From Streptomyces sp. NBC_00708 (GTDB lineage Bacteria; Actinomycetota; Actinomycetes; Streptomycetales; Streptomycetaceae): 64,000 nucleotides of DNA. Shown here one piece after another: positions 1-64,000 of the stretch. The stretch is taken from contig CP108997.1 in NCBI GenBank assembly GCA_036226585.1, forward strand, positions 2,666,001 through 2,730,000, in the 5' to 3' direction. Position numbers and translations under genes: made by a program. The notes beneath the pieces are model-generated. The model had not been told where the DNA came from. It saw nothing but the letters and a program-made list of their open reading frames with translations, and did not search any database. The stretch's first letter is position 1, and each line of letters begins with the position of its first letter.

Positions 1-372
1 ATGCGTGCCGATCCACCAGCCCATCAGCGCGGCCAGAAGTACGGAGAGGACCGCGGTCGGTATCCACCAGTGCCGGGAGCGGTAGACCGCCGCGGGAAAC
101 CCGGCCGTGAGGAAGCGCGCGGCGTCGCGCCAGGACGCACGACGCGTACCGGTCACCGTGGAGCGGGCCCGTGCGACCAGCTGCGTGAGCCGCGCGACGA
201 GCAGCGCGTCGGGGGCGCTGGACTGGATCAGGGAGAGATGGGTGGCCGTGCGCTGGTAGAGGTCGACCAGTTCGTCGGCTTCCGCACCGGTCAGCCGGCG
301 GCCGCGGCGCAGCAGGTGGTCCAGCCGGTCCCACTCGATGCGGTGGGCGTGGACGAAGACATCGAGGTCCAT
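1..372 (-). CDS. SpoIIM-like (stage II sporulation protein M family) membrane protein, partial
   Basis: The N-terminal 124 codons are present; the gene runs off the left edge. The start ATG is at 372-370. The visible protein has a soluble helical part with a conserved-looking stretch (DELVDLYQRTATHLS, about residues 37-51) followed by arginine-rich sequence and the first hydrophobic segment (about residues 105-122, rich in VL/LAAL/GWW). That layout is typical of Streptomyces SpoIIM-family proteins, which carry several membrane segments. It is divergent from an RDD-domain gene, a common pairing in actinomycetes. Function in actinomycetes is not settled; the family name comes from a Bacillus engulfment protein, so a sporulation role here is inference only. 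Confidence 0.8.
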   Translation of the reverse strand, partial: MDLDVFVHAHRIEWDRLDHLLRRGRRLTGAEADELVDLYQRTATHLSLIQSSAPDALLVARLTQLVARARSTVTGTRRASWRDAARFLTAGFPAAVYRSRHWWIPTAVLSVLLAALMGWWIGTH

Positions 373-488
373 GGTCGGCTGCTGCTCCAGGCATGGGTGC
401 GTACAGGTCGTACGCCTGCGGCGTTGCGGGCCAGCTTGGCAGACTGTGGGCCCGTGGGGCAGGGGGCCCGGGAGCGAGGGGTGGGGCG

Positions 489-1400
489 ATGAGTGAACTC
501 GTGACCGGCGACGCGGTCGTGCTGGGGCTCCGGCCGGCGAGGCTGCCGAGCCGTGCGCTGGCCCTGGCCATCGATCTGGTCGTGGTCGGAACGTTCTTCG
601 GTCTGGTCGCCCTGGGTCTGGCTGTGGCCGGCGGCTCGCTGGACGATGCCGCCTGGGCCGCGGTTTCCGTCGCCACCTTTCTCCTGGTGCCGGTGGGGGG
701 CCCGATCGCGGTCGAGACGCTCAGCCACGGCCGTTCGCTGGGCAAGCTGGCGTGTGGGCTGCGGGTCGTACGGGACGACGGAGGGCCCATCCGGTTCCGG
801 CACGCGCTGGTGCGCGGGGGTATGGGCGTCGTGGAGATCCTGATGACGCTCGGAGTCGTCGCCGCCGTCGCATCGCTGGTCTCGGCGCGGGGCAGGCGGC
901 TCGGGGATGTGTTCGCGGGAACGCTCGTCGTACGGGAACGGGTGCCGGCGGGTCGGGCCGGGGCCGTTCCGCCGCCTCCGCCCTGGCTGATCGGGCGGTT
1001 CGCCGGTCTGGATCTGTCGGCGGTCCCGGACGACCTGTGGCTCGCGGTCCGGCAGTACCTGACGCGGATGCACCAGCTCGATCCCGCCGTGGGCCGGGCC
1101 ATGTCGCAACAGCTGGGTGGGGAGGTCGCCGCACGTACCGGGGTGCCTGCCCCGGCCGGCGTGCCGGCCGCCGCGTACCTGGCCGCCGTGGTGCACGAAC
1201 GGCAGGTACGGGACGCGCGCACGGCGTGGCTCGCCGCTCATCCGGAGGCGATCCGTGGCGCCGGCGCCGGGCCGGTGGACGTGGCCAGTGGCGCTCCCAG
1301 TCCGGTCGCGCGCGCGGTCGACGGTGTCGCACGTCCCCGTGCCGGTACGGGGAATGAGGGCTCGAAGCCCCCTGCCACCGGATTCGTGCCGCCTGTCTGA
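489..1400 (+). CDS. RDD family integral membrane protein
   Basis: A 304-residue protein. I chose the ATG at 489 because a purine-rich SD-like stretch (GAGGGGTGGGG) sits just upstream and the protein begins directly before the RDD domain; an in-frame ATG at 393 would add about 32 low-complexity residues. Hydrophobic segments lie near residues 20-45 (VVVGTFFGLVALGLAV), 52-75 and 115-135, and the basic signature LGKLACGLRVVRDDGG follows the second. The C-terminal half is soluble and alanine/proline rich. RDD proteins are small membrane proteins, some implicated in ion transport, but their substrate is unknown. It is divergent from the SpoIIM-like gene and convergent with the next gene, only 13 bp apart. 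Confidence 0.85.
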   Translation: MSELVTGDAVVLGLRPARLPSRALALAIDLVVVGTFFGLVALGLAVAGGSLDDAAWAAVSVATFLLVPVGGPIAVETLSHGRSLGKLACGLRVVRDDGGPIRFRHALVRGGMGVVEILMTLGVVAAVASLVSARGRRLGDVFAGTLVVRERVPAGRAGAVPPPPPWLIGRFAGLDLSAVPDDLWLAVRQYLTRMHQLDPAVGRAMSQQLGGEVAARTGVPAPAGVPAAAYLAAVVHERQVRDARTAWLAAHPEAIRGAGAGPVDVASGAPSPVARAVDGVARPRAGTGNEGSKPPATGFVPPV

Positions 1401-1413
1401 AGGCCGGCGGGCC

Positions 1414-2025
1414 CTAGTGGTCGGAGGGCGGGGAGTCCAGTTCTTCGAGCTCGATGCCGGGGGCGGACAGCACCACGTCTCCGGCGAGGTGGACGGTGTG
1501 CCGTTCACCGGTGTCCAAGGCGCTGACCTGGTATTCGTCCACCTTCAGGGGGCCGTTGTCAGTGGCGTGCGCTTCACTGTTCACCAAGGCCCAGGACTGG
1601 TCGAACGTGCGGGGGGCGAGGACCGGATCCGTGAAGGTGACGACCCGGACGCGGGTCTCGGGGGAAGCGGGGGTGAGGCGCAGCAGACGGGCGGTCGCGA
1701 CGAGGAAGGCGGGGGATGTGCCGTTGAAGGCGTGGCCGCGGACGTTGCCTTCGGTGGCATGGGTGCCTGTCGGGTCGGTACGGACCCAGGTGAGGCCCTC
1801 CAGGGCGGCACCGCGGACCTGCCAGTCGGCGGCATGGAGTTCGAGACGGAGGGGGCGGCCGAGTTCGTCGAGGGTGAGGTCGAGGGATCCCAGGTGACTG
1901 CCGGACGGGGCAGTCGTTTGGGAGATGTAGCGCCAGCCGGAAGGGCCGGGCGCGCAGTGGAAGTGTTCTTCGCCGAGGGGGGTGTGGTCGTGGACGTCGT
2001 GGAGCGAATATCGGCCGCGGGGCAT
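1414..2025 (-). CDS. Conserved hypothetical protein, 203 aa
   Basis: The protein starts at the ATG at 2025-2023 (MPRGRYSLHDVHDHTPLGEE) and ends with an acidic tail. No signal peptide or membrane segment is visible. It looks like an all-beta soluble protein: alternating polar/apolar stretches such as YISQTTAPSGSHLGSLDLTLDE and a WQVRG motif in the middle. The layout of these motifs faintly recalls the putative glycolipid-binding fold (DUF1089), but I cannot support that assignment from sequence reading alone. It lies downstream of ahcY on the same strand, separated by about 190 bp that contain a strong hairpin, so it is probably transcribed separately. Function unknown. Confidence 0.8.
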   Translation of the reverse strand: MPRGRYSLHDVHDHTPLGEEHFHCAPGPSGWRYISQTTAPSGSHLGSLDLTLDELGRPLRLELHAADWQVRGAALEGLTWVRTDPTGTHATEGNVRGHAFNGTSPAFLVATARLLRLTPASPETRVRVVTFTDPVLAPRTFDQSWALVNSEAHATDNGPLKVDEYQVSALDTGERHTVHLAGDVVLSAPGIELEELDSPPSDH

Positions 2026-2065
2026 GGGGTCCTTCGGGTCCTCGGCTCGTGCGGGTGCGGTACGG

Positions 2066-2100
2066 CGCAGGCCCCCGACACGGGGGTGCGGGGGCCTGCG
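2066..2100 (-). terminator. Hairpin terminator downstream of ahcY
   Basis: A perfect 12-bp stem (CGCAGGCCCCCG at 2066-2077 pairing with 2089-2100) closes an 11-nt loop. It lies about 115 bp past the ahcY stop and ahead of the next gene on the same strand. There is no U-tract, which is usual for Streptomyces terminators. Confidence 0.6.
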
Positions 2101-2216
2101 TTCGTCACTGCTACTGCTGCTGATCGGCTCGGGTCGTCGGGCGTCCCGCGCCGCTGAGCCGCTCCGCGCCGCAGGGCCGCCGGTGAACCGGCGGACCTCC
2201 GCGGCGCGTGGCGGGA

Positions 2217-3674
<1,458 letters not shown>

Positions 3675-3942
3675 AACGGGCTGCTCCTCGTGGTGGAGTC
3701 GAGGGTGGGTAGGGCGGCTCTGCGGCGGCGGGCACACGAATGCCCGGACGCTCGCAGCGCAGTCCGTCGGAGGCCCTCTCTCCCTCGGCCGGTCCGGCGT
3801 ACGGACCGATCGACCGCCATCAGCAGCGACGTCTGACACTGCCGTCGAATCTACACCGAACGGCGCAGCCGCTCCCAGTCCACCGGGGCGGGTCCGGGGC
3901 GGGAGCGGCTGCGAGGGGTACGCGATGGCGGGTCCGATGCGG

Positions 3943-5022
3943 TCAGTGGCCGGATTCCGTCGGCTTGCCGGTGTCGCCCGACGCCGTGTCGCCCGGTTCG
4001 GCCGCGCCCGGTTCCGGGGCCTCCGGGCCGGGGGTGGTGGCGGCTTCCGGGTCCGGGGTGGCGGGGGCGCCGCCGGGGGCCTTGGCGGGGTTGATGCCGG
4101 CCGCGGCGGCCGCCGCGTTGTAGATGTCCGGCTCCAGGTAGATCACCCGGGCGATCGGGACGGCAGCGCGGATGCGGGACTCGGCGGCGTTGATGGCGTT
4201 GGCGACCTCGTCGGCGGTGTCGTCGTGCTGGACCGCGATCTTGGCGGCGACCAGCAGTTCCTCCGGGCCGAGGTGGAGGGTGCGCATGTGGATGATGCCG
4301 GTGACGGTGTCGCCGTCGACGACTGCGGCCTTGATCTTCTCGACCTGGTCGGTGCCGGCGGCCTCACCGAGCAGCAGGGACTTGGTCTCGGCGGCCAGCA
4401 CGAGGGCGATGGCGATCAGCAGGATGCCGATGCACAGGGTGCCGATGCCGTCCCATACGCCGTTGCCGGTGCCGAGGGCCAGGCCGACGCCGCCGAGCGC
4501 GAGGACCAGACCGATCAGGGCGCCGAAGTCCTCCAGCAGGACGACGGGGAGTTCCGGGGCCTTCGCGCGGCGGATGAAGTCCGTCCAGCTGAGCGAGCCG
4601 CGGGACTCGTTGGACTCCTTGATCGCGGTACGGAAGGAGAAGCCCTCCGCGATGATCGCGAAGACCAGGACGCCCACCGGCCAGTACCAGGCCTCCAGCT
4701 CGTGGGGATGCCTGATCTTCTCGTAGCCCTCGTACACCGCGAACATGCCGCCGACGGAGAACAGGACGATGGAGACGAGGAAGGCGTAGATGTAGCGCTC
4801 GCGGCCGTAGCCGAACGGGTGCTGCGGGGTGGCCTCGCGCTGCGCCCGCTTGCCGCCGAGGAGCAGCAGGCCCTGGTTGCCGGAGTCGGCGAGCGAGTGG
4901 ACGCTCTCCGCGAGCATCGACGAGGAGCCGCTGAACAGGAACGCCACGAATTTGGCCACCGCGATCGCGAGGTTGGCGCCGAGCGCCGCCACGATCGCCT
5001 TGGTTCCGCCTGACGCACTCAT
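3943..5022 (-). CDS. Cation diffusion facilitator (CDF) family transporter
   Basis: A 359-residue inner-membrane protein of the CDF family, expected to export divalent metal ions (Zn, Co, Fe or Mn) by proton antiport. It begins [21 protein letters not shown]; hydrophobic segments occur through about residue 215. The HxxxD metal motif is visible as HSLAD near residue 42, and the paired membrane motif is [10 protein letters not shown], with Glu/Asp. A cytoplasmic C-terminal domain follows, then a proline/alanine/glutamate-rich tail of about 55 residues ending in GH, longer than usual. I took the ATG at 5022 because AGGA lies 8-9 nt upstream; an ATG at 5079 would add a basic extension without an obvious SD. 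Confidence 0.92.
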
Positions 5023-5109
5023 GGGTTCCTGGTGTCCCTTCTTCGGTCTGCGGCCCCGGCGGCCGCGGTGTGGCGGCACATTGTTGCAGCCGCCGTCGCG
5101 GACGGTGCG

Positions 5110-6351
5110 TCAGGCCACCACTGTCGCACGGAACAGCGTGCCCGCTCCGGACACATGTACCCGCTCGCCCGCCGGTACGAAGACCGAGGCGCCGGGGGTG
5201 AGACCGAGGTCGCCGGCCTTCGGGGCACCCGCCGTGCAGAGCAGGATCTGCGGGGTGGCCGCGGTCAGGTCGGCGGGGGCGGCGCCGGGCGACAGGTCGA
5301 AGCGGGAGAGGCGGAACTCGTCGACCGGGGTCTCGTACAGCTCCTCGCCCGACGGGGACGCCTCCGGGCGCAGGACACCCGGGTCCGTCGCCTCGAAGCG
5401 GACGACGCGCAGGAGTTCGGGGACGTCGATGTGCTTGGGCGTGAGGCCGCAGCGCAGCACGTTGTCGGAGTTGGCCATGATCTCGACGCCGAGTCCGTCG
5501 AGGTAGGCGTGCGGGACGCCGGCGCCGAGGTACAGCGCCTCGCCGGGCTGGAGCCGCACATGGTTGAGCAGCATGGCCGCGATGACGCCCGCGTCGCCGG
5601 GGAAGTGGTGGGCGATGCGGGCGTACGGGGCGTAGTCGCCGCCGAGCCGTTCCGCGGCGGCCGCCGCGGCGGTCACCGTCTCGGCCATCTCGTCCGGGTC
5701 CGCCGTGAGGATCGCCGTCAGCACCTCGCGCAGGGCGGCCTCTTCGGGCTGGGCGCGCAGCAGATCCGCGTACGGCTTGAGGGAGTCGACGCCCAGGCCC
5801 TCCATCGCCTCGGCCGCCTCCAGGGGCCGGCGGAATCCGCACAGGCCCTCGAAGGGGGTGAGTGCGCAGATGAGTTCGGGCTTGTGGTTGGCGTCCTTGT
5901 AGGTGCGGTGGGGGGCGTCGATCGGGACGGACCGGCTCTCCTCGTCCGCGTACCCCGCCTTGGCCTGGTCGAGGTTCGGGTGCACCTGGAGGGAGAGGGG
6001 GGCACCGGCGGCGAGCAGCTTGAGGAGGAAGGGCAGCCGGGGGCCGAACTTCTCGACGGCCGCCGCGCCGAGTTCGCGGGCCGGGTCGGCGGCGATGACA
6101 TCGGTGAGGGACTGCTCGGCGCGGGCCTGTGCCGGGGTTCCACCGGCTGCCTCGCCGGTGCCGGGGGCTTCGGTGCCGGGAGCTTCGGTGCCGGGGGCTG
6201 CGGTGCGGGTTATCCGGGAGGGGGCTCCGGGGTGGGCGCCCATCCACATCTCCGCCTGCGGCTCGCCCGTGGGGGCGACGCCGAGCAGGGCGGGGATGGC
6301 GGTGGTCGAGCCCCAGGCGTACGGGCGCACGGTGTTGGAGAGCCGGTCCAT
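5110..6351 (-). CDS. manA: Mannose-6-phosphate isomerase, class I
   Basis: A 413-residue zinc enzyme that interconverts fructose-6-phosphate and mannose-6-phosphate, the first step towards GDP-mannose. The N-terminus (MDRLSNTVRPYAWGSTTAIP) and the zinc-site motif LSLQVHPNLDQAK are diagnostic, followed by HKPELICALTPFEGLCGFR. An insertion of about 30 residues rich in P/G/T/E and built on a PGTEA repeat (about residues 51-65) interrupts the N-terminal domain. The gene lies 67 bp downstream of the SIS-domain gene on the same strand, so it is probably in an operon with it and manB. Assignment is secure; the repeat insertion is strain-variable sequence by inference. Confidence 0.96.
   Translation of the reverse strand: MDRLSNTVRPYAWGSTTAIPALLGVAPTGEPQAEMWMGAHPGAPSRITRTAAPGTEAPGTEAPGTGEAAGGTPAQARAEQSLTDVIAADPARELGAAAVEKFGPRLPFLLKLLAAGAPLSLQVHPNLDQAKAGYADEESRSVPIDAPHRTYKDANHKPELICALTPFEGLCGFRRPLEAAEAMEGLGVDSLKPYADLLRAQPEEAALREVLTAILTADPDEMAETVTAAAAAAERLGGDYAPYARIAHHFPGDAGVIAAMLLNHVRLQPGEALYLGAGVPHAYLDGLGVEIMANSDNVLRCGLTPKHIDVPELLRVVRFEATDPGVLRPEASPSGEELYETPVDEFRLSRFDLSPGAAPADLTAATPQILLCTAGAPKAGDLGLTPGASVFVPAGERVHVSGAGTLFRATVVA
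6157..6201. repeat. Three tandem 15-bp units inside manA
   Basis: Units at 6157-6171, 6172-6186 and 6187-6201 differ by one or two bases each and keep the reading frame, encoding the PGTEA repeat in ManA. Tandem 15-bp units of this kind usually change copy number between strains. Confidence 0.8.
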
Positions 6352-6418
6352 GGGTCCTGTCCTTGTGTTGCCGTGTGTGGTGCTGAGCTGCTGCGTTACG
6401 GGGGGGGTGCGAGGTGTC

Positions 6419-7555
6419 TCAGGCGCCGGGCGCCGAGGCGAGGGCCAGGTAGACGGCGGCGAAGTCGGTGACGGCGAGCAGTTCGGCGAGGGATTCGAGC
6501 GTGCTGCCCTCCTCCGGTTCGAGCTCGCTGATCGCCGTGTCGTGGCCCAGGGCCAGTTCGCGGGCGGCGGGGGCGGCGCTCAGGCCGCCGGTGGGGCGGT
6601 CCCGGAGCAGGACCACGCGGGCGTGCAGGGGTTCCGACTCGTCGACGCGGTCGCGGAAGAAGTCGTCCGGGTCCGCTCCCGCGGCGAACGCGCCCGCCAG
6701 CAGGCCCCCGTGCGACGGGAGCGCCTCCGGGAGCGCGGCGGCGAGGGCCGGGCGGCCGGAGAGCTCCGCCAGGACCGCGGCGAACCGGCGTCCGACGGGG
6801 CCGGCCGCGTCGCCCTCCGTCCAGATCAGCGGCAGGCTGTCCGCGAGTTCGGCGGCGAGCGTCTTGGCCGGGTTGCTGTACGTGGCGACGGCCGGGCCGC
6901 AGCGCTCCGCCGTACGGTCCAGGCGGTCCGCGACGCTCTGCAGCGCTTCGGCGGGGGCGGTGACCAGGCCGACGCGGTCGAGCAGTGCGAGCAGCGGGGT
7001 GAGCAGGGCCCAGAGGGTGCCGGGGCCTGCGGCCGAGGTCTCGGCGTCGTACTCGCCGTGTGGGGCGGAGGCCATCGGGACGACGAGGCCGTGCACCCCG
7101 TGCACCGCCTCGCGCAGCGGGGAGCGCAGGGGGGCGACGGCCACGACCGTGCAGCCGCGGCGGTACGCCTGCTCCGCGAGGAGGGCGAGGCCCGGTTCGG
7201 AGCCGTCCGCCGTGGCGATGAGCAGCAGGTCGACGGAGCCGGCCCAGCCGGGCAGGGTCCAGCGCAGGGCGCCGGGGGCGGGGGCGACACCGGTCGGGTG
7301 GATGCGGGTGACCGGGGCGGAGGCGCCGGCGAGCGCGGCGATCAGGTCCGCGACGCCGGTCGCGGCGGTGCCGGGTCCTGCGACCAGGACGGCGCGCGGG
7401 CGGCCCTCCGGGTTCAGCTCGGTGATCCCGGCTTCCGTCGCGTGCCGGGCGGCGGTACGGACCCGGGCCCCGGCCTCGGCGGCGCCACGGAGCAGGTCGC
7501 GGCGGTCGGCTCGGGCCAGGGCGTCGGGGGCGTCGAGCAGCGACTCGTCGAGCAT
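6419..7555 (-). CDS. SIS-domain protein, phosphoglucose/phosphomannose isomerase-like
   Basis: A 378-residue soluble protein whose middle (GRPRAVLVAGPGTAATGVADLIAAL onward) reads as a tandem SIS sugar-phosphate-binding fold, as in bifunctional phosphoglucose/phosphomannose isomerases. It stands between manA and the Trm112/manB pair on one strand, which fits a role in hexose-phosphate interconversion or its regulation. The catalytic residues of the archaeal bifunctional enzymes are not clearly readable: the S/T-rich loop of the first SIS half is weak and the first 55 residues are helical. It may therefore be a divergent or non-catalytic isomerase. Family is fairly sure; activity is not. Confidence 0.85.
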   Translation of the reverse strand: MLDESLLDAPDALARADRRDLLRGAAEAGARVRTAARHATEAGITELNPEGRPRAVLVAGPGTAATGVADLIAALAGASAPVTRIHPTGVAPAPGALRWTLPGWAGSVDLLLIATADGSEPGLALLAEQAYRRGCTVVAVAPLRSPLREAVHGVHGLVVPMASAPHGEYDAETSAAGPGTLWALLTPLLALLDRVGLVTAPAEALQSVADRLDRTAERCGPAVATYSNPAKTLAAELADSLPLIWTEGDAAGPVGRRFAAVLAELSGRPALAAALPEALPSHGGLLAGAFAAGADPDDFFRDRVDESEPLHARVVLLRDRPTGGLSAAPAARELALGHDTAISELEPEEGSTLESLAELLAVTDFAAVYLALASAPGA

Positions 7556-7633
7556 GGGGCGGTCCTCCGATCACGTGCCGGTCACCGGCCGGTGCGGTGT
7601 GGCGCGGTTACGCCGGGGCGGCGGGTGCGCCGG

Positions 7634-7816
7634 TTACGCGGGGCGGCGGGCCTCGTCGACGAGGAGTACGGGGATGCCGTCCCGGACCGGGTAGGCGAGG
7701 CCGCAGTCGGTGCCGGTGCAGACGAGTTCCGGAGTGTCGGCCGCGGTCCTGTCGTCGAGGGGCGCGTGGCAGGCCGGGCAGGCCAGGATCTCCAGGAGGC
7801 CGGCTTCGAGCGGCAT
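7634..7816 (-). CDS. Trm112 family zinc-ribbon protein, 60 aa
   Basis: A short protein beginning [20 protein letters not shown] and containing CPAC plus a second cysteine pair (C...C in [21 protein letters not shown]). That is the Trm112 / YcaR layout. Trm112-fold proteins activate methyltransferases in eukaryotes; bacterial homologues are small zinc-ribbon proteins of uncertain role. It lies between manB (upstream, about 425 bp away across a repeat-rich gap) and the SIS-domain gene 78 bp downstream. The identification rests on length, cysteine spacing and the [10 protein letters not shown] end. Confidence 0.85.
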
Positions 7817-8241
7817 GGGGTGTCCCTTCGGGCGGGTGGTGTTCGGAGGCCCTTGTGGGGGCGAGGTCAGCCTACCGCCGGGGTGGGGTGGGGCGCCTGT
7901 GGCGGGGCGGGGTGGGCGGGGCGCCTGCGGCTGGCGGGGCGGGGGCGGGCGGGCGCCTGCGGCGGGCCTTGTCCCCTACCCGCCCCTTCCCGAAACCGGG
8001 GCGCTGCCCCGGGCCCCGCTCCTCAAGCGCCGGAGGGGCTGGAGGCGGCGGGCCGGTTTCGGGGCTCTGCCCCGCACCCCGCGCCTCAAACGCCGGCGGG
8101 GCTGGAAGGCCCGGGGCTGGAAGGCGCGAGGGTGGCGGGGCGGGTACGGGGCGGGACGGCCCGGGGGTGGCGGGGCGGGAATGGGGCAGGACGGCCCAGG
8201 GGGGCGGGTGGGAATGGGGCAGGGCGGGCCGCAGCCTGCGG
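7817..8241. repeat. G-rich gap with two dispersed-repeat copies and a 35-bp tandem repeat
   Basis: No gene is visible in these 425 bp. Two copies of the dispersed element (GGGGCTCTGCCCCG hairpin followed by CTCAAnCGCCGG) lie at about 7998-8042 and 8061-8105. A 35-bp unit beginning GGTGGCGGGGCGGG is repeated in tandem at 8131-8165 and 8166-8200, with a third decayed unit after it. The strand is strongly G over C throughout. Confidence 0.7.
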
Positions 8242-9606
8242 TTAGTCCCTGATCAGCCCCAGGACCTCGTCCCGTACCGTCCTCATCGTCTCCTCGTCCT
8301 TCGCCTCCACGTTCAGGCGGAGCAGGGGTTCCGTGTTCGACGGGCGGAGGTTGAACCACCAGGTGGGGGTGGTCACCGTGAGGCCGTCCAGGGTGTCCGT
8401 GGTGGCGTTCTCGCGGGAGGTGAAGGCGGCCCTGACCTCGGCCGTGCGGGCCGTCTGGTCGTCGACCTCGGAGTTGATCTCGCCGGAGGCGGCATAGCGG
8501 TCGTACTGGGCGACCAGGGCGGAGAGGGGGGCGTCCTGGCCACCGAGCGCGGCGAGGACGTGGAGGGCGGCGAGCATGCCCGTATCTGCGTTCCAGAAGT
8601 CGCGGAAGTAGTAGTGGGCCGAGTGCTCGCCGCCGAAGATCGCGCCGTGGGCGGCCATCTCGGCCTTGATGAAGGAGTGGCCGACCCTCGTGCGGACGGG
8701 GGTGCCGCCGTGTTCGCGTACGACTTCGGGGACCGACAGGGACGTGATCAGGTTGTGGATGACCGTGCCCCGGCCGCCGTTGCGGGCCAGTTCGCGGGCG
8801 GCGACCAGGGCGGTGATCGCCGACGGGGAGACGCCCTCGCCCCGTTCGTCCACCACGAAGCAGCGGTCCGCGTCGCCGTCGAAGGCCAGGCCCAGGTCGG
8901 CGCCCTCGGCTACGACGCGGGCCCGGAGGTCGACGATGTTGGCCGGGTCCAGCGGGTTGGCCTCGTGGTTCGGGAAGGTGCCGTCGAGCTCGAAGTACAT
9001 CGGGACGAGGTCCACGGGCAGCCCGGCGAAGACCGTGGGGACCGTGTGGCCGCCCATGCCGTTGCCCGCGTCCACGACCACCTTCAGCGGGCGGATCTCC
9101 GTCAGGTCCACCAGGGAGAGCAGGTGGGCGGCGTAGTCCGTGAGGGTGTCGCGCCCGGTGACCGTGCCCGGCGTCGCGACCGGCTCGGGGGCGCCCTTCT
9201 CGGACCACTCCTCGACCAGCGTGCGGATCTCGGTCAGGCCCGTGTCCTGGCCCACCGGCGCCGCGCCCGCCCGGCACATCTTGATGCCGTTGTACCGCGC
9301 CGGGTTGTGCGACGCGGTGAACATCGCGCCGGGCAGGTCGAGCGCCCCGGACGCGTAGTAGAGCTGGTCCGTCGAGCAGAGGCCGATCATCGTGACGTCC
9401 GCGCCCCGCCCCGCCGCGCCCCGTGCGAACGCCCCGGACAGGGTGGGCGACGTGGGGCGCATGTCGTGGCCGATGACGATCGCTTCCGCGCCGGTCACCT
9501 CGGTGAACGCCGCCCCGAAGAGTTCGGCCAGCCCTTCGTCCCACTGGTCGGGCACGACTCCGCGCACGTCGTACGCCTTCACGAGCTGCGACAGGTCTGC
9601 GGTCAC
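8242..9606 (-). CDS. manB: Phosphomannomutase/phosphoglucomutase
   Basis: A 454-residue alpha-D-phosphohexomutase converting mannose-6-phosphate to mannose-1-phosphate for GDP-mannose synthesis (and possibly glucose phosphates). The four family landmarks are present in order: the phosphoserine loop MFTASHNPARYNG, the metal loop DGDADR, the sugar-binding loop GGEHSAHYY, and the phosphate-binding loop RPSNTEPLLRLN near the C-terminus. The GTG start at 9606 leads straight into the AYDVRGVVP motif of this family. It heads the manB-Trm112-SIS-manA series, although the 425-bp repeat gap may separate transcripts. Confidence 0.96.
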   Translation of the reverse strand: MTADLSQLVKAYDVRGVVPDQWDEGLAELFGAAFTEVTGAEAIVIGHDMRPTSPTLSGAFARGAAGRGADVTMIGLCSTDQLYYASGALDLPGAMFTASHNPARYNGIKMCRAGAAPVGQDTGLTEIRTLVEEWSEKGAPEPVATPGTVTGRDTLTDYAAHLLSLVDLTEIRPLKVVVDAGNGMGGHTVPTVFAGLPVDLVPMYFELDGTFPNHEANPLDPANIVDLRARVVAEGADLGLAFDGDADRCFVVDERGEGVSPSAITALVAARELARNGGRGTVIHNLITSLSVPEVVREHGGTPVRTRVGHSFIKAEMAAHGAIFGGEHSAHYYFRDFWNADTGMLAALHVLAALGGQDAPLSALVAQYDRYAASGEINSEVDDQTARTAEVRAAFTSRENATTDTLDGLTVTTPTWWFNLRPSNTEPLLRLNVEAKDEETMRTVRDEVLGLIRD

Positions 9607-9664
9607 GGGCCGGTCCTCCAGGGGTTTCTTCGGACCGCCAAACTACCCGGCGGCCGGCGGCCCC

Positions 9665-10042
9665 TCAGGAGTCGGGTGAGCGCAGGACACGGAGGTGACC
9701 CCGGCGGGCGACCTCCATCGGGTCCGCGGCGCGCGGGCCGCCGCCCCGGGTGCCGTCGCCGCGTTCCTGCGGACGCGCGGCCTCCCGTACGGCGTTGGCC
9801 AGCGCCTCCAGGTCGTCGCCGCTGGGGCGGCTGGGCGCGGAGGGGTCGGAGAGGCGGACGACCTCCCAGCCCCGTGGCGCGGTCAGCCGCTCACTGTGCT
9901 CGGCACAGAGGTCGTAGCAATGGGGCTCGGCGTAGGTGGCGAGCGGGCCGAGGACCGCAGTCGAGTCGGCATAGACGTACGTCAGTGTCGCGACGGCAGG
10001 GCGGCCGCACGCGGTGCGCGAACAGCGACGTACAGGGCTCAC
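9665..10042 (-). CDS. DUF3499 family protein, cysteine-rich
   Basis: A 125-residue protein read from the GTG at 10042 (SPVRRCSRTACGRPAVATLTYVYADSTAV...). The pattern RRCSRTAC...C-x2-C-x2-H (HCYDLCAEHSERLTAPRGWEVVRL) suggests a metal-binding site and is the signature of actinobacterial DUF3499. The tail is arginine/glycine rich. The reading frame stays open upstream to 10204, so a longer form is possible, but homologues begin close to SPVRRC. It is divergent from the zincin-like gene. Function is unknown; the neighbouring manB suggests no specific job. Confidence 0.85.
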   Translation of the reverse strand: MSPVRRCSRTACGRPAVATLTYVYADSTAVLGPLATYAEPHCYDLCAEHSERLTAPRGWEVVRLSDPSAPSRPSGDDLEALANAVREAARPQERGDGTRGGGPRAADPMEVARRGHLRVLRSPDS

Positions 10043-10363
10043 GATGTTGGACGGTACCGCACTCTTGAGCGGGCTGCGACGACTCTCCCCCGGCTCACCC
10101 CTCCGTGTCGCCCTGTGACCTGTGGCACAGGGCCCCCCGGAGCAACTCCCCTGACCTGCGCGGGAGGAGAGGACGAGGGCCCTGACGGCAATGATTCCGG
10201 TCACCGCTGTGCAGCGAACCTTTCACAAGGGGCGCGTCCGGCGGTCGGGAGCGGGGCCGGAAACGGGCTCTCGTGTGGCCGGATTGTTCAAGAGCGGACA
10301 GGGTTCCCCGCGCCCGCTCGGCCTCCGGCCGGACGGGCCCCGGAGCGTTAGGCTGCCTCGGTG
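10043..10363. promoter_or_regulatory. Divergent intergenic region with a 7-8-7 inverted repeat
   Basis: This 321-bp gap separates two divergent genes and must hold both promoters. The clearest structure is the inverted repeat CCCTGTG (10111-10117), 8-nt spacer, CACAGGG (10126-10132), which could be a regulator site or a small hairpin. I see no coding sequence. Confidence 0.35.
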
Positions 10364-10792
10364 ATGGACAGTTCCGTACCGCCCCGCCCGTCCGAGCCGC
10401 GTCCGCGGCGCCGCGACCGACACGGCCGCGGTATGCGCGGGCCCGTCGCCCCGCCGCAGGTGCCGTTGTCGACGAGCCGGGCGGACAGCTTCCGCGATCT
10501 CGTCCAGGACTCCGTCGAGCGGCTGGAGCGGCGCTGGCCCCAGCTGGCCGAGGTCGACTTCGTCGTCGTGGAGGTACCGGAGACAGCGGAGGAGACCGTT
10601 CCGCTGGGCAACGCGGTCTCGGCCGAGAAGGGCCGGCCCGCCCAGATCTCCGTCTACCGGCGGCCTGTCGAGCTCCGGACCAAGAGCCGTGACGAGCGGG
10701 CCCTGCTCATCCACGAGATCGTCGTCGAGCAGGTGGCGGAGCTGCTGGGCCTGGCCCCCGAGTCCGTCGATCCCCGCTACGGGCAGGAGTAG
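10364..10792 (+). CDS. Zincin-like metallopeptidase family protein
   Basis: A 142-residue protein (ATG at 10364, with an overlapping GTG at 10361). The first 45 residues are basic and proline rich, then comes a compact domain: SFRDLVQDSVERL, VDFVVVEVPE, ISVYRRPVELR and finally LIHEIVVEQVAELLGLAPESVDP. That matches the actinobacterial minimal-zincin family (PF06262-like). In the usual members the helix is HExxH; here it reads HEIVVE, so the second zinc histidine is missing. It may therefore be inactive or use another ligand. It is convergent with the DUF5719 gene. Confidence 0.8.
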   Translation: MDSSVPPRPSEPRPRRRDRHGRGMRGPVAPPQVPLSTSRADSFRDLVQDSVERLERRWPQLAEVDFVVVEVPETAEETVPLGNAVSAEKGRPAQISVYRRPVELRTKSRDERALLIHEIVVEQVAELLGLAPESVDPRYGQE

Positions 10793-10849
10793 GCAGGCCG
10801 GGGGCGCGTCCCCCCGGTTGTCTCAGTCCCCTCGGCCGCCTCGCTCGTT

Positions 10850-12397
10850 TCAGTCGTCGAGCACCGACAGGTCCTGGCGGGCCGCCGGGACCTCGACCGT
10901 GCCCCGGTCGTCCGGCAGGGTCTGCACCGTGAACATCTGGATGCCGTCCACCGTCACCGTGAGCGTGCGGGCTGCGTGCACCGGGCCGCCCGACTGGGGC
11001 TCGACCGTCAGCGCGTAGGTGCCCTTGAGGCCCTTCGGCACGGGCGGGGTGACCGCTGTCGTCGTGCCCGCCGCGACCTTGTACGTCTTGCTGACCGCCG
11101 TGCCGCCCCCGCTGCCCGCGGACGCGGTGACCTTGACGGTGCCGGCGGCTCCGGGCGCGGTGAGCGAGAGGACCGATCCCTTGGACCGGTTGTCGGCGAC
11201 CGTCGCGCGGGCGGCCACCGGGCCGGTCGCCGGGATGTAGGCGACCTCCTGCTTGTCGCCCTTGCCCCGGACCACCCGCAGGGCGGCGACCACGGGGGTC
11301 GCCCTGCTCTTGTCGGAGGGCACCAGCATCAGCGAGCCGGGCTCGCCGCGGGTGACGTCCTTCAGGTCGATTCCGGCCGTCATGTTCGACTTGACGTGCA
11401 GTTCCTCGTGGCCGACCGGGGTGATCGCGCCGGACTTGCCGAGCAACTTCAGCTGGAGGTCGGCGTCGTCGTCGCCGGGGGCGAAGGCCACCAGGCGCAC
11501 CGAGGTCGCGTCCGCCGGGATGCCGGGCAGCACGAGGGTGCCCGCAGGTTCGGCGGAGGGGGCGATCCAGTCACTGCCGGTCGTGTCGTCCGCCGCTCGG
11601 ACGGCCGCGCCGACCCGGCCCGTACGGGTGGTGACGTGGACGGTCACGTCGTCGACGGCCTTGCTCGTGAGCGTCGAGATCAGGACACGTACGCCGGAGC
11701 CCGCCGGGACCGTGATGCCCTCGCCCACGTCGGACTTGAGCGTGCCGTCCGGGCCGTACAGCTCGATGTCGGCGACGGCGGCGGTGTCGTCCGGGTTGGT
11801 GAGGTGGACGTAGTCCTCGCGGGACTTGGCGGTGCTGGCCGCCGGGAACCAGAAGTCGGTGTCGGGGGCGGTGCAGCTGATGCCGAGCAGGCCGCGTCCG
11901 TCACCCGCCTCGATGGTGGTGGTCTGCTGGGCGGTCCAGCCGGGTGCGAGACGGCCCGTGGCGGTGCCGACGAGCGCGGGCGAGTCCGCGCCCGACGCCT
12001 CGCCGGTGGCGGGCTTGCCGGGCTCCTTGAGGGAGACGACCGGCTTGTCCTTGTCGGCGTCCTTGCCCTTCTTGCTCTTCCCCTTGTCCTTCTTGTCCTT
12101 GTCGTCCTTGTCGTCGGACTTCGCCTCGTCCTTCGCGGACGACAGGAGTTCGGCCGTGCCGGCCGCGGCCGAACCGCCGCTCGTGTTCGGCGGTGTGTAG
12201 GCCGTGTACGCCGTCTCCGAGAGGTCGGAGAGGCCGGGCGCCGGGCAGAGCAGGCTGGTCCGTTCAACGGGCAGCCGTGCGGCCGTCCTCGCCTCGGCCG
12301 GGCCGCTGCCGTCCGGCACTTCGAGCGCGGCGAACCCGGTGACGGCGGCCAGGGCGACCGCTCCGGCGATGAGGGACAGGCTGCTGGTGGACTTCAC
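10850..12397 (-). CDS. DUF5719 family secreted/membrane-anchored protein
   Basis: A 515-residue protein from the GTG at 12397. It has a short N-terminal hydrophobic segment (LSLIAGAVALAAVTGFAAL, about residues 7-25) that looks like a signal anchor, then a charged linker of about 35 residues made almost only of K and D (about residues 87-120). The rest is beta-rich with no enzyme motif. Its start codon overlaps the stop of the large glycosyltransferase gene (GTGA at 12394-12397), so the two are translationally coupled and probably act together outside the membrane. This glycosyltransferase/DUF5719 pair next to whiB is a standard actinobacterial arrangement. Biochemical role unknown. Confidence 0.88.
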   Translation of the reverse strand: MKSTSSLSLIAGAVALAAVTGFAALEVPDGSGPAEARTAARLPVERTSLLCPAPGLSDLSETAYTAYTPPNTSGGSAAAGTAELLSSAKDEAKSDDKDDKDKKDKGKSKKGKDADKDKPVVSLKEPGKPATGEASGADSPALVGTATGRLAPGWTAQQTTTIEAGDGRGLLGISCTAPDTDFWFPAASTAKSREDYVHLTNPDDTAAVADIELYGPDGTLKSDVGEGITVPAGSGVRVLISTLTSKAVDDVTVHVTTRTGRVGAAVRAADDTTGSDWIAPSAEPAGTLVLPGIPADATSVRLVAFAPGDDDADLQLKLLGKSGAITPVGHEELHVKSNMTAGIDLKDVTRGEPGSLMLVPSDKSRATPVVAALRVVRGKGDKQEVAYIPATGPVAARATVADNRSKGSVLSLTAPGAAGTVKVTASAGSGGGTAVSKTYKVAAGTTTAVTPPVPKGLKGTYALTVEPQSGGPVHAARTLTVTVDGIQMFTVQTLPDDRGTVEVPAARQDLSVLDD

Positions 12398-15300
12398 TCG
12401 GACTCGCCTCGCGCGGTCGGCCACGGGTTCTGGCCCGGGGCGGGGTTCTCGGGGTTCTGCGGGTCGTACGGGCGCTGCTCGCCGTACTGCCCGGCCTCGG
12501 GGTCGTACCCGTTCGGGTCGTACGGGGGCGGGTCGTACGACGGCGGGCTGTACGGGCCCGCGTACTGGCCGTCCTGGTACTGCGGATAGCCCGGGTCCTG
12601 GTACTGGCCCTGGTCGTTCGCGCCGTACTCGCCCTGCTGCTGCGGATAGCCGTACGGGTCGTAGCCGCCGGCGTCCGGCTGCTGCTGCCCCTCCGCGTAC
12701 TGGCCGTCCTGGTACTGCGGATAGCCGGGGTCCTGGTACTGGCCCTGCCCGCCGTCCCACTCGCCGTACTGCTGCTGCGGTACGAAGACGTCCTCGGTAT
12801 CCGGGTTCGCCGGGTTCTCCGGGGCGCCTTCGGGGGCCGGGCCGGTTTCCGGGCCCTGCTGGGCGGGAACGTACGCCGGCTGCTCGCCGGTCTGTCCGTA
12901 CGCCGGCAGCTCGCCCGTCTCCGGTGCCTCCTGGGCACCCTCCGCACCCTCCGCGCCCTGCTCGGCGGCCTCGCTCTCGGCCAGGGCGGCCGCGCGCAGC
13001 CTGCGGGCCCTGCGGCCCTCACCGGCGACGGGTTCGGCGGCGACGGCCTCGGCCTCCTCGGGCAGGTCGTCGTCGATCTCCCGGCGGCGGCCCGGGAGGG
13101 CCATGACCACCAGGACGACGGCGAGCGCGACCTGCGCCCAGATCCACACGGTGTGGGTGAAGGGGGCCTCGTAGGTGAGATCCAGGGTGCCGCCCTCGGC
13201 GGGGAGTTCGAAGCCCTGGGCCCAGCCGTCGACCGTCTTGGGGGTCAGCGCGCGGCCGTTGAGCGTGGCCTGCCAGCCGGGGTCGGCGGCGTCGGCGATC
13301 CGCAGCACCCGGCCGCTGCCGCCCGCCGGGACCTCGGTGTGCGCCTCGACCGCCCGGGAGCCCACGGGGAGCGGCTCGTCACCGGCGGCGGACGGGATGA
13401 TCATGACCCGGGCGACCTGCCGGTCCACCCGCCACAGGGCACTGCCGTCCAGCTGGCTGAGCCGGCTCAGGCCCGGGGTCGCGTCGAGCACCCGGCTCAT
13501 CTGCTTGGGGGCCCCGTCGCGCACGAGGACGTATCGGATCGCGAAGCCGCTGAGCTGGCTGCCCTGGTCGGCGCCGGAGCCGGCGACCAGGTTGGCGACG
13601 ACCTTGTCGAGGTGACTGTTGCCGCCCTGGGCCTCGGCCAGTTCCGCGTCGCCGAGCCGGGCTCCCGAGCCGCGTACGAGGGTGTAGTCGACGGAGGTGG
13701 CCGAGGTGCCGCCCAGGACCAGGGTGCGCGGCTGGTCGCGGGTGCCGCTCTCCTCCGCGACGAACGCGGGCACCTGGACCGGGTCGCGGCGCTCCAGCGG
13801 GCCCGCCGCGCCGCCGAGCATCCAGCCGGCGGCGGCCACCACGGGCGCCAGCCCCGCCGCGATCGCGATGAGGGCCGCGACCGGCTGGCGCCAGCCGAAG
13901 CTGAGTTCGGCGACGCGGATGCGGGCGCCGTCCGCACCGACGAGCGCGGCGGCGATGAGCGCGGCGCCGTAGACCAGGGTGGCGGGGCCCGCCCAGCCCG
14001 AGCCGTTGGCGAGCCCGGCGAACGCCAGGGAGACCAGCGCGGCCACCCAGGCGGTGCGGACGGCGAACTGCCGCTCCCCGCGCAGCAGGGCGGCGAGCGC
14101 CGCGAGGACGATGCCGAGGAGCAGGACGCCGCCGGCCGCCTTCGGCCCGCCGGGGCTGATGCCGAGCAGGTCCAGCGCGGACGCGGAGCCCGTACCGGTC
14201 TCCATCCCCGCTTCCTTCAGGAACGCGGACGGGCTGCTCAGCAGCGAGAGCGACCAGGGCGCGAGGACGAGGAGCGGCGTGGCGACGGCGGCGAGGAAGC
14301 GGAGCCCGTAGGCCGTGATGTCGTCGCGGCGCAGCACCAGCACGCCGAGGCCGAGGACCACGGCGAGCGGCCACACGATCGGCGTGAACGCCATCGCGAG
14401 GGTGAGGAGCAGGGTGTACGCCCAGGTGGCGCGCCAGCTGCCGCGGGCGTTGCCGGCGGCCCGCATGCCGTGCGCGGAGACGGCCGTGCGGGCGATCAGC
14501 GGCAGCAGGACGGCCAGGACGGCGGTGCCCAGGCGGCCGGTCGCCAGGGCTCCGGTCGCGGCGGGCAGGAAGGCGTACGCGATGCTCGCCCAGGCGCGCA
14601 GCAGCCGTGAGGGCAGCAGCGGGCGGGAGACGAAGTACGCGGTGAGTCCGGCGAGCGGCACCGAGCAGACGAGCAGCACGGTGAGCGCGAAGCCGGTGGA
14701 GCCGAGGAACAGCGCGGACAGGGCCGAGATCACGGCGAGGTAGGGCGGGGCGGTCTGGGTGCCGCCGGTGCCGACGGCGTGCCAGCCGTCCGCGTACCTG
14801 CCCCAGAGGCCGGAGACGTCGCCGGGCGCGGGCAGCAGGGCGCCGCCGGCCAGCGCGCCGCCGCCGATGAGGCCGCGGCAGGCGACGAGGGAGACCAGCA
14901 GCAGCACGGCGAAGAGCACCGGGCCCGGTTTGCGGCCGACCTTCTTCAGCCGGGCGAACTGGTCGATCTCCAGGTAGTCGGCGTCGTCGCCGCCCGGTCC
15001 GGACTCGACGGCGCCGTGCCGGGAGCCGGAGTCGGCGTCGGAGCCGCCGCCGAAGTTCCCGGCGACCTGTTCGACGGTCGCGCGGACGGTGGCGCCGGGT
15101 GCGGGGAAGAGGCCGCGCAGTTCGGCGGCGTCGACGGCGCCCTTTCCGCGGGCGCGCCGTGCGGCCAGGATGCGGCCGGGGCGCAGCAGGGTGCTCAGGA
15201 GTCCGGTGACCTCGTCGAGCGCCTGGCCCGGGACCTTGCCGACGAGGTAGGCGAGCGTCCGCAGCAGGGTGCCGAGCACCAGTCGCAGCATCACCCAGGG

Positions 15301-16242
15301 CAGCCGCTTGCCCGCGGCGTTGACGAGCATGGTGTAGACGGCGCCCGCCTTGTCCACGCGGTGCGGGCTGGCGACGTTGCGGCCGGCGCAGTCGATGGGG
15401 CGGCGTTCCCGCGCGGAGGCCTCGGCATGCCGCAGGACGGCGTCGGGGGCGACGAGCACCCGGTGTCCCGCCATATGGGCGCGCCAGCACAGGTCGACGT
15501 CGTCGCGCATCAGCGGGAGCCTGCGGTCGAAGCCGCCGAGCTCCTCCCAGACGTCGCGGCGGATGAGCATGCCGGCGGTGGAGACGGACAGGACGGTGCG
15601 GACCTGGTCGTGCTGGCCCTGGTCCTGCTCGCGGCGGTCGAGGCCGGTCCAGCGGCGTCCGCTGTTGGCGATGGAGACGCCGACTTCGAGGAGCTGGCGG
15701 CGGTCGTACCAGCCGCGCAGCTTGGGGCCGACGATCGCGGCGTGCCGGTCGTTGTCGACGACGCGCAGCATCTCGGCGAGTGCGTCGGGCGCGGGCGCGC
15801 AGTCGTCGTGGAGCAGCCAGAGCCACTGCACCGGCTCGCCGTGCGGCAGCTCGGGCATCTCGTACGCCTCGTCGTGCCAGGTCCGGGTGACCGGGTCCCA
15901 GCCGCTGGGCCGCTTCAGGTAGGGCAGGTCGTCCGGGGTGAGGACGCCGGCCGTCCGGCTCGCCTCGTCGACGGCGGTGCCGAAGCTCGTACGGCGCGCG
16001 AGGTGCAGGACCCGGTCGGCGCCGAGCGCCTCGGTGACCAGCCGCGCGGAGTCGTCGGCGCTGCCGGTGTCGGCGGCGACGACGTTCTGCACGGGGCGTT
16101 CCTGGCCGAGCAGCCCGGCGAGCGCGTCGGGCAGCCAGCGTGCGCCGTCGTGGGAGACGAGCACGGCGGTGACGACATGCCGGGGGAACTCTGGGGCGGC
16201 GGCGGCCGCGTACGGCGCCGTTGATTGGCTGTGCACGGACAT
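12394..16242 (-). CDS. Large family-2 glycosyltransferase with polytopic membrane domain and PYQG-rich tail
   Basis: About 1282 residues from the ATG at 16242 (MSVHSQSTAPYAAAAA). The N-terminal GT-A domain (about residues 25-320) shows VTAVLVSHDGARWLPDALAGL, ADTGSADDS, LLHDDCAPAPD and DDVDLCWR, the nucleotide-sugar and acceptor-site motifs of GT2. A long hydrophobic region with many membrane segments follows (about 440-1000). An extracytoplasmic stretch comes next, then a final membrane segment, and the last 250 residues are a disordered tail rich in Y, Q, G, P, D and E with repeated YQDPGYPQYQDGQYA blocks. It should transfer sugar across or at the membrane for envelope polymer synthesis; substrate unknown. 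An upstream in-frame ATG at 16305 is possible. Confidence 0.9.
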   Translation of the reverse strand: MSVHSQSTAPYAAAAAPEFPRHVVTAVLVSHDGARWLPDALAGLLGQERPVQNVVAADTGSADDSARLVTEALGADRVLHLARRTSFGTAVDEASRTAGVLTPDDLPYLKRPSGWDPVTRTWHDEAYEMPELPHGEPVQWLWLLHDDCAPAPDALAEMLRVVDNDRHAAIVGPKLRGWYDRRQLLEVGVSIANSGRRWTGLDRREQDQGQHDQVRTVLSVSTAGMLIRRDVWEELGGFDRRLPLMRDDVDLCWRAHMAGHRVLVAPDAVLRHAEASARERRPIDCAGRNVASPHRVDKAGAVYTMLVNAAGKRLPWVMLRLVLGTLLRTLAYLVGKVPGQALDEVTGLLSTLLRPGRILAARRARGKGAVDAAELRGLFPAPGATVRATVEQVAGNFGGGSDADSGSRHGAVESGPGGDDADYLEIDQFARLKKVGRKPGPVLFAVLLLVSLVACRGLIGGGALAGGALLPAPGDVSGLWGRYADGWHAVGTGGTQTAPPYLAVISALSALFLGSTGFALTVLLVCSVPLAGLTAYFVSRPLLPSRLLRAWASIAYAFLPAATGALATGRLGTAVLAVLLPLIARTAVSAHGMRAAGNARGSWRATWAYTLLLTLAMAFTPIVWPLAVVLGLGVLVLRRDDITAYGLRFLAAVATPLLVLAPWSLSLLSSPSAFLKEAGMETGTGSASALDLLGISPGGPKAAGGVLLLGIVLAALAALLRGERQFAVRTAWVAALVSLAFAGLANGSGWAGPATLVYGAALIAAALVGADGARIRVAELSFGWRQPVAALIAIAAGLAPVVAAAGWMLGGAAGPLERRDPVQVPAFVAEESGTRDQPRTLVLGGTSATSVDYTLVRGSGARLGDAELAEAQGGNSHLDKVVANLVAGSGADQGSQLSGFAIRYVLVRDGAPKQMSRVLDATPGLSRLSQLDGSALWRVDRQVARVMIIPSAAGDEPLPVGSRAVEAHTEVPAGGSGRVLRIADAADPGWQATLNGRALTPKTVDGWAQGFELPAEGGTLDLTYEAPFTHTVWIWAQVALAVVLVVMALPGRRREIDDDLPEEAEAVAAEPVAGEGRRARRLRAAALAESEAAEQGAEGAEGAQEAPETGELPAYGQTGEQPAYVPAQQGPETGPAPEGAPENPANPDTEDVFVPQQQYGEWDGGQGQYQDPGYPQYQDGQYAEGQQQPDAGGYDPYGYPQQQGEYGANDQGQYQDPGYPQYQDGQYAGPYSPPSYDPPPYDPNGYDPEAGQYGEQRPYDPQNPENPAPGQNPWPTARGESE
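12561..12747. repeat. 52-bp direct repeat in the glycosyltransferase tail
   Basis: The 52-bp blocks 12561-12612 and 12696-12747 are identical except for one base and lie 135 bp apart, in frame, encoding the repeated YQDPGYPQYQDGQYA segment. Near-identity at DNA level points to recent duplication or gene conversion. Confidence 0.85.
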
Positions 16243-16556
16243 CGAGGTACGGGCCCTCCGGCCGGGTCCGGGGGAGGTCCCCCCGGGGGCTGCATCGGTG
16301 TACACGCGCGCCCTGTCGGGTCGTTGGCGCGTCTCGGACGGGGCCCCACACTAACGGTACGGATAACCCGGGGTGTGCGGAGCGGTTGACCGAGGGTGCG
16401 GAGGGGAAGGGCGCGGCGCGTATATCGGGCCGGGTCCGGCATGACGGCGCCGCCTGCCGGGTACGGCGATGGCCCGCCGCCTGCGGAGGCAGGCTGCGGG
16501 CCATGGGTGCGCGGCGGTGCGCGGTGGGTCGGGGGCGGTCGGCCGGGTCGGCCCGG
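16243..16556. terminator. Gap between whiB and the glycosyltransferase; bipartite hairpin at 16469-16504
   Basis: About 50 bp past the whiB stop lies a two-part hairpin: an outer 9-bp stem (ATGGCCCGC with GCGGGCCAT) and an inner 6-bp stem (GCCTGC with GCAGGC) around a GGAG loop, separated by one C/T mismatch. It is a likely whiB terminator. The remaining bases up to 16242 should hold the glycosyltransferase promoter; I see no coding sequence. Confidence 0.6.
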
Positions 16557-16820
16557 TCAGATCGCCGCCTTCTTCAGGCGCCGGCGCTCACGCTCGGAGA
16601 GACCGCCCCAGATGCCGAACCGCTCGTCGTTGGAGAGGGCGTACTCCAGGCACTCGGACCGGACTTCGCAGGCGAGACAGACCTTCTTCGCCTCGCGGGT
16701 CGATCCGCCCTTCTCGGGGAAGAAGGACTCGGGATCGGTCTGGGCGCACAGTGCGCGCTCCTGCCAGCCGAGCTCCTCGTCCGCGTCCTCGACCAGCAGT
16801 TGCTGGAACAGCTCGGTCAT
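16557..16820 (-). CDS. whiB: WhiB, iron-sulfur developmental regulator
   Basis: An 87-residue WhiB-family (Wbl) protein. The four [4Fe-4S] ligands are C25, C48, C51 and C57 in the pattern C-x22-C-x2-C-x5-C, followed by the G(I/V)WGG turn (GIWGGLSERERRR) and a basic C-terminus. The sequence MTELFQQLLVEDADEELGWQERALC is close to what I remember of S. coelicolor WhiB itself, and its position beside the cysteine dioxygenase and the large glycosyltransferase matches. From literature on the family, WhiB acts with WhiA to switch on sporulation septation genes. It has a long upstream region, in keeping with complex developmental control. Confidence 0.96.
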   Translation of the reverse strand: MTELFQQLLVEDADEELGWQERALCAQTDPESFFPEKGGSTREAKKVCLACEVRSECLEYALSNDERFGIWGGLSERERRRLKKAAI

Positions 16821-17272
16821 CTGCGCCCCTCGTCCGTCTCTTGCGTCCCGTGATACGGCCGTTACCGAACCGGCCGAACGACACGGGTGAAATTACAAGC
16901 GTGTAGCTCTGGCTGGTCAAGCCCAGATCTGCTATTGGCCCCGGTATTCACCCTGCGGCACCAACCGTATGCGTTAAGTGTTCAAATCACCAAAAACCTG
17001 ACATATGCCATGGGCTCTCCCGCGCCCCGGCCCGTCAGGGAGAGAAACCCCCACGAGCCCGGACACGTTGCGATTCGATCACTGAAGCGACCAAGATCAC
17101 ATTCGGGTCACGGCGCCGCACCCGTGTTTATCGGCACGACTGTTGCGCCACCTGTCCCTGTCGGCGACCGCTAAAACCTTTCTCCTCACGGAGTAACCGG
17201 ATGAGGTGAAACATTGCCGCCAAACCGGTCATTGGGTTGACAGTGGGCGGTTCTCCGGTTCTCCTTGATGGC
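16821..17272. promoter_or_regulatory. whiB / cysteine dioxygenase divergent control region
   Basis: This region is visibly more AT-rich than its surroundings (about 16880-17110). Ahead of whiB is an inverted repeat TTACA-N4-TGTAG at 16893-16906, about 75 bp upstream of the start, and a GACAC at 16880-16884. On the plus strand a consensus-like -35 hexamer TTGACA occurs at 17237-17242, 30 bp before the leader-ORF ATG. An open frame at 16887-17174 has no coding character. Both whiB and the dioxygenase transcripts must start in or near here. Confidence 0.5.
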
Positions 17273-17368
17273 ATGCCAGTGACCTCAGCGACGCACGCCA
17301 CCCGCGCCCGTGGGTTCCGTAGCGCTGTCCAGGCTCGCTGTTGCTGTTCCAGCTGTCTCAGCTGTTGA
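17273..17368 (+). CDS. Cys-rich leader peptide, 31 aa, upstream of cysteine dioxygenase
   Basis: This short ORF starts with the ATG at 17273 and ends in TGA. It encodes 31 residues whose last nine are CCCSSCLSC: five cysteines, four of them TGT codons. It lies on the same strand as, and 158 nt before, the cysteine dioxygenase gene. There is no Shine-Dalgarno sequence, but TTGACA at 17237-17242 places a transcription start close to the ATG if the spacer is about 18 nt, which suggests a leaderless message. Cysteine clusters in short upstream ORFs act as cysteine sensors in mycobacteria; the match between the clustered residue and the downstream enzyme's substrate is why I call it a leader peptide. 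Expression is not shown. Confidence 0.7.
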   Translation: MPVTSATHATRARGFRSAVQARCCCSSCLSC

Positions 17369-17526
17369 TACCGCCGACGCCGTCGTAGCCCCGCTCCGGC
17401 TCGGCCCCGCTCGTCCCGGACCTCCCCCACGCGGCCCCTCCGGCCTCGCGGCCACCGGCCCCCGGTCCCGTGACGAGTCCCTCGCACCCCACGCCGTACT
17501 CGCACCCGCCGAGGAACCACCGCCCC

Positions 17527-18060
17527 ATGAACAGCAGCGACAGCGACCTCCAGATCGCCGGCGACCTCCTGGAGGTCCCGCACCTCCTTCGCCCCGCCCG
17601 CGAACACCCCGTCACCGTGGCCGAGTTCGTCGGTCTCGCCCGCACCATCGCCGCCGATCGCGACCTGTGGGCACCGCTCGTCCAGTACGACGCCACCAGC
17701 CGCTGGTACCACCGCCTGCGCACCGTTCCCCAAGGTCTCGGCTCCGCTCGACCAGGGGAGACCCCACTCGGTTACGAGGTCTGGCTGCTGAGCTGGGTGC
17801 CGGGCCAGGGCAGCGGGCTGCACGACCACGGCCCGTCCTCCGGTGTGCTGACCGTGCTCGACGGCGAGCTGACCGAGCGCACGGACCGGGGCAAGCGGAC
17901 GCTGGGCGCCGGGGCGCAGCGCGTCTTCGCCCCCGGCTACATCCACGAGGTCGTCAACGACTCCCTCGAACCGGCGGTCAGCCTGCACATCTACTACCCG
18001 GGGCTCACCGACATGCCGATGCACGCCGCGCAGTGCGCCCCGGCGGTCGCCACGGCCTGA
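17527..18060 (+). CDS. Cysteine dioxygenase family protein (cupin)
   Basis: A 177-residue cupin that should oxidise cysteine to cysteine sulfinate with non-haem iron. The iron site is readable: GLHDHGPSSG (two histidines of motif 1) and GYIHEVVN (third histidine), with the intervening VLDGELTERTD beta hairpin. I took the ATG at 17527 (MNSSDSD), preceded by GAGGA; the ATG at 17470 would prepend a proline/histidine-rich segment. The Cys-rich leader ORF lies upstream and fbiA/cofD follows 98 bp downstream on the same strand. Substrate could also be another thiol, since bacterial members include 3-mercaptopropionate dioxygenases. Confidence 0.9.
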   Translation: MNSSDSDLQIAGDLLEVPHLLRPAREHPVTVAEFVGLARTIAADRDLWAPLVQYDATSRWYHRLRTVPQGLGSARPGETPLGYEVWLLSWVPGQGSGLHDHGPSSGVLTVLDGELTERTDRGKRTLGAGAQRVFAPGYIHEVVNDSLEPAVSLHIYYPGLTDMPMHAAQCAPAVATA

Positions 18061-18158
18061 ACAGCCCCCGTGCCCGAACCCAAGAGCTCCTGACAGTCCC
18101 ACCCCTCGCCCACCACCACCCCGACAAGGACCAGGCTCCGCCTGACAGACTGTTTCGC

Positions 18159-19115
18159 ATGCGCATTGTGGTTCTGGCCGGCGGTATCGGTGGTGCTCGT
18201 TTTCTGCGTGGCCTCAAGGAGGCCGCGCCCGACGCGGACATCACGGTCATCGGCAACACCGGTGACGACATCCATCTGTTCGGGCTCAAGGTCTGCCCCG
18301 ACCTCGACACCGTGATGTACACCCTCGGCGGTGGCATCAACGAGGAGCAGGGCTGGGGCCGGGCCGACGAGACCTTCCACGTCAAGGACGAGCTCGCCGC
18401 GTACGGCGTGGGCCCCGCATGGTTCGGGCTCGGCGACCGCGACTTCGCCACGCACATCGTCCGTACGCAGATGCTCGGCGCGGGCTACCCGCTGAGCGCC
18501 GTCACCGAGGCGCTCTGCGCGCGCTGGAAGCCGGGTGTGCGGCTGCTGCCCATGTCCGACGACCGCGTCGAGACGCATGTGGCGATCGACGAGGGCGGCG
18601 AGAGCCGGGCCGTGCACTTCCAGGAGTACTGGGTGAAGCTGCGGGCCTCCGTACCGGCGCGGGCGATCGTGCCCGTCGGCGCGGAGCAGGCCAAGCCGGC
18701 GCCCGGCGTCCTGGAGGCGATCGGCGAGGCCGACGTCATCCTCTTCCCGCCGTCCAACCCGGTCGTCTCCGTCGGGACCATCCTCGCCGTGCCCGGCATC
18801 CGCGAGGCCATCGCCGAGGCCGGGGTGCCGGTCGTCGGCCTCTCCCCCATCGTCGGTGACGCGCCGGTGCGCGGGATGGCCGACAAGGTCCTCGCGGCGG
18901 TGGGCGTCGAGTCGACGGCCGCCGCGGTCGCCGAACACTACGGTTCCGGGCTGCTCGACGGCTGGCTCGTCGACACCGTGGACGCGGGCGCGGTCGAGCG
19001 GGTGGAGTCGGCGGGCATCCGCTGCCGGGCCGTGCCGCTGATGATGACCGACGTCGCCGCCACCGCCGAGATGGCCCGGCAGGCGCTGGCCCTCGCCGGG
19101 GAGGTCCGCGCGTGA
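18159..19115 (+). CDS. fbiA: 2-phospho-L-lactate/phosphoenolpyruvate transferase of F420 synthesis (CofD/FbiA)
   Basis: A 318-residue enzyme joining the activated three-carbon unit to the deazaflavin FO, giving F420-0 or its dehydro form; in actinomycetes the donor derives from phosphoenolpyruvate. The Rossmann start [19 protein letters not shown], the NTGDD motif, and [12 protein letters not shown] are family hallmarks. The stop overlaps the start of fbiB by 4 bp (GTGA at 19112-19115), so the pair is translationally coupled. The ATG at 18159 leads directly into the conserved glycine-rich loop, which fixes the start. Confidence 0.95.
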
Positions 19116-20422
19116 GCGCCGGCGACGCCCCCTCCTACCGGGTGTGGGCCCTGCCCGGGATGCCCGAGGTGCGGGCCGGGGACGATCTCGCGAAGCTGAT
19201 CGCGGCCACCGAGCCGGGGCTCGCCGACGGCGACGTCCTGCTCGTCACGTCGAAGATCGTTTCCAAGGCGGAGGGCCGGATCGTCGAGGCCACCGACCGG
19301 GAGGCGGCGATCGACGCCGAGACGGTACGGGTGGTGGCCCGGCGCGGTCCGCTGCGCATCGTCGAGAACCGGCAGGGCCTGGTCATGGCCGCCGCCGGCG
19401 TCGACGCGTCGAACACCCCCGCCGGCACGGTCCTGCTCCTCCCCGAGGACCCCGACGCCTCCGCCCGGACCATCCGGGAGGGGCTGCGGGCGGCCCTCGG
19501 CGTCGACGTCGGCGTCCTGGTCACGGACACCTTCGGCCGGCCCTGGCGCAACGGGCTGACCGATGTCGCGATCGGCGCGGCCGGGGTGCGGGTGCTGGAC
19601 GACCTGCGGGGCGGGCAGGACGCGTACGGCAATCCGCTGAGCGCGACCGTGGTCGCCACCGCCGACGAGCTGGCCGCGGCGGGCGACCTGGTCAAGGGCA
19701 AGGCGGACGGGCTGCCCGTCGCTGTGGTGCGCGGGCTCGGGCACGTCGTGGACGCGGCCGACGAGCAGGGCGCCCGTGCGATGGTGCGGGTCGCGACCGA
19801 CGACATGTTCCGGCTGGGGACCTCCGAGGCGGTACGGGAGGCGGTGACCCAGCGGCGTACGGTGCGCGAGTTCACCGACGAGCCGGTGGACCCGGGGGCG
19901 GTACGGCGTGCGGTCGCCGCCGCGGTGACCGCGCCGGCGCCGCACCACACGACGCCGTGGCGCTTCGTCCTGCTGGAGTCGCCCGAGTCACGGACCCGGC
20001 TGCTCGACGCGATGCGGGACGCGTGGATCGCGGATCTGCGGCGCGACGGCAGGAGCGAGGAGTCGATCGCCAAGCGAGTGCGGCGGGGCGATGTGCTGCG
20101 CCGGGCGCCGTATCTGGTGGTGCCGTGCATGGTGATGGACGGCTCGCACACGTACGGCGACGAGCGGCGGGACGGCGCGGAGCGCGAGATGTTCGTGGTC
20201 GCGGCGGGGGCGGGCATCCAGAACTTCCTGGTGGCGCTGGCCGGGGAGCGGCTGGGGTCGGCATGGGTGTCCTCGACGATGTTCTGCCGGGATGTGGTGC
20301 GGGAGGTTCTGGGGCTGCCGTCGTCCTGGGACCCGCTGGGGGCGGTGGCCGTGGGGCAGGCGGTGGCGGCCCCGGGGCCGCGGGTGGGGCGGTCCGCGGA
20401 GGACTTCGTCGTCGTGCGGTAG
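19112..20422 (+). CDS. fbiB: F420:L-glutamate ligase / nitroreductase-domain fusion (FbiB)
   Basis: A 436-residue two-domain protein. Residues 1 to about 245 form the CofE-type ligase adding glutamates to F420-0 ([35 protein letters not shown]). Residues about 250-436 are an FMN-binding nitroreductase fold ([52 protein letters not shown]). The fusion is typical of actinomycetes, where the second domain reduces dehydro-F420-0. It starts at the GTG overlapping the fbiA stop. Convergent with a DNA glycosylase gene across a gap holding two dispersed-repeat copies. Confidence 0.96.
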
Positions 20423-20485
20423 GCGCCTCCGGCGCCGTGTTCCGGGGTCCTGGCTCCGTGTGACCTGAGCGCCCGACGGGCCGTT

Positions 20486-20608
20486 CGGGGCTCTGCCCCG
20501 GGCCCCGTGCCTCAATCGCCGGACGGGCTTGTTTTTGGCCCGGCCCGGCGTGTGCCCTACGGGTCGGATGTGGTCCCGGGCTTTGTCCTCAATCGCCGGA
20601 CGGGCTTG
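20486..20608. repeat. Two copies of the dispersed CGCCGGACGGGCTT element between convergent genes
   Basis: A full copy (GGGGCTCTGCCCCG hairpin, then CTCAATCGCCGGACGGGCTT followed by a T-run) lies at about 20486-20536, and a second core copy at 20585-20608. They fill the gap between fbiB and the glycosylase gene and may end both transcripts: the first copy carries GGGCTTGTTTTT like a terminator tail. Confidence 0.75.
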
Positions 20609-20611
20609 ATG

Positions 20612-21652
20612 TCACAGCTGTGCGATGTCCCTCGGCTGGAAGCGCGGCGCCCGCCGTGGCGGTGTCGCGCCCGAGAGCAGGATGAGGCGGGTGGCCCGGT
20701 GGCGCTGGCCCTCGTACGGGGTCAGGAGGGCGAGCATTTCCTCGTCGTCCGCGTTGCGGTTGCCCGCCAGGGCGTGGCCGACGATGCCGGGGAGGTGGAA
20801 GTCGCCGACCGTCACCGCGTCCGGCGCGCCGTTGGAGCGTTGCAGGGTCTCCGCCGCCGTCCAGGGGCCGATGCCCGGGATCGCCCGGAGGCGGGTCAGC
20901 GCGTCGGGGAGGTCCATGGTGGCCGCCTCCTCCATGCGGCGGGCCACCCGCACCGCGCGCAGGATCGTCGCCGAGCGCTTGCTGTCGACGCCCGCGCGGT
21001 GCCAGTCCCAGGACGGGATCAGCGACCAGGTGCGGGCGTCCGGCATGACGTAGAGGCCGTACTCCTGCGGGCCCGGCGCGGGCTCCCCGTACTGACGGAC
21101 CAGGAGGCGCCAGGCGCGGTACGCCTCGTCCGTCGTGACCTTCTGCTCCAGGACCGACGGGATCAGTGACTCCAGGACCAGGCCCGTGCGCAGCAGCCGC
21201 AGTCCGGGGCGGCGGTGCTGGGTCTGGGCGAGGAGGCGGTGGCGCGGGGTGAAGGCGGCCGGGTCGTCACCCTCGCCGAGCAGCGTGGGCAGCTGGTCCA
21301 GCAGCCAGGACGCGCCGGGCCCCCAGGCCGATGCCTCGATCCGGCCGTCGCGGGCGACGACGTGGAGCGTGCCGGGGCCCTCGGGGGTGCGGCTGGCCCG
21401 GCGCACGGAGCCGTCGGCGACCATCCGGAACGTGGGGTCGGCGGGCCCCCGGCGCAGGGGGCCGAGGACGAGCCGCAGGTCGAGCGGGCCCGGCGGGGTC
21501 CAGACGCGGGTCTGCGCCGCCGGCACGGGCGTGGCCGCCGCCTGGTGCGGGACGGGCGCGCGCCGGGCGTTGCGGGGAGCGAAGCGTCCTGCCACGGATG
21601 AGGTCCTCGGTCGTCGGGTCTGCCTGTCGAGGGTACGGCTGTTTTCGGCCAT
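20612..21652 (-). CDS. DNA-3-methyladenine glycosylase family protein (HhH-GPD)
   Basis: A 346-residue base-excision repair enzyme of the AlkA type. The helix-hairpin-helix and catalytic region is clear: LRAIPGIGPWTAAETLQR, then DAVTVGDFHLPG, where the aspartate in GDF is the expected catalytic residue. The N-terminal 60 residues are basic and unstructured, followed by an AlkA-like beta domain (FRMVADGSVRRASRTPEGPGTLHV) and the family motif ESLIPSVLEQKVT. It should excise alkylated purines. It is followed, in transcription order, by the repeat-filled gap before fbiB. It probably forms a short transcript with the upstream nucleotidyltransferase gene, 33 bp away. Confidence 0.92.
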   Translation of the reverse strand: MAENSRTLDRQTRRPRTSSVAGRFAPRNARRAPVPHQAAATPVPAAQTRVWTPPGPLDLRLVLGPLRRGPADPTFRMVADGSVRRASRTPEGPGTLHVVARDGRIEASAWGPGASWLLDQLPTLLGEGDDPAAFTPRHRLLAQTQHRRPGLRLLRTGLVLESLIPSVLEQKVTTDEAYRAWRLLVRQYGEPAPGPQEYGLYVMPDARTWSLIPSWDWHRAGVDSKRSATILRAVRVARRMEEAATMDLPDALTRLRAIPGIGPWTAAETLQRSNGAPDAVTVGDFHLPGIVGHALAGNRNADDEEMLALLTPYEGQRHRATRLILLSGATPPRRAPRFQPRDIAQL

Positions 21653-21685
21653 CCGGTCGGCGTACGGGCCGGGCGGCCGGTCCGC

Positions 21686-22777
21686 TCACTCGTCCGAGGA
21701 GAACCGCACCGAGGCGTCCGGCAGACGCGCCCCGCACCAGATCCGTACACCGTCGCGCAGCTCGTTGTCGGCGCCCACCTCGGCGCCGTCGCCGACGACC
21801 GCGCCGGCCAGGACCGTACGGCTGCCGATCCTGGCGCGCTCGCCGACCAGGGAGTCCGTGATCACCGCGCCGGGTTCGACGACCGCGCCCGCGAGCACGG
21901 CGGAGCCGTCGATCCGGGCGCCCGCGCCGATCACCGCGCCGTCGCCGACGACCGTGCCGCCGGAGAGCTTGGCGTCGGAGGCGACGGAGGCGGTCGGCAG
22001 GACGAGGCGGTCGCCGCAGCGGCCCGGCACCGCCGGGGACGGGGCGCGGCCGAGCACCAGGTCGGCGGAGCCCCGGACGAAGGCCTGCGGGGTGCCGAGA
22101 TCCAGCCAGTACGTGGAGTCGACCATGCCCTGGAGGTGGGCGCCCTCGGCGAGGAGACCGGGGAAGGTCTCGCGCTCGACGGAGACGGGGCGGCCGGCCG
22201 GGATGGTGTCGATGACCGAGCGGCGGAAGATGTACGCGCCGGCGTTGATCTGGTCGGTGACGATCTCCTCGGGCGTCTGCGGCTTCTCCAGGAAGGCGGT
22301 GACGCGGCCGGCGTCGTCGGTGGGCACGAGGCCGAAGGCGCGCGGGTCCTCGACCCGGGTCAGATGGAGGGAGACATCGGCGCCGGAGTCGGCGTGCGAG
22401 GTGACGAGGGCCCGGATGTCGAGGCCGGTGAGGATGTCGCCGTTGAAGATGAGGACCGGTTCGTCCGGGCCGGAGGCGAGGCGGTGGGCGACGTTGCGGA
22501 TGGCTCCGCCGGTGCCGAGCGGTTCGCGTTCGGTGACGTACTCGATGTGCAGGCCCAGCGAGGAGCCGTCACCGAAGTAGGGCTCGAAGACCTCGGCGAG
22601 ATACGAGGTGGCGAGGACGATGTGCTCGACCCCGGCGGCCCTGGCACGCGCCAGCTGGTGCGTGAGGAAGGGGACACCCGCCGCCGGAACCATGGGTTTG
22701 GGCGTGTGCACCGTGAGCGGGCGCAGCCGGGTTCCCTTCCCGCCGACCAGGAGGATCGCTTCTTTTGCCTCTGTCAC
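21686..22777 (-). CDS. Sugar-1-phosphate nucleotidyltransferase (NDP-sugar pyrophosphorylase)
   Basis: A 363-residue enzyme that makes an NDP-sugar from a sugar-1-phosphate; GDP-mannose is a reasonable product given manA/manB nearby, but the sequence does not fix the base or sugar. The N-terminal nucleotidyltransferase domain shows AILLVGGKGTRLRPLTVHTPKPM, GTGGAIRNV and FNGDILTG; the C-terminal third (about residues 255-345) is a left-handed beta-helix of hexapeptide repeats (VVGDGAVIGAGARIDGSAV). The GTG at 22777 is the natural start. It precedes the DNA glycosylase gene on the same strand. Confidence 0.93.
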   Translation of the reverse strand: MTEAKEAILLVGGKGTRLRPLTVHTPKPMVPAAGVPFLTHQLARARAAGVEHIVLATSYLAEVFEPYFGDGSSLGLHIEYVTEREPLGTGGAIRNVAHRLASGPDEPVLIFNGDILTGLDIRALVTSHADSGADVSLHLTRVEDPRAFGLVPTDDAGRVTAFLEKPQTPEEIVTDQINAGAYIFRRSVIDTIPAGRPVSVERETFPGLLAEGAHLQGMVDSTYWLDLGTPQAFVRGSADLVLGRAPSPAVPGRCGDRLVLPTASVASDAKLSGGTVVGDGAVIGAGARIDGSAVLAGAVVEPGAVITDSLVGERARIGSRTVLAGAVVGDGAEVGADNELRDGVRIWCGARLPDASVRFSSDE

Positions 22778-23154
22778 AGCACTGTCTTCGCTTCCTGCTG
22801 GGGCCGGGCGTCATTACGGCTGGCCAGTGTATGCAGAGCCCGGGGACGGCCCTCGGCCAGCGCTCCTCCGCAGGCGTCGGCGCCCCCGCGGACGAGCCGA
22901 CGTGGTCCGCGCGGTCCCGGGCTTCTTGTAGAGACGCGCTCCCGGGCAATCGGTTGCGAATCCGTCGCGGTAACCGGAGAGGTGACACCGATGACGGACG
23001 CAAGGAAGGAACGCATGTATATGACCCTTGGCATACCGGGACAACTCCGGCCACCCGCATGGTTCCGGGCCGCTGACGGACCGTCTGCCCGACCGGCGTA
23101 CGCGGCAACGGCCGGGACCGCTGCCGTCCGGCCCGGCCGCGTACGCTTCCGGGC
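22778..23154. promoter_or_regulatory. Divergent gap before the TIGR03089 gene; a 55-codon frame seen but not accepted
   Basis: This 377-bp gap separates two divergent genes. An ORF from 22991 (second ATG at 23015 with AAGGAAGGA just upstream) runs to a TGA overlapping the TIGR03089 start in ATGA fashion. Its third-position GC is only about 70 percent, well below neighbouring genes, so I do not call it a gene. No other structure is evident. Confidence 0.4.
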
Positions 23155-23904
23155 ATGAACGCCAGCGACCGCACCCCTGCCGACCTGCTGCGTTCCGCGC
23201 TCGCCGCGGACCCGGCCCGCCCCCTGGTCACCTTCTACGACGACGCCACCGGTGAGCGCGTCGAACTGTCGGTGGCCACCTTCGCCAATTGGGTGGCCAA
23301 GACCGCCAATCTGCTCCAGGGCGACCTGGCCGCCGAGCCCGGTGACCGGCTGGCGCTGCTGCTGCCCGCGCACTGGCAGTCCGCGGTCTGGCTGCTGGCC
23401 TGCGCCTCGGTGGGGGTGGTGGCCGAGGCCCAGGGCGACCCGGCCGCCGCCGATCTCGTCGTCTCCGGCCCGGACACGCTGGAAGCGGCGCGGGCCTGCC
23501 GGGGTGAGCGGATCGCCCTGGCGCTGCGCCCGTTGGGCGGGCGGTTCCCGCAGGCGCCCGAGGGCTTCGCGGACTACGCGGTCGAGGTGCCGGGTCAGGG
23601 CGACCGGTTCGCACCGTTCGCCCCGGTGGACCCGGACGGGCCGGCGCTGACGGTGGGCGGGGCCGCGTTCACGGCGGCCGAGCTGGTGGCGCGGGCCCGT
23701 GAGGACGGGGCGGCGCTGGGCCTGGGCGCCGGTTCGCGGCTGCTGTCGGGGCGTTCGTACGACACCTGGGACGGGCTCGCCGCCGGGCTCTACGCACCCC
23801 TGGCGACCGGGGGTTCCGTGGTCCTGTGCCGCCATCTCGACCGGCTGGGCGCGGACGCGCTGGCGCAGCGGGTGGAGAGCGAGCGGGTCACGCTGACGGT
23901 GTGA
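23155..23904 (+). CDS. TIGR03089 family protein (AMP-binding-like, truncated fold)
   Basis: A 249-residue actinobacterial protein that resembles only the N-terminal part of acyl-CoA synthetases/AMP-binding enzymes: RPLVTFYDDATGERVELSVATFANWVAKTANLLQ, then GDRLALLLPAHWQSAVWLLACASVGVVA. The ATP-binding P-loop and C-terminal lid of true adenylating enzymes are absent, so catalysis by the usual route is unlikely. It sits immediately upstream of the LCP gene series in the same direction, about 200 bp before the first, a neighbourhood that is conserved in Streptomyces in my recollection. Its role in envelope assembly is inference. Confidence 0.88.
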   Translation: MNASDRTPADLLRSALAADPARPLVTFYDDATGERVELSVATFANWVAKTANLLQGDLAAEPGDRLALLLPAHWQSAVWLLACASVGVVAEAQGDPAAADLVVSGPDTLEAARACRGERIALALRPLGGRFPQAPEGFADYAVEVPGQGDRFAPFAPVDPDGPALTVGGAAFTAAELVARAREDGAALGLGAGSRLLSGRSYDTWDGLAAGLYAPLATGGSVVLCRHLDRLGADALAQRVESERVTLTV

Positions 23905-24102
23905 CAGGGGGCGGTCCGCCTACCCCGGTACGACAAGCGGTCCGAGGCCCACCCGTCCGGCCCATCGTGGGCCGAGCCCTCCGCGTCGGCGCTCAACTCC
24001 GGTACATGATCTGCCGTACAGACCAGCCGAGGCACAACCAAGCGTGAGGTTCAGCCGTCTACTTCTGCGACCGGCGGCCCAGCGCGCCGCCGAACGTGAA
24101 GG

Positions 24103-25473
24103 ATGGACGCAGACGTGACCGAAAGCGCCGGCACTCCGGGCGACCCCGACGACTCGGCAGCGGGCGAGGACCGGACGCCGGACGCACCGCCGGACGCGGG
24201 GGACGACGCGCCGCCGCCCGGCGAGGACGGCGCGCCCTCCGGGAAGAACGGCCCCGGCGGCGAGACCCGCAGCGGGTCCGGCAGAGGCCCCGGCCCGAAG
24301 GCAGAGGGCGGCGGCGCGGCCGTCGACATCACCGTCAGGCGGAAGCGGCACTGGCTGCGCTGGACCGCGCTCGGGCTCTCGTTCCTCGTGCTCGTCGCGG
24401 CGGGCGTCGGCTGGTGGCTGTACAAGAAGCTCGACGGCAACATCCGGACGGACACCTCGGCGGCGGCCGAGCTGAAGGCGTACGAGAAGGAGCGGCCGGT
24501 CTCCGTCGTCCACGACGCGGAGAACATCCTGCTCATCGGCTCGGACAGCCGGGCCGGCGACAACCGCAAGTACGGCCGCGACGACGGCGGCACCCAGCGC
24601 TCGGACACGACGATCCTGCTGCACCTGGCGGCGAACCGTAAGAGCGCCACCGCCATGTCGATCCCGCGCGACCTGATGGTGAACATCCCGGTCTGCCACA
24701 AGGCGGACAAGACGGCCACCAGGGCCCAGTTCGCACAGTTCAACTGGGCCTTCGAGATGGGCGGGACCGCCTGCACCATCCGGACCGTGGAGAAGATGAC
24801 GGGCATCCGCATCGACCACCACATGGTCATCGACTTCAGCGGCTTCAAGGACATGGTCAACGCGGTGCACGGGGTCGAGATCTGTCTCAAGGAGCCGATC
24901 GACGACAGCGACGCCCACCTCAAGCTCGGGGCGGGCCGCCACAAGCTCAACGGCGAGCAGGCGCTCGGCTACGTACGGGCCCGCAAGTCGCTCGGCAACG
25001 GCAGCGACACCGACCGCATGGACCGCCAGCAGCAGTTCCTGGGCGCCCTGGTCAACAAGGTGCAGAGCAACGGCGTCCTGCTCAACCCGACCCGGCTCTA
25101 CCCGGTGCTGGACGCGGCCACCAAGGCGCTCACCACCGACCCGGGCCTCGACAGCCTGAAGGACCTGTACGACCTGGTGCGGGGCATGCGGGACGTCCCC
25201 ACCGACAAGGTCCAGTTCCTGACCGTCCCCCGGCAGCCGTACCACCTGAACCGGAACCGGGACGAACTGGTGCAGCCCGACGCGGACAAGCTGTTCAAGC
25301 AGTTGCGCGACGACAAGCCGGTCGCCGTGGTGCCCGCCGACGAGCTCGGGAACGACGACAAGAACAACGACAAGAAGGACGACAGCAACCCGGGCGCCGC
25401 CGACGCGTCGGGGCCGTCTCCCACACCTACGTATTCGGGGAACAATGCCGCGACCGACCTGTGCAAGCAGTAA
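24103..25473 (+). CDS. LytR-CpsA-Psr (LCP) family protein 1
   Basis: A 456-residue membrane-anchored LCP protein: an acidic, proline-rich cytoplasmic tail (about residues 1-75), one membrane segment (LGLSFLVLVAAGVGWWLY) and an extracellular LCP domain. LCP landmarks are NILLIGSDSRAG, TTILLHL, MSIPRDLMV, the IDHHMVIDFSGF strand and RARKSLGNGSDTDRMDRQQQF. LCP enzymes attach undecaprenyl-linked glycopolymers (teichoic-type acids, wall polysaccharide) to peptidoglycan. No LytR_C domain follows; the C-terminus is a D/N/K-rich tail. An in-frame GTG at 24115 with GAAGGA upstream is an equally plausible start. First of five LCP genes. Confidence 0.92.
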   Translation: MDADVTESAGTPGDPDDSAAGEDRTPDAPPDAGDDAPPPGEDGAPSGKNGPGGETRSGSGRGPGPKAEGGGAAVDITVRRKRHWLRWTALGLSFLVLVAAGVGWWLYKKLDGNIRTDTSAAAELKAYEKERPVSVVHDAENILLIGSDSRAGDNRKYGRDDGGTQRSDTTILLHLAANRKSATAMSIPRDLMVNIPVCHKADKTATRAQFAQFNWAFEMGGTACTIRTVEKMTGIRIDHHMVIDFSGFKDMVNAVHGVEICLKEPIDDSDAHLKLGAGRHKLNGEQALGYVRARKSLGNGSDTDRMDRQQQFLGALVNKVQSNGVLLNPTRLYPVLDAATKALTTDPGLDSLKDLYDLVRGMRDVPTDKVQFLTVPRQPYHLNRNRDELVQPDADKLFKQLRDDKPVAVVPADELGNDDKNNDKKDDSNPGAADASGPSPTPTYSGNNAATDLCKQ

Positions 25474-25696
25474 AGCAATGGCCAAACAGACACCAACATT
25501 CGGCGTGCAATGGGAAGAATGCCCGGTTGTAAAGGCCGTGGAATGCATCACGCGCGTCGCTGGACGCCGAAGGGGACGGATAGTGTGACGCGATCCGGTG
25601 CTTCCGGCCGTCCGGCCGCGCACTTCTGGAGAGCAAGACTGAGCGCCTTTTCGGGGGAGGCGCCTCGCGTGGCACCGACGGAGGACTCGAGCAACC

Positions 25697-27442
25697 GTGG
25701 ATGCGCAAAGCCGTGGGCGGGCGGAAGACATGAATGATCCCGCAGACCAGTGGGTCCTCAACCCGGACACCGGCGATTACGAACTGCGACTGAATCACTC
25801 CGGAGGGAATTCCCCCCGGTCCTCGGTCCCCCCGGCGCAGCGCGGCCCTTCGGACGCCCCCCGCCGCTCCCACTCGGACGCTTCCCCCCGGCGCGGCACC
25901 GAGGTGCCGCGCCAGGGCGGACGCCGGTCGGCGAACCCCCCGCGCGGCCAGGAGCGCCCCGCCCCGGGCGAGGCCGGCCCCGGCCGCCGCAAGCGCAAGG
26001 CGCCCAAGTCGCGCCGGAAGAAGGCGCTGCTGTGGACGGGCGGCACGATGGCGTTCGTGCTCGTCGGCCTCTCGGCCGGCGGCTACTGGCTGTACCAGCG
26101 CCTCAACGGCAACATCAACACGGTGGACACCGGCGACGTCGGCAACAAGAACGTCGTCACCGCCAACGCGCCCATCAACATATTGATCATCGGTACGGAC
26201 AAGCGGACCGGTAAGGGCAACGAGGGCTACGGCGACAAGGGCAGCGTCGGCCACGCGGACACGAACATCCTGTTCCACGTCTCCGAGGACCGCACCAACG
26301 CCACGGCGATGAGCATCCCGCGCGACCTCATCACCGACATCCCGGAGTGCACCGCCAAGCAGGAGGACGGCTCCGAGAAGACCATCCCGGGCACGGAGCA
26401 CGTCCGGTTCAACCGGAGCCTCGGCGAGAACGGCCGCAACCCGGGCTGCACGATGAAGACGGTCGAGGAGCTGACCGGCGTGAAGATCGACCACTTCATG
26501 ATGGTCGACTTCAACGCGGTGAAGACCCTCTCCACGGCGGTCGGCGGGGTCAACATCTGCCTCGACCACGCCATCAACGACCCGAAGTCCCACCTCAACC
26601 TCCCGGCGGGGCCCAACAAGGTCAGCGGCGAGGACGCGCTGGCGTTCGTACGCACGCGGCACGCCTACTCCAACGAGAGCGACCTCGACCGGATCAAGGG
26701 CCAGCAGCAGTTCATGGGCTCGATGATCAAGCAGGCCAAGTCGGACGAAACGCTGACCAGCCCGACCAAGCTGTTCAAGGTGGCGGACGCGGCGACCAAG
26801 GCACTGACCGTCGACAAGCCGATCGGCGACGTGAAGAAGCTCAGCGCGCTCGCCAAGGAGATCACCAAGACGGACACGAAGAACATCACGTTCGTCACCA
26901 TGCCGGTGATAGACAACCCCGAGGAGCCGAAGCCCATCACGGTCGTCCCGCACCCGACGCAGGCGGAGCAGCTGTTCTCGATGCTGCGCGACGACACCTC
27001 GCTGACCGAAGTGGCCGCGCAGAAGAAGAAGGCCAAGAGCAAGCAGGACGCGCTCCTCAAGGGAACCAAGGCGGCAGCGGCCGACGTCCGGGTCGATGTG
27101 TACAACGGTGGAGACATCTCCGGCGGTGCTCAGCAGACGGTCACCTGGCTGCAGAACACCAAGGGCGTCCTGAAGTCCACGAACAAGGCCAACGCACCGG
27201 AGAAGATCGCCAAGACGACTCTGGAGTACGCCCCGAACCAGGCGGACCAGGCCCGCGCCCTCGCCGAGATGATGGGGCTGCCCGGGTCCGCGATGAAGCC
27301 GGGCAAGACCGATGCCGAGGGGCTTCAGGCGATGGTGCTGACGCTGGGCAAGGACTTCCAGGCGGCCGGTACGCCGATCACCGCGCCGAAGAAGATCGAC
27401 ATTCCGAAGTCCAGCGCCGAGTCGGCGGGGTGCTCCAAGTGA
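25697..27442 (+). CDS. LCP family protein 2 with LytR_C domain
   Basis: A 581-residue protein. The start GTG at 25697 has GGAGG about 12 nt upstream; an ATG at 25730 is the alternative. A basic, serine/proline-rich cytoplasmic region (to about residue 105), a single membrane segment (AFVLVGLSAGGYWLYQRL), then the LCP domain (INILIIGTDKRTG, ADTNILFHV, AMSIPRDLITDIP, IDHFMMVDFNAV, VRTRHAYSNESDLDRIKGQQQF). After a lysine-rich linker comes a LytR_C domain (VRVDVYNGGDISGGAQQTV...). Expected to be an extracellular glycopolymer ligase. It lies 224 bp after LCP1 and 46 bp before LCP3. Confidence 0.93.
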   Translation: MDAQSRGRAEDMNDPADQWVLNPDTGDYELRLNHSGGNSPRSSVPPAQRGPSDAPRRSHSDASPRRGTEVPRQGGRRSANPPRGQERPAPGEAGPGRRKRKAPKSRRKKALLWTGGTMAFVLVGLSAGGYWLYQRLNGNINTVDTGDVGNKNVVTANAPINILIIGTDKRTGKGNEGYGDKGSVGHADTNILFHVSEDRTNATAMSIPRDLITDIPECTAKQEDGSEKTIPGTEHVRFNRSLGENGRNPGCTMKTVEELTGVKIDHFMMVDFNAVKTLSTAVGGVNICLDHAINDPKSHLNLPAGPNKVSGEDALAFVRTRHAYSNESDLDRIKGQQQFMGSMIKQAKSDETLTSPTKLFKVADAATKALTVDKPIGDVKKLSALAKEITKTDTKNITFVTMPVIDNPEEPKPITVVPHPTQAEQLFSMLRDDTSLTEVAAQKKKAKSKQDALLKGTKAAAADVRVDVYNGGDISGGAQQTVTWLQNTKGVLKSTNKANAPEKIAKTTLEYAPNQADQARALAEMMGLPGSAMKPGKTDAEGLQAMVLTLGKDFQAAGTPITAPKKIDIPKSSAESAGCSK

Positions 27443-27488
27443 CGCCACGTCACCGCGCCATACGAGTCTGAGCAACAGGGGGGTCCTG

Positions 27489-29144
27489 GTGGGACGGAGC
27501 AGCACGTCTGGGGAGGGGACGCGGCGTCGGGCTCCGCACACCCGCGCCGAGGGGAACGGCGGCGGTACGGCCACCACCGCTCCGGACCGGGACGGGGAGC
27601 GCGACCCGGGCAGCGGGCACCGCGCCGGGCGACGCGGCGGGCGCCGAAAACCCAGGAAGAAGCACCGCGTACTGCGCTGGACAGCCATCACGCTGGCCCT
27701 CCTCATACTGGGAACCGGCGCGGCCGGTTATCTCTGGTACCAGCACCTGAACAGCAACCTCCGCAAGGGCGAGCGCAGCGCCGGCAACAGCGGGGCGAAG
27801 AAGACCGCCCCGAACGCAAAGGGCGAGACCCCGCTGAACCTGCTGCTGATCGGCTCCGACAGCCGCAACAGCAAGGAGAACCTGAAGCTCGGCGGCTCGC
27901 GGGAGAGCGTCGGTGCGGAACCGCTCGCCGATGTGCAGATGCTGCTGCATGTGTCGGCCGACCGGAAGAACGCCTCGGTCGTGAGCATCCCCCGGGACAC
28001 CCGCGTGGACATTCCCGCGTGCAAGAACCCGGACACGGGCAAGACGTACCCGGCCGCCAACGACCTCATCAACGTCTCGCTGCGCGGCGGGGCCGGCTGC
28101 ACCCTGGACACCTGGGAGAAGCTCACCGGGGTCTACATCGACCACTGGATGATGGTCGACTTCGCCGGGGTGGTGGCCATGGCGGATGCCGTCGGCGGCG
28201 CCGAGGTCTGTGTGAAGCAGGACCTCTACGACCTGCCCAAGCCCAAGGTTCCCGGGGGTTCGTTCCTGCGGATGAAGGCGGGCACGCACAAGATCCAGGG
28301 CGAGACGGCGCTCAAGTGGCTGCGTACCCGGCACGCCTTCGGCAGCGACATCGGCCGCTCCAAGGCGCAGCACATGTACCTGAACGCGGTGCTGCGCGAG
28401 CTGAAGAGCCAGAACGCCTTCACGGACACCGGCAGGCTGATGAACCTCGCCGAGACCGGGACCAAGTCGCTCCAGGTCTCGGAGGAGATCGGAACGGTCA
28501 AGAAGCTGTTCGACCTCGGCATGCAGCTGAAGAACGTGCCGCTGGACAAGATGAACATGCTGACGATGCCGCGCATCACCGACCCGGAGGACGACAACCA
28601 CGTCCTGCCGAAGCCCGGCTCCGCCGACAAGCTGTGGGCGCTGCTCCGCGAGGACCAGTCGCTGGACGCGAAGGACCGGGCGAAGGAGAAGAAGAAGGCC
28701 GCCCAGGGTCCGAAGGCCGGCGCCCCCGCGTCGCTCGGGATCACCGTCGTCAACGGCACCGGCGCCGACGGCCAGGCACCCGCCGGGGGCCGCGCCGCCG
28801 CCGTCCGCGACCTGCTGAAGTCCAAGGGCTTCACCGAGGCGGACACCACCACCGAGCCCGGTTCGGCGCTGACGACCGAGGTGTCGTACCCGCGCAGCGC
28901 CGGGGCCCAGGGCAAGTCGGACGCGCTGTCCGTGGCCAAGGCGCTGGGGCTGCCGACGAGCGCCGTCAAGGACACCCCGGACGGGGCCGGGCTCACGCTC
29001 ACGGTCGGCTCCGACTGGCGTATGGGCTCCGAGGCGCCGAAGACGGTCGACGACGACAGCGATCCGCTGGAGGGCACCGAGGCGGTCAACGGCGCCAAGA
29101 CGGACGACTGCATGGACGTCTACTGGCCGTACCGCACGCCGTAG
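27489..29144 (+). CDS. LCP family protein 3 with LytR_C domain
   Basis: A 551-residue protein starting at the GTG at 27489, with a G-rich SD ahead. It has a basic N-terminal tail, membrane segment (ITLALLILGTGAAGYLWY, about residues 67-84), LCP domain (LNLLLIGSDSRNS, DVQMLLHVSADRKNASVVSIPRDTRVDIPA, IDHWMMVDFAGVVAMADAVGG, LRTRHAFGSDIGRSKAQ) and a LytR_C-like domain (LGITVVNGTGADGQAPAGGRAAAVRDLL). Compared with LCP2 the R-rich active loop is shifted and the usual QQQF is replaced by AQHM. It ends at a very strong hairpin. Close spacing to LCP2 suggests a shared transcript. Confidence 0.93.
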   Translation: MGRSSTSGEGTRRRAPHTRAEGNGGGTATTAPDRDGERDPGSGHRAGRRGGRRKPRKKHRVLRWTAITLALLILGTGAAGYLWYQHLNSNLRKGERSAGNSGAKKTAPNAKGETPLNLLLIGSDSRNSKENLKLGGSRESVGAEPLADVQMLLHVSADRKNASVVSIPRDTRVDIPACKNPDTGKTYPAANDLINVSLRGGAGCTLDTWEKLTGVYIDHWMMVDFAGVVAMADAVGGAEVCVKQDLYDLPKPKVPGGSFLRMKAGTHKIQGETALKWLRTRHAFGSDIGRSKAQHMYLNAVLRELKSQNAFTDTGRLMNLAETGTKSLQVSEEIGTVKKLFDLGMQLKNVPLDKMNMLTMPRITDPEDDNHVLPKPGSADKLWALLREDQSLDAKDRAKEKKKAAQGPKAGAPASLGITVVNGTGADGQAPAGGRAAAVRDLLKSKGFTEADTTTEPGSALTTEVSYPRSAGAQGKSDALSVAKALGLPTSAVKDTPDGAGLTLTVGSDWRMGSEAPKTVDDDSDPLEGTEAVNGAKTDDCMDVYWPYRTP

Positions 29145-29161
29145 AGGCCCCGCACATACGC

Positions 29162-29196
29162 GAGAGGGGCGCCCGGTCCGGCCGGGCGCCCCTCTT
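29162..29196. terminator. Bidirectional terminator between LCP3 and the glycosyltransferase
   Basis: A 14-bp perfect stem (AGAGGGGCGCCCGG at 29163-29176 with 29182-29195) closes a 5-nt loop, followed by CTTCGTCGTC. It is centred in the 67-bp gap between two convergent genes and can serve both. Confidence 0.85.
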
Positions 29197-29211
29197 CGTC
29201 GTCTGCCGGGA

Positions 29212-30243
29212 TCAGGCCACCGGGGCGCCCGGCTCGGCGATCGCCGGGCGGCGGCTCGCGATGACCTTCTTCGCGAGGGAGCGCGGGCTCGTCAGGAAGC
29301 CGTAGCCCCAGGACATGTGCATGGTCGCCAGCGCGACCGGGATCTGCGCGCGGGCCTTCAGCGACAGGCCCTTGCCCGCCGGGAGGGAGCCCGCGACGAT
29401 CGCCGCGAGGTAGCCGCCGGGGACGACCAGGGCCCACGGGCTGACGGCCGCGCCCACCACAAGGCCGGCCGCGATGGCGACGACGGCGGTCGGGGGTGCC
29501 AGGTAGCGCAGGTTGATGGAGCCGGAGTGGTAGCGGGCGACGACGTGGCGCCAGCGGCCGTAGTCCTTGTACTGCTTGGCGAGCGCCCGCACGGAGGGGC
29601 GCGGGCGGTACTGGACGCGCAGGTCGGGCGAGAACCAGATCAGCCCGCCGGCCTCGCGGATGCGGAAGTTCAGCTCCCAGTCCTGGGCGCGGATGAACTC
29701 CACGTTGTACCCGTCGGCCTTCTCCAGCGCCTCCCGGCGGAAGACGCCCAGGTAGACGGTCTCGGCCGGGCCCGCCCGGCCGCCGGTGTGGAAGGCCGCG
29801 TTGCCGACGCCGATCTTCGAGGTCATGGCCGCGGCGACGGCGTCCTCCCAGGCGTTCTCGCCCTCGGCGTGCATGATGCCGCCGACGTTCTGCGCGCCCG
29901 TCTCCTCCAGGAGCCGGACGGCGGTCGCGATGTAGTCGGGCGAGAGCATGCCGTGGCCGTCGACACGTACGACGATGGGGTGGCTCGACGCCTTGATCGC
30001 CGCGTTGAGGGCGGCGGGGGTGCGGCCGGTGGGGTTCGGCACGGTGTGCACCCGGGGGTCCTCCGCGACCAGCTCGGCGGCGATCTCGTCCGTACGGTCC
30101 GTGGACGGGCCGAGCGCGATCACGACCTCCATCTCGCCCGCGTACTCCTGCTCCAGGATGTGGCGGACGGAATTGCGGAGATGGCGCTCCTCGTCGAGCA
30201 CCGGCATGATCACGGAGACGGCGGGAGGCTGCGCGGCAGACAT
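29212..30243 (-). CDS. Glycosyltransferase family 2 protein
   Basis: A 343-residue GT2 enzyme. The GT-A core is readable from residue 8: VSVIMPVLDEERHLRNSVRHIL, ALGPSTDRTDEIA, VVRVDGHGMLSPDYI (the DxD-like site) and RAQDWELNFRIREAGG. Two hydrophobic stretches after residue 245 (AVVAIAAGLVVGAAV and ALVVPGGYLAAIVAG) anchor it in the membrane. It should add a sugar to a lipid-linked envelope glycan; donor and acceptor are not evident. It is inserted, on the opposite strand, between LCP3 and LCP4, which fits a shared cell-wall polymer pathway. Confidence 0.9.
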   Translation of the reverse strand: MSAAQPPAVSVIMPVLDEERHLRNSVRHILEQEYAGEMEVVIALGPSTDRTDEIAAELVAEDPRVHTVPNPTGRTPAALNAAIKASSHPIVVRVDGHGMLSPDYIATAVRLLEETGAQNVGGIMHAEGENAWEDAVAAAMTSKIGVGNAAFHTGGRAGPAETVYLGVFRREALEKADGYNVEFIRAQDWELNFRIREAGGLIWFSPDLRVQYRPRPSVRALAKQYKDYGRWRHVVARYHSGSINLRYLAPPTAVVAIAAGLVVGAAVSPWALVVPGGYLAAIVAGSLPAGKGLSLKARAQIPVALATMHMSWGYGFLTSPRSLAKKVIASRRPAIAEPGAPVA

Positions 30244-30421
30244 GTGGTCCTCGGGGTCCTCGGGGGCGCCGGGGGCTCGTACCCCTCCCGGCAGCGGTAT
30301 TCGGCCGCCACGTTACCGCGAATGGGGGACAGCGGTGCGCGCCGCCGGGTGACCTACCGGGATGCCGATCATATGGGCCTACCGTACGAACGGTCCCCCT
30401 CGCACCGCGGAGGTGTCCCCC

Positions 30422-31888
30422 GTGCCCACGCCGCAACGCTCCCCCCGTCCGACCGGGTCCCGCCCCGCGCCCTCACGGCGCGGCCGGCCGAGAAAGCAGG
30501 ACGAGCGGCCGCGCTGGGGCATGCGGGTGGCGACCGGGCTCTCGGTCCTGGTGCTCGGGGCGGGCGGGATCGGCCACGCGGTCGTGACGAATCTGGAGAG
30601 CGGGATCGACCGCATCGACCCGTTCAAGGACATGAAGAACCGGCCCGCCGGCGGGCGCGGCATGAACCTGCTGCTGGTCGGCACGGACGGCCGCGACAAG
30701 ATCACCCAGGACGAGAAGCGGAAGTACCGGCTGGGCGGTCAGCCCTGCCACTGCACGGACACGATCATGCTCGTGCATCTGTCGGCCGACGAACAGCGCG
30801 CCAGCGTCGTCAGCCTGCCGCGCGACAGCTACGCGGAGATCCCCGCGCACCGGGACCGCACGACCGGCCAGGAGCACGCGGCGCATCCGGTGAAGCTGAA
30901 CGCGGCGTACGCGGAGGGCGGGCCGGGCCTCACGGTCCGGACGGTCGAGCACATGACGGGCGTCAAGATCGACCACTATCTGGAGGTCGACTTCACCAGC
31001 TTCATGACCACGGTCGACACCCTCGGCGGGGTGAAGATCTGCACCGCGCGCCCGCTGAAGGACTCCTACACCGGGCTCGACCTGGCCGCGGGCCCCCACA
31101 CGCTGAACGGCGGGCAGGCGCTCCAGTACGTACGCTCCCGGCACATCGACGGGGCCGCCGACCTGGGCCGGATGCAGCGCCAGCAGAGGTTCATGGCCTC
31201 GCTGATCAAGCAGGCGACGAGCAGCGGGGTCCTCCTCAACCCGGTGAAGTTCCGCGAGGTCGCGTCGACGATGCTGAAGTCGGTACGGGCCGACCGGGGC
31301 TTCGACACGGAGCAGATGCTCTCCCTGGGCCAGGCGATGCGGGGCTTCTCCCCCTCCTCCTCGGAGTTCGCCTCGGTGCCGATGGGCGATGTCGCCTTCC
31401 AGGTCAAGGGCATCGGCTCCACGGTCAAGTGGGACCCGGTCAAGTCGAAGCAGTTGTTCACCGCCCTGCGCGAGGACAAACCCCTCACCACCGCCCGGCC
31501 CGCCGAGAAGGACCCCGCGAAGAAGGTCGACGTCCCGCCGAAGCAGATCCGCGTCCAGGTGTACAACGGCACCGCGCGGGACGGCCTCGGCTCCACCGTC
31601 GACGCCGCGCTGCACGCCACCGGCTTCGACACCACCCGCGCCCCGCTCACCGCACCGCAGCACGGCCTCACGCACACCCTGGTGACGTACGACCCGCGCT
31701 GGGACCGGTCCGCGAAGTCGCTGGCGGCGGCGCTGCCGGGGGCGGAGCTGCGGGCGGTGCCGGGACAGGGGGCGACGATGCGGGTGACCGCGGGCGAGGA
31801 CTACCGCACGGTCGAGCGGGTCCACGCGGAGGAGCCGGAGCCGGGGAGGTTCGGCGCGGTGAAGGGGGATGAGGTGGTGTGCCCGTGA
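30422..31888 (+). CDS. LCP family protein 4 with LytR_C domain
   Basis: A 488-residue protein. I chose the GTG at 30422 because GGAGG lies 8 nt upstream; the ATG at 30362 lacks an SD. Short basic tail, membrane segment (ATGLSVLVLGAGGIGHAVV), LCP domain (MNLLLVGTDGRDK, DTIMLVHLSADEQRASVVSLPRDSYAEIPA, IDHYLEVDFTSFM, VRSRHIDGAADLGRMQRQQRF) and LytR_C (IRVQVYNGTARDGLGSTVDAALH). A CHC motif in the active-site loop (GGQPCHCTDTIM) is unusual and could form a disulfide with another cysteine. Divergent from the glycosyltransferase gene; convergent with a thioesterase. Confidence 0.92.
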   Translation: MPTPQRSPRPTGSRPAPSRRGRPRKQDERPRWGMRVATGLSVLVLGAGGIGHAVVTNLESGIDRIDPFKDMKNRPAGGRGMNLLLVGTDGRDKITQDEKRKYRLGGQPCHCTDTIMLVHLSADEQRASVVSLPRDSYAEIPAHRDRTTGQEHAAHPVKLNAAYAEGGPGLTVRTVEHMTGVKIDHYLEVDFTSFMTTVDTLGGVKICTARPLKDSYTGLDLAAGPHTLNGGQALQYVRSRHIDGAADLGRMQRQQRFMASLIKQATSSGVLLNPVKFREVASTMLKSVRADRGFDTEQMLSLGQAMRGFSPSSSEFASVPMGDVAFQVKGIGSTVKWDPVKSKQLFTALREDKPLTTARPAEKDPAKKVDVPPKQIRVQVYNGTARDGLGSTVDAALHATGFDTTRAPLTAPQHGLTHTLVTYDPRWDRSAKSLAAALPGAELRAVPGQGATMRVTAGEDYRTVERVHAEEPEPGRFGAVKGDEVVCP

Positions 31889-31904
31889 GGCTGCCGGGCA
31901 ACCC

Positions 31905-31960
31905 CGGCCCGTCCGGCGCTTGAGGCGGCCGGGCAAACCCAGCCCGTCCGGCGCTTGAGG
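31905..31960. repeat. Two inverted-orientation copies of the dispersed element
   Basis: The core appears in reverse orientation at 31905-31925 and 31941-31960 (CCCGTCCGGCGCTTGAGG), in the gap between LCP4 and the convergent thioesterase gene. Confidence 0.75.
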
Positions 31961-32010
31961 ACGGAACCGGTCAGGGGCGGGCCTCGCGCCCCTCGGCCGG
32001 CCTCACGCCC

Positions 32011-32559
32011 TCAGTCCTCGATGCCGTCGGCCAGCCGCTTCTCGCGCAGTTCCCTGATCGCGCGGCGCCGGGCCAGCCGGTGGGTACGGCGGATCTGGGC
32101 CTCCTGGTAGCGCCGCTTGTCGCGCTCCGTCTCCGGGATCACCTGCGGTACGGGGCGGGGGCGGCCGTCCGCGTCGACCGCCGCGAACACCAGATAGGCG
32201 CTGCCGACCTGGGTCGCGGGCGTCGACTCGTTCCAGCGCTCGGCCATGACGCGGACGCCGACCTCCATGGAGGAGCGGCCGGTCCAGTTGACCTGGGCAC
32301 GCACGTGCACGAGGTCTCCGACGCGGACCGGCTCCAGGAAGACCATCTCGTCCATCGAGGCGGTGACCGCGGGGCCGCCGGAGTGCCGGCCGGCCACGGC
32401 GCCCGCCGCGTCGTCGACCAGCTTCATGATCACGCCGCCGTGCACGGTCCCCAGCAGATTGGTGTCGCTGCCGGTCATGATGTGGCTGAGGGTGGTCCGG
32501 GAGGCCGCGGTGGGCTTGGCCGGAATGTCGCTCTCCGGGCGCGGAGCCTGATCTGTCAT
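32011..32559 (-). CDS. Acyl-CoA thioesterase, hotdog fold
   Basis: A 182-residue cytosolic protein with a single hotdog domain: TLSHIMTGSDTNLLGTVHGGVIMKLVDDAAGAVAGRH carries the conserved asparagine/glycine and aspartate of the acyl-CoA thioesterase active site, followed by DEMVFLEPVRVGDLVHVRAQVNWTGRSSMEVGV. It should hydrolyse acyl-CoA esters. A charged, arginine-rich C-terminal extension of about 45 residues follows the fold. I used the ATG at 32559; a GTG nine bases upstream overlaps the SD. It is divergent from LCP5. Confidence 0.92.
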   Translation of the reverse strand: MTDQAPRPESDIPAKPTAASRTTLSHIMTGSDTNLLGTVHGGVIMKLVDDAAGAVAGRHSGGPAVTASMDEMVFLEPVRVGDLVHVRAQVNWTGRSSMEVGVRVMAERWNESTPATQVGSAYLVFAAVDADGRPRPVPQVIPETERDKRRYQEAQIRRTHRLARRRAIRELREKRLADGIED

Positions 32560-32678
32560 GCCCTCCACCTTATGCGGGGGCTCCGAACGCGTCGCAATGC
32601 ATCAGCTTCGCAACAGCCCTGGTCCGATTTTCCACACACCCTGTAAGAGGGACGGCCCCGGCCTGCACACTGGTCCGT

Positions 32679-33965
32679 ATGAACGATTGGCCCGACGGCT
32701 GGACCGACGACAACCGCAGCGGTAACCGCTACGGGCAGGGCAGCGCGAGCGAGCGGCCCGAGAGCGCCCGGTCGATGCCGCATGTCCAGCGCCGCCCGGC
32801 CCCGCCGCAGCAGCGCCCCGCGCCGCCCAGGCAGCGCCCGGTGCCGCAGCAGCCGGCGGGCTACGACGACGGTTACCCGCAGTACGACAGCGGTTACAAC
32901 ACGGGCCAGGTGTACGGCGGCGGAAGCGGCGGCCAGGGCGGGGGCCCCGGCGACGGGAACGACCGGGGCTACGTCCAGGGCCGCCCCGCCCCGAACTGGC
33001 GCCGCCGGATCAAGATCGGCGCGCTGGTCCTGGTCGTCGCGCTACTCGGCGTCTCCGTGGGCACGTACTTCTGGGCCGACTCCAAGCTGAACCGCGCCGT
33101 CGACCTGTCGAAGGTCATCGAGCGGCCGGAGGCGGGCAAGGGGACGAACTACCTGATCGTCGGGTCCGACAGCCGCGAGGGCATGACGTCCGAGGACAAG
33201 AAGCGGCTCCACACGGGTTCGGCCGACGGCAAGCGGACCGACTCGATGATGATCCTGCACACCGGCGACAACGGCCCGACGCTGGTCTCGCTGCCGCGTG
33301 ACTCCAACGTCGAGATCCCGTCGTTCGTCGGCTCCGAGTCCGGCAAGAAGTACCCGGGCACGGGCAAGACCACGAAGCTGAACGCCACGTACGCCACGGA
33401 CGGGCCGGAACTCCTCGTCCGTACCGTCGAGTTCAACACCGGCCTGCGCATCGACCACTACGTCGAGATCGGCTTCGGCGGCTTCGCCAAGATCGTGGAC
33501 GCGATCGGCGGGGTGGAGCTGGACATCCCGAAGGCGTTCAAGGACAAGTACTCGGGCGCCGACTTCCCGGCCGGCAAGCAGACCCTGAACGGCCAGGAGG
33601 CCCTGGCCTTCGTCCGCACCCGCCACGCGTTCACCTCCGACCTGGACCGTACGAAGAACCAGCAGAAGTTCCTCGCGGCACTGGCGAGCCAGACGGCGAC
33701 CTTCTCCACGATCATCAACCCGTTCAAGCTGTACCCGACGATGGGCGCCGGCCTGGACACGCTGATCGTCGACAAGGACATGTCGCTGTGGTCGCTCGGC
33801 AAGATGTTCTTCGCGATGAAGGGCGTCACCGGCGGCGACGGCACGTCGATGAACATCCCGATCGCCGGCAACGTGGGCTCCAACCTCGCCTGGGACAAGG
33901 CGAAGGTGAAGCAGCTGGTCGAGCAGCTGAAGAACGACGAGAAGGTTACGGTCACGGAGAACTGA
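32679..33965 (+). CDS. LCP family protein 5
   Basis: A 428-residue LCP protein without LytR_C. The cytoplasmic tail is Q/P/R-rich (repeated RPAPPQQRPAPP) then glycine/tyrosine-rich up to about residue 100; the membrane segment is ALVLVVALLGVSVGTYFW. The LCP domain has NYLIVGSDSREG, TDSMMILHTG, VSLPRDSNVEIPS, IDHYVEIGFGGFAKIVDAIGGVELDIP and VRTRHAFTSDLDRTKNQQKF. It ends 38 bp before the phosphatase-like gene. Compared with LCP1-4 its active loop DSREGMTSEDKKRLHTG is the most canonical, so it is a good candidate for the housekeeping ligase; that is inference. Confidence 0.93.
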   Translation: MNDWPDGWTDDNRSGNRYGQGSASERPESARSMPHVQRRPAPPQQRPAPPRQRPVPQQPAGYDDGYPQYDSGYNTGQVYGGGSGGQGGGPGDGNDRGYVQGRPAPNWRRRIKIGALVLVVALLGVSVGTYFWADSKLNRAVDLSKVIERPEAGKGTNYLIVGSDSREGMTSEDKKRLHTGSADGKRTDSMMILHTGDNGPTLVSLPRDSNVEIPSFVGSESGKKYPGTGKTTKLNATYATDGPELLVRTVEFNTGLRIDHYVEIGFGGFAKIVDAIGGVELDIPKAFKDKYSGADFPAGKQTLNGQEALAFVRTRHAFTSDLDRTKNQQKFLAALASQTATFSTIINPFKLYPTMGAGLDTLIVDKDMSLWSLGKMFFAMKGVTGGDGTSMNIPIAGNVGSNLAWDKAKVKQLVEQLKNDEKVTVTEN

Positions 33966-34003
33966 GGCCCCGGCCCGTTCTCCCGCGTCGGCCCGGAGCC
34001 GCC

Positions 34004-34546
34004 ATGCCCGTAAGGATCGTGTACGAGTCGCACGCCACGACCACCGACAACGAGGCGGGCATCGCCACCGGTTGGCTGCCGGGGCGGCTCTCGCCGACCG
34101 GACGCCGCCAGGCCGCCGAACTGGGCGGCAGGCGGCGCGGCACCGGGCTCGACGCCGTCTACACCTCGGACCTGGCGCGTGCCGTGGAGACGGCCCGCAT
34201 CGCGTTCGCGGGTGCCGCGACCCCCGTCCTCCGCCAGGACGCGCGGCTGCGTGAATGCGACTACGGGGAGCTGAACGGTGCCCCGACCGCCGTCCTGCAT
34301 CCGCTGCGCACGCGCCACATCGACCGCCCGTGGCCCGGCGGCGGCCAGAGCTACCGGGACGTGGTCGAGGCGACGGCCGCGTTCCTGCGGGACCTGGCGG
34401 CCGAATGGGACGGGGGCCAGGTCCTCCTGATCGCCCACTCGGCGAACCGCTGGTCCCTGGACTGCCTGCTCGCGGGGGCCCGCCTGGAGAACCTCGTGGC
34501 GCACCCGCCGCCGTGGCAGCCGGGCGTCCTCTACACCCTGCCCTGA
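34004..34546 (+). CDS. Histidine-phosphatase-fold protein with altered RHG motif
   Basis: A 180-residue protein of the phosphoglycerate mutase-like fold: VRIVYESHATTTDNEAG, LSPTGRRQAAELG, AVYTSDLARAVETARIAF, RECDYGELNG and VLLIAHSANRWSLDCLL. The nucleophile histidine (ESHATT) and the second histidine (IAHSAN) are both present, but the arginine preceding the first histidine in the RHG motif is serine here. Other Streptomyces members I recall carry ETH at this place, so this may be a distinct subfamily rather than decay. The ATG at 34004 has GGAG upstream. Its 3' end overlaps the convergent methyltransferase gene by 16 bp. Confidence 0.85.
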   Translation: MPVRIVYESHATTTDNEAGIATGWLPGRLSPTGRRQAAELGGRRRGTGLDAVYTSDLARAVETARIAFAGAATPVLRQDARLRECDYGELNGAPTAVLHPLRTRHIDRPWPGGGQSYRDVVEATAAFLRDLAAEWDGGQVLLIAHSANRWSLDCLLAGARLENLVAHPPPWQPGVLYTLP

Positions 34547-35337
34547 GCCAGCACCGCCGCGTGCGGCAGCGCCAGCAGCCCGTCCTCCGCGAGGAGTTCG
34601 CGGCATAGCACGTCGTACTCCCGCTTGGCCGCCGCCACGCCCTCCGGCCCGGCACCCGTGATCATCCCGCCGACCGCCCCGATCCCGGCTGCGGGGCCCG
34701 CCCACCAGTGCTCCGGATCGGCATGGTGGTCCCAGGTGTGCGTGGTGCCCTGCACGTCTCCGAGGCCGGCGGCGGTGAGCAGCGCGGCGAGGCCGTCCGG
34801 GGTGCGCCCGAAATTGCGTTCCTCGTCCACCGTGGCCATCCAGTCGGGCCGGGTGAGCCCGGCGGCCTGGGCGGCCCGGCCGACCAGCGTCTGCCCCGGG
34901 GTGCCCGGCAGCTGCCAGACGGTGACGGCGATCCGGCCACCGGGGCGGGTGACCCGGCGCATCTCGACCAGCGCCTCCAAGGGGCGGCCGACGTGGTTGA
35001 GCACGAAGTTGGCGACGACCGCGTCGAACTCCCCGTCGGCGTACGGCAGCTGGGGAAGGGTCCCGGAGCGCACCTCGGCCCCGGGCGCCGCGCGCCGGGT
35101 CGCCTCGACCATGCCGGGCTCGGCATCCACGGCCCGGACGACCGCGCCGCGCCCGAGGGCGGCGGCGGTCACATTGCCGGTGCCGCAGCCCACGTCGAGC
35201 AGGCGCGTCCCGGCTCCGACGCCCGCGGCGTCCAGCAGGGCGGGCACGGTGCGGATACAGAGCTGGGCGGCGGTGCGGGCGTAGGAGTCGGCCTGCCCGT
35301 CCCATATCCGCCGCTCCATCACATCGAACGCGGTCAT
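34531..35337 (-). CDS. Class I SAM-dependent methyltransferase
   Basis: A 268-residue Rossmann-fold methyltransferase: motif I is LLDVGCGTGNVTAAAL, followed by VRAVDAEPGM, FDAVVANFVLNHVGRPLEAL and RVTRPGGRIAVTVWQLPG. The acceptor is not evident; the sequence is like small-molecule (UbiE/Methyltransf_11-type) enzymes. The start ATG at 35337 overlaps the stop of the upstream hypothetical gene (ATGA), so it is the last gene of a five-gene overlapping chain headed by an XRE regulator. That context suggests a regulated accessory function rather than housekeeping. Confidence 0.9.
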   Translation of the reverse strand: MTAFDVMERRIWDGQADSYARTAAQLCIRTVPALLDAAGVGAGTRLLDVGCGTGNVTAAALGRGAVVRAVDAEPGMVEATRRAAPGAEVRSGTLPQLPYADGEFDAVVANFVLNHVGRPLEALVEMRRVTRPGGRIAVTVWQLPGTPGQTLVGRAAQAAGLTRPDWMATVDEERNFGRTPDGLAALLTAAGLGDVQGTTHTWDHHADPEHWWAGPAAGIGAVGGMITGAGPEGVAAAKREYDVLCRELLAEDGLLALPHAAVLAQGRV

Positions 35338-35825
35338 GTCTCGTCTCCTCCGGTACGGCTGGTGGGTGTCTGCGGTTCCGCTTCGTTCAGGTCCTCGTGC
35401 AGGGCGCCGAGTACGCGCCCGGTGGGGTCGCCGCGGGCGGACAGTTCTCCGAGGGACCATCCGGGCAGCCGTCCCGCCACCTCGTCCGGCTCGTCGCCCC
35501 GGTCCGGGTCGTCGAGCCCCTGGAGCAGGGCAAAGGCCGTCTCCCGGGCGACCTCGCGGGCGATCTCCCCCAGCTCCTCGGCGGTCAGCCCGAGCCGGAC
35601 GGCACGCTCGACGGCCCCGCCGGCCACGCCCTGCCTGCGGTAGGCGTCCACCCACCGGGGCGCGGTGGTGCTCCAGGCGTCGATGTCCTGCCACACCGCG
35701 CGCAGCAAGCGGAACCGGGCGAGCTGCGGCAGCCCCTCCTCGGCCTCGGACTCGGCCCACCCCTCGGCGTCCTCGGCCCCCAGCGCGTCGAAGAGGTGGG
35801 CGAGCCGCCCGATGTCCTCAGGCAC
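35334..35825 (-). CDS. Hypothetical protein, 163 aa, in XRE/DUF397 cassette
   Basis: A soluble, acidic helical protein (MPEDIGRLAHLFDALGAEDAEG... WQDIDAWSTTAPRWVDAYRRQG... LTAEELGEIAREVARETAFALLQGLDDP). No enzyme motif, signal peptide or membrane segment is visible. It overlaps its upstream neighbour by 8 bp and the downstream methyltransferase by 4 bp, so expression is coupled. The W/D-rich helical pattern could be a scaffold or interaction protein; I do not recognise the family. Confidence 0.8.
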   Translation of the reverse strand: MPEDIGRLAHLFDALGAEDAEGWAESEAEEGLPQLARFRLLRAVWQDIDAWSTTAPRWVDAYRRQGVAGGAVERAVRLGLTAEELGEIAREVARETAFALLQGLDDPDRGDEPDEVAGRLPGWSLGELSARGDPTGRVLGALHEDLNEAEPQTPTSRTGGDET

Positions 35826-36276
35826 TGCGGAAGTTGCGGGACAGCCAGGGGCTGAGCAGGGCGCGCGGCACCAGCTCCTTGTACGTCTCGTCCCCGGGCA
35901 GCGGCACGACGAGCCACTGCCCCGGCGGGAAGAACCGGCCCTTCACGTAGGCCATGCCGCCGTACACGGACCGCAGGAACGCGGGCACGGAGTCCCGGGG
36001 CACGTCGTCGAACACCACCCCGTCGACGGCGATCCGTGCATCGTCCTCCGGAAAGAGCTGCACGGTGACGGCGGGCGCCCCGCCCAGCTCGACGAACGCC
36101 TCGTGCGGCAGGGACCCGTCCGCGTCGCTCACGGCGAACGCCCCGGCGGACTCCCTCCGGGAGGTCCGGTCGGCCCCGATGTCGTCGGTGACGGCGACCT
36201 CCAGGCCGTACGCCCGAGCCACTTCCCGTACGGCCGTGACGGCGGCCTCGGTGGTGGGCAGATGGGGGTGCGTCAC
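35818..36276 (-). CDS. Hypothetical protein, 152 aa, in XRE/DUF397 cassette
   Basis: Read from the GTG at 36276, which overlaps the DUF397 stop (GTGA). It is a soluble mixed alpha/beta protein: TTEAAVTAVREVARAYGLEVAVTDDIG, APAVTVQLFPEDDARIAVDGVVFDDVPRDSVPAFLRSVYGGMAYVKGRFFPPGQWLVVPLPGDETYKELV. No catalytic motif is recognised. The position between a DUF397 protein and another unknown suggests that it is the effector or partner of this cassette. Family unknown to me. Confidence 0.8.
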   Translation of the reverse strand: MTHPHLPTTEAAVTAVREVARAYGLEVAVTDDIGADRTSRRESAGAFAVSDADGSLPHEAFVELGGAPAVTVQLFPEDDARIAVDGVVFDDVPRDSVPAFLRSVYGGMAYVKGRFFPPGQWLVVPLPGDETYKELVPRALLSPWLSRNFRSA

Positions 36277-36485
36277 GCGGCCTGGGCCGCGTGGGCGACG
36301 AAGGCCGCCCAGGCGCGCGGGGCGTGGATGAGGTGGGGGCGGCGGACATCCTTGGAGTCCCGGACGAGGACGGCGCTGAGAGAGGCCGCAACCTCGATGC
36401 AGTCGCCTTCGTTGCCGTTGCTGCTGTAGCTGCTCTTGATCCAGACCAACTCGAAATCGCCCGGCGCAGAGATCCCGCAGTTCAT
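36273..36485 (-). CDS. DUF397 domain protein
   Basis: A 70-residue small protein with the DUF397 signature: LVWIKSSYSSNGNEGDCIEVAASLSAVLVRDSKDVRRPHLIHAPRAWAAFVAHA. DUF397 proteins are nearly always encoded beside an XRE/DUF5753 regulator in Streptomyces (whiJ-like pairs) and are thought to antagonise or modulate it. Here the start overlaps the regulator's stop by 4 bp (ATGA at 36482-36485) and the stop overlaps the next gene's start, giving tight stoichiometry. Confidence 0.93.
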   Translation of the reverse strand: MNCGISAPGDFELVWIKSSYSSNGNEGDCIEVAASLSAVLVRDSKDVRRPHLIHAPRAWAAFVAHAAQAA

Positions 36486-37336
36486 GTCGCTCCCAATACT
36501 CGCTGAATGAGGGCCTGAGTCTCCCGAGGAGTGAAAGCCTCGGCCCGAATGACGCCATGGCGCAGGTCGAGGATACGGAGGTGCCTCGCGTCGGTGACCC
36601 GGCGTCCGTTGAACGCTCCGTGTGAACGCCCAATCGCCGTGCCGTCCGCGAACTTCAGCAGGTTGATGTCGCCGTCCATCCCCGGATGGGCCTCGCGATG
36701 CGTCGGCATGACCTGGAGCGTCACATTGCGCAAGTCTCCGACCTCCAGCAATCGTTCGAGCTGCCGCCGCCACTCCATTCTGCCTCCGATGGGCCGCATG
36801 AGTGCTGACTCCTCCTGGACGAAGTTCAGGGAGGGCGCGGGCAAGCGCTCGAAGATCGACTGCCGGGCGATGCGTGCGGCAACCATCCGTTCCACCTCGT
36901 CCTGCGAGTAAGGCGGCTGCCGAGCCTCGAACAACGCCCGCGCATGGCCAGGGGTCTGCAACAGCCCATGCAAACCGTGCGCCACATAGGCCGTGAGCTC
37001 GACCGCCTTCGCTTCCAGACTCGCCAAATCCCGAACCTTCTTCGGGTACCGCACCACCGCCAGGTCCTGCTTCATCACGGCGATCTTGCCGTGCGCCCCC
37101 AGGACGTCGTCCGACCTGTCCAGGTACTCGGGCCGGGGGATGCGCTTGCCGCCCTCGACCTTGTAGATCAGGTCCTCCCCGTACCCGATCAGCACTCCGA
37201 ACTCCGCCGCCCGCATCCCTGCCGCCTCGCGCCAGGTCTTGAGCTGGCGGCCCACGGCGGCGACCACCGCCGCGCCCGACTCGTCCTCGGGATCGACATC
37301 CCAACCGTGCTCGTCCGTCTCATTGTTGGCGCTCAT
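36482..37336 (-). CDS. XRE-family regulator with DUF5753 domain (WhiJ-like)
   Basis: A 284-residue regulator. Residues about 23-80 form a Cro/CI helix-turn-helix (VGRQLKTWREAAGMRAAEFGVLIGYGEDLIYKVEGGKRIPRPEYL); the rest is the DUF5753 ligand/partner domain (LTAYVAHGLHGLLQTPGHARALFEA, RMVAARIARQSIFERLPAPSLNFVQEESALMRPIGG, LQVMPTHREAHPGMDGDINLLKFADG). Such regulators work with DUF397 partners in Streptomyces development and antibiotic control. The ATG at 37336 is followed closely by the HTH. The upstream gap holds clustered repeats that are likely binding sites. Confidence 0.93.
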   Translation of the reverse strand: MSANNETDEHGWDVDPEDESGAAVVAAVGRQLKTWREAAGMRAAEFGVLIGYGEDLIYKVEGGKRIPRPEYLDRSDDVLGAHGKIAVMKQDLAVVRYPKKVRDLASLEAKAVELTAYVAHGLHGLLQTPGHARALFEARQPPYSQDEVERMVAARIARQSIFERLPAPSLNFVQEESALMRPIGGRMEWRRQLERLLEVGDLRNVTLQVMPTHREAHPGMDGDINLLKFADGTAIGRSHGAFNGRRVTDARHLRILDLRHGVIRAEAFTPRETQALIQRVLGAT

Positions 37337-37638
37337 CCGTACCCCACTTCCGACGCGCGTGCCTTCGTTCCTCAACCGATGACCGTCCCCCCCGTCACGC
37401 CGGACAGCCGGGACAACGCCGGACAAGCGCCGGACAGTCACCGTACGCAAGGGCTTGGTCACTGTGCACCGTACGCAGACTTGGCCACGCTGAGTGATGT
37501 GAACCAACAAATCGCCGTACCCCAACGGCCCCTCGCCGACAGCGCGTTCACCGTGCCGCTCTCCCCCACCGGATCACGGCCCTCCTGCCACCCCCGCTTC
37601 CGGCCCCGGTGTCAGACCCCTGTGCAAGGCTCCGCCCC
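37337..37638. promoter_or_regulatory. Divergent promoter region with two sets of short direct repeats
   Basis: Upstream of the XRE gene, four copies of GCCGG(G)ACA occur at 37399-37406, 37407-37415, 37418-37425 and 37429-37436. Immediately beyond are two copies of CACCGTACGCA...CTTGGnCAC at 37439-37462 and 37467-37488, with a 28-bp period. Both sets are candidates for XRE-regulator binding. No ORF is convincing here. Confidence 0.55.
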
Positions 37639-38016
37639 ATGGAACCGTCAAAGGTGATCGAGACGTTGTGGGCCCGGATCCAGGAGCGGGACTGGGCGGG
37701 TGTCGCGGAGTTGGTGGCGGAGGACGCGGTCGTCGAGTGGCCGGTCAGCCTCGAACGCATCAATGGCCGGGACAACTTCGTCGCGGTGAACCGCGAGTAT
37801 CCGGAGGGCTGGTCGATCCGCGTGCTCAGGGTGGTGGCCCAGGGCGACGAGGTCGCCTCCGAGGTCGAGGTGCCGCACGAAGATCTGGGCCTCTTCCGCG
37901 CCGCGTCGTTCTGGACCGTCCGCGACGGGCAGGTCGTCCGTGGCACGGAGTACTGGACGAGCGTGGGAGCGGACCCGCTCCCGGAGTGGCGGACCGGCTT
38001 CGTCGAACCGATGTAG
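37639..38016 (+). CDS. NTF2-like/SnoaL-like protein
   Basis: A 125-residue single-domain protein with the NTF2 fold pattern: EPSKVIETLWARIQERDWAGVAELVAEDAVVEWP, then RINGRDNFVAVNREYPEG, EVPHEDLGLFRAASFWTVRDGQVVRGTEYW. Members include polyketide cyclases, isomerases and non-enzymatic ligand binders; here the specific role is unknown. The ATG at 37639 gives a natural domain boundary. It is followed after 40 bp by the AlkD-like gene. Confidence 0.85.
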   Translation: MEPSKVIETLWARIQERDWAGVAELVAEDAVVEWPVSLERINGRDNFVAVNREYPEGWSIRVLRVVAQGDEVASEVEVPHEDLGLFRAASFWTVRDGQVVRGTEYWTSVGADPLPEWRTGFVEPM

Positions 38017-38056
38017 TACCACCGGCAGGAACGACCCCGTACGAAAGGCGGTCCCC

Positions 38057-38728
38057 GTGACCGAAGCAACCGTCGCCGACGTCATGGCCGAGCTCGCCGC
38101 GCTCGACGACCCCAAAGCGCGCGCCGTCAACGCGCGGCACGGGGACGATCACGGGGTCAACCTCACCAAGCTGCGTGCCGTCGCCAAACGGCTGGGGAAG
38201 CAGCAGGAGCTGGCCGTCGGGCTGTGGGCGACGGACGACACCGCCGCGCGGCTGGTGGCGCTGCTCGTGTGCCGGCCGAAGGAGTACACGCGGGACGAGC
38301 TGGACCGCATGCTGCGCGAGGCGCGGGCGCCCAAGGTGCACGACTGGCTCGTGAACTACGTGGTGAAGAAGAACCCGTACGCCGAGGAGCTGCGGGTGGC
38401 CTGGAGCGCGGACAGCGATCCCGTCGTCGCGAGCGCCGGGTGGGCGCTGACCGCCGACCGCGTGGTGAAGAAGCCCGGCGGGCTCGACCTCGGCGGGCTG
38501 CTCGATGTCATCGAGGCGGAGATGCGGGACGCTCCGGACCGCCTCCAGTGGGCGATGAACACCTGCCTCGCGCAGATCGGCATCGAGCACCCCGGGCACC
38601 GTGCCCGCGCGCTGGATATCGGCGAGCGGCTGGGCGTGCTGAAGGACTATCCGACGCCCCGGGGGTGCACGTCGCCGTACGCGCCGGTGTGGATCGGGGA
38701 GATGGTGCGGCGCAAGGGCGAGGCGTAG
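38057..38728 (+). CDS. DNA alkylation repair (AlkD-like HEAT-repeat) protein
   Basis: A 223-residue alpha-helical protein from the GTG at 38057 (AAAGGCGG upstream as SD). Helical pairs such as LTKLRAVAKRLGKQQELAVGLWATDDTAARLVALLVCRP, DELDRMLREARAPKVHDWLVNYVVKKNPY and WSADSDPVVASAGWALTADRVVKK match the AlkD HEAT-like family. AlkD enzymes remove bulky or 3-/7-alkylated purines without base flipping. This is the second alkyl-purine repair gene in the window besides the AlkA-type one. It is convergent with the kinase gene, with a 3-bp gap. Confidence 0.85.
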   Translation: MTEATVADVMAELAALDDPKARAVNARHGDDHGVNLTKLRAVAKRLGKQQELAVGLWATDDTAARLVALLVCRPKEYTRDELDRMLREARAPKVHDWLVNYVVKKNPYAEELRVAWSADSDPVVASAGWALTADRVVKKPGGLDLGGLLDVIEAEMRDAPDRLQWAMNTCLAQIGIEHPGHRARALDIGERLGVLKDYPTPRGCTSPYAPVWIGEMVRRKGEA

Positions 38729-38731
38729 CCG

Positions 38732-40327
38732 CTAGACCGCGTCGCGCCAGACCGTCAGATCACCCATGAGGAAGGCGAGTTCGGGCATCGCGGTCGACTT
38801 CGTCGCGATCACGAACAGCGCGATGTCCCCCGAGGAGTTCATCATGCAGATCTCACTTCCGTTCGCCGAGGCCGCCAGCGGAAGGTTGTGGATCTTGCTG
38901 TGCGGGAGGAACAGCCGGCATTCGTCGAGCGTGGTGCCCGGCTTGTCGTACATGGGCATGAACACGCTCGTGTCGCTCTTCAGTTCACAACCGACCGACT
39001 CGCAGCTGAAGCGGATGTCGCCCGTGCGGCCATCCAGCTTCTTACGCGGATCCGCAAGATTCAGCGAGTGCTTCGCGTCCACCGTGACCAGGGGGTACGG
39101 CTCGGCCTGCGGCTCCCGGGGCGAGGGCGACGTGCTCGGCGCGGTCCGCTCTTCGGCGACCTTGCCCGCCGCTGAGAAGCCCCCCGACTCCGGCGTGGCC
39201 TTCTGAGCCCCGCCGGACGGGGCGGCCGACACCGACGCGTCGGCGGTGGCCCGGTGCTCTCCCCCGCCCATCGGCCCCATCGTCTGCCAGGCCAGGCCGA
39301 GGACCAGCAGCGCGCTCACCACGCCGACGCCCGACACCAGCGCGACGCGCCTCCTGCGCGTCCCGCGCATGACCGGTACGGGCGGAGGTCCGGCCCATGG
39401 GTTCGTCCGCACCGGAGTGGACTCGGGCACCGGGGCCGGGACCTCGGCCTCCGAGCCGCCGATCTCGCGCCACACGGCGGGCGCCCCGTCCGCCTCGGCC
39501 TCCGCGCCTAGCCGCTGCCGGCACCACTCCACGATCTCCGCCGGGGCGGGCCGCTGGGCAGGGTCGGCGGCCAGGCAGCGGGCGAAGAGCGGCCGCAAGG
39601 GCTCGGGCAGCAGGGTCAGGTCGGGCTCGGAGTGGATGATCCGGTACAGCACGTAGACGCCCGGCCCGTCCCCGTAGAGCGGCTTGCCCAGCGCCGCGAA
39701 GGCCGCCGTCTGGGCCAGGGCGAAGACATCGCTCGCCGCCGTGGCCCCTTCCCCGGACGCCTGCTCGGGGGCCATGTACGCGGGGGTGCCGATCGGGTGC
39801 CCCGTCGTGGTGTACGAGGTTGCGTCGGCGGCCAGCGCGATGCCGAAGTCGATCACGCGCGGCCCGTCGGAGGCCAGCAGCACGTTGGACGGCTTCAGGT
39901 CCCGGTGGACGATGCCCTCGGCGTGGATGGCCTGGAGCGCCTCGGCCATCCCCGCCATCAGCCACAACAGCGCGGAGACCGGCAGCGGGCCGCTCCGGGT
40001 CACGGCCTGGGTGAGCGAGGGCCCGGGTACGTACAGCGTGGCCAGCCAGGGCGTCGCGGCCTCGGCGTCGGCGTCGATCAGCTCGGCCGTGTAGGCGCCG
40101 CGCACCCGCCGGGCCGCCCGGACCTCCCGGCCGAACCGCCCCCTGAAGTCCGGGTCGTCCGCCAGCTCCGGCCGTACGACCTTGATCGCCACGGCCCGGC
40201 CGCCCTCGGTGTGCGAGAGGTAGACCCGGCCCATGCCCCCCGCGCCGAGCCGGGCGGCGAGCCGGTAGCCGGCCACCTCGGCCGGGTCGGTCGCCTGAAG
40301 CGGCTCGAAGACATCCTTCACGTCCAT
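38732..40327 (-). CDS. Eukaryotic-type Ser/Thr protein kinase, membrane-anchored
   Basis: A 531-residue kinase. The N-terminal catalytic domain (about 20-285) is complete: LGAGGMGRVYLS (P-loop), VAIKVVRPE (Lys), HRDLKPSNVLL (catalytic loop), VIDFGIAL (DFG) and GTPAYMAPEQASGE (activation segment end). A P/E-rich linker leads to one membrane segment (VALVSGVGVVSALLVLGLAW, about residue 345). The extracellular C-terminal domain (about 365-531) has two cysteines in CESVGCE and no PASTA repeat; it resembles no sensor domain I know. The ATG at 40327 has a GGGGGAG SD. Substrates unknown. Confidence 0.95.
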   Translation of the reverse strand: MDVKDVFEPLQATDPAEVAGYRLAARLGAGGMGRVYLSHTEGGRAVAIKVVRPELADDPDFRGRFGREVRAARRVRGAYTAELIDADAEAATPWLATLYVPGPSLTQAVTRSGPLPVSALLWLMAGMAEALQAIHAEGIVHRDLKPSNVLLASDGPRVIDFGIALAADATSYTTTGHPIGTPAYMAPEQASGEGATAASDVFALAQTAAFAALGKPLYGDGPGVYVLYRIIHSEPDLTLLPEPLRPLFARCLAADPAQRPAPAEIVEWCRQRLGAEAEADGAPAVWREIGGSEAEVPAPVPESTPVRTNPWAGPPPVPVMRGTRRRRVALVSGVGVVSALLVLGLAWQTMGPMGGGEHRATADASVSAAPSGGAQKATPESGGFSAAGKVAEERTAPSTSPSPREPQAEPYPLVTVDAKHSLNLADPRKKLDGRTGDIRFSCESVGCELKSDTSVFMPMYDKPGTTLDECRLFLPHSKIHNLPLAASANGSEICMMNSSGDIALFVIATKSTAMPELAFLMGDLTVWRDAV

Positions 40328-40412
40328 CGGCCCGCTCCCCCACTGTGATGCACTGGCCAACGCCCGCAGCCTAGCAACGGTCTGACGCGCAGTTGATCAG
40401 CGCACGTGTGCG

Positions 40413-40442
40413 ACAGCCCCCGGCATCGCGGCCGGGGGCTGT
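40413..40442. terminator. Terminator downstream of acyl-CoA dehydrogenase
   Basis: A 12-bp perfect stem (ACAGCCCCCGGC at 40413-40424 with 40431-40442) and a 6-nt loop lie 24 bp past the stop codon of the minus-strand acyl-CoA dehydrogenase gene. Confidence 0.8.
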
Positions 40443-40465
40443 GCCTGCGTACGGAAGACGTCCCG

Positions 40466-41632
40466 TTACGGCAGGTTCCGCGCCATCACGATGCGCTGGA
40501 CCTGGTTCGTGCCCTCGTAGATCTGGGTGATCTTGGCGTCGCGCATCATGCGCTCCACCGGGTAGTCACGGGTGTAGCCGTAGCCGCCGAGGAGCTGGAC
40601 GGCGTCCGTGGTGACCTCCATGGCGACGTCGGAGGCGAAGCACTTGGCGGCGGCGCCGAAGAACGTGAGGTCGGCGTCGACGCGCTCGGACTTGGCGGCG
40701 GCCGAGTACGTGAGCTGGCGGGCGGCCTCCAGCTTCATGGCCATGTCGGCGAGCATGAACTGGACGCCCTGGAAGTCCGCGATCGGCTTGCCGAACTGCT
40801 TGCGCTCCTGGACGTAGCCCTTGGCGTAGTCCAGCGCGCCCTGGGCGACGCCGAGGGCCTGGGCCGCGATGGTGATGCGGGTGTGGTCCAGGGTCTTCAT
40901 CGCCGTGGCGAAGCCGGTGCCCTCCTCGCCGATCATGCGGTCGGCGGGGATGCGGACGTTGTCGAAGTAGACCTCGCGGGTCGGGGAGCCCTTGATGCCG
41001 AGCTTCTTCTCGGGGGCGCCGAAGGAGACACCCTCGTCGGACTTCTCGACGACGAAGGCCGAGATGCCCTTGGAGCGCTTCTCCGGGTCGGTGACGGCCA
41101 TGACCGTGTAGTACTCGGAGACACCCGCGTTGGTGATCCAGCGCTTCACGCCGTTGAGGACCCAGAAGTCGCCGTCGCGCACGGCGCGGGTCTTCATGCC
41201 GGCGGCGTCGGAGCCCGCGTCCGGCTCGGAGAGGCAGTACGAGAACATGCCGTCGCCCTTGGCGAGCGGGCCCAGGTACTTCTTCTTCAGGGCCTCGGAG
41301 CCGGAGAGGACGACCGGGAGCGAACCGAGCTTGTTCACGGCCGGGATGAGGGAGGAGGAGACGCAGGCGCGGGCCACCTCCTCGATCACGATGACCGTGG
41401 CGAGAGCGTCGGCGCCGGCGCCGCCGTACTCCTCCGGTACGTGGACCGCGTGCAGATCGGCGGCGGTGAGGGCGTCCAGCGCCTCCTGCGGGAAGCGGGC
41501 CTCCTCGTCGACCGCGGCCGCGAACGGGGCGATCTTCGCCTCGGCGAGCGCACGCACCGTCTCACGGAGCATCTCGTGCTCCTCGGCCGGACGGTACAGG
41601 TCGAAATCGGTCGAACCCGCCAAGACGCTCAC
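40466..41632 (-). CDS. Acyl-CoA dehydrogenase
   Basis: A 388-residue FAD-dependent dehydrogenase introducing the alpha,beta double bond in acyl-CoA esters. Motifs: CLSEPDAGSDAAGMKTRA and KRWITNAG (FAD/substrate binding), DHTRITIAAQALGVAQGALDYA, QLLGGYGYTRDYPVERMMRDAKITQIYEGTNQVQRIV, with the catalytic glutamate in YEGTNQ. The length equals short/medium-chain members. The start is GTG at 41632. It is divergent from ugd, 166 bp apart. Substrate chain length cannot be judged from sequence. Confidence 0.96.
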   Translation of the reverse strand: MSVLAGSTDFDLYRPAEEHEMLRETVRALAEAKIAPFAAAVDEEARFPQEALDALTAADLHAVHVPEEYGGAGADALATVIVIEEVARACVSSSLIPAVNKLGSLPVVLSGSEALKKKYLGPLAKGDGMFSYCLSEPDAGSDAAGMKTRAVRDGDFWVLNGVKRWITNAGVSEYYTVMAVTDPEKRSKGISAFVVEKSDEGVSFGAPEKKLGIKGSPTREVYFDNVRIPADRMIGEEGTGFATAMKTLDHTRITIAAQALGVAQGALDYAKGYVQERKQFGKPIADFQGVQFMLADMAMKLEAARQLTYSAAAKSERVDADLTFFGAAAKCFASDVAMEVTTDAVQLLGGYGYTRDYPVERMMRDAKITQIYEGTNQVQRIVMARNLP

Positions 41633-41798
41633 TCCCCAGGGTGCTAACTACCGTTAAGTAACCCAATTTTAGGCGTTCGACCCGCCCCCGGCATACGCGC
41701 TCGGGCCGTGAGCTGCGCGACAGCCGGAAATCGGAGGCTTCACGGCCGGGACTATGCTCATTCACCGCACGTCTGTCCGCATCTCACAGGAGCACTTC

Positions 41799-43142
41799 AT
41801 GGCCCTCAGGATCACCGTGATCGGCACCGGCTATCTGGGCGCCACGCACGCCGCGGCCATGGCGGAGCTCGGCTTCGAGGTCCTGGGCCTCGATGTCGTG
41901 CCCGAGAAGATCGAGATGCTGTCGGCCGGCAAGGTCCCGATGTACGAGCCCGGCCTGGAGGAGTTGCTTCAGCGGCACGTCGCGGGCATCGAGGGGTCCA
42001 CCGGGCGGCTGCGGTTCACCACCTCCTGGGAGGAGGTGGCGGAGTTCGGCGATGTGCACTTCGTGTGCACCAACACTCCGCAGAAGCACGGCGAGTACGC
42101 CTGTGACATGTCCTACGTCGAGAGCGCCTTCGACTCGCTGGCGCCGCTGCTCACCCGCCCCGCCCTGGTCGTCGGCAAGTCCACCGTGCCCGTCGGCTCG
42201 GCCGCCCGCCTCGCCGCCCGCCTCGCGGAGCTGGCCCCCGCGGGCGACGGCGCGGAACTGGCCTGGAACCCGGAGTTCCTGCGCGAGGGCTTCGCCGTCG
42301 ACGACACGCTGCACCCGGACCGCATCGTCGTCGGCGTGGCCGGCGAGCGGGCCGAGAAGCTGCTGCGCGAGGTGTACGCCGTCCCGGTCGCGGAGGGCTC
42401 CCCGTTCGTCGTGACGGACTACCCGACCGCCGAGCTGGTGAAGACCGCCGCCAACTCCTTCCTGGCCACCAAGATCTCGTTCATCAACGCCATGGCCGAG
42501 ATCTGCGAGGCCGCCGGCGGGGACGTCGCCAAGCTCGCCGAGGCGATCGGGCACGACGAGCGCATCGGAAGGAAGTTCCTGCGAGCCGGCATCGGCTTCG
42601 GCGGCGGCTGCCTGCCCAAGGACATCCGCGCGTTCATGGCCCGCGCCGGTGAGCTGGGCGTCGACCAGGCGCTGACGTTCCTGCGCGAGGTCGACTCGAT
42701 CAACATGCGCCGCCGGGGCCACATGGTGGAGCTGGCCCGGGAGGCCGTGGGCGGCAGTTCCTTCCTCGGCAAGCGGGTCGCCGTGCTGGGCGCCACGTTC
42801 AAGCCGGACTCGGACGACGTACGCGACTCGCCGGCGCTCAACGTGGCCGGCCAGATCCACCTCCAGGGCGGCCAGGTCACCGTCTTCGACCCGAAGGGCA
42901 TGGAGAACGCCCGCCGCCTCTTCCCGACTCTCGGATACGCGCAGAGCGCGCTCGACGCGGTGCGCGGCGCGGACGTCGTGCTGCACCTGACGGAGTGGCG
43001 CGAGTTCCGCGAGCTGGACCCGGAGGCGCTGGGCGCGGTCGCGGGCAGCCGGATCATCCTCGACGGGCGCAACGCGCTCGACCCCGCCGTGTGGCGGGAG
43101 GCCGGCTGGACCTACCGGGCGATGGGCCGCCCGGCCGCCTGA
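41799..43142 (+). CDS. ugd: UDP-glucose 6-dehydrogenase
   Basis: A 447-residue NAD-dependent enzyme oxidising UDP-glucose to UDP-glucuronate for envelope polysaccharides. N-terminal NAD domain: ITVIGTGYLGATHAAAMAELGFEVLGLD; GKSTVPVGS; the catalytic cysteine lies in GIGFGGGCLPKDIRAF; C-terminal UDP-binding domain: VAVLGATFKPDSDDVRDSPAL. The ATG at 41799 has AGGAG seven bases upstream; an ATG at 41754 is less likely. It probably supplies uronic acid for wall polymers assembled by the LCP/glycosyltransferase genes earlier in the window. Confidence 0.96.
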   Translation: MALRITVIGTGYLGATHAAAMAELGFEVLGLDVVPEKIEMLSAGKVPMYEPGLEELLQRHVAGIEGSTGRLRFTTSWEEVAEFGDVHFVCTNTPQKHGEYACDMSYVESAFDSLAPLLTRPALVVGKSTVPVGSAARLAARLAELAPAGDGAELAWNPEFLREGFAVDDTLHPDRIVVGVAGERAEKLLREVYAVPVAEGSPFVVTDYPTAELVKTAANSFLATKISFINAMAEICEAAGGDVAKLAEAIGHDERIGRKFLRAGIGFGGGCLPKDIRAFMARAGELGVDQALTFLREVDSINMRRRGHMVELAREAVGGSSFLGKRVAVLGATFKPDSDDVRDSPALNVAGQIHLQGGQVTVFDPKGMENARRLFPTLGYAQSALDAVRGADVVLHLTEWREFRELDPEALGAVAGSRIILDGRNALDPAVWREAGWTYRAMGRPAA

Positions 43143-43155
43143 CCCCCGGCCCCTC

Positions 43156-43665
43156 TCAGCCGCGCCTCGCGCGGTACGTACGCATCTTGGCGCGGGCGCC
43201 GCACACCGACATCGAGCACCAGCGGCGGCGCCCCGCCGGGCTGCGGTCGTAGTAGGCCCAGCGGCAGTCCGCCGCCTCGCACGCCTTGAGCCGGGCCCAG
43301 GTTCCCTCGGCCACCGCGGCGGCGATGGCGGCCGCGATCCGCGCCGTGAGCCCCGGCGGCTCCTCCACCGGGCACAGCACCGCCCCGCCCGCCGCGTCCA
43401 CGGATACCCGCAGCGGCGCCTCGGCGAGCAGCCGGTCCAGTACGCACAACGGGTCGTCGTCCGAGCAGTGGCCCGCGTGGGCCAGGCAGGCCGCGCGCAG
43501 GGCCTCGCGCAGGGCGCGGGCCGTCGGCACGTCCGGTTCCGCGAGGGCGAACGCGGCGCGCCCCTCCGCCGTGTCGAGGCTGTCCGCGCCGGTCTCGACG
43601 TTCAGGCTGTTGACCAGCGCTTCGACGAGCGCGAGTCCGCCGGGCGCGGAATCCCTCTCATTCAT
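43156..43665 (-). CDS. CGNR zinc-finger regulator (ABATE domain)
   Basis: A 169-residue protein with an N-terminal ABATE-like helical domain (LALVEALVNSLNVETGADSLDTAEGRAAFAL, VPTARALREALRAACLAH) and a C-terminal treble-clef finger: LKACEAADCRWAYYDRSPAGRRRWCSMSVCGARAKMRTY, where CxxxxC and CSMxxCGxRxK are the metal/DNA-binding signature. Such proteins are predicted stress-linked transcription regulators. Start chosen at the ATG at 43665. It is divergent from the VOC gene across about 100 bp, which it may control. Confidence 0.93.
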   Translation of the reverse strand: MNERDSAPGGLALVEALVNSLNVETGADSLDTAEGRAAFALAEPDVPTARALREALRAACLAHAGHCSDDDPLCVLDRLLAEAPLRVSVDAAGGAVLCPVEEPPGLTARIAAAIAAAVAEGTWARLKACEAADCRWAYYDRSPAGRRRWCSMSVCGARAKMRTYRARRG

Positions 43666-43768
43666 GGTTGCGACGTTACCCCCTATGCGGCAGCATGCAG
43701 TCACGGTTACCGGTTGAGCGATTGAAGCGGTAACCACCTGTCCGTAGTCTGCCCGAGGAGGAAGCAAC

Positions 43769-44131
43769 ATGGCTCTGGCCGCAGTGGGTGCCGTCGTTCT
43801 GGACTGCCCCGACCCCGTCGCCCTCGCGAACTTCTACGCCGCGCTGATCGGCGGCGAGGTCGAGCAGCAGGAGGACTGGGTGAACCTCACGGGAAGCGCG
43901 GGCGCGCCGCTCGCCTTCCAGGCCGCCCCCGGCTTCGTACCGCCGAAATGGCCTAGGGCCGACGCCTCGCAGCAGTTCCATCTGGACCTGACGGTGGACG
44001 ATCTGGACGCGGCGGAGCGGGAGGTGCTGGCGCTGGGCGCGACGGTGCTGGAGGCGGACGACCGCGAGCGGAGCTTCCGGGTGTACGCCGACCCGGCGGG
44101 GCACCCGTTCTGTCTCTGCGCCTGTGAGTAA
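43769..44131 (+). CDS. VOC (glyoxalase/bleomycin-resistance fold) family protein
   Basis: A 120-residue protein of the vicinal-oxygen-chelate fold: LAAVGAVVLDCPDPVALANFYAALIGGEVEQQ, FHLDLTVDDLDAAEREVLALGATVLEAD and VYADPAGHPFCLC. Two beta-alpha-beta-beta-beta units are present in one chain, as in small lyases and resistance proteins; the substrate is unknown. A strong SD (GAGGAGGA) precedes the ATG. Regulated perhaps by the divergent CGNR protein. Confidence 0.93.
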   Translation: MALAAVGAVVLDCPDPVALANFYAALIGGEVEQQEDWVNLTGSAGAPLAFQAAPGFVPPKWPRADASQQFHLDLTVDDLDAAEREVLALGATVLEADDRERSFRVYADPAGHPFCLCACE

Positions 44132-44148
44132 GAAGAGGAGCGCGTGGG

Positions 44149-44176
44149 CGCCCCGGTGGCTCAGGCCGCCGGGGCG
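44149..44176. terminator. Terminator at the convergence of VOC and dipeptidase genes
   Basis: An 11-bp stem with one G-U pair (44149-44159 with 44166-44176) closes a 6-nt loop. It overlaps the last codons of the dipeptidase gene, whose stop lies in the loop, and can end the VOC transcript. Confidence 0.6.
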
Positions 44177-45357
44177 TCCAGCTGTTCGATCGTGGCGTGC
44201 GACGGGCCGCGCCGGGTGCGCAGGTCCCGTGCCACGGCCTCTGCGTCGCGCAGCACCCGTACGGCGTTGCGCCAGGTGAGCTTGGCCAGGTCGGCGGGGG
44301 ACCAGCCCCGGCGCAGCAGTTCCGCGATCAGGTTCGGGTAGCCGGCGACGCTCTCCAGTCCCTGCGGGAGGAAGGCGGTGCCGTCGTAGTCGCCGCCGAT
44401 GCCGATGTGGTCGACGCCCGCGACCTCGCGCATGTGGTCGAGGTGGTCGGCGATGGTGGCCACGGTCGCGGCCGGGCGGGGGTTGGCCGCCTCGAACGCG
44501 GCGTGCAGCTTCATCGCGCGCTCGGTGGTGTCCAGGTGGTGCAGCCCGTGGGCGCGCAGGTTCTCGTCGGCGGCCTGCGTCCAGGCGACGGCCTCCGGCA
44601 GGACGAACTTCGGTACGAAGGTGGCCATGGCGATGCCGCCGTTGGCCGGGAGCAGGGCCAGGACGTCGTCGGGGATGTTGCGCGGGTGGTCGCAGACGGC
44701 CCGCGAGGACGAGTGCGAGAACATCACCGGCGCCGTGGAGGTGGCGAGCGCGTCGCGCATGGTCGTCGCCGCCACGTGCGAGAGGTCGACCAGCATGCCG
44801 GTGCGGTTCATCTCGCGGACGACCTCGTGGCCGAACGGCGAGAGGCCGCCGACACCGGGCTCGTCGGTCGCGGAGTCCGCCCAGGCGATGTTGTCGTTGT
44901 GGGTGAGCGTCATGTAGCGGACGCCCAGCGCGTACAGGCCGCGCAGGGTGCCCAGCGAGTTGTCGATGGAGTGGCCGCCCTCGGCGCCCATCAGCGAGGC
45001 GATCCGGCCCTCGGCGCGGGCCGCCTCCATGTCGTCGGCGGTCAGGGCGCGCCGCAGGTCCGCCGGGTAGCGGTCGAGCAGTTCGGCGACGGCGTCGATC
45101 TGTTCCAGGGTGGCGCTGACGGCGGCGTCGCCCGCGAGGTCGGAGCGTACGTAGACCGACCAGAACTGGGCGCCGACGCCCCCGGCGCGCAGCCGGGGGA
45201 TGTCGGTGTGCAGATGGGCCGACTGGTCGGTGGCGATGTCCCGCGCGGCCAGGTCGTAGTTGACCTGCTCGCGCAGCGCCCACGGCAGGTCGTTGTGGCC
45301 GTCGACGACGGGGTACTCCGCGAGGAGTTCCCGGGCCCGGTCCAGTCGGTCCGTCAC
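44161..45357 (-). CDS. Membrane dipeptidase family protein (renal-dipeptidase type, M19)
   Basis: A 398-residue zinc dipeptidase fold. Metal and substrate motifs: [75 protein letters not shown] and [12 protein letters not shown], corresponding to the HxD, the bridging glutamate and the later histidines of family M19. No signal peptide is present, so it is cytosolic here. Expected to cleave dipeptides, possibly D-configured. It starts at GTG 45357 only five bases from the purE stop, so it is probably co-transcribed with purK-purE. Confidence 0.94.
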
Positions 45358-45362
45358 GGTGC

Positions 45363-45902
45363 CTACTTCCCGAAGCCGAAGGACTCCGCGCCCGCGGCCT
45401 TCTGGCGCAGCCGCTTGCCCTTCTCGGTCGCCTGGTCGTTGAGGTCGCCCAGGAACTCCGTCATCCGGCGCTGGAGATCGGGGTCGGCCGCGGCCAGGAC
45501 GCGGACGGCCAGCAGGCCCGCGTTGCGCGCACCGGCGATGGAGACGGTGGCGACCGGGATGCCGGCGGGCATCTGGACGATGGACATCAGGCTGTCCATG
45601 CCGTCCAAATACTTCAGCGGGACCGGGACGCCGATGACGGGCAGCGGGGTGACCGAGGCGAGCATGCCGGGCAGGTGGGCGGCGCCGCCCGCGCCCGCGA
45701 TGATCGCCTTGAGGCCCCGGCCGGCCGCGTTCTCGCCGTACGCGATCATCTCGCGGGGCATGCGGTGGGCGGAGACGACGTCGACCTCGTACGGGATCTC
45801 GAACTCGTCGAGGGCCTTGGCCGCCGCTTCCATGACGGGCCAGTCGGAGTCCGAGCCCATGACGATGCCGACGACCGGTGCGGTGGAGGCGGGAGAGGTC
45901 AT
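45363..45902 (-). CDS. purE: N5-carboxyaminoimidazole ribonucleotide mutase
   Basis: A 179-residue class I PurE that moves the carboxyl group of N5-CAIR to give CAIR in purine synthesis. Motifs: [54 protein letters not shown]. The start codon overlaps the purK stop (ATGA at 45899-45902), the usual purK-purE coupling in actinomycetes. The C-terminal 25 residues (basic, ending FGFGK) extend a little beyond the fold. Confidence 0.97.
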
Positions 45903-47038
45903 TCGGTGATCGTTCCTCGCAGGTAGTCGGCCGCGTGCCGGGCGCGCTCGCGCACGTCCGCCAGGTCGTCGCCGTAGGTGTTGACGTGTCCGACCTTGCG
46001 GCCGGGCTTCACGTCCTTGCCGTACATGTGGATCTTGAGCTGCGGGTCGCGCGCCATGCAGTGCAGGTAGCCCTGGTACATGTCCGGGTAGTCGCCGCCC
46101 AGGACGTTGCACATGACCGTCCACGGGGCGCGGGGGCGCGGGTCGCCGAGGGGGAGGTCGAGGACCGCCCGTACGTGGTTGGCGAACTGGGAGGTGATCG
46201 CGCCGTCCTGGGTCCAGTGCCCGGAGTTGTGCGGGCGCATGGCCAGCTCGTTGACCAGGATGCGGCCGTCGCGCGTCTCGAACAGCTCCACCGCGAGGTG
46301 GCCGACCACGCCCAGCTCGGACGCGATGCGCAGCGCGAGCTGCTGGGCCTCGCCGGCCAGCGCCTCGTCCAGCTCGGGGGCCGGGGCGATGACCGTGTCG
46401 CAGACGCCGTCGACCTGGATCGACTCGACGACGGGGTAGGCCACGGCCTGGCCGTGCGGCGAGCGGACGATGTTGGCCGCCAGCTCGCGTACGAAGTCGA
46501 CCTTCTCCTCGGCGAGGACCGGGACACCGGCCCGGAACGGCTCGGCCGCGTCCGCCTCGGAGCGGACCACCCAGACGCCCTTGCCGTCGTAGCCGCCGCG
46601 CACGGTCTTGAGGATGACCGGGAAGCCTCCCGCCTCCTCGGCGAAGGCCGCGGCGTCGGCCGGGTCCTTCACGATGCGGTGGCGGGGGCAGGGCGCGCCG
46701 ATCTCGGTGAGCTTCGCGCGCATCACCCCCTTGTCCTGGGCGTGCACCAGAGCGTCGGGGCCGGGGCGTACGGGGATGCCGTCCGCCTCCAGGGCCCGCA
46801 GATGCTCGGTGGGCACGTGCTCGTGATCGAAGGTGATCACGTCACAGCCGCGCGCGAAGGCCCGCAGCGTCTCCAGGTCGCGATAGTCGCCGACGACGAC
46901 CTCGCCCACCACCTGGGCCGCGGAGTCCTGAGCGGTGTCGCTGAGGAGCTTGAACTTGATGCCGAGGGGGATGCCCGCCTCGTGGGTCATACGGGCGAGC
47001 TGACCGCCACCGACCATGCCGACTACCGGGAACGTCAC
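45899..47038 (-). CDS. purK: N5-carboxyaminoimidazole ribonucleotide synthase
   Basis: A 379-residue ATP-grasp enzyme that carboxylates AIR with bicarbonate and ATP. It begins [22 protein letters not shown] and continues with the ATP-grasp motifs [21 protein letters not shown] and [36 protein letters not shown]. The start is the GTG at 47038. It is the first gene of the purK-purE(-dipeptidase) group and is divergent from gtrA. Confidence 0.97.
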
Positions 47039-47166
47039 GCTCCCAGGGTATCCGCACCGGCCGCGGGCGGCCCCGGTCGGGGGCGCGAGGGCACCGCGGG
47101 GCCCCGTTACAGACTCGCCACACGCGCATCCGTACCCACAGGCGTCCGGCGGGCGTCCTGGTTAGC

Positions 47167-47754
47167 ATGGCCGGGTTGACGGAACACGAAGGCGAACTTA
47201 CGGACGGGCTGAGCGATCACATGAGCGAACGAGGCGCACTGCGGGCCCGGCTGGAGCTGCTGGCCCGGGAGATCGCCAAGTTCGGCGTGGTCGGAGCGGT
47301 CGGCCTGGTCGTCAACATCGCGGTTTCCAACCTGCTGTGGCGCTACACGGACATCCCGACCGTGCGGGCGGGGCTCCTCGCCACGTTCGTCGCCATCCTC
47401 TGCAACTACGTGGGCTTCCGGTACTGGACGTACCGCGACCGCGACAAGACCGGCCGCACGCGTGAGCTGACGCTGTTCCTGCTGTTCAGCGCGGTGGGCG
47501 CGGTGATCGAGACCGGTGTGCTGTACGTGGCGACGTACGGGTTCGGCTGGGACACGCCGGTCCAGAGCAATGTGTTCAAGATCGTGGGGATCGGGATCGC
47601 GACGCTGTTCCGTTTCTGGTCGTACCGGTCGTGGGTGTTCAAGGCGCTGCCCGCGCCTTCGGAGGGCGTTGCCGACAAAGAGGCCCTGGTGACGGTGCCG
47701 GCGCCCGCGCCGGCGCCCGCCGTGCGGGTCGAGGCGGATCCGGCGCGTCGGTAG
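47167..47754 (+). CDS. GtrA family membrane protein
   Basis: A 195-residue protein with four membrane segments (about 40-60, 65-85, 105-125, 135-155) in the GtrA/DPMS fold: KFGVVGAVGLVVNIAVSNLLWRYTD, FVAILCNYVGFRYWTYRDR, ELTLFLLFSAVGAVIETGVLYV and ATLFRFWSYRSWVF. GtrA proteins are thought to flip or help present polyprenyl-linked sugars. TAGCAT at 47163-47168 and an in-frame TTG at 47176 are compatible with a leaderless start; MSERG at 47221 is another possibility. It fits the envelope-glycan theme. Confidence 0.9.
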   Translation: MAGLTEHEGELTDGLSDHMSERGALRARLELLAREIAKFGVVGAVGLVVNIAVSNLLWRYTDIPTVRAGLLATFVAILCNYVGFRYWTYRDRDKTGRTRELTLFLLFSAVGAVIETGVLYVATYGFGWDTPVQSNVFKIVGIGIATLFRFWSYRSWVFKALPAPSEGVADKEALVTVPAPAPAPAVRVEADPARR

Positions 47755-47780
47755 GCCCGGGGCGTCCGGGCGGGCGCTTT

Positions 47781-47810
47781 GTCCTCAATCGCCGGACGGG
47801 CTTGTTTTTG
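47781..47810. repeat. Dispersed-element copy between GtrA and histidine kinase genes
   Basis: The core CTCAATCGCCGGACGGGCTT followed by a T-run recurs exactly as at 20511-20536, in the gap between two convergent genes. Confidence 0.8.
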
Positions 47811-47857
47811 CCGGCGTCGATGTGACGTGCGGGTCCGGTTCACCGGGCGGGCTCGAA

Positions 47858-49123
47858 CTACCTCACCGGGCGTTCCGGTTCTTCTCTCGGTTGGGACATG
47901 CGGCTCAGGAACAGGGCGAAGACCGGGGGCTGCTGCTGGAGGAGTTCCAGGCGGCCGCCGTCCGCTTCGGCGAGGTCGCGGGCGACCGCGAGGCCGATGC
48001 CCGTGGAGTTGCGGCCGCTGATGGTCCGCTCGAAGATCCGCGCGCCCAGGTCGGCGGGGACCCCGGGGCCCTCGTCCGTCACCTCGATCACCGCCTGGTT
48101 GCCGGTGACCCTCGTGCGCAGCGCGACCGTACCGCCGCCGTGCATGAGCGAGTTCTCGATCAGCGCGGCCAGGACCTGGGCGACCGCGCCCGGGGTGCCG
48201 ACGGCGCTCAGGCCCTGCTTGCCGGAGCAGACGATGGCGCGGCCCTCGCCCCGGTAGGCCGGGCGCCACTCCTCGATCTGCTGCTTGACGACCTCGTCCA
48301 GGTCGAAGACGACCGCCGAGCCCGTCCGGGGGTCGCGGGCGTTGGTCAGCAGCCGCTCCACCACGTCCGTGAGCCGTTCGACCTGGGCGAGGGCGATGTG
48401 CGCCTCCTCCTTCACGGTCTCCGGGTCGTCGGTCAGCGAGATCTCCTCGATCCGCATGGACAGGGCGGTGAGCGGCGTACGCAGCTGGTGGGAGGCGTCG
48501 GCGGCGAGCCGGCGTTCCGCGGTGAGCATCCGGGCGATCCGCTCGGCGGAGGCGTCGAGGACGTCGGCGACGCGGTCCAGCTCGGGCACCCCGTACCGCT
48601 TGTGGCGCGGGCGGGGGTCGCCGGAGCCCAGGCGTTCGGCGGTCTCGGCGAGATCGGTGAGCGGCGAGGCGAGCTTGTTGGCCTGGCGTACGGCGAGCAG
48701 GACCGCGGAGACGATGGCCAGCAGCGCCACCGCTCCGATGATCATCAGCGTGCGGCCGACCTCGCGGGTGACGGCGGAGCGCGACTCCTCGACGGTGACC
48801 TTCTCGCCCTGCTCCCCCGTCTCGGTGGCGGTGATCACGCTGCCGCTGGGGCGCTCGCCGACCTCGATGGGGGCGCGGCCGGGCATCTTGACCAGGGCGT
48901 AGCGCTTGTCGTCGATCTGCTCGGCCAGCACCGCGGGGTTGATCCGCTCGGCGCCCAGGAGCCGGCTCTCGATGACGCTGATCAGCCGCAGCGCCTCGGA
49001 GTCGACGCTCTCCTGGGCGCTGCTGCTGATGGTGCGGGTCTCGACGATGACGAGGGAGACGCCGAAGACGGCGATCACCACGAGCACGACGGCGAGGGTG
49101 GAGTTGATCAGTCGTCGGCGCAT
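47858..49123 (-). CDS. Sensor histidine kinase
   Basis: A 421-residue two-membrane-segment kinase: segments at about 10-30 (AVVLVVIAVFGVSLVIV) and 123-147 (LMIIGAVALLAIVSAVLL) flank an extracellular domain of about 90 residues. After a HAMP linker comes the phosphoacceptor box LAADASHQLRTPLTALSMR and the ATP-binding boxes N (LIENSLMHGG), G1 (VTDEGPGVP) and G2 (STGIGLAVARDLAEADGG). It should pair with the response regulator encoded just upstream on the same strand; a MITE-like element separates the two. Confidence 0.95.
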   Translation of the reverse strand: MRRRLINSTLAVVLVVIAVFGVSLVIVETRTISSSAQESVDSEALRLISVIESRLLGAERINPAVLAEQIDDKRYALVKMPGRAPIEVGERPSGSVITATETGEQGEKVTVEESRSAVTREVGRTLMIIGAVALLAIVSAVLLAVRQANKLASPLTDLAETAERLGSGDPRPRHKRYGVPELDRVADVLDASAERIARMLTAERRLAADASHQLRTPLTALSMRIEEISLTDDPETVKEEAHIALAQVERLTDVVERLLTNARDPRTGSAVVFDLDEVVKQQIEEWRPAYRGEGRAIVCSGKQGLSAVGTPGAVAQVLAALIENSLMHGGGTVALRTRVTGNQAVIEVTDEGPGVPADLGARIFERTISGRNSTGIGLAVARDLAEADGGRLELLQQQPPVFALFLSRMSQPREEPERPVR

Positions 49124-49176
49124 GCCTGCTTCTGTACGTCAGTCGGCTCGGGCGAATAGCAGGGACGCTACAGGCC

Positions 49177-49342
49177 CTAGGGCCTTTCGTTTGGATCATG
49201 CCGGGCTCGCGGGCTCCGGCACCGCACCTCGCGGCGTTGTCGTCAATCAACAACGCTCCGCGTTGCCTCAATCCTCCGCCTTGCGATGCACGGCACCGGA
49301 GCCCGCTCCCTGATCCGGCCTGATCCATACGAAAGGCCCTAG
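49177..49342. mobile_element. MITE-like 166-bp inverted-repeat element inside a two-component operon
   Basis: The ends are 22-bp inverted repeats that differ by a single base (left CTAGGGCCTTTCGTTTGGAT..., right copy reading CTAGGGCCTTTCGTATGGAT...). Complementarity continues inward as an imperfect palindrome (GCGGGCTCCGG arms) to a small central CAACG/CGTTG hairpin. CTAG sits at both extremes and resembles a YTAR-type 4-bp target duplication. No ORF is inside. The right CTAG supplies the TAG stop of the response regulator. The size, terminal repeats and lack of coding make a non-autonomous element most likely. Confidence 0.75.
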
Positions 49343-50016
49343 CTCTTCTCGAAGCGGAAGCCGACGCCCCGCACCGTGGCGATGTAGCGCGGGTTCGCGG
49401 CGTCGTCGCCGAGCTTCTTGCGGAGCCAGGAGATGTGCATGTCGAGGGTCTTGGTCGACGACCACCACGTGGTGTCCCAGACCTCGCGCATCAGCTGGTC
49501 GCGGGTGACGACCCGGCCCGCGTCCCGGACGAGGACGCGCAGCAGGTCGAACTCCTTGGCGGTGAGCTGCAGTTCCTCGTCGCCCATCCAGGCGCGGTGC
49601 GATTCGACGTCGATGCGGACGCCGTGCGTGGCCGGCTGGGGGGCGGGCTCGGTGGCGCCGCGCCGCAGCAGGGCCCGGACCCGGGCGAGCAGCTCGGCGA
49701 GGCGGAAGGGCTTGGTGACGTAGTCGTCGGCGCCCGCGTCCAGCCCGACGACCGTGTCCACCTCGTCGGCGCGGGCGGTCAGCACCAGGACCGGCACGGT
49801 GTGACCCTCGGCACGGAGCCGGCGGGCGACTTCGAGGCCGTCCATCCCGGGCAGCCCCAGGTCGAGCACGACCAGGTCGATGCCGCCCTGGAGACCGGCG
49901 TCGAGCGCGGTCGGGCCGTCTTCCCGCACCTCGACCTCGTAACCCTCCCGCCGCAGGGCGCGGGCCAGCGGCTCCGAGATGGATGCGTCGTCCTCGGCGA
50001 GCAGTACACGGGTCAT
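49339..50016 (-). CDS. OmpR/PhoB-family response regulator
   Basis: A 225-residue regulator. Receiver domain: acidic pocket LLAEDDASISE, phosphoacceptor Asp52 in LVVLDLGLPGMDG, and VTKPF lysine; winged-helix effector domain from about residue 125 (LTAKEFDLLRVLVRDAGRVVTRDQLMREVWDTTWWSSTKTLDMHISWLRKKLGD...YIATVRGVGFRFE). It partners with the downstream histidine kinase. The stop codon TAG is part of the CTAG end of the inserted element, so the last residues (EKS) might have been altered by insertion. Divergent from the POT gene. Confidence 0.95.
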   Translation of the reverse strand: MTRVLLAEDDASISEPLARALRREGYEVEVREDGPTALDAGLQGGIDLVVLDLGLPGMDGLEVARRLRAEGHTVPVLVLTARADEVDTVVGLDAGADDYVTKPFRLAELLARVRALLRRGATEPAPQPATHGVRIDVESHRAWMGDEELQLTAKEFDLLRVLVRDAGRVVTRDQLMREVWDTTWWSSTKTLDMHISWLRKKLGDDAANPRYIATVRGVGFRFEKS

Positions 50017-50441
50017 GCACTGATGGTAGTCCGCGTGACGGACCGGACGGGAGGTGATCCAGCGGCCCTGCGGGTTCGCACCCCGTTACCGCGAGGACCT
50101 TCGAATATGCGACTGTGGTTGCACCTGGACCTGTGATCCATCTCTCAAGTCCTTCCATATCCATCTCTGTCGTGTCGTATGGTGTCTCAACGCCTATTGC
50201 ACTACTCAAGGACCTTTGGGCAGCTCTGAGCGCCAAGGGTCTCTTTTGTGTGCGGGGCCGGTACCCGCCGGCCCGGAATTTTCAGTGAATGACCTGTGGG
50301 CCGGGCCCGGACCGCCGATGACGGCGTCCCCGGGCGTGGATCCCGTCGCGGTGGGCGTACCCGTGACGGTGCCGGCCTCCCCCCACCGGGCGCGTACCCG
50401 CTTCTTGGAGGCGTCGCGTCCCGAGCACACAAGGATCGATC
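50017..50441. promoter_or_regulatory. Control region and candidate leader of the POT transporter gene
   Basis: This 425-bp gap holds promoters for two divergent genes. On the plus strand a 9-codon ORF (MRLWLHLDL) lies at 50107-50136 with GAGGA nine bases upstream. Further on is a hairpin followed by CTCTTTTG at 50210-50247 (9-bp stem with one G-U pair, 13-nt loop), reading like an intrinsic terminator 195 bp before the POT start. A G/C hairpin (GGGCCGG with CCGGCCC) follows at about 50255-50275. Together these could form an attenuator. Confidence 0.45.
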
Positions 50442-51938
50442 ATGGCGTCCAGCCTGACGAAGGACCCGTCGAGCACCGCTGGTGGCGAGAAGACCTTCTT
50501 CGGCCACCCCCGGGGCCTGGCCACGCTCTTCATGACCGAGATGTGGGAGCGATACAGCTTCTACGGCATGAAGGCACTGCTCCCGCTGTACCTGATCGCG
50601 CCCGGCGGCATGCACATGAACGCCACCACCGCGACGACGATCTACTCCGCCTACATGGCGATGGTGTACCTGCTCGCCATGCCCGGCGGCTGGATGGCCG
50701 ACCGCTTCTGGGGGCCGCGCAAGACCGTCGCCATCGGCGGCGCCGTCGTCATCCTCGGCCACATCACGCTCGCGGTGCCCAACTCGGCGACCTTCTTCGC
50801 CGGTCTCGCCCTCGTCGCGCTCGGCTCCGGCCTGCTGAAGGCCAACATCTCCACGATGGTCGGCCACCTCTACAAGGGCCCGGAGGATCCGCGCCGCGAC
50901 GGTGGCTTCACGCTCTTCTACATCGGCATCAACGTGGGCGCCTTCCTCGCCCCGCTGACCATCGGCACCGTCGGTGAGAACGTCAACTGGCACTTCGGCT
51001 TCGCGCTGGCCGCGATCGGCATGGCGCTGGGCCTCGCCCAGTTCCTGCTCGGCACCCGCCACCTGAGCCCGAAGAGCGACGTCGTCGCCACCCCGGCGAC
51101 CGAGCAGGAGAAGCAGTCGGCCCTGCGCAAGGGTCTGATCTGGCTGATCGTCGCGGTCGTCTTCTACGGCCTGCTCGGCGCCACCGGCAACTTCGTCGAC
51201 TGGGGCATCCTGCCGATCACCCTGGCCGGACTGATCATCCCGGTCGCCGTCCTGGTCCGCATGAAGCGCGACAAGGAGCTGACGACCACCGAGCAGTCCA
51301 AGCTGTCGGGTTACATCTGGTTCTTCGTGGTCGCCGCCGTCTTCTGGATGATCTACGACCAGAACGGCTCGACCCTGTCGATCTTCGGTGAGAACTCGAC
51401 GACGAACCACCTGTTCGGCTTCGACTTCCCGACCTCCTGGTACCAGTCGCTGAACCCGATCTTCGTCATGGCGCTGGCCCCCGTGCTCGCCTCGGGGTGG
51501 CTATGGCTGAACAAGCGCGGCAAGGAGCCGAGCACCGCGGTCAAGTTCGCCTCCAGCCTCGTGCTGATCGGCGTCTCCTTCGCGGTCTTCCTCATCCCGC
51601 TGATCGACACCGCCGCCAACGGCGGCAAGGTCAGCCCGATGTGGCTGGTGGCGATCTACTTCATCCAGACGGTCGCCGAGCTCTGCCTGTCGCCGGTCGG
51701 CCTGTCGGTCACGACGAAGATGGCCCCGGCGAAGTACAGCTCGCAGATGATGGGTGTCTGGTTCCTCGCCGTCACCGCCGGCGACTCCGTGACGGGTCTG
51801 CTCACCTCCAAGCAGCTGGGCGTGGACCTGGACAACACCGGGTCCGTCGCCTTCGAGGTGATCCTCGCCGTCATCGCCGGTGTCGGCATCTGGATGTACC
51901 GCAGGAAGGTCGCCCGGCACATGGGCGACGTGCACTGA
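50442..51938 (+). CDS. Proton-dependent oligopeptide transporter (POT/PTR2 family)
   Basis: A 498-residue MFS permease importing di- and tripeptides with protons. POT signatures: FFGHPRGLATLFMTEMWERYSFYGMKALLPLYL (containing the ExxERFxYY-type motif as EMWERYSFYG), GGWMADRFWGPRKTV and GGFTLFYIGINVGAFLAPLTIG (PTR2 signature). About 12-14 hydrophobic segments are visible. The start ATG has AAGGA upstream. The long upstream region may regulate it. It ends at a 21-bp hairpin shared with the convergent prsI gene. Confidence 0.95.
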   Translation: MASSLTKDPSSTAGGEKTFFGHPRGLATLFMTEMWERYSFYGMKALLPLYLIAPGGMHMNATTATTIYSAYMAMVYLLAMPGGWMADRFWGPRKTVAIGGAVVILGHITLAVPNSATFFAGLALVALGSGLLKANISTMVGHLYKGPEDPRRDGGFTLFYIGINVGAFLAPLTIGTVGENVNWHFGFALAAIGMALGLAQFLLGTRHLSPKSDVVATPATEQEKQSALRKGLIWLIVAVVFYGLLGATGNFVDWGILPITLAGLIIPVAVLVRMKRDKELTTTEQSKLSGYIWFFVVAAVFWMIYDQNGSTLSIFGENSTTNHLFGFDFPTSWYQSLNPIFVMALAPVLASGWLWLNKRGKEPSTAVKFASSLVLIGVSFAVFLIPLIDTAANGGKVSPMWLVAIYFIQTVAELCLSPVGLSVTTKMAPAKYSSQMMGVWFLAVTAGDSVTGLLTSKQLGVDLDNTGSVAFEVILAVIAGVGIWMYRRKVARHMGDVH

Positions 51939-51954
51939 CGCGGCAGCCCGTAAC

Positions 51955-52000
51955 CGGAAGGGGCCGCCGCACCGATTCCTCGGTGCGGCGGCCCCTTCCG
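51955..52000. terminator. Very strong bidirectional terminator after POT gene
   Basis: A perfect 21-bp stem (51955-51975 with 51980-52000) closes a TTCC loop in the gap between the convergent POT and anti-sigma genes. Confidence 0.9.
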
Positions 52001-52020
52001 TATGCCGTGGTACGCGCCGG

Positions 52021-52530
52021 TCACGCCGGGGCGGCCAGCTCCGCCCAGACGGTCTTGCCCGCCTCGCCCGGCACCCGTACGACTCCCCAGTCCAGGCAGA
52101 GCCGCTGCACGATGAACATGCCGTGCCCGCCGGGCCGCCCGGCCCGGTGCGGCGTACGCGGCTCGGGCTGGCCCGCACCGCCGTCGGTGACCTCCACGCG
52201 CAGCACCTTGGGGCTGTGCGCGATACGGAGCTCGTCCGGGCCTCCCGCGTGCAGGCACGCGTTGGTCACCAGCTCGGACACGACCAGCAGGACGTCCTCC
52301 GCGGCGGCCCGGCGGTCGGCTCCGGCCGCGGGGAGCCAGCCCCAGTCGTGGAGCGCCTGGCGGGCGAAATCACGGGCCGTCGGCACGATGCCGGTGGCCT
52401 CCCGCAACGACAGCGTGCGCCACTGCCGCTCGGCGGCCTCGGGCGGCCGGACGGGCTCGGCGGAGGAAACGCCCGCGCCCTCCGGCTCGCGGCCGAGGTC
52501 GCCCGGCGGATGCTGCCGGGTGGTGCTCAT
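52021..52530 (-). CDS. prsI: Anti-sigma factor / Ser-Thr kinase of HATPase family (PrsI-like)
   Basis: A 169-residue protein with a GHKL ATPase fold as in SpoIIAB/RsbW: residues about 35-165 show ATGIVPTARDFARQALHDWGW, AAEDVLLVVSELVTNACLHAGG (N box), VEVTDGGAGQP and RPGGHGMFIVQRLCLDWGV. It should bind and inhibit the sigma factor and phosphorylate the anti-anti-sigma protein. It lies beside the STAS gene and sigI, the set known as prsI-arsI-sigI in S. coelicolor; the symbol is from memory. The first 30 residues are disordered. Confidence 0.88.
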   Translation of the reverse strand: MSTTRQHPPGDLGREPEGAGVSSAEPVRPPEAAERQWRTLSLREATGIVPTARDFARQALHDWGWLPAAGADRRAAAEDVLLVVSELVTNACLHAGGPDELRIAHSPKVLRVEVTDGGAGQPEPRTPHRAGRPGGHGMFIVQRLCLDWGVVRVPGEAGKTVWAELAAPA

Positions 52531-52773
52531 CAGCGCTTCACCTCACCGATTCACCATGTCGCCATTGGACAGATGCAAACTATTGAACAGATACGACTGC
52601 ATACCTGTACGGACACTGATACAGGAACCGCACAGACACGGAGGGCCGGGCCGCCCCGGGCTCGCCGGAAGATCTCCTGCCCGGCCGAACCTCGACGACA
52701 CCCCCTTCGCCTTCGCGGATCGCGTAACTCACGCGACCGGCGAGGCGCCCGGGGGGACCGGAACACGGTCCGG

Positions 52774-53142
52774 TCAGGTCTCCAGGGCCTCGTCGAGCGT
52801 GGCGTGGACGGTGAATACCGCCTCGGCCCCCGTGATCTCGAAGACCCGCGCCACCACCGGCTGCATTGCGGCCAGATGAACCCCTCCCCCGGCTGCCTCC
52901 GCCTTGAGGCGGGCACCGAGCAGCACGTTCAGCCCGGTGGAATCACAGAAGTCGAGTCGCGAGCAGTCGACCACCAGGCGCGAACGCCCCTGTTCGACCG
53001 CGCTCTCCAGCGGCTCGCGCAGCAGATCAGCCGTGTGGTGATCGAGCTCACCGACCGGCGTCACCACCTCGCTGCGCCCCTCGGTCCGGGCCTCGACCTG
53101 AAGCCGACCCCGGTTCGCACTGCCGACCGTCCCGCGGTCCAT
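52774..53142 (-). CDS. arsI: STAS-domain anti-anti-sigma factor (ArsI-like)
   Basis: A 122-residue SpoIIAA/RsbV-like protein: VVTPVGELDHHTADLLREPLESAVEQG, LVVDCSRLDFCDSTGLNVLLGARLKAEAAGG. The phosphorylatable serine is S68 in CDSTGLN. Unphosphorylated, it should sequester the anti-sigma kinase PrsI and free SigI. It is upstream of prsI on the same strand (243-bp gap) and divergent from sigI. A CCTGTA-N10-TACAGG inverted repeat lies in that gap at 52604-52625. Confidence 0.9.
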   Translation of the reverse strand: MDRGTVGSANRGRLQVEARTEGRSEVVTPVGELDHHTADLLREPLESAVEQGRSRLVVDCSRLDFCDSTGLNVLLGARLKAEAAGGGVHLAAMQPVVARVFEITGAEAVFTVHATLDEALET

Positions 53143-53293
53143 GCCCGTCCCTCTTCACCGCTCGTCACTGTCCGCATCACCGCACGTACGGATGCGTGGC
53201 AGTTGTCACTGATGTTCTTGGAACAGTACGCGTTCCCTGCGCCACGCGGTAGCGGAAGACCTCAACAAACCGGACATATGGCGTCAATTGGAG

Positions 53294-53321
53294 GTTGTAC
53301 CGAGCCGTGACGAGCGGGTAA
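53294..53321 (+). promoter_or_regulatory. Candidate SigB-type promoter of sigI
   Basis: GTTGTA at 53294-53299, a 16-bp spacer, then GGGTAA at 53316-53321 resembles the GTTTxx/GGGTAx promoters read by SigB/SigI-class sigma factors, about 105 bp before the sigI start. A second GGGTAG follows at 53322-53327. It suggests autoregulation. Confidence 0.5.
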
Positions 53322-53425
53322 GGGTAGGGGGACACCTAAAACACGACCGGCCTCGGAGGCGCCGCTTCACCGCAGGAACACGTATGGGCATCGGCAGCCA
53401 TATGCCGAGAACGATGGAGGAGACC

Positions 53426-54322
53426 ATGTCACCCCGGCTCGACGTACCGCGTACCCACCACGCGCCGTCGGCATGTCCTCAGGGACTGACCGAATCACAC
53501 ACCGAAGGACTCGACGGACTCGAGGGCCTTCCCGAGATCCCGCCCTACACCGAAGTGGGGGCGCTGGACGCCAGGGCCCTGTCGAAGACGCTCTTCGCCC
53601 GGCTCGAATCCCTCGAAGAGGGCACGGCCGAGTACTCCTACGTACGCAACACGCTCGTCGAGCTGAACCTGGCCCTGGTCAAGTTCGCCGCGTCCCGCTT
53701 CCGCTCCCGCAGCGAGCCGATGGAGGACATCGTCCAGGTCGGCACGATCGGCCTGATCAAGGCGATCGACCGCTTCGAGCTCAGCCGGGGCGTCGAGTTC
53801 CCGACCTTCGCGATGCCGACCATCGTCGGCGAGATCAAGCGTTTCTTCCGCGACACCAGCTGGTCCGTGCGCGTACCGCGCCGGCTGCAGGAGCTGCGGC
53901 TCGACCTGGCCAAGGCGGGCGACGAGCTCGCCCAGCAGCTCGACCGGGCGCCCACCGTGGGCGAGCTCGCCGACCGCCTCGGCCTGACCCGCGACGAGGT
54001 TGTGGAGGGCATGGCCGCGAGCAACGCGTACACCGCGAGCTCGCTCGACGCCAAGCCCGAGGAGGACGAGCACGAGGGCGCGCTGGCCGACCGGATCGGC
54101 TATGAGGACCACGGGCTCGAGGGCATCGAGTACGTCGAGTCCCTGAAGCCGCTCATCGCCTCGCTGCCGGGCCGCGACCGGCAGATCCTCTCGCTCCGGT
54201 TCGTCGCCAACATGACGCAGTCGGAGATCGGCGAGGAGCTGGGCATCTCCCAGATGCATGTGTCGCGCCTGCTCTCGCGCACCCTGACCAAGCTGCGCAA
54301 GGGCCTGACGCTGGACGAGTGA
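53426..54322 (+). CDS. sigI: SigI, SigB/SigF-class alternative sigma factor
   Basis: A 298-residue sigma-70 family, group 3 factor. Region 2: VELNLALVKFAASRFRSRSEPMEDIVQVGTIGLIKAIDRFELSRGVEFPTFAMPTIVGEIKRFFRDTSW; region 3: RRLQELRLDLAKAGDELAQQLDRAPTVGELADRLGL; region 4: LIASLPGRDRQILSLRFVANMTQSEIGEELGISQMHVSRLLSRTLTKLR. The ATG at 53426 has GGAGGAG five bases upstream; longer in-frame starts exist. Released by ArsI/PrsI partner switching, it should direct a stress response (osmotic stress is reported for relatives in this group). Confidence 0.93.
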   Translation: MSPRLDVPRTHHAPSACPQGLTESHTEGLDGLEGLPEIPPYTEVGALDARALSKTLFARLESLEEGTAEYSYVRNTLVELNLALVKFAASRFRSRSEPMEDIVQVGTIGLIKAIDRFELSRGVEFPTFAMPTIVGEIKRFFRDTSWSVRVPRRLQELRLDLAKAGDELAQQLDRAPTVGELADRLGLTRDEVVEGMAASNAYTASSLDAKPEEDEHEGALADRIGYEDHGLEGIEYVESLKPLIASLPGRDRQILSLRFVANMTQSEIGEELGISQMHVSRLLSRTLTKLRKGLTLDE

Positions 54323-54357
54323 GACACGTCTCGCGCCGCCGCGCGAGGACTTCCGGA

Positions 54358-54385
54358 AAGGACCTGCCCCGCCGGGCAGGTCCTT
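54358..54385. terminator. Bidirectional terminator between sigI and hutI
   Basis: A 12-bp perfect stem (AAGGACCTGCCC at 54358-54369 with 54374-54385) and a 4-nt loop lie between two convergent genes, 36 bp past the sigI stop. Confidence 0.85.
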
Positions 54386-54412
54386 CCGCGTGTCGGGGGG
54401 TACGTGGCCGGG

Positions 54413-55612
54413 TCAGCCGCCGTACGGGGCACCGCGCGGCGCCACGACGCGTTCGCCGGCGCGCCACACCTCGTGGACCAGCGGCACGCCCGGCCGGTAC
54501 GCGAGGTGGACGTGGCTGGGCGCGTCCAGAACCACCAGGTCGGCGCGGGCGCCCGGGGCGAGGCGGCCGATGTCGTCGCGGCGCAGGGCGGCGGCGCCGC
54601 CCGCCGTGGCGGACCAGACGGCCTCGTCCGGGGTCATGCCCATGTCCCGCACGGCCAGCGCGACGCAGAACGGCAGGGACGAGGTGAACGAGGAGCCCGG
54701 GTTGCAGTCCGTGGAGAGCGCGACGGTGGCGCCCGCGTCGAGCAGCCGGCGGGCGTCCGGCCAGGCGGCCCGGGTGGAGAACTCGGCGCCGGGCAGCAGG
54801 GTGGCCACGGTGGCCGACCCGGCCAGGGCGTCCACGTCCGCGTCGGTCAGGTGGGTGCAGTGGTCGGCGGAGGCGGCGTCGAGCTCCACGGCGAGCTGGA
54901 CACCGGGGCCGTGGCCGAGCTGGTTGGCGTGCACCCGGGGGTGCAGGCCCCTGGCGCGGCCCGCGGTGAGGATCGTGCGGGCCTGGTCCCCGTCGAAGGC
55001 CCCGCGCTCGCAGAAGACGTCGATCCAGCGGGCGTACGGGGCGCAGGCGTCGAGCATCGGCCCGGTGACCAGGTCCACGTAGCCGGCCGGGTCGTCGGCG
55101 TAGTCCGGGGAGACGATGTGGGCGCCGAGGAAGGTGACCTCGTCGGTGTGGCGGGCGGCGATGCGCAGGGCGCGGGCCTCGTGCTCGACGGTGAGGCCGT
55201 AGCCGGACTTGGTCTCGAAGGTGGTGGTGCCCTGGCGCAGCGCCTCGGCCAGGTAGCGGGCGACGTTGGCTGAGAGCTGTTCGTCGGTGGCGGCGCGGGT
55301 GGCGGCGACGGTGGTGCGGATGCCGCCCGCGCTGTAGGCCCGGCCGGACATCCGGGCGTTGAACTCCTCGGTGCGGTCGCCCGCGAAGACCAGGTGGGAG
55401 TGGGAGTCGACGAAGCCGGGGATCACGGCCCGGCCGCCCGCGTCGACGGCGTTGTCGGTGGCGGGTGCTTTGCTGGACGCACCGGTCCAGACGACGCGGT
55501 CGCCCTCGATGACGACGGCCGCGTCCCGGATCAGTCCGAGGGGGGACGAGTCACCGAGGGAGGGGTCGTTGGTGACGAGTGCGGAGATGTGGGTGATGGC
55601 GGTCGTCGTCAT
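54413..55612 (-). CDS. hutI: Imidazolonepropionase
   Basis: A 399-residue metal-dependent amidohydrolase hydrolysing 4-imidazolone-5-propionate to N-formimino-L-glutamate in histidine breakdown. Metal-site and family motifs: [96 protein letters not shown]. It is the promoter-distal gene of the hutU-M20-hutF-hutI series, 74 bp after hutF. Confidence 0.96.
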
Positions 55613-55686
55613 CGGGGGGCTGCTCTCCTTGCGTGGAGCCGGGGGGCGTTCCCCGGACTGCTGCTGGGGGATTTGTCAGACACCCC

Positions 55687-57072
55687 CTAGGGGCGCAGGG
55701 CGCCGATGGCTCGGGCGAGCGCTTCGGGGACGTCGTCGACCAGCGTGTGCCGTCCGTCGCGTACGAGGTGGCGCCCCGCCACCACCGTGTGGCGGACGTC
55801 GGCCGCGGAGGCGGCGAATACGGCGGTCTCCGCTGCCAGCCGGGCCACCGGCCCCGCTGTCCTGACGGAGTCCAGGGCCACCGTCACCAGGTCGGCGGGG
55901 GCGCCCGGTTCGAGGACGCCCGCGTCGGGCCGGCCGAGCGCGGCGTGGCCGTCGGCGGAGGCGGCGCGCAGCAGGGCGGCGGCGGTCCAGTGGCCGCGCC
56001 TGCGGGTGCGCAGGCGTTCGTCGAGCTCCATCGCGCGGGCCTCCTCGAAGAGGTCGATCACCGCGTGGCTGTCGCTGCCCAGCGAGAGCGGGGAGCCGGC
56101 GTGCTGGAGGGCGGCCGCGGGGCCGATGCCGTCGGCGAGGTCGCGTTCGGTGGTCGGGCACATGCAGGTGCCGGTGGCAGTGGAGCCGATGAGCGCGATG
56201 TCCTCGTCGGTGAGGTGCGTGTTGTGGACGCCGGTGGTGCGGGGTCCGAGGACGCCGTGGTCGGCGAGGAGCTGAGTGGGGGTGCGCCCGTGCGCGGCGA
56301 GGCAGGCGTCGTTCTCGGCGGTCTGCTCGGAGAGGTGGACGTGCAGGGGTGCCCGCCGTTCCTCGGCCCACCGGGCGACGGTGGAGAGCTGGCCGGCCGG
56401 GACCGCCCGCACGGAGTGGACGGCGGCGCCGATGAGCGCGTGGTCGTCGCCCTTGAGGAGGGCGGCGCGCTCGGCCCAGGCGTCGGCGGTGCCGTCGCTG
56501 AAGCGGGCCTGGTGCCGGTCGGGCTCGTGGTAGTGGCCGGGCCCGGAGCCGAATCCGGCGGAGAGGTAGGCGGTGTCGAGCAGGGTGATCCGGATGCCGG
56601 CCTCGCGGGCTGCCGCGATCAGCGCCTCGCCCATGGCGTTCGGGTTGTCGTAGGGGGTGCCGCCGGGCCCGTGGTGCAGATAGTGGAATTCGCCGACCGC
56701 GGTGATGCCGGCGAGCGCCATCTCCGCGTACACCGCGCGGGCCAGCGCGTAGTAGGTGTCCGGGGTGAGCCGGGACGCGACCTGGTACATGGTCTCGCGC
56801 CAGGTCCAGAAGGTGCCGGAGCCCACCTGGACGGTGGAGCGCAGGGCGCGGTGGAAGGCGTGCGAGTGGGTGTTCGCCAGGCCCGGCAGGGTGAACCCGC
56901 GCAGCGCGGTCGCGCCGGGCGGCGGGGTGTCCACGCCGGTGCGGACGCGGGCGATCCGCCCGTCGGACACCTCCAGGACGACACCCGGCTCGACATGGGT
57001 GCCGAGCCAGGCGTGGGACAGCCAGTACGTCTCGGTGACGGGCTTGCCCGTCGCCTCCGTCGTCAGCGGCAC
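55687..57072 (-). CDS. hutF: Formimidoylglutamate deiminase
   Basis: A 461-residue amidohydrolase that converts N-formimino-L-glutamate to N-formyl-L-glutamate and ammonia. It has the metal motif LPGLANTHSHAFHRALRSTVQ, GEFHYLHHG, PLHVHLSEQTAENDAC and LSLGSDSHAVIDLFEEAR. The choice of HutF means that this organism uses the five-step hut route, which then needs an N-formylglutamate amidohydrolase. The GTG start at 57072 overlaps the M20 gene by 10 bp; a later start is possible but the overlap fits the operon. Confidence 0.95.
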   Translation of the reverse strand: MPLTTEATGKPVTETYWLSHAWLGTHVEPGVVLEVSDGRIARVRTGVDTPPPGATALRGFTLPGLANTHSHAFHRALRSTVQVGSGTFWTWRETMYQVASRLTPDTYYALARAVYAEMALAGITAVGEFHYLHHGPGGTPYDNPNAMGEALIAAAREAGIRITLLDTAYLSAGFGSGPGHYHEPDRHQARFSDGTADAWAERAALLKGDDHALIGAAVHSVRAVPAGQLSTVARWAEERRAPLHVHLSEQTAENDACLAAHGRTPTQLLADHGVLGPRTTGVHNTHLTDEDIALIGSTATGTCMCPTTERDLADGIGPAAALQHAGSPLSLGSDSHAVIDLFEEARAMELDERLRTRRRGHWTAAALLRAASADGHAALGRPDAGVLEPGAPADLVTVALDSVRTAGPVARLAAETAVFAASAADVRHTVVAGRHLVRDGRHTLVDDVPEALARAIGALRP

Positions 57073-58394
57073 GCGAGACCTTCCAGTACGTCGGCGAGTG
57101 CGGTCACCCCGGCCACGCAGTCGTCCTCGGCGGCGTGTTCGGCCGGCGAGTGCGAGACCCCGGTCGGGTTCCGTACGAACAGCATGGCGGTCGGGACCGA
57201 AGCGGACAAAATACCCGCGTCGTGCCCGGCGCCGGTGCCGAGCACGGGGACCGGGCGGCCGGTGCCGTGGGCGGAGCCCTTGAGCAGGGTGCCCAGCTCG
57301 TCGCGCAGGGCGTGCTGGAACTCGACGACGGGCGTGAACGACTCGCGGACGACGTCGAGGTCGATGCCGGCCCGCTCGGCGTGCTCCCGGGCGGCGCGCT
57401 CGACGGCGGCGACGACCGTGTCCAGGGTGTCCTGGTCGGCGGCGCGCGAGTCGAGCCAGCCGCGCACGAGGGAGGGGATGGCGTTGACCCCGTTGGGCTC
57501 GACGGCGATCTTGCCGAAGGTGGCGAGGGCACCGGCGAGTTCCGCCTCCCGGCGGGCGGCGAGGACGGTCTCGGCGTACGTGAGCATCGGGTCGCGGCGG
57601 TCGGCGAGCCGGGTGGTGCCCGCGTGGTTGGCCTCGCCCCGGAAGTCGAACCGCCAGCGCCCGTGCGGCCAGATCGCGGAGGCGATGCCGACGGGGTCGC
57701 CGCTCAGGTCGAGGGCGCGGCCCTGCTCGACGTGGAGTTCGACGAACGCGCCGATCCGGGCGAGCCGTTCGGGGTCGGGCCCGATGGCGTCGGGGTCGTA
57801 TCCGGCGGCGGCCATGGCCTGCGGCAGGGTGACACCGTCGGCGTCGCGCAGCCGGTGCGCGGCCTCGACGGTCAGCTGCCCGGCGGCGAGCCGGGAGCCG
57901 ACGCAGGCGAGGCCGAAGCGGGCGCCCTCCTCGTCCCCGAAGTTGGTGATGGCCAGCGGCCTGGTGAACTCCGCTCCCCTGCGGCGGAGTTCGTCGAGCG
58001 CGGCGAAGGACGACACGACGCCCAGCGGCCCGTCGAAGGCACCGCCGTCGGGCACGGAGTCGAGGTGCGACCCGGTGACGACGGCGTCCCCGGCGAGCGG
58101 GTCCCCGAGCCAGGCCCACTGGTTCCCGTTCCGGTCGGTCTCGACGGCCAGCCCCCGCGCCTCGGCCTGCGCCCGGAACCACTCCCGGCACTCGGCGTCG
58201 GCCCCGGTCCATGCGTACCGCCGGTATCCCCCGCTGCCGGGGTGCCGCCCGACGGGCGCGAGCTCGGCCCACATGGCCTGAAAGGAAGCAGGTTGTGGGC
58301 AACTGTTCCGCAGGGCGGAACGGGTGGGCACAACGGAACCCGCACCCGGCGAAGGCCCCGCACCGCCCCCCTGCGCAGCCGGAGGCAAAGTCAC
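57063..58394 (-). CDS. M20-family amidohydrolase (allantoate amidohydrolase-like) in hut operon
   Basis: A 443-residue di-metal hydrolase: [29 protein letters not shown] and [13 protein letters not shown] hold the metal ligands; [13 protein letters not shown] and [35 protein letters not shown] are the dimer/substrate parts of the hydantoinase/carbamoylase group. Its family name is allantoate amidohydrolase, but it is translationally coupled to hutU (GTGA at 58391-58394) and overlaps hutF, so its job is more likely histidine breakdown, perhaps hydrolysis of N-formyl-glutamate. The first 40 residues are low complexity. Confidence 0.88.
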
Positions 58395-60052
58395 GCCCTG
58401 TCCTCCCCCATCGGCACCCGCACACCCTTGTCCGAGGCCACGGACTCCGCGATGTCGTACCCCGCGTCCACGTGCCGGATGACCCCCATGCCCGGGTCGT
58501 TCGTCAGCACCCGCCGGATCTTCTCGCCGGCCAGCGGCGTGCCGTCGGCGACGGTCACCTGCCCGGCGTGGATGGAGCGGCCCATGCCGACCCCGCCGCC
58601 GTGGTGGAGGGAGACCCAGGACGCACCCGACGCCACGTTGACCATGGCGTTCAGCAGCGGCCAGTCCGCGATCGCGTCGGAGCCGTCGAGCATGGCCTCG
58701 GTCTCCCGGTACGGGGAGGCCACGGACCCGCAGTCCAGGTGGTCGCGCCCGATCGCCAGCGGCGCCGCGAGTTCACCGCTCGCCACCATGTCGTTGAAGC
58801 GCTCGCCGGCCCGGTCGCGTTCGCCGTAGCCGAGCCAGCAGATGCGGGCGGGCAGGCCCTGGAAGTGGACGCGCTCGCCGGCCATCTTGATCCAGCGGTG
58901 CAGGGACTCGTTCTCCGGGAAGAGTTCGAGCATGGCCTTGTCCGTCTTGTGGATGTCGGACGCCTCGCCGGACAGGGCCGCCCAGCGGAAGGGGCCCTTG
59001 CCCTCGCAGAACAGCGGCCGGATGTAGGCGGGCACGAAGCCGGGGAAGTCGAAGGCCCGCTCGTAGCCGGCGAGCTGTGCCTCGCCGCGGATCGAGTTGC
59101 CGTAGTCGAAGACCTCCGCGCCCGCGTCCATGAACCCGACCATCGCCTCGACGTGCCGGGCCATCGACTCGCGGGCCCGCTGGGTAAAGTCGGCGGGCTT
59201 CTCGGCGGCGTAGGAGGCCATGTCGTCGAAGTCGACGCCGAGCGGGAGGTAGGCCAGCGGGTCGTGCGCGCTGGTCTGGTCGGTGACGATGTCGACCGGG
59301 GCGCCCTCGGCGAGCATCCGGGGCAGCAGCTCCGCCGCGTTGCCGAGAAGGCCGATGGAGAGCGGGCGGCGGGCGTCCCGGGCCTCGACGGCCAGCTGGA
59401 GCGCGTGCTCCAGGGAGTCGGCCTTCACGTCCAGGTACCGGTGCTCGATGCGGCGCTCGATGGCGCGCGGGTCGCAGTCGATACAGATTGCGACGCCGTC
59501 GTTCATGGTCACGGCGAGCGGCTGGGCGCCGCCCATGCCGCCGAGCCCGGCGGTCAGGGTGATCGTCCCGGCCAGCGAGCCCCCGAACTTCTTCGCGGCG
59601 ACGGCGGCGAAGGTCTCGTAGGTGCCCTGGAGGATGCCCTGCGTGCCGATGTAGATCCAGGAACCGGCGGTCATCTGGCCGTACATGGTGAGCCCGAGCG
59701 CCTCCAGGCGGCGGAACTCCTCCCAGTTCGCCCAGTCGCCCACCAGGTTGGAGTTGGCGATCAGGACGCGCGGCGCCCACTCGTGCGTCTGCATGACACC
59801 GACCGGCCGCCCGGACTGGACGAGCATCGTCTCGTCCTGCTTGAGCGTGCGCAGCGTACGGACCATGGCGTCGAACGAGCGCCAGTCGCGGGCCGCCTTG
59901 CCCGTGCCGCCGTAGACGACGAGCTTGTCGGGGTGCTCGGCGACCTCGGGGTCGAGGTTGTTCTGCAGCATCCGCAGGGCGGCTTCCTGCTGCCATCCCA
60001 GGGCACTCAGTTCCGTACCGCGCGGCGCCCGTACGGGGCGGGGTCCTGACAT
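58391..60052 (-). CDS. hutU: Urocanate hydratase
   Basis: A 553-residue NAD+-dependent enzyme adding water to urocanate to give imidazolonepropionate. Typical motifs: [91 protein letters not shown] and [22 protein letters not shown]. It is the first gene of the hut series and starts 30 bp from a palindromic operator candidate. HutH (histidine ammonia-lyase) is not in the window. Confidence 0.97.
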
Positions 60053-60081
60053 GGCGGTGCCTCCTCGCGACTGTGATTTTT

Positions 60082-60108
60082 CTATTCACATCTTGAGCGG
60101 GTGAATAG
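60082..60108. promoter_or_regulatory. Inverted repeat CTATTCAC-N11-GTGAATAG upstream of hutU
   Basis: The two 8-bp arms (60082-60089 and 60101-60108) are perfectly complementary and unusually AT-rich for this genome. They lie 30 bp before the hutU start and between hutU and the divergent roadblock operon, so a dimeric repressor bound here could control both. Confidence 0.65.
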
Positions 60109-60286
60109 CTCCAGTCAACAGGCCCGGCCGGACAGCCCCTGGAGCCGTCCGGTCCGCTTCACGGCGGGACATTCTCCAGCACCCACCTGCATGTACCGAT
60201 GGAAAATGCCAGAACCCCCACCTGGATCAAGCACGTTGCGTAACCTCAAGGTCACAGCCGAACACCGTGTCGGAGGGGAAATCCGC

Positions 60287-60697
60287 GTGCCCGGAATCGA
60301 CGAGTGCCTGCTCGACGTCATGAGACTGCCCGGCGCCAGGGGCGCCGCCGTCGTCGACTGGACGAGCGGTCTCGCCCTCGGCACCATCGGGGACTCGCCC
60401 AACGGCGACCACGAGGCCACGGCGGCGGAGACGGCGGAGGTGGCCCGGATGGCCGCCGAACAGCCCGCCTTCGCCCTCGGGTTACCGGACGCGCCCGCTC
60501 CGGGCGGCACGGGGAGCGCTCCCCCGGTCGAGGACGTCATCGTCACCGCCCGTGCCGGTTACCACATCCTGCGGTTCGTGGAGACGGACTTCGACAGCAG
60601 CGTCTTCCTCCACCTGTGGCTGGACCGCGCCGAGGGCAACCTCGCACTGGCCCGGATCCGTCTGGGCGAGATCGCCGAGCGGCTGGTCCTCGCGTGA
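60287..60697 (+). CDS. Roadblock/LC7-like protein 1, with a TTA codon
   Basis: A 136-residue protein from the GTG at 60287 (GGAGGG nine bases upstream). The roadblock fold is seen in LPGARGAAVVDWTSGLALGTIGDSPNGDHEATAAETAEVARMAA and VEDVIVTARAGYHILRFVETDFDSSVFLHLWLDRAEGNLALARIRLGEIA, and it matches the last gene of the operon closely. Roadblock proteins bind or regulate small GTPases. Codon 66 (60482-60484) is TTA, so translation should require the bldA tRNA and be restricted in development. The stop overlaps the next gene by 4 bp. Confidence 0.9.
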   Translation: MPGIDECLLDVMRLPGARGAAVVDWTSGLALGTIGDSPNGDHEATAAETAEVARMAAEQPAFALGLPDAPAPGGTGSAPPVEDVIVTARAGYHILRFVETDFDSSVFLHLWLDRAEGNLALARIRLGEIAERLVLA

Positions 60698-61476
60698 CAG
60701 CCGCCCTCGCGGACGAGACCGCCGCCCCCGTGCTCTCCCCCATGCTCCAGCGCCTCGCCGCCGAACGGGCCACCGGCGCCCTGATGCGCGACCGGGGCAC
60801 GCTGTACCTCGCCGACGGCGAGGTCGTGCACGCGGAGAGCCCGGCGACGCCCGGGATCGACGTCCTGCTGACCCGGGGCGGCGCGCTGCGCCGCGAGGGC
60901 TGGTGGGACGCGGTCGCCGAGGCGGGGGCCGGTCAGCGGGTCGGGCGGCATCTCGTGGACAGCGGCCGGGTGCCGGGCGGCGCGCTGGAACTGTGCCACC
61001 TGGGCGCCCTGTACGACGCCGCGTTCTTCGCCCTCGCGCCGACGAGGACACCGGCGCGCTTCCGGTACGGGGTCGCGCACTGGATCGGCCCCGTGCGCCC
61101 GGTCCCGGTGGACGCCGTGCAGCGCGAGACCCTGCGGCGCCGGGAGCTGCTGGACCGGATCTGGCCGGACGCGGCGGTGGACACGGCCCCGCTGACGCGG
61201 ACGGGCCACCCGGACGACTCGCCCGTGCCGCCGGGCCGGCGCCGCGTGCTGGAGCGCGTGGACGGCGTGCGTACGGCCACCGACATCGCGCAGGAACTGG
61301 GCAGGTCCGCGTTCCACGTCCTGGTCGACCTGCGGCGCCTCGCGGCGGCCGGGCTGGTCGGACCGGTCCCGCCGGCGGCCGCCCGGGACGCGGAGCGGAT
61401 CGCGCTGCCCGAGGTCACGGCCGACCCCGACGTCGCCCTGCTGCGCCGGCTCCGAGCCGCATTGGAGGCCTTGTGA
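60694..61476 (+). CDS. PATAN-like / winged-helix protein in roadblock operon
   Basis: A 260-residue protein. Residues about 12-50 look like a PATAN (DUF4388) domain: LQRLAAERATGALMRDRGTLYLADGEVVHAESPATPG. The C-terminal region (about 190-260) resembles a winged helix: LERVDGVRTATDIAQELGRSAFHVLVDLRRLAAAGLVG. PATAN proteins in other bacteria are signalling components found with roadblock proteins and GTPases. It starts at the GTG of the GTGA overlap and ends overlapping the next gene's GTG. Partner unknown. Confidence 0.8.
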   Translation: MTAALADETAAPVLSPMLQRLAAERATGALMRDRGTLYLADGEVVHAESPATPGIDVLLTRGGALRREGWWDAVAEAGAGQRVGRHLVDSGRVPGGALELCHLGALYDAAFFALAPTRTPARFRYGVAHWIGPVRPVPVDAVQRETLRRRELLDRIWPDAAVDTAPLTRTGHPDDSPVPPGRRRVLERVDGVRTATDIAQELGRSAFHVLVDLRRLAAAGLVGPVPPAAARDAERIALPEVTADPDVALLRRLRAALEAL

Positions 61477-61970
61477 TACGCGCGCTCAGACAGCGTGCCG
61501 GGAGGAGACAGCTGATGGTGCCGGAAGCCGAAGCGCAGGACGTCCTGGCCGAGCTCCAGCGGTTACGGGCACGGGTCCCGCTCCTCTCCGGCGCCCTGGC
61601 CGCCAGCACCGACGGACTGGTCCTCGCCCACGACACACCGGGGGTGGAGGCCGAGGGGGTCGCCGCGCTGACCGCCGCCGCGCTCGGCGTCGCGATCCGG
61701 ATGACCGACGCGACCGGCCGGGGCGGCTTCCGCGAACTGCTCGTACGCGGCGAGACGGGCTACATCGCGACGTACGCGGCCGGATCGCAAGCCGTCCTGA
61801 CCCTGCTGGCCGAGGACCGGATCAACGTCGGTCGGCTCCATCTGGAGGGCCGCCGGTCCGGCTCCCGCATCGGCGAGCTGATCGACCGGGCCCTGGCGCG
61901 CGCCCCGCAGCCCGCCCCCGTACCGCGCCCCCCGCAGCAGCCGGGCGCCCTCCCCCAGCGCCCGACCTGA
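61473..61970 (+). CDS. Roadblock/LC7 protein 2, with a TTA codon
   Basis: A 165-residue protein: ELQRLRARVPLLSGALAASTDGLVLAHDTPGVEAEGVAALTAAALGVAIRMTDATGRGGFRELLVRGETGYIATYAAGSQAVLTLLAEDRINVGRLHLE is a classic bacterial roadblock domain. The tail is proline rich. Start: GTG at 61473 is coupled to the upstream gene, but the ATG at 61515 has a strong GGAGGAG SD and is equally likely. A TTA codon lies at 61563-61565, inside the roadblock domain for either start. A second TTA gene in one operon argues for deliberate bldA control. Confidence 0.88.
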   Translation: MIRALRQRAGRRQLMVPEAEAQDVLAELQRLRARVPLLSGALAASTDGLVLAHDTPGVEAEGVAALTAAALGVAIRMTDATGRGGFRELLVRGETGYIATYAAGSQAVLTLLAEDRINVGRLHLEGRRSGSRIGELIDRALARAPQPAPVPRPPQQPGALPQRPT

Positions 61971-62048
61971 GCCCACTGACATCACCCGCACCCACACGCA
62001 CCAACGGAACCGGCCGCAGCGGCCGGACAGAGAAAGGGAGCACCACTC

Positions 62049-62423
62049 ATGGCGAACACCGAAGCGTCACTGAAGGAAGCGATGTCGTCCATCGAGGGCA
62101 CCACCGGTGTCGCCCTCGTCGACTACACGAGCGGCATGGCGCTGGGCACCCTCGGCGGCGGCAAGGACTTCAACCTGGAGGTCGCGGCCGCCGGCAACAC
62201 CGATGTCGTACGCGCCAAGCTCCGCACCATGGAGCACCTCGGCATCAAGGACGAGATCGAGGACATCCTGATCACCCTGGGCACCCAGTACCACCTGATC
62301 CGGCTCCTCAAGACGCGGGGGAACAACGGCCTGTTCCTCTACCTGGTCCTCGACGGGAGCCGGGCGAACCTGGCGATGGCCCGCCACCAGCTGAAGAAGA
62401 TCGAGGCGGACCTGGAGGTCTGA
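62049..62423 (+). CDS. Roadblock/LC7-like protein 3
   Basis: A 124-residue protein, closely similar along its length to the first gene of the operon: AMSSIEGTTGVALVDYTSGMALGTLGGGKDFNLEVAAAGNTDVVRAKLRTMEHLGI and DILITLGTQYHLIRLLKTRGNNGLFLYLVLDGSRANLAMARHQLKKIEADLEV. It has its own SD (AGGGAG) after a 78-bp gap, and no TTA codon, so it may be made earlier or more widely than the others. Function is inferred as a GTPase regulator or scaffold; no GTPase gene lies in this operon. Confidence 0.92.
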   Translation: MANTEASLKEAMSSIEGTTGVALVDYTSGMALGTLGGGKDFNLEVAAAGNTDVVRAKLRTMEHLGIKDEIEDILITLGTQYHLIRLLKTRGNNGLFLYLVLDGSRANLAMARHQLKKIEADLEV

Positions 62424-62432
62424 GCGCCGAGG

Positions 62433-62462
62433 GGCGTGCGGGCCGTCCGAGGCCCGCACGCC
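62433..62462. terminator. Terminator of the roadblock operon
   Basis: A 12-bp stem (62433-62444 with 62451-62462) and a 6-nt loop lie 10 bp past the last roadblock gene and before the convergent RpiR gene. Confidence 0.8.
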
Positions 62463-62480
62463 GCCCCGCCCCACCCCACT

Positions 62481-63326
62481 TCACTCCACGAACAGCCCCC
62501 GCGCCGCCGCCCCCGTGTCGAACTCCTCCAGGCGGGCCTGGGCGTCCGGGAGGCCGTCGCACATGGCCTCCAGCAGGACCCGGCCCAGCAGCATCGGGGC
62601 GCAGGCGGTGTCGAAGGCGAGGCCGGTGCCGACGGCGGCCGGGATGAGCAGGTCGCTGTGGCGGGCCACCGGGGCGAACGCGGAGTCGGCCACCGACACC
62701 ACGGTCAGCCCCCGGCCCCGCGCGTACGCGAGCGCGTCCACGACCTCCCGGGGGTGACGGGGCAGCGCGAAGCAGATCAGCGCGCTCGCCCCGGCCCGCC
62801 GGGCCGCGTCGATCCGGTCGTGCAGCATGCTGCCGCCCTCGTCGAGCACCCGGATGTCCGGGTGCACCTTGGCGGCGAAGTAGCCGAACCCCCGCGCCTG
62901 CGAGGACGCCGCGCGCAGCCCGAGCACCGGCAGCGGCCGGGACGCGGCGAGCAGCCGGCCGGCCCGCTCCACGGGGCCCGGGTCGGCGAGGAGTTCGGCG
63001 AGATGGCGCAGGTTCTCGATCTCCCCGAGCACCGCCTGCTGGTACTCGTTGTACGTCTCCTCGCCCTCGCCCGCCTCCGCCCCGGCCGGGGCCACCTCGC
63101 GCAGGTGCTTGCGCAGCGCGGGATAGCCGTCGAAGCCGAGCGCCACGGCGAACCGGGTGACCGAGGGCTGGCTGACCCCGGCCAGTTCCGCCAGCTCGAC
63201 GCTGGAGAGGAACGGGGCGTCACCGGCCCTGCGCACCATCGAGTGCGCGATGCGCCGCTGCGTGGGCGTGAGCCGGCGCCCCTCGAACAGCTCCTGCAAC
63301 CGCGCGGCCGGGCTGCTCCCGCTCAT
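62481..63326 (-). CDS. MurR/RpiR-family transcriptional regulator
   Basis: A 281-residue regulator: N-terminal HTH_6 domain (LTPTQRRIAHSMVRRAGDAPFLSSVELAELAGVSQPSVTRFAVALGFDGYPALRKHLREV) and a C-terminal SIS domain (about 125-260: LLAASRPLPVLGLRAASSQARGFGYFAAKVHPDIRVLDEGGSM). SIS domains sense sugar phosphates or related ligands. It is next to the hut/roadblock region and could regulate hut genes, but the link is by position only. The ATG at 63326 has GAGGGGA upstream. A CTGCAT-N6-ATGCAG palindrome lies about 70 bp upstream. Confidence 0.93.
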   Translation of the reverse strand: MSGSSPAARLQELFEGRRLTPTQRRIAHSMVRRAGDAPFLSSVELAELAGVSQPSVTRFAVALGFDGYPALRKHLREVAPAGAEAGEGEETYNEYQQAVLGEIENLRHLAELLADPGPVERAGRLLAASRPLPVLGLRAASSQARGFGYFAAKVHPDIRVLDEGGSMLHDRIDAARRAGASALICFALPRHPREVVDALAYARGRGLTVVSVADSAFAPVARHSDLLIPAAVGTGLAFDTACAPMLLGRVLLEAMCDGLPDAQARLEEFDTGAAARGLFVE

Positions 63327-63394
63327 CCTGTCCCCTCGGTAGGTCCGCCGCGCCGAGGCCCGGCGCCGACGAATCCATTCAGCCAGCAAGGGGT

Positions 63395-63412
63395 CTGCAT
63401 GTCCATATGCAG
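63395..63412. promoter_or_regulatory. Palindrome CTGCAT-N6-ATGCAG upstream of RpiR gene
   Basis: Perfect 6-bp arms lie 69 bp before the start codon of the regulator; a plausible autoregulatory operator. Its sequence does not match the hutU operator. Confidence 0.4.
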
Positions 63413-63575
63413 CCGGGCCGGCCGGCCTGCCGTTGCCGGGGCCAGGACCTCGCCCCGTCCGCCCGTACGCCGCCGGATCGGCGTCGGGCACGGCGTTGCG
63501 GACGACTTTCCCGCACCGGAAACCGGGGGGCTAGCCCCACTGACCCGGCCGCCTCCGCTTCGTACCGTGGCAACC

Positions 63576-64000
63576 ATGGACGCATCGGACACCGAGCTCG
63601 ACAGAGAGCTCAAGGCGACTCTGCAGGCCCGCAGCGAACTGGGGGCCGACTACGACTCCGCGCTCGTCGAGTCGTTCCTGGAGAAGGTGGAACAGCGGCT
63701 CGACGCCACGCTCGACCGCAGGGTCCGGCGGCATCTCGCCGAGGAACGGACCTCGGTCGCCCGGGGCGCGCGGCCCGCGTCGCAGCCGCCCGGGAACTTC
63801 GGCGAGCGGTTCGGGTTCGGGATCATCTCACTGGTCCTGGCCGTCCCGCTGTCCGCGATCGGCGCCGCGAACGCCGGCATCGGCGGGCTCGTCGTGGCCT
63901 GGATCGGCATCGTCGGCGTCAACGTCGTCCAGGCCGGGCACGGCAAGCGGCTGTTCCGCGGTCGCGAGGAGCGGCGGACGGCCTCCGACTGGGAGGACTG
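63576..64000 (+). CDS. Hypothetical membrane protein, cut at the right edge
   Basis: An ORF from the ATG at 63576 (MDASDTELDRELKATLQ) reaches the window end after 141 codons; the last two bases are TG, so the stop may be only one base away. The first 65 residues are charged and helical (DRELKATLQARSELGADYDS, LVESFLEKVEQRLDATLDRRVRRHL), possibly coiled-coil. Two hydrophobic segments follow (FGIISLVLAVPLSAIGAA and GLVVAWIGIVGVNVVQ). No known domain name is certain. It is divergent from the RpiR gene across 249 bp. Confidence 0.85.
   Translation, partial: MDASDTELDRELKATLQARSELGADYDSALVESFLEKVEQRLDATLDRRVRRHLAEERTSVARGARPASQPPGNFGERFGFGIISLVLAVPLSAIGAANAGIGGLVVAWIGIVGVNVVQAGHGKRLFRGREERRTASDWED

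Follow-up and report, generated by a model that had tools for sequence, protein, structure and literature searches.

We propose that a short cysteine-rich open reading frame (ORF) upstream of a gene of the cysteine dioxygenase (CDO) type I family in Streptomyces sp. NBC_00708 acts as a cysteine-responsive translation attenuator, which would turn the enzyme on in cysteine shortage; we give this reading a probability of about 0.72. The conservation of the ORF, the spacing of its promoter, a predicted RNA helix and the choice of codons support it in silico; the leaderless start, the stalling of the ribosome, the direction of control and a common response with other loci are what we infer. The window analyzed is a stretch of 64,000 nucleotides of contig CP108997.1 (positions 2,666,001 to 2,730,000), and coordinates refer to it unless another locus is named.

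Leader ORF and genomic context

The leader ORF occupies positions 17273..17368 of the forward strand (31 codons, ATG at 17273 and TGA at 17366-17368). Its C-terminal nine residues are CCCSSCLSC, with TGT at four of the five Cys codons, and 158 nt separate its stop from the ATG (17527) of the CDO-like gene. A first-pass annotation of this DNA had described a 31-codon Cys-rich ORF at that distance from a CDO_I-family gene, and rereading the sequence confirmed it. The range then given opens at the TTG of an upstream hexamer; more probably, the ORF starts with the ATG at 17273. The rarity of TGT remarked on there is also borne out by the four neighboring genes, which have 0 TGT versus 8 TGC. Across the 142 Streptomyces leaders described below, TGT and TGC number 527 and 168, and in the sampled parts of the CDO genes 0 and 40. 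A Pfam search with the leader peptide gave no match. Within the ORF, RNAalifold applied to leader groups predicts a hairpin (P1, ACCCGC / GTGGGT), which we placed by eye at 17300..17315 on the forward strand of the window. Directly 3' of the leader stop, from 17369, there is a conserved GCGCTCCAGC / GAGCTCCAGC block; together with CAGCTG in the last Cys codons, it may fold into a local hairpin.

The CDO-like gene (17527..18060, forward strand) codes for a cupin of the CDO type I family (PF05995, 1.2e-16; PF07883, 1.8e-07), the PF05995 (CDO_I) match being to a partial profile, and GAGGAA at 17511..17516 on the same strand is by eye its likely Shine-Dalgarno sequence. Its neighbors are a WhiB-family gene on the strand opposite to the leader (16557-16820), a CofD gene (18159-19115; PF01933, 1.7e-61) and an F420 ligase with a nitroreductase domain (19112-20422). 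A second CDO_I protein in the same genome has a stronger match (3.1e-46). The best PDB alignments of the CDO-like family are to 8qfr (3.3e-12) and 8qfl (3.9e-12), both titled cysteine dioxygenase. The carboxylate-binding Arg had no sure placement in the alignment of the family. The two structures may be of an ergothioneine dioxygenase, a point for which a search of papers gave no confirmation.

Conservation of the leader

The CDO-like gene is present in 388 of 392 genomes of the genus Streptomyces. The upstream regions were sampled at 149 Streptomyces loci from 148 genomes (G222 being counted twice), made up of the 30 best matches, 40 further listed matches, 50 genomes with weaker matches (out of 60 chosen, the ten weakest being omitted) and 29 loci of a class sample. 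An ORF was counted as a leader if three or more of its last 14 residues were Cys and a TTGA lay 30-37 nt before an ATG. Such a Cys-run leader was found at 142 of the 149 loci. The first-pass annotation had named, as a refutation, a Cys run lost at loci where the dioxygenase is kept, and the comparison of the 149 loci did not refute the leader. The leader was also present at all 80 loci of a named collection, drawn from the query's closest relatives and duplicating 10 of the earlier leaders. In other Streptomycetaceae the arrangement was found at 18 of 20 loci, in 15 of the 16 genera sampled (spacing judged by eye); of the two exceptions, L201 has the promoter and start alone and L208 neither. 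One leader outside Streptomyces (L203), which seems to start with GTG, has Cys at eight of its last 16 residues. Since the Cys-run ORF is kept at 142/149, 80/80 and 18/20 loci, its position before the CDO-like gene is, as judged from sequence comparison, not due to chance.

At seven Streptomyces loci the script missed a leader. One of them (L073) retains the TTGACA-ATGCTCGCGAAC start and another (L081) has a Cys-bearing ORF farther upstream; at the remaining five (L026, L143, L146, L148 and L149) we found neither a start of the TTGACA-ATGCTCGCGAAC type nor an upstream Cys ORF. In the last four of these, the CDO match is preceded by a TTGAC at a distance of 58-89 nt, and three of them have ATGGACAACGAC as the CDO start. 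Among 40 distant CDO-like loci, one of them a second copy in Streptomyces, there was no ORF with the TTGAC spacing. Of these 40, five (L170, L175, L183, L188 and L189) have ORFs that end in a Cys run of another kind, and five (L150, L162, L167, L180 and L182) carry upstream motifs similar to NF042934, so Cys leaders in other forms may have a broader distribution ahead of CDO-like genes.

Promoter-like elements

A −35-like hexamer, TTGACA, is found at 17237..17242 (forward strand), and the spacing of its TTGA is conserved across the Streptomyces leaders. The hexamer had been placed 30 bp before the ATG, which is correct when counted from its end and corresponds to 36 nt from its first base. The TTGA-to-ATG offset is 36 or 37 in 136 of the 142 leaders, 35 in one and 30-31 in five, the latter having a second ATG six bases downstream of the first. 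At the place of the −10 box there is a conserved non-consensus element, CCGGTTCTCCTTG at 17255..17267 on the forward strand of the window (from position frequencies over the 142 loci), and the CCGGTCTCCTTG-like element between hexamer and ATG keeps a constant distance to the ATG at these loci. Hexamer and element together have what looks like the geometry of a promoter initiating at the ATG, without a consensus −10, and no consensus sigma-70 promoter was found in the window segment 16500-18500. From this spacing, the leader transcript is probably leaderless. The CCGGTCTCCTTG-like element, which does not resemble a sigma-70 −10 box, may be the site for another sigma factor or for a regulator.

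Predicted helix between the Cys codons and the CDO start

In Streptomyces, the Cys codons are predicted to form a helix that hides the start of the CDO-like gene. In the window, the leader strand (17335..17348, over the Cys codons) would pair with codons 3-7 of the CDO-like gene (17533..17546), both on the forward strand, in 14 bp, 12 of them Watson-Crick and 2 G-U, with an ensemble probability of 0.72. Of four leader groups folded with RNAalifold, three had the Cys codons paired with the start of the CDO, and one was without the helix. The pairing tests covered 126 loci, 16 of the 142 having been excluded for lack of a start with Asn as the next residue, and for the register test 101 of these were anchored on the leader alone, at its C-x-x-C motif. 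In register, 91.2% of the cells were standard pairs; shifting the register left 28-37% paired at shifts 1, 2 and 4, and 58-66% at shift 3, which is the period of the repeat. The outer positions are weaker, being unpaired in 45 of the 101 loci at −12 and in 30 at −10. The named set gave 91.1% paired in register at its 64 anchorable loci of 80. One pair varies between C-G (54), U-G (10) and U-A (7), counts that are not corrected for the tree. In Streptomyces, the longest uninterrupted helix joining the end of the leader to the CDO start has a median length of 13 bp; it is at least 11 bp at 99 of the 126 loci and 7 bp at nine of them, a count that has no chance baseline. Ensemble pairing exceeded 0.5 in 110 of 122 loci.

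When the leader was recoded with synonymous host codons, the probability that CDO positions +3..+14 pair with the Cys run fell from 0.82 to 0.17; native pairing was reached by 25 of 480 recoded controls (60 of 122 eligible loci). The duplex-energy version of this recoding gave a mean z of −2.65, with p <=0.05 in 90 of 126 loci; recoding of the CDO side gave a mean z of −1.3, with p <=0.05 in 12 of 126. Compared with other windows of its transcript, the CDO start was the strongest partner at just 33 of 126 loci. When duplex partners were exchanged between groups, the swapped duplexes were on average 0.64 kcal/mol stronger, although the native duplex was the stronger one in 65% of loci. Outside Streptomyces, 17 of the 20 loci were examined and 12 had a clear start. 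A helix between Cys run and start was found solely at L197 (11 bp); at L196 there is an 8-bp helix with the Shine-Dalgarno region, L195 has 8 bp from just 5' of the Cys run, and the remaining nine have 7 bp or less. A leader GGTTCC is, by eye, complementary to a GGAACC at the Shine-Dalgarno sequence, which together with the main helix could form a pseudoknot.

Codon choice in the Cys run

At the 101 anchored loci, the third positions of the Cys codons have T opposite A and C opposite G. T is retained at −7 in 95 and at −1 in 98 of them (partner A), and C at −4 in 97 (partner G). Base pairing therefore appears to explain most TGT codons better than rarity does. Rarity of TGT as the sole cause was rejected, because within the same ORFs T and C track the partner A or G. 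The final TGT before the stop, present in 125 of 127 leaders, lies outside the helix, and there pairing offers no explanation. Gap runs are in frame in 55 of 55 cases in the leader and in 72 of 270 in the spacer, a comparison that carries little weight because the definition of the ORF partly forces it.

Third positions of the forward part of the leader show no excess of changes (93, 112 and 87 at positions 1, 2 and 3), which argues against selection on the peptide. This count speaks against the idea of a functional Cys-rich small protein, a metal binder for example, which would account for a Cys-rich end kept across genera and which we consider very improbable; the number of Cys (3 to 7) and their spacing are variable and, as mentioned above, the peptide has no Pfam match.

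Direction of control

In the attenuator that we propose, transcription would begin at the leader ATG, as the promoter spacing suggests. With ample charged Cys-tRNA, ribosomes would pass the Cys codons and depart, and the vacated codons would bind the opening codons of the CDO-like gene, keeping its start closed. With scarce charged Cys-tRNA, a ribosome would stop on the Cys run; since the Cys codons lie within the helix over the CDO start, the helix would not form, the start would be freed and the enzyme would be on at low cysteine. Masking the Cys run reduced the mean cost of opening CDO positions +2..+16 from 11.8 to 6.5 kcal/mol (60 loci); the cost dropped by more than 1 kcal/mol in 45 of the 60 and rose in 4. 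With codons 3-13 masked instead, it was 12.5 kcal/mol, that is, with no decrease. Mean accessibility of positions −14..+16 went up on masking of the Cys run in 84 of 122 loci and down in 20, and at the window locus it was flat (0.56 to 0.53).

We take SCO3035 of Streptomyces coelicolor to be the orthologue of the CDO-like gene and SCO5772 to be the canonical CDO. In the expression results taken from PMC4991794, SCO3035 RNA rose 6.5-fold after H2O2, and SCO6094-6102, SCO4164-4165, SCO2910-2912 and SCO5772 were co-induced. That study ascribes the induction to the two-component system SenR, and its discussion mentions NdgR bound at cysteine-biosynthesis genes. The first-pass annotation had the dioxygenase on at plentiful cysteine. 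Its Cys-run leader before a CDO-like gene, conserved and probably leaderless, stands in silico; the direction is probably the reverse, given the helix geometry and the rise of SCO3035 together with cysteine-biosynthesis genes.

That opposite direction, which suits a degrading enzyme, could come about, for example, by a stall at low cysteine that exposes the C-rich spacer to Rho or by a TnaC-like arrest that shields the spacer at high cysteine. The spacer is indeed rich in C (C 0.48 and G 0.23 versus 0.45 and 0.28 in the first 200 nt of the CDO), and PMC7181669 reports cdo1 and cdo2 up in feather-grown Streptomyces SCUT-3, an induction on keratin that could fit this direction, one of the two being perhaps the present gene. 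Helix geometry, codon choice and co-induction with cysteine biosynthesis (PMC4991794) oppose it, there were 0 terminator-like sites in the window segment 16500-18500, and we regard it as unlikely. Still less likely, in our opinion, is that the leader is a bystander and that the gene is controlled at its promoter by a regulator binding the TTGACA and the CCGGTCTCCTTG element. The strong conservation of the non-consensus −10 region would be expected in that case, and the roles given to SenR and NdgR in PMC4991794 agree with it; promoter control accounts for neither the Cys run nor the helix, and it could operate alongside an attenuator.

Other Cys leaders and a possible cysteine-shortage regulon

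The genome of the window has Cys leaders of known type before cysI and cysA (L218, 14227-14310, reverse strand, and L219, 8165-8272, forward strand). The cysI leader is over the cut-off of NF042934 and reaches 28.2 of 45 bits with NF042936; the cysA leader is also over the cut-off of NF042934 and reaches 41.8 of 45 bits with NF042933. Before the canonical CDO there is a leader, MTDTDVRLWRRVHMDLLRYAGCVCRPSC (L221, 7557-7643, reverse strand), with TTGACC 36 nt before its ATG and over the cut-off of NF042934. By eye, the CCGTCCTG of this leader and the CAGGACGG at the likely Shine-Dalgarno sequence are reverse complements of each other. Finally, an ORF ending in LHVDLCRLSSAICTNHRPAAGREA, a Cys leader by its motif, adjoins a Prok-JAB (mec-like) gene (L220, 8128-8379, reverse strand). 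It lies between mec and cysO-cysM, the gene order being taken from SCO2910-2912, and probably belongs to cysO-cysM. Under the attenuator proposed here, the CDO-like gene would respond to cysteine shortage together with cysI, cysA, cysO-cysM and the canonical CDO.

A cysteine-consuming enzyme that is seemingly switched on at low cysteine is a puzzle, and one that makes its true substrate testable. As a tentative and, on balance, rather doubtful extension, Streptomycetaceae might have a ribosome-read cysteine-shortage regulon with at least five leader-controlled loci, in which the CDO-like enzyme would be a thiol dioxygenase of sulfur salvage instead of cysteine disposal. At cysteine exhaustion it would oxidize another thiol (e.g., ergothioneine or another store) to the sulfinate, giving sulfite for CysI, and the leader Cys codons would be both the sensor and the antisense strand that closes the start. 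If the attenuator is real, the placing of TGT and TGC in its leader would be a clean example of long-range RNA pairing setting codon choice.

Comparison with known systems

We found no report of the Streptomyces leader in the open-licence literature searched. Seliverstov et al. 2005 (PMC1262725) described Cys leaders that, as here, are short upstream ORFs with Cys runs close to the stop and have no terminator; in the sections of that article used here they are named for cys operons of Mycobacterium and Propionibacterium and for cbs of Bifidobacterium, and Streptomyces genomes were surveyed with no Streptomyces cysteine leader named. Unlike a trp-type transcription attenuator, the interval between leader and gene has no intrinsic terminator (within 16500-18500 of the window). 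The leader also resembles NCBIfam NF042934 (cis_reg_atten, putative leader peptide) in being an actinobacterial Cys-containing leader, but NF042934 leaders share the motif R..VDL.R...C, frequently with one or two Cys, whereas the present one has a Cys run and lacks the motif. Three leaders of the present type had no match to NF042933, NF042934 or NF042936 at E up to 10, and because these models give no match we place the set outside the known peptide families; if it is a true leader type, it escapes the NCBIfam leader models.

The closest parallel is with the polycysteine leaderless small-ORF attenuators of mycobacteria (Canestrari et al. 2020, as cited in later work). In both cases Cys codons near the stop precede a gene of cysteine metabolism, and the downstream start is hidden by a structure, here a predicted one, which a ribosome sitting on the Cys run would open. 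For the mycobacterial leaders, a stalled ribosome is thought to disrupt the structure hiding the start (PMC13236596, PMC9031893 and PMC9094748). The present leader differs from them (NF042933, Ms5788A; NF042936, Ms4527A) in its peptide and in the gene that it precedes, which is CDO-like, and possibly also in that the predicted sequestering strand is here made up of the Cys codons. By analogy, the working principle would be that of the mycobacterial polycysteine attenuators, with a peptide outside the known leader families, and, if this is true, cysteine-sensing leaderless attenuation reaches from mycobacteria to the family of the antibiotic producers.
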